From the NCBI GenBank assembly GCA_916048095.2, contig OU696581.1, forward strand, positions 1 to 64,000: a DNA stretch of 64,000 nt, read 5' to 3'. The notes beneath the pieces were generated by a model. That model saw nothing but the letters and a program-made list of their open reading frames with translations, ran no database searches and had not been told where the DNA came from. The position numbers and the translations under genes were made by a program. This document shows, in pieces, positions 1 through 64,000 of this stretch. The DNA comes from Sacculina carcini. Lineage: Eukaryota; Arthropoda; Thecostraca; Sacculinidae. How positions within the stretch are numbered: the stretch's first letter is position 1; each line of letters opens with the position of its first letter.

Positions 1-170
1 AGAATTTTCTCGACACGCGCCAATGAGTGCCTCGATGCGCCTTTAATTGTCTGTCATTGAAAGTGTGACAATTCGGCGCGCCAGACCCACTTGAGACATA
101 GTTTTGCTATCAACGGCAGCCCTGCCACCACGCGCCTCTCAAACTTCTTTTTTACACACAATTATACAGT

Positions 171-266
<96 letters not shown>
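171..266. repeat. (TA)n microsatellite
   Basis: An almost pure TA dinucleotide run with one TACA interruption near its left end. The rest of 1-516 is AT-rich and shows no coding or RNA signal that I can support. Confidence 0.97.
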
Positions 267-267
<1 letters not shown>

Positions 268-516
268 GATAGTGACAAAAATCTCCGTCCGAACCAAATA
301 TTCTTGATTTGTGTCAAAACATCTGTATAAATGGACATGACTGTTTCCGATTTCATTCAACTGTGAAATGATTGTTTGCCTGATTCAACATGTCTCAATG
401 ACAGTTTAGATGACAAAATTGTTTTTTTTAAATTGTGAACTATAGTGTTCGAAAATTACAAAATGTAAATGTGCAAGTTATGCAGGCGGTTCATATAGGT
501 TAACCACAGGTGGAAT

Positions 517-779
517 CAGAGTCGTTGCGAGGACTTATGGGGCCCCCCGAAGGCAACACTTGGGGGCCCCCATTATAAATATAGCACCAAATAATGAATT
601 TATTCATTAGACCCTAATCACATAATACAAGCTCGGTGAAAACATCCGAACAAAAAGGTAAAGGCTATACATAATAATATGATACATTTTAATATCATAC
701 GTGAAGTAACGGGGCCCCTAAACATTCGGGGCGGTTGCTACGGCTCTGGTTGTACGGGGGGGCGGTTGCTACGGCTCTG
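517..779. mobile_element. hAT-type MITE, family A, copy 1
   Basis: The element starts CAGAGTCGTTGCGAGG and ends in GTTGCTACGGCTCTG, imperfect terminal inverted repeats of the hAT kind. It is flanked by GGTGGAAT on the left and GGTGGAAG on the right, an 8-bp target-site duplication with one mismatch. It has no coding capacity. The body is shared with the copy at 5560-5887. The 3' terminus is partly duplicated: GGCGGTTGCTACGGCTCTG occurs twice, ending near 749 and at 779. Eight-base target duplications are a known hAT hallmark; the family assignment rests on that and on the termini. Confidence 0.8.
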
Positions 780-988
780 GGTGGAAGATAGGTGCTAATT
801 ATCACATGGATGTTAAATGCTAACAGCGGTGTCGCAACAGTGCACCTCTTGATCCCTTGTGCTCCTCCAAAGGCGCACCCAGTCTGCTCAGACCGTGGGC
901 CTCTCTTAGTCGGCAGAATGCCGTTTTCTTCTATTTGAACGTGCATGACCAGTCTCTATTAGGTAATTACAATTGCTTCAAGGAGTTC

Positions 989-1257
989 CAGGCGCCAAAG
1001 CGGGCTTCAGCCCCCTCAAAAATATGTCAATCCCCCCAAAAAATCATAATCATGGACATTAAAATTTCTAACCACGGTAAATTAAGTCCTGTAATTTTGG
1101 CTCAAGTTCCATGACTGAATCAGTGTGACCCAGTCCCATAGTATAATATTATGCAGTAAGCGTTCGAGTGTAGCTCTTCATGTTAAGCCAAGTCCCCACA
1201 ACTTTTTCCTCAGCCCCCCTCAGCTCCCCATCGGAAAAAATCCTGGCGCCGCTACTG
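989..1257. mobile_element. hAT-type MITE, family B, degraded copy
   Basis: Similar along its length to the intact copy at 6196-6509: shared blocks include a run of C-rich AGCCCC motifs, AATCATAATCATGGACATT and CATCGGAAAAA. The right terminus CCTGGCGCCGCTACTG is intact. The left terminus is eroded to CAGGCGCC, and I see no target-site duplication. Non-coding. Confidence 0.65.
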
Positions 1258-1758
1258 CGCCTTATATCACGTTATTGGTAAATTTTCCTTTTCCCACATT
1301 TTTGAGCTAATGCAATTTACTCCAAATGTCTCAAATTAATTTTCGCCACTCGAATTGTCAGTTTGGTCTGAATAATAATATATATGCTTACACCATGGGC
1401 GTAGATCGTTTGGTTATGGAGGTATGTATATACCCCCTGACAAATTTACCGGGGGTATGAATATGCAATTATACCCCGAGAATTCTGCTGTGCTGAGTTC
1501 ATTGGGTATATTATCATCAAAATCAGTATAGGAAAAGAATAACGATGTACGAACAATGTAAAACATTATAAATATGTGAAAAGAAGCAATATTGAAGTTA
1601 TATTTTACGCAATATAATTTTCATTGAGGTATGTGTGTGGCCCATTTCAATTGACCAACTGAGCCAACTTTGAATGATGACTGTCTTCTCCCCGAGCCTC
1701 GACACAAAGCCCTGCTCACAACTCAACAGCGGCATAATTTATTGGAGCACATGCACTG

Positions 1759-1792
<34 letters not shown>

Positions 1793-2535
1793 CAACCACA
1801 ACGATTGGTGACCACCAGTCATATAATGTTTTCAGATTCTCATGGCTTCTCAACGTGTTCAGAGATGCTACTAATTGCAACAAATTATACAACAGACGGT
1901 ATTGAGAATATGAACGAATAATTAACTTTCAGGTACAGCAATATTAATATCATTTTTCATGGATTTTGTGCGTGAGCAAACATATACAATTATATGTTAT
2001 ATTTGTGTATACAAGCAGCGAATAGTCACCAGTAGGTGAGAAGCATTGGAAATTTCACTGTCGCTTGCAGAAACATGCAGCAAGAAATGTCTGTACATTG
2101 TTAGCACGCCGAGTGCAAACAGTCAATGATTTGATATCAGAGTTCTGCTCAAGGCGTATTCCATCAATACATTGCATTACACCACTATTCACTGGAGTGA
2201 TCCTATGAACAATGCAACTGTTAATAGAATTATGAACTCTTCTGGTTTACTTAAAGTTGTGACATCAGTCTAGCGCACGCAAGTACAGAAATCACAGCAG
2301 CTGTTACTCTCGTAAACATGTTATTACAATGATGCATATACACGCTGTGATGACGTTTTATTATGTGGATTATTATTATCAGTAATAATAAGCATGCCCC
2401 TCGCACTGAATCAACATCGTGTTTAAGACCCACAACCGATACTCCAACACAATTTTGTCAAGTTGCTTGTCGAAGTGCGAGAATAGCAAGCTGAAATATA
2501 CAGGAAGATCATGTTTGCTGGCTGTTATATTCAGC
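1258..2535. other. Spacer without a supported gene
   Basis: AT-rich DNA with a short (CA)n tract near 1760-1790 and a small GGGGGTA-rich patch near 1420-1480 that may be transposon debris. The last exon of the Dpr-like gene that starts at 19925 could lie here, but no exon is convincing. Confidence 0.5.
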
Positions 2536-4926
2536 TGAGCATCAACACCATTACACGTTACTGAGCATCAACACCATTACATGTAACTGAGCATCAACAC
2601 CATTACATGTAACTGAGCATCAACATCATTACATGTAACTGAGCATCAACATCATTACATGTTACTGAGCATCAACACCATTACATGTAACTGAGCATCA
2701 ACACCATTACATATTACTGAGCATCAACACCATTACATGTAACTGAGCATCAACACCATTACTTGTTACTGAGCATCAACACCATTACATGTAACTGAGC
2801 ATCAACACCATTACATGTAACTGAGCATCAACACCATTACATGTTACTGAGCATCAACACCATTACATGTTACTGAGCATCAACACCATTACATATTACT
2901 GAGCATCAACACCATTACATGTTACTGAGCATCAACACCATTACATGTTACTGAGCATCAACACCATTACATGTAACTGAGCATCAACACCATTACATGT
3001 TACTGAGTATCAACATCATTACATGTTACTGAGCATCAACACCATTACATGTAACTGAGCATCAACACCATTACATGTAACTGAGCATCAACATCATTAC
3101 ATGTTACTGAACATCAACATCATTACATGTTACTGAGCATCAACATCATTACATGTTACTGAGCATCAACACCATTACATGTTACTGAGCATCAACATCA
3201 TTACATGTTACTGAACATCAACATCATTACATGTTACTGAGCATCAACACCATTACACGTTACTGAGCATCAACACCATTACATGTTACTGAGCATCAAC
3301 ACCATTACATGTTACTGAGCATCAACACCATTACATGTAACTGAGCATCAACACCATTACATGTAACTGAGCATCAACATCATTACATGTTACTGAGCAT
3401 CAATATCATTACATGTAATTGAGCATCAACATCATTACATGTAACTGAGCATCAACACCATTACATGTTACTGAGCATCAACACCATTACATGTTACTGA
3501 GCATCAACATCATTACATGTTACTGAGCATCAACACCATTACATGTTACTGAGCATCAACACCATTACACGTTACTGAGCATCAACACCATTACATGTTA
3601 CTGAGCATCAACACCATTACATGTTACTGAGCATCAACACCATTACATGTTACTGAGCATCAACACCATTACATGTTACTGAGCATCAACACCATTACAT
3701 GTAACTGAGCATCAACACCATTACATGTTACTGAGCATCAACACCATTACTTGTTACTGAGCATCAACATCATTACATGTTACTGAGCATCAACACCATT
3801 ACATGTTACTGAGCATCAACACCATTACATGTAACTGAGCATCAACACCATTACATGTTACTGAGCATCAACACTATTACATGTTACTGAGCATCAACAC
3901 CATTACATGTTACTGAGCATCAACACTATTACATGTTACTGAGCATCAACACCATTACATGTTACTGAGCATCAACACCATTACATATTACTGAGCATCA
4001 ACACCATTACATGTTACTGAGCATCAACACCATTACATGTTACTGAGCATCAACACCATTACATGTTACTGAGCATCAACACCATAACATGTTACTGAGC
4101 ATCAACACCATTACACGTTACTGAGCATCAACACCATTACTTGTTACTGAGCATCAACACCATTACATGTTACTGAGCATCAACACCATTACATGTTACT
4201 GAGCATCAACACCATTACATGTTACTGAGCATCAACACCATTACATGTAACTGAGCATCAACACCATTACATGTAACTGAGCATCAACATCATTACATGT
4301 TACTGAGCATCAACATCATTACATGTAACTGAGCATCAACATCATTACATGTAACTGAGCATCAACACCATTACATGTTACTGAGCATCAACACCATTAC
4401 ATGTTACTGAGCATCAACATCATTACATGTTACTGAGCATCAACACCATTACATGTTACTGAGCATCAACACCATTACATGTAACTGAGCATCAACACCA
4501 TTACATGTTACTGAGCATCAACACCATTACATGTTACTGAGCATCAACACCATTACATGTTACTGAGCATCAACACCATTACATGTTACTGAGCATCAAC
4601 ATCATTACATGTAACTGAGCATCAACATCATTACATGTTACTGAGCATCAACATCATTACATGTAACTGAGCATCAACACCATTACATGTTACTGAGGAT
4701 CAACACCATTACGTGTTACTGAGCATCAACATCATTACATGTTACTGAGCATCAACACCATTACATGTTACTGAGCATCAACACCATTACATGTTACTGA
4801 GCATCAACACCATTACATGTAACTGAGCATCAACATCATTACATGTTACTGAGCATCAATACCATTACATGTTACTGAGCATCAACACCATTACATGTTA
4901 CTGAGCATCAACACCATTACATGTTA
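2536..4926. repeat. 26-bp minisatellite, about 92 copies
   Basis: A head-to-tail array of the unit TGAGCATCAACACCATTAC followed by ATGTTAC. There are a few recurrent variants: ATCATT for ACCATT, ATGTAAC for ATGTTAC, and ACG or TTG in place of ATG. The span divided by 26 gives 92 units without gaps. The ATGTAAC variant creates the 10-bp palindrome TTACATGTAA. The variant order repeats with an offset of 910 bp (35 units): for example, the block beginning 3331 recurs at 4241. It lies downstream of the last visible exon of Dpr gene B and may be in its final intron or its 3' flank. Confidence 0.97.
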
Positions 4927-5559
4927 TCAATGCTGAATTGCAGCTTGAGCGAATGACGTGTCTGTTAGCAAACACAGAACCACTCAGCCTTCCAGCGTCT
5001 CTTATGACAACTTCTATCCTGTGTGAACGTCAATGGGGATGTTGAACGCGAGATGCGGAGCGATTTTTTGTTGTGCGTCAAGAACTGCTGGCTGTCACTC
5101 CATCTGTAAATGAGCACAAATTGAATATTATAATCAAATAAATAAGAGATTGGCATTATCTAACTAAACAGTGTAATAAATGCATCTGTGCACACATCCA
5201 ATGACAACAGAAACTAATATGATTTTGTACTTATAAAGTTGAAGAACAATGCTAAATTTATGTTTAAAAACCGGCTTCAAGGGTTATCGCGGCACAATAT
5301 TTAGAGGTTCTTCAACAAAGAGTGCACGTACTGATAAACATGGCTACTAAATTCCGCATGACCAAATGACAGATTTTCAGCTAGAAGTGCACAATTGCGT
5401 TACCTCATGAATGGCTCACTGGTTGCAGTTGATCGAAGCGAGCGATAGAAGACAGATAATATTGAGCAATGTAATCACTCTGCGAGACACCCCGTTGCCC
5501 ACACGCTGAATTGCAGCCGTGTTATCTCCTGATTAATCACAAACACACGCACATCCATG
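4927..5559. other. Spacer without a supported gene
   Basis: Unique-looking AT-rich sequence between the minisatellite and the family A MITE. No exon, RNA or repeat is evident. Confidence 0.5.
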
Positions 5560-5887
5560 CAGAGCCGGTGCGAGGACTTATGCCCCCCCCCCCCGAAGGC
5601 AACACTTGCCCCCCCCCCCCGAAGGCAACACTTGCCCCCCCCGAAGGCAACACTTGCCATCCCGAAGGCAACACTTGGGGCCCCCATTAAAATATATCAC
5701 CAAATAATGAATTTATTTATTATACATAATCACATAATACAAGCTCAGGTGAAAACATCTGAGCAAAACGGTAAAGGATATAGATAATAAATATGATTAA
5801 TTTTAATGTCATGCGTGAAGCAACGGGGCCCCTCAACATTCGGGGCCCCCCGGCCGGGGGGTACGGGGGACGTTTGCGACGGCTCTG
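5560..5887. mobile_element. hAT-type MITE, family A, copy 2
   Basis: Begins CAGAGCCGGTGCGAGG and ends CGACGGCTCTG. It is flanked by perfect 8-bp duplications CATCCATG (5552-5559 and 5888-5895). Relative to the copy at 517 it carries extra tandem CCCGAAGGCAACACTTG units near its left end. Non-coding and non-autonomous; mobilisation would need a hAT transposase from elsewhere. Confidence 0.88.
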
Positions 5888-6195
5888 CATCCATGCAAAT
5901 GGTGTGCAATGTATCACGCCTAAACTGCTATATTCTGTATAACATGTACTGTGCTAGTGTGAATTGTGTGTTGTGACTTCATATCTTACAGTTTTGTAAG
6001 TACGGGCTTGTTCACAAGGATAATTATAAAATGTAATGTCGGTGTCAGATGAGCCTTGGCACGTGCGCATAAAATCAATTATGCTAATATTATGAAAGTG
6101 GAGTAATATTTATGCACGCGCGGCTGCTTCCAGCATTATCATAGTTGATCTCACTGTCCTCACTGTTTCAAGTTTTTTTTTTTTTCATATAGTTG

Positions 6196-6509
6196 CAGTG
6201 GCGGCGCGAAGGGGAGCTTGGGGGTATTAAGCCCCCCCAATAATATGCCAAGCCCCCCTAAGCCCTCCCAAAAATCATAATCATGGACATTAAAATTTCT
6301 CACCACTATGAACGAAGTCCTGTAATTTGGGTTCAAGTTCGAGGACTCCATCAGTGTGTCCCAGTCCATTATTAAAATATTATGTAGTCAGCGTTCGAGT
6401 GTAGCTCTTCATGCTTCGCCAAGCCCCCTCAACTTTTTCCTTAGCCCCCACAACTTTTTCCTTAGCGCCCCTCAACCTCCCCATCGGAAAAATCCTGGCG
6501 CCGCCACTG
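6196..6509. mobile_element. hAT-type MITE, family B, intact copy
   Basis: Terminal inverted repeats CAGTGGCGGCGCGA and TGGCGCCGCCACTG, with perfect flanking 8-bp duplications TATAGTTG (6188-6195 and 6510-6517). The interior is C-rich near both ends and non-coding. It is a different family from the element at 5560, with different termini and body. Confidence 0.88.
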
Positions 6510-6517
6510 TATAGTTG

Positions 6518-7268
6518 TTATTCTCACTGTTTTTACTGTTGTTATTAACATTGTTATTGTATGTTATTTATATTGTTCTTAATATTACTGTAGCATTTGT
6601 GTTGTTAATTTGAAGAGTATGTATGTATGTACTGTACACACCTTGAACACGGTGTCAGCTTCGTGTCTGTATGACATCGTCTGTTCACTTAATCACGGAT
6701 GTTAGCTGGGTTATATAGGCGACTGATGCTGTATTGAGCGGAATATAAATGGTATTGGCAAAGAGTCTTTGTTTTTGCAGTCCATCTTTGCATTATGTTA
6801 TGCTCAATCGATAATCACACTAATATCATGAGCTGCACAATATCCGTCATTTTGCTCAATCCGGCTTAATCAGTGACTCTTTGTGTTGGATGACAAACTG
6901 GTGACAAATGTTGAATTTCCTGCAATGCGTCCCAGGAAAGCACTTTGTAAAAAGTCTTAATTACACAAAGATAAAATGTATGCGGGATTCCTAATTGTCT
7001 ACGTTGAATGCCCATTCAAAACTCTGATATTCTGTGTGTATTATGTGCGCTTACTGGTGTCACATGTTTATATGCATCGTCGTGTGCAGGAGTGGGTGTG
7101 AGAGTGGCAAATGAGTCAGTCAAACAAGAATAATTGTATGTTTGTGTTCCGTGCATGAGCACGCACATGATAATGTGAACAGCCTGAAGCTAGTAACACA
7201 CAAAAACACACACTTGTGTGCTGAAAGAGAGAGAGAGAGCGCAGGGCGGGTAGTGGATATGTGCTGAC
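6518..7268. other. Region downstream of last visible Dpr-B exon
   Basis: AT-rich sequence with a short (GA)n patch near 7225. On the minus strand it follows a phase-1 splice donor at 7268, so it is intronic if the gene's last exon lies further left. I see no acceptor plus C-terminal hydrophobic tail here. Confidence 0.5.
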
Positions 7269-19925
<12,657 letters not shown>

Positions 19926-22566
19926 TTCACCTGTCGAACAAACAATGCACGTGCGTATATAGCCAGCCACAATTGATGTCTTCTTGAAATGACATTACAA
20001 CGACAAAATACATGCTATTTTTCCAATCAAAACAAGAAATTTAAGCAGTCACCGATTACAAAATCACAAGTATTGCCAATAAAGCACATATTGGGACGTA
20101 AATTATATCGACCAAATTACCTAGCATTAATTGGACAATTTATTCAGAGTAATAGCGGCATTTTCCCTGGGTGATTTTTATCTGCTCATTTCTGGAACAG
20201 CATGTATACACTTCTGTCTTGTATTTTAATTCTGGCATTGTATTGACGCTTGTATTTCTGTACAATACAATATAAAATATGTTGTTAACTAAATATGTCA
20301 TAGGTATGCATTTCCGGAATTTGGCTCCTCTTATTCCGCAGTAGATACTGACTGACACCTCTAGTATTTACTCTCTGAAAAACTATGCATAAAATGTAGA
20401 AAATGGGATATGACAAGAACCCTAGTGGGATATTATTTACAAGATAATAATATGTTGTAATAATTGTGACTTTATAGCAACTCCTCTAAAAAGGCAATAC
20501 AATTCCTTTTTCCAATAATATTTTTGGCCAAAATATATATGAATATCATTGTGAACTTATGCAGATAATTAACGTCAATAAAAAACGACAAACTATATTA
20601 ATATGAGTTCATAAATAAAAGCTAGTTTGCATGTATGCAGTAATATAGAATCTGGGGAACCGGGCTCGACACTTTCGTGCTGTACAGTGACTTGTAAGTG
20701 AGCTCTACAATGGACAGGTGTCGTGTGATCAATTAGTTGATTATACCAGGTGTCAGCCCTGTGTGCATGCTTCATGTGTAGGCTAATATGCTAATATGTA
20801 CTCCGGCTATGACGTCATCGTTCCGAAGTCGGTTCTTGTGTGACATCCGGTGGTATGAGGTTCTGGTACTGGTACTGATTATGTCCCATTTGACGGCCTT
20901 TACTTGGGGCCCTTGATAGTGAAGCTTATTTTCTGTCTTACACTTCACTCACAATCTAGGCTTTCGGATGAAAAGGGAGAATAATTCTGTTCACGATTAT
21001 GGTGATTTTTGCGAATGCGAGTGAAGGTGTGACGTGTGTATGAACGTGTGTTTGAATGCTGGTGAATATATGGTGGTGTCTACGCGTGCTGTGTTGACAT
21101 TACGTTGCTGGAGTCGTTGTGTGAGCGTTGTTGGGTGCGTGTCAATATGAGTGGGCGCACCGGAGCTGCTATGTCTTCTATTTCATCTTTTGTTGCTTGT
21201 TCGGTTCTACAATACTTAAACAAATATTCATTTTTATAAGAGTTTATTAATGGTGGTATATTATCAGTGAATTTTCGCTCATTATGATGTTGCATGCACT
21301 ATATTACCGCGTAATAAGCGAACAACCTTGCTATTACTCTGCTCAACCTCATAAGAATTTCGGCTGAGTTGTTGAAATAAATGTGTCAGCATTTACCGTT
21401 CACTTTGATCGTTTGGTCGTGACTAGCGAAACCCAGTGAACAAAGCTTTCGGGAAATTCCGTGTCTTTCAACAGAGCATGCTCGACAAATTTCCAGAAAC
21501 AACTATATGGTGCTCAAGATGGCCTCAGGGAGTACTTGCATGAGCATTTGACATGAAAGCAAGCCATCAATGAATTTCACTAGTTCTGACGTGCCAACTT
21601 ACTTTACGAGCATGTTGGGTTTCCAGCAAAATGAACCCACATATGACGCAGCTATTGCAAAACGTGAAAGTATTTCGTATGAAAGTCGTACACAAAGCGC
21701 GTGCAAGAGTAAGTGGTCGATTTTTTCGGAATTTGCTGGTTTGTAAACTGGCAACTTCAAATATGTCTGCGTCCACAGTAGTCGACCGTGGCTATTAGTG
21801 GACATAAAAGCTAGTGATTTAGAGTACACACAGAGTAATCGTGAATGTTTCAAGTATCAATTTTTGTGTGATTAAGCGCGTAATCTGCTGAATTTCGCCT
21901 GCAGGAATGAAATTCAAATAATTTCTATTAAATCTAACGTTTTCATGGATAATGTTGAATTTTTAGCAAAAATTTCAATATTGCTTTGATTTATTGCTTC
22001 AGAAATCAATGACAAATACAAACCGTTTCTGAGAATGATTCAGAAATGAAATTTTGTTTAAAATTTCACTAATTACCTCACTCATTCATTCAATAATTCG
22101 TTTATCAGCACTAAATGTCAGAATGTTGTGAATGCTATTAATGCTGACACCAATGACAATATTGACAATGTTCTTACAATACAAGAAAATCTGGAAAATC
22201 AATTACCCAAGCTGATAAGCTGAGTTTTCTGAGTTTGGTTATTGGATTCATTACGAAAAAAGTAAGATCTAACACACACACTAACTTGACACACACACAG
22301 AAGTTAACACACTGCATACACATATACATACAGTGTTATTAATTGAGTGCGTGCTTGTAAATATAGTTGTGTGTGTGAAAAAACACACGCCTTAGTTCAC
22401 CACATCACACAATTGGCATCAATTAGTAGGTAAATTTAGCTCAGTGTCTGTGTGAACATGGACTAGTTAGTCGAAATTGGTCGGCTCTCGTCCCTGGAGT
22501 ACAGTTTGGCCAGCATAGCATTCCAGTTTTACAGCCTACGCTAGTCGAATAAAACAGACAGCCTAC

Positions 22567-22698
<132 letters not shown>

Positions 22699-22762
22699 AC
22701 CAATCCACACAACGCTCGATGAACATTTGTTCTATGCCGAAACAGAATGTTATTGCCTAGCA

Positions 22763-23098
22763 CAGTGGTTCCCAACCTTTTTCAGCTTGTTACCCAATTT
22801 AGCATCCCATATTAAGCATATTACCCCTTTGTTACTGTACATGTTACTGTAAGCATTCACACACACACGCACGCGTGCACACACAACTATATATAACACG
22901 CCATATGAGCAATACAATATCCCCACAACGCAAACAATAAACATAATATGCTAAGTTAATATTAATCCCAATACAAGGTACCGCAATGTTTTCTTAAATT
23001 TTAGAATTCTTAACATTTTTCTGTCAACCCTACATTACCCCCGAACAATTGCTAAATTACCCCCAGGGGGTAATTTACCCCCAGGTTGGGAACCACTG
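22763..23098. mobile_element. hAT-type MITE, family C
   Basis: Termini CAGTGGTTCCCAACCT and AGGTTGGGAACCACTG are perfect 16-bp inverted repeats, a classic hAT/Charlie-like end. Perfect 8-bp duplications GCCTAGCA flank it (22755-22762 and 23099-23106). The interior has TTACCCC motifs near both ends and no coding sequence. The clean ends suggest a comparatively recent insertion. Confidence 0.92.
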
Positions 23099-24294
23099 GC
23101 CTAGCAGCATTCAAGACATTCGTGGGCTTCATTGAAAATCAGCCACGACGGCATGTTCATATTTGTGGGAGCATCGGCGTATCCAGCACTCGTGGTCGCT
23201 TGCTCGTGGTCGCTAGAAGATGCTGTCATTCTGCACCGGCTTGCCAGCAAGCAGTATGATTTACACCGTCACATTTGAGACTAGAATAGTTCATCCCTCT
23301 AGCAGTGATTACCATATTATAATAACATTTATTAGCTTTGGGAAATTGTATTTTGCATATAATTGTTGATCGTTGTAATGTATTGTGTATTGTGGCAGTA
23401 TGATAAGAATGGTGCTATGTTAGTATTTCTATGAATACGTACGTATATTGTGTGCGTATGTGTGTGTGTAACTGTATGTCTGTGTATGTGTGTGTGTGTG
23501 TGTCCGTGTGTGTGTGTCTGTATGTCTGTGTGTGTGCCAGTGTGTGTCTGTGTGTGTATGTACTTTTCATCAAACGCATTATTCAATTTTAATTGATGTC
23601 TGAAAATATTGAACTAATTACCGCTTATAGGAGCTAGTTTGCATTATTCATAGAGAAGCAGGGCAAGTAAAAAATGAACATTGCTCTGCAGAAACACAAA
23701 TAAGGACAGCGTTCAATAACGGAGCCATTGCATGATTTATGATAGTATTGTAAACAAGCCTGGGCCATATTCCTGGCATAAATGCACCACAAACACGCCA
23801 ACACGCCAACACACACACACAAGCATATACATATATATATATATGTATGTATACACGCACGTCTGAGTGCTATACTTTTTCCTTGCACGCGAACCCAGTG
23901 AACTAATGTGTTTATTCTTAATGTAATATGCATTCAATGACGCCACAACACGCACTAACACTTGACTCTGCGAGATAACACAACATTTGCATATGCTTTC
24001 CTTGTGTAAATATACTTAACCTCAACTGAAATTCCAGGTCTCATGTATTGCCTGCACTGTTTGCATTATGCAATTACCTAGCCGATACATGTGTAAATAA
24101 AGGAGGCTGCTTCAAAGCTCTTTAACTAAATATATTAGTCAAATCGAAATAGTTTCTGGCACTGAAAATGCTGATATATCGTCTGATAAATACGCTACTT
24201 CGATAACTGAATACATTGTGAATACAACCAGCATTCATCAATCAATAAGATCTGTGCAGCCACACAACACTAGCGAGCAGCTATGCAAATCATA

Positions 24295-24296
<2 letters not shown>

Positions 24297-24366
<70 letters not shown>
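24297..24366. repeat. (GT)n microsatellite
   Basis: A GT run of about 70 bases. Confidence 0.95.
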
Positions 24367-24369
<3 letters not shown>

Positions 24370-26104
24370 TGTGTGTCGGCGGGTGTATGAACGTTGATAT
24401 TCGTTTATGGGCGTGTCATGCAAGTGAGTGAAGGCGCTGAATAGCGCAGCCCAGCGCTGAATGACACTTCATTCCCAGCTGAAAAACTCACAAAAATGCC
24501 TCCCATTTCTCTGCTTAAAAGGAGGTTTTGCTGAAATGCACACAAAAACAGTGGCAATATAGATATGAAAGTAATATTCCGATTTCGAGTCAGCGGTTTG
24601 CAAGGCGTGTTCAATATCCCCATCAAACTTAGCCTGTGCTTCTTTAAAACGCTCTTAAATATCTTGTTATTTATCACATGTCCGAGTTGAGCTTATTCTG
24701 TACAAGATTGAATTATCCGAGCGACTATCATGCAGATGGAAGCAATCAACGTCGTTCTATAGAACTGTGCCGCTGCAAACTGCGGGCATTGAGCTACAGT
24801 TTACTTTGAGCTTCACTAATGTCATTGTTTTGGTTTAATCGGCGGGTATTTCGCACTCATTTGAATAGTCAGCGCGAATAATGAGGTGAAAATTTTGCAT
24901 ATGAAAGGCGTATGGTGTGACGGTCATGTTGATAAGGTTGCACAATTATTTATATAAATAACATTCTCTAGTCAATGCGCATGCATTAGCGCGGCCATGC
25001 CTTTCATGAATAAAGCCACTAGATTTTGCGCACAGTAGTTAACTTTGGCTTGATTGAACGGCACCACTCGTCTGTATGTAAAAAACTGCACACTCTATGG
25101 CAACATCGTTAATGAATCGCGAACACTCATCGTTCAATCTGATTAACTCACCATTTTCGCTCATCTAACGTTCCTTTTATACTAAAAGTCAACGTTACTT
25201 TTTGTTAACTAACCCTGTGAAAACGCGTGAAATATTTCACATATAATCACGAAGAATGATATGAAATGTGATATCGAAATGTGATTGAAATATATCGTTA
25301 CTTGTGCTGTTTGCAAAACTTCACATGGCCCGTTCGATCTCATTATGACACATACTAACAGGTGATAAACCATTGTGAAATAAATGTTTTGTGAGTCTTA
25401 TCTTGGCGATGCTGGCATAATAAGAGTAGATGTTTGTCCAGGATCGGGAATTACGTTCACCAGACATTAAAATTCAAAATTGGCCCAGTTGGTCAAGTGA
25501 ATCACTGCACTTAGAAAACTCAAAAGTGTTCGCGATTCAGACAATGTTTCCATTTACGAGCGATATTTAGAGTTAGCAGCAGAATTTGCCCTTAGAAATT
25601 CATATTAGAGACATTGTGTTGTTCACCAGTCTCGCTTTAATAGATCACATCCATATCTGGATTCACATTATATCTAATTATTAGCAGCCACCGTGAAAAC
25701 TTCATCATCTCACTCCACAACCAGTATAGGTCTTGTTATACTGCCTTCTGACAGCCTAAAACCATAGCCGGTCACTCTTCCCAAGCTGAGAATCATAGCT
25801 TCTGTTCAGCGGCATATGGTTTTTGACTCGATCGAGTCTATAAAATATCACTAGACAGTGGTGTACTACCCAGTTGGCAAGTTTCTAGGCTAGATTTTTA
25901 GAAGCACTGTGTTGCGTTGTTAAAGGTTAAATGTTGCCTAGCGTTGTTAAAGCTTAAAGGTTAAAGGCCTAAGTGACAGCTGCTACACGGGAAGAAGCCG
26001 AAGCTTATGAACACACACAGGTGTGCCCCGTGCAGCTCGCTGCCACCGCAGAGCCGACCCTATCCACGCTACGACGCCACAAGGACGGAAGACGTATTAG
26101 AGAG

Positions 26105-26284
26105 GGTCACCTCCCCAGAATGCATATCACAATATATGACTGATATCTGGTGCCATTTTCTGCTGGTTGGACAGGGGATGTTGGATTAAACAATTCACCC
26201 AAAGAAACTTTCTTCCAGCGGAGTTCGAACCACGGACCTCCCGATTGTGAGGCGGATGTGCTACCACTACACCACGGAATCCAG
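26105..26284 (-). mobile_element. tRNA-Val-like SINE head and body
   Basis: On the minus strand, from about 26282, it reads GGATTCCGTGGTGTAGTGG (A box), a CTCACAA anticodon-like loop and GGTTCGAACTCC (B box). A non-tRNA body of at least 100 bases follows. The T-stem does not pair (three mismatches of five), so this is a SINE rather than a working tRNA-Val(CAC). The left boundary is uncertain and I found no target-site duplication. Confidence 0.6.
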
Positions 26285-27151
26285 CAATGCAACAACAACG
26301 TCGTGTTGTAGACTAGTCTATTGCTGAGTAATGTGCCAGTCAGCCTGTCGTTTCATTATGCTGCAGTTAGCGTTAATGAGAAACAGAATTTGCACTGCTC
26401 GTCAGTCGTCACGCCAATATATCTCGTCATATCTACCGTCACACACGCTGAAACGGCTCGTTATTCACAGTATGCCCATTAGCGACATTATTTGTCAAAC
26501 TCCGATTGCAAACACTCGTGAAAAGATAAATAACAAGACATATTGTGAAAGCGACAAATGAACACTGTATCGATGACAGACACAGATATCCACTGTTTTA
26601 CAGTGTCAGGAGGTTGCACATTTTATTACCACATCAGCTACAAGTTTCCTGTATGCTTTATATGAAGAATTTAATTGAAACCACGTAGCGAATATATCAG
26701 AAAATATTTCCACGTACTTTCGCCGTATAATTTATCAACATATTAGCATGAATTTCGTTGGGCTCAAGCTGGCACACTGACGCGCTAATATGCTCGTGTG
26801 TGTGATGAAGATCGTTTAGAAATCGCTTAGTGCTTTATTCGGAGCTAAATTAAGACAAACACATGCGGCGTCATGTCTTTCTCTGACACAGCAACTATCG
26901 CGCACTCTGACTCCGACTGATGAAATAAGACAATACAAATATGACGACCCATGTTGACTCGACGAGAGCCAGCGTTGAGAAAAGTTATCCTGCCGCTGTG
27001 AGATTGTGTGAGTGATTTTGCATAAGTCGTGCAGTCTGCTGCTTTATGCATTGTATTTTCACGACGTTTGCTGGTGAATTCGATTACAATATCGTCATAA
27101 AATTAATAAATCGTGATGGATAATCACCTATCAGAATCAACAAATTTCATT

Positions 27152-27651
27152 NNNNNNNNNNNNNNNNNNNNNNNNNNNNNNNNNNNNNNNNNNNNNNNNN
27201 NNNNNNNNNNNNNNNNNNNNNNNNNNNNNNNNNNNNNNNNNNNNNNNNNNNNNNNNNNNNNNNNNNNNNNNNNNNNNNNNNNNNNNNNNNNNNNNNNNNN
27301 NNNNNNNNNNNNNNNNNNNNNNNNNNNNNNNNNNNNNNNNNNNNNNNNNNNNNNNNNNNNNNNNNNNNNNNNNNNNNNNNNNNNNNNNNNNNNNNNNNNN
27401 NNNNNNNNNNNNNNNNNNNNNNNNNNNNNNNNNNNNNNNNNNNNNNNNNNNNNNNNNNNNNNNNNNNNNNNNNNNNNNNNNNNNNNNNNNNNNNNNNNNN
27501 NNNNNNNNNNNNNNNNNNNNNNNNNNNNNNNNNNNNNNNNNNNNNNNNNNNNNNNNNNNNNNNNNNNNNNNNNNNNNNNNNNNNNNNNNNNNNNNNNNNN
27601 NNNNNNNNNNNNNNNNNNNNNNNNNNNNNNNNNNNNNNNNNNNNNNNNNNN
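27152..27651. other. Assembly gap
   Basis: Exactly 500 Ns, probably a fixed-size scaffold gap of unknown true length. Reading frames crossing it are artefacts. Confidence 1.
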
Positions 27652-28230
27652 TGAGCAAAGCGCAGTCTTCCACAATTCAATGGCGTAGTTAGGTTATCTT
27701 TCACTCGGGGTGCTAACCTTCCTTTACCGATCGAACAATTTGATTGTTTTATGTTGATCATATACAATACAGAGATATTGACCAGGCAGTTACATTTTCT
27801 GGGTCCGCTCTGGCATGTTCTTCCACTTTCACAAAATCACAGAATCATGCGACAATGTATCAAAGATAGTGATGAGTGTTAGAGATGAAGGCGATACACA
27901 AACGCGTAAATGCCGCCAAAAAATCAATGTATTGTTTGCGGCTCTACGGTATCGTTTATTAGTTGATTATGGTAAATTTTAGTCGCTCCATTTATATTCG
28001 ATGTCAAGTTTCAAGCTGTAATACTGAAATATCATCACAATATAGAATCGCTTGAGTTGAACCAGACATTTCTTCATCAGCACGTGTCTACTGAGCGAGA
28101 GTTCACTCGGTGTTTCACGTAGAACACTCAGCGCTGCTTGAGATCGACCGAGACAATAGATGCCAGACAATAACGCTTTTATTTCGCACGCGCTGCACAT
28201 CAGCGGTAACGCGGCGCCATTGTATCTTCA

Positions 28231-28320
<90 letters not shown>
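28231..28320. repeat. (CA)n microsatellite
   Basis: A CA run of about 90 bases immediately left of the GC-rich patch that precedes tinc. Confidence 0.97.
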
Positions 28321-28326
<6 letters not shown>

Positions 28327-28609
28327 AGCAAGTGCGCAGGCGCTATACCAACGCGGAACAGTGTGGGAATGCAGGAGGGCGCGCTCCCCTCGTGCCAGCG
28401 TCGCGGCCGACGACCCAGCCGGTGATCGACGATGCTGTCTCGCCATGTTAACGCCACGATTCAGTCATTGGCCAGCGTGCGCCGTGCGCGCTCGTGTGTG
28501 TGTGTGTGTGTGTGTTGTGAGCGGGCCGGTTATGCATTGTGCTGTTGGCTGGGCCGCTTGCATGTCGGTGTGAGTGATTTGGCTGAGCGTGGTCGAGTTT
28601 CAACGGCGG
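28321..28609 (+). promoter_or_regulatory. tinc: Probable tinc promoter / 5' UTR exon
   Basis: A GC- and CpG-rich block in AT-rich surroundings, ending in the strong 5' splice site GGCGG followed by GTGAGTGA. The first coding exon of tinc has a good acceptor (GTGCTGTCAG, ending at 29269) 21 bases before its ATG. A non-coding first exon here spliced to 29270 is therefore likely. The transcription start is not defined. Confidence 0.45.
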
Positions 28610-29009
28610 GTGAGTGAACGATATCAACGTGATGTGTGAACTGAACATCAGTAAACTGCACTTTTATTGTCAAATCACAGTACATCGCCTATCCGTGTTC
28701 GAATATGCACCGTTCACTTCATCTTTCCATCGTCATTGTCTTGCTTCGTTGTGATCACGAATGTGTCAATGACAATGCATGTATGCATACAGCGCTAGGC
28801 CTCAAGTGTCATTACATTTCACACGTATTTGATCCAGGTGCATGCATGTTACAGCTGTGCTTATCGGTGCAGCATGGTTATTCGCTTAACTTTCCGCCAC
28901 TAAATACGTCACTGTCATATGCACTCACTAAATACACCATTCTGGCCAACGCTCGGTGTGGTGATGCGATGCACACACATTATTGATCAAAATGATACGT
29001 TGGCCCATA

Positions 29010-29072
29010 TAGTCGTAACCTCTGGTCGTAACCCCTGGTCGTAACTCCTGGTCGTAACCCCTGGTCGTAACC
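29010..29072. repeat. 14-bp short tandem repeat
   Basis: About 4.5 copies of GGTCGTAACCCCTG with small variants, in the presumed first intron of tinc. Confidence 0.85.
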
Positions 29073-29290
29073 TCCAGTTTCATTGGAGAGTAAGCGGGAG
29101 CGTGGAGATGTCGGTACCTTACATGTTATGCTTCACCGCAATCATGGAGTGTTTCTTATGTGAGTTTTCGAGCTGGATGCTGAGAGTCTCCTAGCAAGTT
29201 GACAACATTTGTTTCGCTAGTATTTTGTTGTGTTTGTCTGGTATTTTCAATATGTGTTTGTGCTGTCAGTTGGCTGACTGGCTGGTTGTC

Positions 29291-29909
29291 ATGACAACTG
29301 GTGCGTGTGCCGAGTCTGGCGAGACTGCCGCCAGTTCTGCAGCACGTGGTCACACTAGTGCTGCTTCAGTCGCTGCCGAACAATGTGCTCTGCCGGAACC
29401 GTCAGCTCGTGCGTCGGTCGCGACGGCACCCTCGCCGACACAGGAGGACGACAGAACGCCATGCTGCCGGTGTCATTGTAACAGCGTGTGGTCGGTGTGG
29501 TACTCGCTGGCCGTGCTGGGCGTGACGGCCATGCTGCTGCACACGGCCGCACTGCGATTCATCGACTACACTCACATGGCGTGGCCCGAGAATGACCGGC
29601 CGTTCTGGGAGCTGAACGCCTACATCGGGCTGGCCGGAGCGACGGTCGTGTTGGCGCCCATGTTCCTGGTGGCCGGGCTGTTTCGACTCGGCAATCTGGC
29701 CAATGACGGCGTCACCATAGGCGCGCACGAGTCGACCATGTGCTCGCACGACACCAGTCTGGCGACGTGCGCTGACTCACTGCCACGACGTCTCTGGACG
29801 CACTCGGGCCCGACCGCCTCCCTACTGCACGTGATTATGTCACTGCTGCTGCTCACTCCTCCACTGATCATGCAGGCCAAGCTGGTGCACCTGGGATACC
29901 TGAAAGAAA
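29291..29909 (+). CDS. tinc: tinc exon 1: N-terminus and TM1-3
   Basis: An Ala/Ser-rich cytoplasmic-type N-terminus and a Cys cluster (CCRCHC) precede TM1. The donor GAAA followed by GTGAGT leaves one base (phase 1), which with AT from exon 2 gives Asn. Coding sequence is about 60% GC, well above the flanks. Confidence 0.9.
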
Positions 29910-31296
29910 GTGAGTGTTGCCACGATGAGCAAATGGCGTGTTGAAGCAGCGGTTTGCTAAAAGTGTTCAGTATCTACTGTTTTTATCGTTTCATTTATGA
30001 ATATTAAAAAGCTTCTCATGCCAGGTGGCATTAAAATTGAAATCTTAAGGAAAAAAGAGTCGTTATATTCGTTCCGTGCCGGATAGGGTCGTACCTGAGG
30101 AAAAGGAGAGACTTTGTTACATGTTGTTTCTGTGTGTTTTCAGATATTTTATTCAACAGCAATTTTGAAATGCTTTTTTCATCGTCTAGTGAAGCTCGTC
30201 CATCATTCGGTATCAATAGAACTTCCTTGCTACTAGCTCCAATACAAGTCACTCCTGAGGATCTCCTCTATTCGAGAATAAAAAACCATTTCAATTCATA
30301 TAGCATGCCATGTGGTGAGATACTGAATTTCTCCTGGGCCTTAATTGTTTACTCGATTCAATATTCTGCTTGTTTCTGGGGGTCCAGCAAAGCGTTTGGT
30401 ATGCTCTTCTCCATATACAACCTTGGAACCGCTTTTGTGGCTGTCTGTGCGTGGGATGGTTTCTCAATTCTTTACCGAGTACAGGTTCTCAAAGACGAAC
30501 TGCCCCCAGAAGTCACAAATACCTTCATTTTATCCCTTGGTCCCAGTGTTGTTCTCTGCGTGGCCTACTTGACCATTCTTATATCCACAACATCCATCCT
30601 CTACATGTACGGCCACCAAAAATACCACAGCTACTTGAGCCAGCAGAAGAGCCGATACCAGATCTCGCTGCGGTCGCAGTCGCGCTGTGCCAGTTTCGAG
30701 TACACAGCGCACTGTTTGGCGCTGGCGTTCTTGTTGTTGTGTATCATGGTCGGTGCTCCTCTCGTGCACGACCTGGCCGTGGTGCACCGCAACAGTGGCA
30801 GCACGTGCTGTCTGGTCGCCGTGGCCGCCATTGTGCTGCATCTGTTTGTGTGGGTGCTGTTGTGGCTGCTGCTGTCTGTGAAGCACAACTGGACGTTCCG
30901 ACTGCGTGTCACGGTCGGCAACGCCTACTTGCGCTCAGCAGAGAACATCAAGCTGGTCTACAAGATTGACCTGAAGCAGAAAAGAGGCGACGCCGATGCC
31001 CCCATGATGCTGGTGGAGAACGGCATGGTGAGCACGCTGGACGACCATCACGTGAGGGCGAGAATCAACGGTCTGGTCGAGTCTCACCGCCAGGGACATC
31101 GTCTCAAGTGGCAGCAAGAGGAGCAAGTGTACTGGCACCGACCCACTACCAACATGCCCGCCTCTGATGATCCTGACAGCACGGCCCAGATCACCGAGGT
31201 GGTCCAACTGCTCGACACACAACACATGTGAGCACACAAACATTTCACATGTCAACACCTGTATTCACCTTATCACTCTTCCCACTACATCACACA

Positions 31297-31341
<45 letters not shown>

Positions 31342-33709
31342 TTGTGCTACATCACTCATATATAAAAGGTTCATTCTTGTGGAGGGAGAATCTTATGTAT
31401 ACGAGGGTGTAGTGTATGACCCATGACACCCATATGACAAGAATAGTAAGTTCAGTGGACTCGCTCACAGTACCAGGCACAACATGATTATGCAATTGTT
31501 ATACTTGCTGTCTCACTAGCGACCATACAAAGAAAAAGTCGTGAAACGAAAAATTCAAACCACCGCCGTATTACCGATGCTATTTCCGCTGTTTTATCGG
31601 CCTTGTGATGGAATAATGGGGTATGATGTGATGATGGGTTATGATGTGATGATGGGTTATGATGTGATGATGGGTTATGATGTGATGATGGGTTATGATG
31701 TAATGATGGGTTATAATGTGATGATGGGTTATGATGTGATGATGGGTTATGATGTGATGATGGGTTATGATGTGATGATGGGTTATGATGTGATGATGGG
31801 TTATGATGTGATTGATGGGTTCTGATGTGATGATGGGTTATGATGTGATGATGGGTTATGATGTGATGATGGGTTATGATGTGATGATGGGTTATGATGT
31901 GATGATGAGTTATGATGTGATGATGGGTTATGATGTGATGATGGGTTGTGATGGAATGATGGGTTATGATGTGATGATGGGTTATGATGGAATAATGGGG
32001 TATGATGTGATGATGGGTTATGATGTGATGATGGGTTATGATGTGATGATGGGTTATGATGTGATGATGGGTTATGATGTGATGATGGGTTATGATGTGA
32101 TGATGGGTTATGATGTGATGATGCATTATGATGTGATAATGGGTTATGATGTGATGATGGGTTATGGTGTTATGATGTGTGGATGGGTTACAGGACGGAA
32201 GAGCCCCAGAACAGCGAAACATCACCGCTAAAACCCGCCACTTTATCAGCTAAGGAGGATGTAGAGTCGGTGAGTCAACATGGTTATCGCTACTTCCCCG
32301 AGGGCATGGACTCTGTGATCAGACAGTGTTCTCCGAGAACAACGATCACTCAACCACCTGCCACAGTCACCTCGCACAACATGCATGCACTGGACAAGGT
32401 GACAATGTGTTTCCAGCAGAAGAATATCAAGAACATTTGTCACGTGAATTGTGCATAACTTATTTATGAAAACCTTATTATGAAATTTGATCTTGATTTA
32501 TGTGAACACAAGTATCTATAGAAATATCCAAATTACTAGAAAGATTCGTGAATACACAAAATCGGCTGAATAAAATATGTTCAAAACTACACATATTACA
32601 TAATAATACACAGTATGAATATTAACTAATGTATGATATATTATTTGATATATCAGTGGTTATTAAATATAATTAATAAATACAGAATTACTGATTGGTA
32701 GAAAAACCATGTTCAATTCGGATTTGTGTTATATATTTTTATATTCGAAAGATATAGTCTTGTCTCACTAGAGATACATATCAAAACGCAAGCACACACA
32801 AAAGTTAATCAAATTTGGGCTCAATATTGCCTGTCATCATGTCTTTGCTAGTTCATGGCAGAATGAGGTTGCGCATTTATATAAATAATAATGTAATGCT
32901 ATTTTACGTCTTCTACATATTCGCTTCCGTTTCTTCTGAATTCTCGGCTGTTCTATTTTTAGCTGTGCAGATCGCTGGTAAAAATACACTATTCTGTGCA
33001 GATTGACGAGTTACCGGTCTCCTCCGACTGCACAAGTGACCAGCTCAACCACACGGTATCAGATATCTACACGCGGCAGCAGCAACTTCAACAGTTACAG
33101 CTGCTGGTCGGAGCCGAGACTGAGCGCAGTTACAGTGAGGACACGGCCAGCTCGAGCGGAGTTCACTCAGGCAGCAGTCAGATGGCCGATCTGGAGCCAT
33201 TGCCTCCGCCCCCACTTCCTCAACTTCCTCAGCAGCTGCTCGCCACCCCAGCGTCCGCCGCCGGCCAGTTGTGCAGCATGTCATTGCAGCGAGCTGTCGG
33301 TCGCTACCACACTACCAGCGGCCAGTTACCAGGCCACAATGCGATCATGTATGGTGCCAGTGATGGTGGCGCAGGAACGGGCGGTATTCTTGCATCAGCC
33401 GCGTTCACTCTGCCACCGCGACTGACAGCCACGTCGGCAGTCGCCACAGATCGAGCTCAGATGACAAGACTCCAGCACCAGTCACCTCTGCAGACCTCCA
33501 AGATGACCGTCCCCAGCGAGCTGTTGCATCAGTTGCAGCAGCGGCAGCACGCGACGCCTGTCACCAGTGGACCGTCCCCAGTGTACAGCACGCATCCTGC
33601 ACCGTGCCCGTCAGACCAGGGTGTTCGCATCGACCTGTGCATGCAACAACAGCAACAGCAACAACACATCTACGGCAACACTCTCGGATTAGTGAATCTG
33701 TGTGGATAG
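29291..33709 (+). CDS. tinc: Protein tincar homologue
   Basis: Four exons (29291-29909, 30144-31227, 32194-32398, 33002-33709) join in frame to 871 residues. Tincar is a multipass membrane protein known from Drosophila, expressed in cardioblasts and in developing eye and nervous system; its biochemical role is unsettled. Eight hydrophobic helices can be counted: three in exon 1 (about residues 71-89, 110-132, 176-197) and five in exon 2 (about 268-284, 291-316, 335-362, 396-414, 428-451). Family hallmarks are WELNAYIGLAGA, FRLGNLANDG, FWGSSKAFGMLFS, DGFSILYRVQV and KHNWTFRLRVTVG. The C-terminal 300 residues are polar and rich in Gln, Pro and Ser. The start is the ATG at 29291, with a purine at -3, just after a splice acceptor; an in-frame ATG at 29252 is possible if that acceptor is not used. 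It is shorter than the fly protein, which has long low-complexity regions. Confidence 0.92.
30144..31227 (+). CDS. tinc: tinc exon 2: TM4-8 and start of tail
   Basis: The acceptor is GTGTGTTTTCAG. The exon carries TM4 to TM8. It could be read to a TGA at 31229, but the donor ACAT followed by GTGAGC (phase 2) joins in frame to 32194. Use of the in-frame stop would give a shorter isoform ending DTQHM. Confidence 0.88.
31297..31336. repeat. (GT)n microsatellite
   Basis: A short GT run in tinc intron 2. Confidence 0.9.
31611..32190. repeat. 18-bp minisatellite reaching the tinc exon 3 acceptor
   Basis: About 31 copies of GATGGGTTATGATGTGAT with single-base variants. The array ends in GGATGGGTTACAG, in which the repeat block GGGTTA has become the AG of the exon 3 splice acceptor. 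Each unit carries TGTGAT, a match to the loose branch-point pattern YNYRAY. The 18-bp period leaves ORFs open on both strands; those are not genes. Confidence 0.95.
32194..32398 (+). CDS. tinc: tinc exon 3: cytoplasmic tail
   Basis: One base completes Met, then 68 codons follow (TEEPQNSETSPLKP at the start, NMHALDK at the end). Donor GACAAG before GTGACA, phase 0. The minisatellite runs into its acceptor. It is polar, with no domain. Confidence 0.82.
32399..33001 (+). other. tinc intron 3
   Basis: AT-rich intron without a recognisable feature, ending in ATTCTGTGCAG. Confidence 0.8.
33002..33709 (+). CDS. tinc: tinc exon 4: C-terminus
   Basis: 235 residues of low-complexity tail: Gln tracts (QQQLQQLQ near the start, a CAG/CAA run near the end), a proline stretch (LPPPPLPQLP) and Ser-rich segments. 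It ends GLVNLCG and TAG. Phase 0 from exon 3. GC-rich relative to the flanks. Confidence 0.85.
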   Translation: MDELPVSSDCTSDQLNHTVSDIYTRQQQLQQLQLLVGAETERSYSEDTASSSGVHSGSSQMADLEPLPPPPLPQLPQQLLATPASAAGQLCSMSLQRAVGRYHTTSGQLPGHNAIMYGASDGGAGTGGILASAAFTLPPRLTATSAVATDRAQMTRLQHQSPLQTSKMTVPSELLHQLQQRQHATPVTSGPSPVYSTHPAPCPSDQGVRIDLCMQQQQQQQHIYGNTLGLVNLCG

Positions 33710-36700
33710 CGCGGCCCTCGACCATTTCATCCAATCATTCTGAATGTGACTGATTAATGCTTCATAGTTGATTCAGCCCGTGAAAACTGGAAAATATCAC
33801 CACATTGGCGTTGAGGAAGTTGACCAGAATACGGGCGTAACAGGCTTCACATAGCACAGCAGAAACACAGTTCTTGATGCTCACAAATACTTTGATCGAT
33901 GAACTTGGCTTGTTCATGTGAGATGAATGCTGACTTTGTGCTTGTAACAATTCACCATCTTCCAAACACTAGCTAGAAGCCATTCCGATCGTGTACAGTC
34001 GATCAATAACACAGTTTGCGTGTTTCAGCTCAATTCAACCTTGGCACAAATTTACAAGTAACATAGTGAGTCTGTTTAATGTTCACTTTTGTCAAGCGTC
34101 TGCAGGCAAGTCATTTTCATAATAGCATTTATATATCGTGCAATGCCTGGTTGGTATGAAGACCAGTTTATTAATATCAACCAATGATCGTTGTGTGTAT
34201 TTTGTGTATTTGTTTTTTACAATTCACATTTGTACAACTGCCCTTGAAACCATAATCTATTCATGAGTACTTGAACATTTGATGACTAGCCTATGTGTGA
34301 ATGTAAGCTGTGTGTCAAATTTCAGTTACACTGTGTGTTCTATTTGTCTGTGTATCAGTGCGTTTGTGCTTGTGTGACTGAATGTATTCGATCAAGTGCA
34401 CAATATGTGTACATGTGTATGCGAATGTCTGAATGTATGTGTGTGTGCAATCATAGTGGATATACAGTAGTTGTGTGTGTGTGTGTGTGCGTGTGTGTGT
34501 GTGTATGTGCGTGTGTGTGTGTGCATGTGTGTGTGTGTGCATGTGTGTGTGTGTACATGTATGTAAGTGATTGTGACTTGGATGTTGTGTGTAATTCTGT
34601 GTGTGTGTGTGTGTGTGTACATATTCACTTTCTTACTACTAATAAGTGTAATTGATACAGTTAGACTAGAATTGCCGTGAATCGTGTGCCATTTGATAAG
34701 TGTGTGTGTTTCGCTGTCACGTGCTACAGGGTGTTCGAGACATACCAGTGATTTTGTACGTTCTGTTTTGTCACCATTTTCTACTGAAATATAGAGTCGG
34801 TGTTGTATAGAAGTGAGTTAACAAGACACCTTTATGGAACAAGTAAAACAATTGTGGCCCATTTGCATATTAAACAAAACACACGCTTTCTGCCATACTT
34901 GAAACAAAGTTTGTTAATCAGTCACATAGGTAACACAGACGCGGAAAACTTGCTGAAATCAATGTAATTAGTCTTGACGGCGACAGTACGGGTGTAGGTG
35001 TAGGTGTAGGTGTAGGTGCTGGGTAATGGTGGCGATTACCAGTAGTATCGCACAGTCCGGGACATTCGGGACCGAATACAGCTGGGTCTATCTGTCGAGC
35101 AGACCTGTGGCTCGAGAGATCAATCAGTGGCTGCTGCTTCATGCCCACCTTCCGTGGTGCTTTTGCTATGTGAGCGCGTGGAACAGGAACGTCCGGGTGC
35201 AGACCTCCGATAATCAAGTAGACGGCATTTAAGCGCAGTACACGACACGCTACAAGCACACTATCAATTATGACTGAGGCAGACTGAAAGAATAAGTGAA
35301 ACAGTGAGCGGTAGAAATTGAGGTTTACTTTATTATTTGTTGTAATTGATTTTGCACGAATTATAAACAACATGGCAACTACTGCAAAATACGGAGATTA
35401 ATTCCTGAAAAATTAATCGAACATAATGATATAAATATAATGTTCTCGTCTTTCAAGGCATAAAATATGCACATGCACCATCAGTAAGATTAATGCGTGC
35501 GTGTATTTTCACAAGCGTAGATATGTTATAAATGTGTGTGTTTGTGTGTGTGTGTGTGTGTGTGTTTGTGTTTGAAATATGAGATCTGCCACTGGAAGAC
35601 ATTGCGACCGGATGGCGTGCTGTTGAGATTTCCGTTCACACAGTGAATATCTAGACGTGCATGCTCTAACTCAATCTTGTCTGTCTGTCTGTGTGTGTGT
35701 GTATGTGTGTCTGTGTGGGTGACAGACAATCATTATATGAAGCGCTACTCTCTACTTCCCCTCGTCGGGTCGAACACATCCGCGACTGCGATCAATACAT
35801 GACCACTGCACACACACACACACACTCACACACTCACACACACACACACACACACTCACACACTCACACACAAACACACACACAAACACAGACGCTGCGC
35901 TGCCATAACTGGTCTCAGCAGACAGGAGAGACAACACACAGATAACAGCAGCATGCTCACACACATGCTCACACACACATGCTCACACATGCTCACACAC
36001 ACATGCTCACACACACATGCACACACACACACATGCTCACACACACACACACACATGCACACACACATGCTCACACACATGCTCACACTCTCATGCACAC
36101 ACAGATGCTCACACACACATGCTCACACACAAATGCTCACACAGATGCTCACACACACACATCCTCACACACACACACACATATATGCTGACACACACAC
36201 GTACATATGCTCACACGCCAACCCTTTACCACAAAGAACTGTGTGTGCTTGCTATTATGCTCATGTCGGCAATCAAACTGTATGTGTGTGTATGTGTGTG
36301 TGCTTGTGTGTGCATTTGTGTGTGTTTGTGCATGTTTGTGCATGTGTTTGTGTGTGTGTTTGTGTGTGTGTGTGTGTGGATATGAGAAAATGGTATGAAA
36401 AAATCAGCAGGACGGCCAGTGTAGTGACTTCTCTCAAGGAGATGATCTCCTTGGAGTGACATATTTTAGGAGTCATGTTCTTGTACCTCGAAACAGCGTT
36501 TATTACACAATTGAAGGTCTCCACTGATTTATTTCAAGTTAACGCAAGCCTTATTGATAATCCAACACAAACGACCTATTTTCCCACATGGACCTATTTT
36601 CCCGACACAAGTTAATATAACTGAACCTAACTGAGGCCCCACCTCACCGTCTCGCCTTTTCTACCTTGTTACCATTGCGTTGCGGTGCACATCAAATATC

Positions 36701-37207
36701 ACCCCGAGTGGCGTCTACAAACACAGGTGACACAGGTATATCTCACAAACACAGGTGACACAGGTATATCTCGCAAACACAGGTGACACAGGTATATCTC
36801 GCAAACACAGGTGACACAGGTATATCTCACAAACACAGGTGACACAGGTATATCTCGCAAACACAGGTGACACAGGTATATCTCGCAAACACAGGTGACA
36901 CAGGTATATCTCGCAAACACAGGTGACACAGGTATATCTCACAAACACAGGTGACACAGGTATATCTCGCAAACACAGGTGAATTAGTTCGCGAAGCACG
37001 GTCGAATTTTGTGGACAGTGTAAACATCTGTGTATGTGTTCAAGACTTAGTCGCGTGCTTGTGTCAATGATAAACGCTCGGTCAGCTATTTCTCGTAACA
37101 ACGCCTTTTGTTGCATGACAATTGACCGCCTTAATAGTCAACTACACTGAGCTAACAACGTTGAAAATACATTTAAAACCACTTTCAAAAGCATGCTCTG
37201 GTATTTC
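33710..37207. other. Spacer between tinc and Dpr gene A
   Basis: Presumed tinc 3' UTR followed by repeat-rich spacer: TG-rich tracts (34470-34620, 35530-35560), a CA-rich imperfect array with ACACATGCTC units (35805-36200), TG-rich 36280-36380 and a 28-bp minisatellite (36716-36985). One longer minus-strand frame at 34918-35373 has about 50% GC and a GTGTAG hexamer run; I cannot assign it. Confidence 0.6.
36716..36985. repeat. 28-bp minisatellite
   Basis: About 9.6 copies of ACAGGTGACACAGGTATATC followed by TCGCAAAC. Some units have TCACAAAC instead. Confidence 0.95.
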
Positions 37208-37213
37208 TTTATT
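37208..37213 (-). terminator. Candidate poly(A) signal of Dpr gene A
   Basis: AATAAA on the minus strand, about 215 bases after the stop codon at 37428. The position is typical for a short 3' UTR, but in AT-rich DNA the motif can occur by chance. Confidence 0.35.
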
Positions 37214-37427
37214 TGAGAGTTTTGCCGTTGCCCAACTGCAGTTAACGCTAGACATTGTTATTTGTATTTTGTACATTAATAGCGCATTATTTTGCTGTCC
37301 CAGTCAAGTGGCTTTAACAAGCGCTTGAATATCGATCACATGTGTTGTACCAATTATGAGTACTTCATGAAGAATCAAAGCATCTATCTTGAACTTGTTT
37401 TCTCGGGAACACAGGCGCCTGGCGCAG

Positions 37428-52642
<15,215 letters not shown>

Positions 52643-53965
52643 TTAGAAAGCGGTGGCGCGACGGATCCAGAATCTGGCGCGAAAATCATCCGAGCAGCTG
52701 ACGAAACAGGAAGTCAGAGGCGAGTGGACAATATGACGCACAGGTCCGTTGTGACACAGCGACATGAGCTGCTTGCGCGAGGCGTTGCGAGCGTCCCACG
52801 TGCACAAACTCTTGGTGGCCTCGTCGGGCAGCATGACGAAGTCCTCGGTGTGGTTGAAGACGGCGCGCGAGCGGTAGTGCTGGCGACCCACCGTGCCGGC
52901 GCCCGTGTACGCCAGCAGACAGCGGCTGGTCGAGCGCTCCCACAACTTGACACGAGAGTCCAGCGCCGACGACAACACGTACTTGCCGTTACGTGAGAAA
53001 ACCACCGAGCAGATGGCAGCACCGTCGTGCGCCCGCGTGAAAGTGTTAACACAACGACCCGACACGCCGTCCCACAGCTTGATACTGCCGTCCATCGAGC
53101 CGCTCACGTACACACGACCGTCAAATGTCCAGTCTACACTGGCCACAGAGTCAGTGTGATGATGACGCATCAGCGGCGACACGAAACACTGGCCGGTCGC
53201 CGTGTCATACACGCGCAACACGCACTCGTCCGTGCCCACCGCCAGGAAGTCGCCGCTCGGGTGGAAGCAGAGAGCGCGCACCTGCGCCGCGTCCGTGTAA
53301 GTGGTGGTGGCTTTCTTGACGGCCGTCTTGCTGTACTCGAACAGCTTGACATGACAGTCGCGCGAGCCAGACGCCAGCAATGGCAGCGTCGGGTGAAACT
53401 GCAGACAACTGACCTCGTCCAGGTGGTCGTAGAGCGTCTTGATCACCGGGTGATTGCCGGCTCCCGTGTCATCGGCGGTCATGCCCGCGCCCCCGCCGCC
53501 GCCTCCGTCGTGGCTCGACTTGGACACCATGCGGTCGACGTCGATCAGCTTGATGCTGGCGTCGGCGCTGCCCGTGGCCAGCAGCTGACCGTCGGCCGAG
53601 AAACACGCCGACCGGCACGCGCTCTTGTGCGCCGTCACGTAGCACGTCTCGTAGATGGCAGGCTCGGGCGCCACCGACGGCATGTCCGACTCAAACTCGA
53701 GGTCGATGGCACCCAGCGACGACACCACACCCTCGCGCGAGGCGCTCGATGAGGCCGAGTTCTCGCGCAACTGCTGCTCTCGCTGCAGACCGAGCAGCAC
53801 GAGACGAAACAGTCGGTCGGACGGCGGACACGGAGGATCGGGCTGTACTGCCTGGTGCATAGAGGAGGCGAGTGCCTGCTGACCGTCATAGTACAATTGG
53901 CTGATCATCAGACGGTAAAGGGCATCGCGCACCTTCACCAAACTGCGCACGTCCACCTCGCTCAT
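52643..53965 (-). CDS. CSTF1: Cleavage stimulation factor subunit 1 (CstF-50)
   Basis: One exon encodes all 440 residues (human about 431). CstF-50 is the WD40 subunit of the nuclear CstF complex, which binds GU-rich RNA downstream of the poly(A) site with CstF-64 and CstF-77 and stimulates pre-mRNA cleavage. The N-terminal homodimerisation segment is residues 10-60 (LYRLMISQLYYDGQQA). A linker contains AIDLEFESDM. WD40 repeats run from about residue 106 to the end, with GSADASIKLIDVD, GSRDCHVKLFEYS, GSMDGSIKLWDG and the invariant-looking C-terminal CSDDFRARFW. A loop after the first repeat is replaced by a Gly run (154-159). The ATG follows the acceptor GTGTCCTCAG by two bases, so an untranslated upstream exon is likely. 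The CDS is very GC-rich compared with its AT-rich flanks. A processed retrocopy is unlikely given that acceptor. Confidence 0.96.
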   Translation of the reverse strand: MSEVDVRSLVKVRDALYRLMISQLYYDGQQALASSMHQAVQPDPPCPPSDRLFRLVLLGLQREQQLRENSASSSASREGVVSSLGAIDLEFESDMPSVAPEPAIYETCYVTAHKSACRSACFSADGQLLATGSADASIKLIDVDRMVSKSSHDGGGGGGAGMTADDTGAGNHPVIKTLYDHLDEVSCLQFHPTLPLLASGSRDCHVKLFEYSKTAVKKATTTYTDAAQVRALCFHPSGDFLAVGTDECVLRVYDTATGQCFVSPLMRHHHTDSVASVDWTFDGRVYVSGSMDGSIKLWDGVSGRCVNTFTRAHDGAAICSVVFSRNGKYVLSSALDSRVKLWERSTSRCLLAYTGAGTVGRQHYRSRAVFNHTEDFVMLPDEATKSLCTWDARNASRKQLMSLCHNGPVRHIVHSPLTSCFVSCSDDFRARFWIRRATAF

Positions 53966-55409
53966 CTCTGAGGACACATAAAAACATACACACACATGGT
54001 TTTTCGGCCATCACAATAATCCATAATACCAGAACAGCATCAACATTTATTGCCAGTAAATCACTTACGTTGACAGACATGAATAAAAAACTACTTCAAG
54101 TGAATGCAGAAAACAGATAAATCCCACTCAACAACTTGAGTATAACCAACTCAAGAAATTCGTTCATACAATCCAAAATTGAAGACTAAAATAACAACAT
54201 TAACCACCTTGATTCAAGGTACGAATATAATGTCAATAATCGGATTCATAAATTCACATACGTATCAGCTGCGTTGCGAATGAACGGCTCCTCAATAGGA
54301 CATGCACCTAGAAGTTTAAATTTTTTGGATTAAAACACAAAATATATTTAAATACAGAAAAAATTAAAATTTTTAAAATTGCATGTAAAATATTTAAAAC
54401 TGTACCTGAAAAACGAACGATTGTGGTATTGGTAGGTAAACACTCAATTGAGAGGTATAATGATTATAATCATTATGATCATTATTCGGCATGTTGGACT
54501 ATTACAGGTTCATTGCCTTTTACAATTTCATTTGTCCCAACTGAAATCAAAATTATCCCAACTGAAATTCAAATTGTCCCAACTGATTTTTGTCTATGAG
54601 TTTTGGTTTAATACCTTCTAGGACGTTTTTCCCAGTGTAAACATCTTAATATATAAAATTTCTCAATGTATTGCATCGCCAGCATAATTTCAATAGATGA
54701 ATGTTCTCAATGTTGTTAATGTAATGCAAGGATTTCATTGTAATCGATATTTTTCCCATATCGATTACATTCGGCGAGTCAAAGGCTCACATCACGTTAA
54801 ACAGGATGAAGCACGCACACATACAACATACAGAACACACAAACACACACACAAACTCATCATTCCTTCCTGTCACACCCGTAGACACACGCTTGGATAT
54901 GGATTGTCGACGCTGTAGGAGGGCGTTGTGTCGTAGCGTGGTCATAACACACCTGTGTCCTCGTGCCAACACAACAGGTGCACCAGCACTGAGCCACACG
55001 CTCATGCTTAATCACTTGCCTAACTGCCACTTCAGCTGGTTCATTCATGATCTTCCTAGTGTGTCAGTGGCTGCACAACTACAATGCCGAGCTTATTGAA
55101 CCAGGCCTATGCTGCAGACTGTAACAACTTCACTATTAAAATTGGAGCACGCCGCCCAGAACATTGCGCACTTATTTAAAATTATTCATAATATTTTAGT
55201 CGGCAAAAACTGAACGCACCGCAGCATTAGAGTATTTAAGCACGATGGTGTTGGTTTCATATTCGATTTATCATCGTCAGCTTCACAAAACATTCGACCA
55301 TTGAAACACTAGCAGGCAGTCACTTGCGCGTGCAGACGCACAGAGAACGCTCGTGGTGTAGCGATTACGTCTCACAATGGTAGCACGGGTTATAGATGCA
55401 CGCGCGCAG
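53966..55409. other. Spacer between CSTF1 and the DOMON/SEA gene
   Basis: AT-rich. The 5' part next to 53966 carries the CSTF1 acceptor, so a 5' UTR exon should lie within or beyond it. The part next to 55409 should be the 3' UTR of the DOMON/SEA gene. No canonical poly(A) signal stands out. Confidence 0.5.
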
Positions 55410-55844
55410 TTACTTGTCATAATCGACGTACACTCGCACCACCTCGCCGGAGTACTTGCGCTGGCTGGGCATGAAGTAGAAGTCAGGAGGAGGTTGTTGT
55501 TGGGAGTGACGTCCCAGTGAGCTGTTTGTGCCGCCAGTCTCCGGAGCACGCTTCAACGTCGAAGATCTGCGTGCGGCGGCAGGATCGGCCATTTCAGGCA
55601 GCGGATGGTAGTCGGCGTATGGGTCGGCGGCGGCGGTGGAGGTGGCGGCTCTGTTGCGAGGAAGACTGTGTGACAGTCGTGCTGCTACCGGAGCTCGGGG
55701 ACGTCGGTTCTCCGTCATCTGTGAGTGTGCCAACTCAGCCTCGCCACCACCACCGGCCTTCTGACCTCGCTCAAACGTCTCATACGCATAGTTGTGGTGG
55801 CCAGCGGACATTTCCCACGCCGTGTTGCCGCCCAGCATGTCACT
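55410..55844 (-). CDS. DOMON/SEA gene, last exon: cytoplasmic tail
   Basis: Acceptor ATTCTTCTTGCAG, phase 0, 144 residues and TGA. Contains several Tyr motifs (HHNYAYETF, DPYADYHPL, DFYFMP, VYVDYD) that could be phosphorylation or sorting sites, plus basic and proline-rich stretches. No enzymatic domain. Confidence 0.85.
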   Translation of the reverse strand, partial: SDMLGGNTAWEMSAGHHNYAYETFERGQKAGGGGEAELAHSQMTENRRPRAPVAARLSHSLPRNRAATSTAAADPYADYHPLPEMADPAAARRSSTLKRAPETGGTNSSLGRHSQQQPPPDFYFMPSQRKYSGEVVRVYVDYDK

Positions 55845-58800
55845 CTGCAAGAAGAATATTAGAACAAGCAATCAAACAGCAGTTCCACTATTCTCCAATA
55901 ATTATTGATTGCATCCACGTGGCTATGATTACGCTCACATATAAATTGACCGACCAGAATAGCAGCAAATTCACGGAATAAGGCAGCCTGATTCCTGGTT
56001 TAGCTAGCTCAGTGGAAGCTGTCATCACTCATCACTCACCATCACTGTCATCATCACTCATAACTCACCATCACTGTCATCATCACTCATCACTCACCAT
56101 CACTGTCATCATCACTCATAACTCACCATCACTGTCATCATCACTCACCATCACTGTCATCATCACTCATCACTCACCATCACTGTCATCATCACTCATC
56201 ACTCACCATCACTGTCATCATCACTCATCACTCACCATCACTGTCATCACTCATCACTCACCATCACTGTCATCATCACTCATCACTCACCATCACTGTC
56301 ATCATCACTCATCACTCACCATCACTGTCATCACTCATCACTCACCATCACTGTCATCATCACTCATCACTCACCATCACTGTCATCATCACTCATCACT
56401 CACCATCACTGTCATCACTCATCACTCACCATCACTGTCATCATCACTCATCACTCACCATCACTGTCATCATCACTCATAACTCACCATCACTGTCATC
56501 ATCACTCACCATCACTGTCATCATCACTCATCACTCACCATCACTGTCATCATCACTCATCACTCACCATCACTGTCATCATCACTCATCACTCACCATC
56601 ACTGTCATCACTCATCACTCACCATCACTGTCATCATCACTCATCACTCACCATCACTGTCATCATCACTCATCACTCACCATCACTGTCATCACTCATC
56701 ACTCACCATCACTGTCATCATCACTCATCACTCACCATCACTGTCATCATCACTCATCACTCACCATCACTGTCATCACTCATCACTCACCATCACTGTC
56801 ATCATCACTCATCACTCACCATCACTGTCATCACTCATCACTCACCATCACTGTCATCACTCATCACTCACCATCACTGTCATCATCACTCATCACTCAC
56901 CATCACTGTCATCATCACTCATAACCCACCATCACTGTCATCATCACTCATCACTCACCATCACTGTCATCATCACTCATCACTCACCATCACTGTCATC
57001 ACTCATCACTCACCATCACTGTCATCATCACTCATCACTCACCATCACTGTCATCATCACTCACCATCACTGTCATCATCACTCATCACTCACCATCACT
57101 GTCATCATCACTCATCACTCACCATCACTGTCATCATCACTCATCACTCACCATCACTGTCATAATCACTCATCACTAACCATCACTGTCATCATCACTC
57201 ATCACTCACCATCACTGTCATCACTCATCACTCACCATCACTGTCATCACTCATCACTCACCATCACTGTCATCATCACTCATCACTCACCTTTCCGTTG
57301 ACGGACGGCTGGGCAGAGCTGGTGGTGGCGCGTCTGTTGCGCGCCAAAGTGCACGCGGCCTGCACGAGCGTGAGCACGATGAGTGCGGCCACAACCACCA
57401 CAATCACGTAGACCTTGAGTTTCTCGTCGTCCCACTGCTGCTTACTGATCGGACCCTGAGCCTCAGACAAACTGACCGCTGCACAATCACACACAATCAC
57501 ACACAATCACACGACAATCACACACAATCACACGACAATTCCACACGATCACACGACAATTCCACACAATCACACACAATCACACACAATCACACGACAA
57601 TTCCACACAATCACACGACAATTACACGACAATTACACACAATCACACGACAATTACCCACAATCACACACAATCACACGACAATCACACACAATCACAC
57701 ACAACCACACACAATTACACTACAATCATACGACAATCACACCCAATCGCACACAATCACAAGCAATCACATACAATCACACACAATCACACGACAATCA
57801 CACACAATCACACACAATCACACGACAATATCAGTATTGATACGTTCAATCACAACCTTGCTTGTTGCTGCATGCTGCAATCGTTTTGTTCAATAATAAT
57901 AATAATAATAATAATAATGTATGAGCTTTGGATTGGATGAAAAAATACATAAAATTACATTTTGTGCCGATCTGTGCGAAGCTGCGTCGCTCGAAGCTGA
58001 TATTTTTTAGATGCATTTTAGTGGTGCGTTTGGTGTGATGTCGTGTCATGTGTGTCGGTCTGCATCTGTGAGTATGTGTCAGTAAGTGAATAGTCTTTTT
58101 TCTTGACCTCTTTTAGTGAATCTCTTGGCTATGAGGAGCTGATGGAAATATTTTGGGGAGGGCTTCAGCCCCTTGAACCCCCCTGGATCCGCCATTGGCA
58201 AATATTCGCATAATGACTAATGTATACACACATTTCAACACTGGCCTTCACAGGCAGTGGTTTTGACTGCACTGACCGCTGGCTTGTCTGATGTGCAGGA
58301 ACTGCGGGTTGACCTGCAGCTCGCCCACCTGACCTGTGGACACGGTCTCGGCAAGCAGACGCTGCACTTGCTCCATCATCGGGTCGTGATGTGAGCCAGA
58401 CACTGCGGCCGCCACCGTCACAGAACCTCTCTTGTCGTCCGAGGCAGACTGGTCGGTCGTCTTCGCCTCTCGACCAGAATCCACCTGGATCAACAGACTG
58501 GCCAGTGTTTGGCCTTCTTGCCTGAAAACATCGCCACAATGTTCAGTCACTTCAACCGGCGACGCTCGCCCATGCTTGATCAAGTATTTGTTCTACTAAA
58601 TTGAATCAGTTCCATAGACGTTCATGAAACGCCAAACAAAAGTACACTGTACAGAAGTATATTAGATCAGATCACAGCACAGGAGAAACTGGTTCACTCA
58701 TGGAAGCTCGAACCTTGTCAAGTTGGTGACTTGCACGTGCTTTATTGAAATGGCCAGCGGTTCCAGTGCCTTCATGACGTCATCAGTCAGCTGTTGCGAC

Positions 58801-61800
58801 AATGTGACGTCATCGTTGAGGTCAGTAGCGGAGGATACTTGATCGTGGAGCAGTTTCAATTGAACCACATAGCCACGCACGGGAGCCGTCGAGCTGTGGC
58901 CTGCTGAGTCTTGTTTTACACCTGAACTCGATCACAATCAATAGCACGTGAATATAGCGACCAGTGGTTGGTTCAGGCAGACAAAATGTTCACTGCCGTA
59001 TTTTGTATGGATTAATGTTTGTGCCTGTTGATGTTGTTCAGTGTTTTTCATAAAATAAAACAGCAAAGTGGCATGCATTCAACTGTGCCTATTGTATCAA
59101 AGCCTCAGCCCAGTCAAAATTTACAAACACCTCGTTGGTTAAACAAGCAACAGGCATAATATCAACACTGCACTCGATTAATGATTATTAATTATCAAGC
59201 TGTTTATAATCGCAGTCGAGGCAAACATCAGCACGTACGACCATCTTGTCGCAATCAATTTACTCAAATTATTATGCTCATTCGTAGATGAAGTCGCGAA
59301 AAAACGAAGCCATTTATTAATATTCAATAACATCTCGCATTCGATAGTATTTTAGTGTCTACAGTCGATTGTGCGCACAAGAATACAAAACAACAATAAA
59401 ACAGTGAACATTTGATTTAAATCGTTGCTCGAAAACTTTTGTGTTGCCGGTGCATTGTTGATACCACGTCCTCTTTATAACAATTATATCACCATAGACA
59501 AGCGGATAAAACGTGGATAATTTCCAGGTGAAAATGCTGCATCAATTCACACAAGTATTGTGTTTGTCTAGCACAACACATTGAATGGCCAGAGAAAGTC
59601 TTGTTGAATTGGACGCAGTTGGACGAATGAACCATTGTGTGAGGCAGTACTACACTAAAGAAAATATCATTTTGCCATCAGTTTTGTTCACGCAACCGTT
59701 AAACATTCTCGCTTTGTTCAACTGAAAAACAGTGCTCATAAAATATCAAAAGTGTTAAAATTCAGTCGAAAGATACATGCCAGCGAGCAATATAACATAG
59801 CCAAGTTGATTATTGCACGACGTTTTGTGCGTTAACACGGCATATATCAATACAGGTGTGTATGTTGTGTGATTGGGGGAGTAGATGTGAGCGTGCAGAC
59901 GATATGAAGCACAGCAGCCGAAAAAGCAAGCAATCAAGCCAGTGAGACACAACACTGTCGAACATGATTTGCCAAGAAGCGATAGTTCACACAGTAGTAT
60001 CGTGTCTACAGGACACGGGCGTAGTGTTCACAGATGAACCACCACACTGAGTGTGCCTACAATGAGCCAGCCAACAGCCATTATCACGGCTGACTGAGCC
60101 AGAGCACAGTGAACACAACTGGCAGACGATCGTCTGTAGCCGCGACGAGCCCTGCGAGTCTCACCTGCGCTACCTTTCATCTTGCTGCTGCTGTTGTTGT
60201 TGTTCAGCTTGTTGTTGTTGTTGTTAGTGCTGTCTACTGACAAGAAAACCCAAAGCACACACACACACACAAGCAAACAGAAGAATATGAACATGCACAC
60301 AAGCGGAGAAGTCCGTCACCATGGTAACGAATCAGGCATGCTGAACAGCACGAAAAAGAAACATGGAAAGACTACTACGAGAATTGAGTATTGAAGATTT
60401 ACAATGTGACCATTTGAAAAATAGAAACGAAGAAAAGAAAGAGAAACATGTTTTAACAGATATTCATTCAGTATGAAATATATTGTGCAATATAGAAAAT
60501 AAATTCATCCAACACCCGATGTTCAGAATTACCGACTGTCAATGAAGAAAATATCAAACAGATGTATTGGGTCATTCTGTAACAGATGCACTGTTATGCA
60601 TTACCGCTCGAATTAATCAGTGTTGTATCCATATCTGTATATGAGACAACATATCTCTGCTTCCAATCGCTCATGTTATGTTGTGATTGTTGTTCAAACA
60701 AGTCTCACAAAAACACTAATATATTTTATGAATTTAGCATATCAATTTTTGTGCATAATCCTGCCTCGTCTTGAAAATTGTTCAGTGCGTGGAGAATGAC
60801 AATCTGGAACAGTAACGTGAGAGCAAATGAGTTCACCAATATGGAGCCCCTTGACAAAATCCTCCGAGATCTCATCTGACACACCACACAGCCTCCTAGC
60901 TGCTCGGCAAGCATCAGTGCAACTTGTTCAATCATACACTCCTCCCAGCGTGTGAGTCATCAGTATAAGCAGCACTATTTTTGCATGTAGAAGTTGGGAT
61001 CAGCGAGCTAACAGCCTGAACTCCATCAGTAATTACTTGCTCAAGTGCCATTAACAGCAGTATGTCTAGTATTTCCAGCACTAGCATAATACACAGAGCA
61101 TGCACAAGCGAGCAGTACACAGGCACCTCTGTGAAAGATGAGTCACCGAGGAACAACCGTGGAACAGAGACATGCCACAAGACCACCACCACTTGAACCA
61201 CATGCATTGTCATCCTCAGCAACCAATAGTATTTATACAAGGCGAACTATTAAGTCGGCATGCGCAAAATAAACTCCAAACTCGATAATGGTAGAATAAT
61301 GAATATTTTCGAATACATGATGTCTTGGGCGCATGATTAATTTGAACACAACAGCCCAGCAGAGAACCTCTGGTACACAGTACATTAGCTCTGGCATGTA
61401 CCACCAACATACACACAAAACCAACCACAACACAACAATAACACAAAGACACACAAGCTGGCTGTTTCGAACAAACACTATTGATTCAGGTGCGAACTGA
61501 CGGCATCTTATGTGAAGAACCCCAGCTGTTACCCGGCCAGTGTCAACCCTGAATGAGCCGCGTATGAAGCACGTGATTAGGCTGCCCGGATACTGGCCCG
61601 TGTGTTTAGTGTAGGCGCATGCATACAGCATGTTATGTGCCTGGCAATCCGCACAGTTGCCAAATTTGGCGATTTTTCAACGTGGTGTTTCTGGAGCGCT
61701 CTTAGATGCAGATATTGACGCCATGGCAGGCAGGAGATTTTATGTGTATGATTGACACAGACAGGGTGATGTCAACACTCCCACCCAATCTCCGGATATA

Positions 61801-62759
61801 GGAATGGTCCCAAGTGCTGGAGTCTACGTCATATAGCCTACTTGTGATACGTCATAAGCAGCTGATTGTAGGCCATTCTCACAATTTGCTGAATAACCAC
61901 GCTGCACGAGCTTGATATTACAGAAGTACCCTCGCAGAACAGTCAATCATAGAAGATACTCATGTGCACCTACCAATATTGAATTATTGAAATGCGACAT
62001 TATAAATACTATTATTATATCTATTAAAATAGTATTATATTTATTACCATTGAATATTACTATTAATTTCCTCATTGGACTCTTGAAAAAGGTAATTAAT
62101 ATATTTAGTTTATTCTACTGTAAAATTTATTCATATTAAATTTCTACTATCTCATGCTAAACATTTGCTGAATATTCCGCTTAGTTTACATTGATAATTT
62201 TATTTTGATAATTATCAAATTTGAAAGATTACTGAAAATTAGAGGGAATATATTTGTGTAGAATGGGTTGCGATCCAATATGAATGAAAAAATATAATAT
62301 ATTAACGGGGAGATTTTACGCACGAGATTAACCGATTGTGTGGCTAGTCTTTTGCTATATATTTGCTATATAAATGTATAATTTAATGCAGTAATAGAGC
62401 AGTAAAAATTTAACTAATGATTAACTGAATACCACGCATCTATATATAATTAATAATTTGTATCATTTGCTTTATGTACTAATTCTTACTGATTTCGACG
62501 CTGTTCATGACAATATTGGTAGCATTCATTCGTGAATGAGACCACGCTGACATGCAAGCTCGAGCAATATGACTGCTAATTAGTTTTGCCTTTTCATTGT
62601 GTTAACACCCACCACAAGAGCGAATACAGATTTTCTCCGAGGAGACCAGCGGGTTCTCCCTGTGAAAGCCGAATTGTCTGGAGGACGGTGTTACACCGCC
62701 TCCTCTGATTGGAAACAACATATGCAGACATTCATCGTCGCTGAAACTCAAGTCCTAAT

Positions 62760-62842
<83 letters not shown>

Positions 62843-63922
62843 ACACACACACACGTACACATACGGTCAAAATATGTTCAGTTCTACACATTACAGTGAG
62901 CCAATGTGTACTTGAACATCTTCACTTGAAAACAGACTTAAATTTTTCAGGTTCACGGTGTCATAATCGACGACTGATGTTCAAGTTCCACATATTGCGA
63001 TATTCTGTGGTAATATACTGTATAACTCGACCACATTACGCCGTACTACAATGACAAGCCTAGCTCTGTCTGCATACCTGGCTATCCGACGTTGAACGTT
63101 TGCGCACGAATTCAATCATCTGCCGGCCATTCTTGAGCTGCGTGGACACGTTGTAGATGTCCTGCTGGGTGTCGATCAGCGGAGGACTGTAGCCAGTCAA
63201 GTAAGCGTCCACCACAATGGGTTCACCCTGCTGAGGAACGAAACCGAGCACAACGTCACTCGCCGGCATCATGTTGTCTCGCGAGAAACCCACCCCGGTC
63301 CAGCCGTCCGTGTTGACCGTTTCCAATGAGAAGTGAATCTCGTCAGAGGCAGATTCGTAGCGCCAGCGCACAGCATACTCGCAGTTGTGCTCATCAAACG
63401 AGCATGACGACGGCTGCTTCCATTCATCACCACACTCTGTTCCAGGAGAACCACCGCTTGAGCCGCCTTCATCACTCGCCTCACGGAAGTTGAGCAGTAA
63501 ATGACCACGCTGATTACCTCGCCCGTGATATTTGATCTCGTCGGGCCGGTAGAAGTCGGGCATGGAAGGAGAACCGCGTTCCAGCCCTGACGGTGGTGTG
63601 TGAACATAGCTACCAGATTCTTGACCCACCGCCCAAATGACGTGCATCAGTGCGTCCTCGATGTGGTGGTCGGTCGGCTCGGAGGCCGCTTCAACGAGAC
63701 GTCTGAACACCACCGTTGTCACGCCGTCCTCCTCGTAGGCCAAGGCCGCAGTGAGACTGGAAGTACCTCCCCAGAACTGGTCAAGGCGCGGAGTGGACCG
63801 GTCTCTGGTGTAATAGTCGCCCACGTTGCCGTAAAAACCGCGGGCTCGACCAATAACAATGTCCGTGCAGTCCATTTCGTGGAAATCACCCCGAGGAGTG
63901 TAGTTGGTTCCAGACTGCGCTC
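55410..63922 (-). CDS. DOMON-DOMON-SEA single-pass membrane protein (N-terminus off window)
   Basis: Seven exons (63922-63078, 62754-62613, 60236-60165, 58921-58714, 58521-58277, 57478-57291, 55844-55410) join with matching phases to 710 residues. From the first visible residue: the C-terminal part of one DOMON domain (about 11-145, with DCTDIVIGRARG, GDYYTRDRSTP and YHGRGNQRG), a second DOMON (about 173-328, CSFDEHNCEYAVRWRY to SEKICIRSC), an Asn/Ser linker (329-352), a SEA-like module (about 360-495), a transmembrane helix (about 525-548, VYVIVVVVAALIVLTLVQAA) and a 160-residue cytoplasmic tail ending VRVYVDYDK. DOMON domains bind haem or sugar in other extracellular proteins; SEA modules are membrane-proximal and often self-cleaving. 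A type I surface protein is inferred. I cannot name the orthologue. The 5' exons lie beyond 64000. Confidence 0.85.
55845..57290 (-). other. DOMON/SEA gene intron 6
   Basis: 1.4 kb, almost all of it the minisatellite at 56021-57290, plus about 175 bases of AT-rich sequence before the acceptor. Confidence 0.9.
56021..57290. repeat. Minisatellite starting at a 5' splice site, about 45 units
   Basis: Units of 29, 26 or 22 bp built from CATCACTCACCATCACTGT and CATCACT blocks. Read on the minus (gene) strand, the array begins exactly at the donor of the transmembrane exon, GTGAGTGATGAGTGATGA, and nearly every unit contains GTGAGT. A higher-order duplication of 361 bp is visible: the block around 56117 recurs around 56478. 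Confidence 0.96.
57291..57478 (-). CDS. DOMON/SEA gene, transmembrane exon
   Basis: Acceptor GTGATTGTGCAG, phase 1; donor GGAAAG followed by GTGAGT, phase 0. It codes for a short stalk (QGPISKQQWDDEKLK), a single hydrophobic helix rich in Val/Leu and a basic stop-transfer segment (ARNRRA). Both flanks are tandem repeats reaching the splice sites. Confidence 0.92.
57479..58276 (-). other. DOMON/SEA gene intron 5
   Basis: Holds the ACAATCACAC array, an AAT trinucleotide run (57893-57917) and, at about 58148-58197, a transposon scrap ending CTGGATCCGCCATTGG that resembles a hAT-type terminus. Confidence 0.75.
57487..57835. repeat. Tandem ACAATCACAC array at a 3' splice site
   Basis: About 35 short units (CACACAATCA, CACGACAATCA and relatives). 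On the gene strand they read TGATTGTGTG and end at the acceptor GATTGTGCAG of the transmembrane exon, so the array supplies the pre-acceptor sequence. Confidence 0.93.
58277..58521 (-). CDS. DOMON/SEA gene exon: second part of SEA module
   Basis: Acceptor GATGTTTTCAG (phase 2 in), donor CAGCG followed by GTCAGT (phase 1 out). It carries TLASLLIQVD, then GSVTV, then the C-terminal helix and strand (MMEQVQRLLAETVSTGQVGE and LQVNPQFLHI). Acceptor, donor and frame agree with both neighbours. Confidence 0.88.
58413..58427 (-). other. Candidate SEA autoproteolysis motif
   Basis: Codes for Gly-Ser-Val-Thr-Val (residues 454-458 of the visible protein). The SEA self-cleavage consensus is Gly-Ser-Val-Val-Val, cut between Gly and Ser. 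An alternative alignment puts EGQT at the cleavage position, in which case this copy would not be cleaved. Confidence 0.35.
58714..58921 (-). CDS. DOMON/SEA gene exon: first part of SEA module
   Basis: Acceptor GATCGAGTTCAG (phase 1 in); donor ACAAG followed by GTTCGA (phase 2 out, a weak donor). It encodes the first strand VRGYVVQLKLL, a helix (SQQLTDDVMKALEPLAI) and the strand VQVTNLT, which fit the SEA fold order. Confidence 0.82.
58922..60164 (-). other. DOMON/SEA gene intron 3
   Basis: AT-rich with no recognisable repeat or gene. Confidence 0.7.
60165..60236 (-). CDS. DOMON/SEA gene exon: Asn-rich linker
   Basis: A 72-base exon between acceptor TTTTCTTGTCAG and donor GCGCAG followed by GTGAGA. 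Only one frame is open; it encodes DSTNNNNNKLNNNNSSSKMK from an AAC/AGC repeat. The phases (1 in, 1 out) match the exons on both sides. It is probably a flexible, glycosylated spacer. Confidence 0.8.
60237..62612 (-). other. DOMON/SEA gene intron 2
   Basis: 2.4 kb. 60726-61631 holds three hydrophobic reading frames described separately. The right half (61900-62600) is very AT-rich and featureless. Confidence 0.7.
60726..61631 (-). pseudogene. Possible decayed multipass receptor gene nested in an intron
   Basis: Three consecutive minus-strand frames, 61631-61233, 61240-60932 and 60935-60726, touch end to end in different phases. Each is strongly hydrophobic: LVCLCVIVVLWLVLCVCWW, LVHALCIMLVLEILDILLL and FALTLLFQIVILHALNNFQ. 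The last block, preceded by RRILSRGSILVNS, faintly resembles the final helix of arthropod gustatory-type (7tm_7) receptors. Frameshifts between the frames suggest decay, but unrecognised introns could also explain them. The family call is tentative. Confidence 0.28.
62613..62754 (-). CDS. DOMON/SEA gene exon: end of second DOMON
   Basis: Acceptor GTGTGTCATTAG (phase 0); donor CTTGTG followed by GTGGGT (phase 1). It reads DLSFSDDECLHMLFPIRGGG and ends VSSEKICIRSC, the Cys-containing closing strands expected after the DOMON core in the previous exon. The (CA)n tract at 62760-62855 lies directly upstream on the gene strand. There is no ATG, so it is easily missed. Confidence 0.88.
62760..62855. 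repeat. (CA)n microsatellite at a splice acceptor
   Basis: A CA run of about 95 bases with short interruptions at its right end. On the gene strand it is (TG)n, ending 5 bases before the acceptor AG of the exon at 62754. Confidence 0.96.
63078..63922 (-). CDS. DOMON/SEA gene exon: end of DOMON 1 and core of DOMON 2
   Basis: 281 codons, acceptor ATTGTTCCACAG (phase 1 in), donor AGCCAG followed by GTATGC (phase 0 out). Contains DFHEMDCTDIVIGRARG, LMHVIWAVGQ and FYRPDEIKYHGRG of the first domain, a Gly/Ser hinge (SDEGGSSGGSPG), and HCEY-like CEYAVRWRY, WTGVGFSRDN and SDVVLGFV of the second. The frame stays open to 63968, but the acceptor is a better start for the exon. Confidence 0.88.
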
Positions 63923-64000
63923 CTGTGGAACAATTTCCGAGTGAAACATGGTACACAGCATCATACAATGAATTTATATATCCGTTGTGAGCAAAATGAC

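Follow-up and report, generated by a model that had tools for sequence, protein, structure and literature searches.

A minisatellite of donor-like units beginning at a predicted 5' splice site in Sacculina carcini

How might a 5' splice site come to be followed by dozens of near copies of itself, and which of them would then be used? The question is raised by the minus strand of the window, the 64-kb stretch of DNA analysed here (64 kb at the start of contig 12, in an assembly of 264 Mb and 43 contigs), where a minisatellite begins at exactly the predicted end of a transmembrane exon (AAAG|GTGAGT). With 43 decoys behind the true donor, this locus is a natural test of spliceosome choice among near-equal 5' splice sites. 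The kind is already known from the human IFI6 minisatellite and the amphioxus mirages, and other precedents may exist beyond the open-licence literature searched.

The array and its host gene

The features of the window are, in the order of the minus strand:
63078 to 63998, minus strand: DOMON-domain exon, open at the window end (Pfam DOMON, E = 7e-40)
58277 to 58521, minus strand: predicted exon of the extracellular part, preceding the transmembrane exon
57482 to 57829, minus strand: second array with a unit of about 10 nt (TGTGATTGTG), stopping 3 nt short of the transmembrane exon, before the acceptor CAG
57291 to 57478, minus strand: predicted transmembrane exon of 188 nt, phase 1 at its start and phase 0 at its end (YVIVVVVAALIVLTLVQAACTLA ... 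NGK)
56022 to 57291, minus strand: minisatellite with donor motifs; of its 46 units (29, 26 or 22 nt, the final one incomplete), 44 contain GTGAGT
57285 to 57290, minus strand: predicted natural 5' splice site GTGAGT, inside array unit 1
56424 to 56833, minus strand: 410 bp that recur without change at 56063-56472, an offset of 361 bp
55410 to 55844, minus strand: cytoplasmic-tail exon with a predicted stop codon (VDYDK stop)

Over the last 9 kb of the window, the minus strand reads as one gene or parts of two. All exon limits are predictions, and the boundary of the transmembrane exon was derived from the reading frame, codon bias and the phase match to the next acceptor. The DOMON exon possibly belongs to the same gene as the transmembrane exon; this link is unsettled because its donor phase misfits the next open frame seen (58931-58698). 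A genome search with the transmembrane exon gave no second match at E up to 1. Other parts of the window contain dpr-like immunoglobulin exons, a likeness that suggests a protostome; the one such exon scanned gave only sub-threshold Ig matches.

The array (57291-56022) is 1,270 bp long, with a period of 29 and a score of 2113 in Tandem Repeats Finder. On the predicted boundary, position 57291 is the final exonic G and 57290 the first base of the intron; the repeat unit thus starts at the donor, and of the exon it includes no more than this G. The hexamer GTGAGT occurs in 44 of the 46 units, counting unit 1 with the natural donor, and the other two units carry GTTAGT and GTGGGT. Donors within the array have the form ATG|GTGAGT (43 exact); that of the exon is AAG|GTGAGT. 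On one side the array is flanked by the coding exon, on the other by 177 unique bp up to the next acceptor. The preliminary description of about 45 tandem donor-like motifs beginning at the donor is confirmed by these counts, at a boundary that is itself predicted.

The 361-bp higher-order period described earlier is real, but it rests on a single duplication, 56833-56424 being identical to 56472-56063 over 410 bp. That the array is still turning over is supported by this perfect internal duplication. A perfect duplication of such length can resemble misassembly; a collapsed or inflated repeat would nevertheless be an extremely improbable explanation, given an assembly of 264 Mb in 43 contigs and the variant units interspersed outside the duplication.

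The 18-mer at the array start (GTGAGTGATGAGTGATGA) has 39 matches in the 264-Mb genome, 38 in the array itself and one on contig 18. At the latter place (contig 18:8,224,986, locus L049, minus strand), the 18-mer lies at the end of an open exon-like frame with no family match above cut-off, and the exon-like donor is followed by GAGTGAT three times in succession (GTGAGTGATGAGTGATGAGTGATG). This has the look of an early stage and is apparently an incipient array. The proposal that the minisatellite was seeded at the donor thus gains support from unit 1, which holds the natural donor, and from the three-copy form at the contig 18 donor.

The account that we favour, and hold to be probably correct, is a donor-seeded tandem duplication in which the natural donor is still dominant and the copies are tolerated. 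The intronic minisatellite would have had the 5' splice site as its founder unit: a short segment beginning at the donor would have been duplicated head to tail and then have grown through more tandem duplication, bounded by the coding exon and by the unique 177 bp ending in the next acceptor. Seeding at the donor is favoured because the phase of the array coincides with the predicted exon end.

Boundary minisatellites are known in amphioxus as mirages (Adh3, globin and TnC, with PGBD5 repeats likened to them), and they are reported to leave splicing intact (PMC3087553, PMC3902484). Mirages and the window array are alike in being minisatellites at exon/intron boundaries with splice signals in many units (AG/GT in mirages). 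Mirage units are described as spanning the boundary and copying exon sequence, whereas the window array copies only the last exonic G. Mirages are also unstable in length; the one allele of the window array examined shows the exact internal duplication of 410 bp. If donor anchoring holds under annotation, the mirage phenomenon would extend from amphioxus to a distant animal lineage. In human segmental duplications, internal tandem repeats of about 30 bp, some at exon-intron boundaries, can alter splicing (PMC2812944); such repeats may there remain exonic or turn into novel introns, whereas the window array is intronic from the donor on.

Donor strength and the consequences of decoy use

Calculated pairing with the U1 5' end gives the natural donor -11.5 kcal/mol and the standard array donor -10.0 kcal/mol; three further donors predicted in the gene region range from -4.2 to -7.5 kcal/mol. 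No array site equals or exceeds the natural donor in this pairing. The natural donor most likely still wins, since no other site pairs as well with U1 and none lies closer to the exon. Under donor seeding with tolerance, it would serve almost all transcripts, the 43 donor copies would be tolerated, and an array donor would be used only occasionally. Both of two alternative donors can carry U1 though only one is used (PMC5861446).

Translation continuing past the exon would add VSDE, to end NGKVSDE, before it meets a stop within unit 1. Because the stop sits in unit 1, every array donor, as well as intron retention, leads to the identical truncated protein, which ends in NGKVSDE after the membrane span and is without the cytoplasmic tail.

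Three consequences had been offered in the preliminary description: titration of U1 snRNP, alternative exon ends and simple tolerance. Of these, simple tolerance is the best fit, and the array is probably not a device. Titration is unlikely on stoichiometry, since U1 is very abundant and the nascent transcripts of one gene are few. Alternative exon ends through array donors are possible.

Alternative exon ends have a human precedent in the IFI6 (6-16) minisatellite, the units of which differ in sequence from those of the window array. PMC3618361 and PMC4526556 cite Turri et al. 1995 (NAR 23:1854) for it. Both systems consist of tandem repeats with donor-consensus units, and the window array begins at a predicted 5' splice site. 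Two downstream IFI6 repeats are reported to be used as donors, with three mRNAs as the result (PMC4526556, PMC3618361). Array donors can therefore be used, which counts against tolerance. An array of this type, with several donors used, whether under regulation or as noise, and either a tail-less protein or nonsense-mediated decay as the outcome, would draw on 43 extra exact donors, the standard one pairing more strongly with U1 by calculation than the other three in the gene region, as well as on the IFI6 precedent (PMC4526556). We regard it as unlikely, since the natural donor is stronger and the amphioxus mirages are reported to have no effect on splicing. One protein end for all array donors also implies little isoform diversity. 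IFI6 units are used as donors; those of the window array would lead straight to a stop.

The acceptor side of the transmembrane exon bears on a further possibility. The 21 nt preceding its CAG are UG-rich and without a polypyrimidine tract, the longest pyrimidine run being 2, compared with 4 for the exon preceding it and 8 for the tail exon. Judged by the pyrimidine run, this acceptor appears weak. UG-rich sequence beside an acceptor weakens exons, for example CFTR exon 9. If the transmembrane exon were skipped, the G would join AGTGAC to give GAG TGA, a stop one codon on, in the apparent last exon, and the predicted product is therefore a secreted ectodomain.

It is thus conceivable that U1 docked along the array helps to define an exon that would otherwise be skipped. 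The acceptor run of at most 2 pyrimidines in 21 nt, the skip frame and the strong calculated U1 sites from about +30 onward are consistent with such an enhancer, and in PAH exon 11 a weak acceptor is reported to be aided by U1 bound downstream of the donor, which stimulates splicing (PMC5933811). The two exons share a U1-binding sequence shortly past the natural donor and an apparently weak acceptor; for PAH exon 11 the effect of a single short element was demonstrated, whereas the window array has 43 donor copies with calculated U1 pairing. Sense GTRAGT is absent from the seen part of 11 of 12 other donor-adjacent arrays, which argues against a general role, and we consider the enhancer a doubtful explanation of the array. 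Tolerance of the copies, with the natural donor dominant, remains the preferred reading.

Recurrence of arrays at donors elsewhere in the genome

Three spaced GGTRAGT motifs occur at 558 places in the genome, versus 97 for the backward motif, a count that includes the tails of dispersed elements. Nine distinct donor-motif arrays besides that of the window were taken from among the matches listed (contigs 1-3) and from narrower patterns genome-wide, as a sample and not a census. The control motif, TGARTGG, is the donor motif backwards; 24 distinct arrays were found by our own count and 13 of them examined, 12 of which were selected non-randomly, for their higher copy number, while the thirteenth came from locus L047. 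Three of these 13 were treated as two separate edges, and two had one scorable edge. An edge was scored as donor-side if a GT lay within about 16 nt of it and ended an open frame with a coding bias above 20 bits. Before counting, two kinds of candidates were dropped: 14-bp ACAAATAGGTGAGT-like repeats (L040 and L043-L046, five of ten loci followed up), most of which lie behind a common upstream sequence and in this resemble a dispersed element's 3' tail, and contig 1:8,543,123, which is without a tandem array.

Donor-side edges made up 10 of 42 (22 arrays, two motif classes) against 6.3% at random (p = 2e-4), with 10 of the 22 arrays represented. The donor-motif edges alone are not significant (3/18, p = 0.10); among the control-motif edges the count was 7/24 (p = 5e-4), seven of the arrays being donor-adjacent and six not. 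By the same rule, one of the 42 edges was acceptor-side. The random expectation comes from 290 of 4,610 edges passing (6.3%) in the window and loci L050-L051, and was 5.6% around arrays; it is generous, because positions inside exons were included.

In an unselected 84 kb (the window and the next 20 kb), scored with a slightly stricter low-complexity filter than the motif-chosen arrays, one of 23 arrays lies at a donor, the window's own, and none of the other 22 starts at one. The rate of 10/22 is therefore valid for the sampled motif classes and not for tandem repeats at large, and the recurrence may be restricted to certain unit types. Within the same 84 kb, the second array lies at its acceptor, and a single edge in L050 weakly resembles an acceptor. 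In a small sample with unannotated exons, these sequence matches point to a possible wider pattern of donor-anchored arrays in the genome. No exon was found at either edge of the window's longest array, at 2535-4926, in which a 26-bp unit occurs 92 times.

The excess at donors is also what would be expected if the array had merely expanded within the intron, purifying selection barring it from the exon, so that the donor was not the seed. This alternative concerns the origin only and is compatible with tolerance. The 5' end of an intron needs only about six bases and the 3' end more, which fits the donor bias, and in most of the other arrays the first base lies at about +5 to +19, not at +1. 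The window unit, in contrast, opens with the hexamer of the natural donor, aligned to the exon boundary, and an incipient case is known at the exon-like donor of contig 18. Expansion from elsewhere in the intron thus seems less likely, while deserving more weight than the other alternatives, and seeding at the donor is retained.

Among the exons with an array at the donor, homology was found for an RPB3 exon (E = 1e-19) and a cullin-1 exon (E = 4e-6); a P-loop/Roc-like exon fell below curated cut-offs, and the remaining array-adjacent exons rest on codon bias. Further homology checks of candidate sequences gave no PDB match or were not significant. An array at contig 1:14,673,112 is donor-adjacent by eye and stands outside the ten, since its score of 11.7 is below the cut-off of 20. 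For four of the nine donor-motif arrays (contig 3:55,167, 12:3,260,502, 20:8,281,727 and 7:5,498,105) no exon was found at the edge. The array at contig 2:128,415 (L042, 2910-5062), with 86 copies of a 25-bp unit containing AGGTGAGT, was rejected as donor-adjacent: it ends 2 nt before a GPCR exon or supplies its start codon (Pfam 7tm_1, E = 1e-12), and thus lies on the acceptor or start-codon side.

Strand orientation and further loci

The G-rich search motif is antisense to the gene in 10 of 11 other donor-adjacent arrays (two-sided p = 0.012), namely the ten scored by rule and contig 1:14,673,112. The sole exception is a short array at contig 6:11,764,884, with four CAG|GTGAGT in sense at a predicted exon end. 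Its place at an exon end speaks for the favoured explanation. As in an amphioxus mirage, its unit seems to extend across the boundary, whereas the window array copies just one exonic base, a difference that we count against that explanation. With a second array on contig 18 included, sense GTRAGT is absent from the seen part of 11 of 12 arrays, two of which were covered incompletely. The sense composition partly follows from how the arrays were found, and we therefore take as evidence only the orientation ratio. The window array is unusual because it offers many sense donors.

These orientations could be explained by donor seeding throughout the genome together with selection against sense-donor arrays. 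Nearly all survivors would then carry the G-rich motif in antisense because selection removes the others, and the array at the transmembrane exon would have been spared because its many U1 sites help to define an exon with a UG-rich acceptor, and thereby govern how much of the protein is membrane-bound and how much secreted. This combination is, in our estimation, improbable. If donor anchoring holds, the strand bias would be a measure of selection against decoy donors. An R-loop or strand-skew cause was dropped, the skew of the window array being opposite to that of most other arrays.

At about 143 kb on contig 18 (L071/L076), one gene shows apparent minisatellites after two successive exons (22 copies of 33 bp and 30 copies of 31 bp), the second array starting approximately 5 to 29 nt past the predicted donor. 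Inspected by eye, this gene appears peptidase-M13-like; a search gave no PDB match. The kinase family gave no intron sample, because its matches were mostly long single open frames. On contigs 15, 20, 24, 31, 35 and others, single open frames of about 1,500-2,900 aa are clustered, and many of them hold several protein-kinase domains about 1.2-1.4 kb apart.
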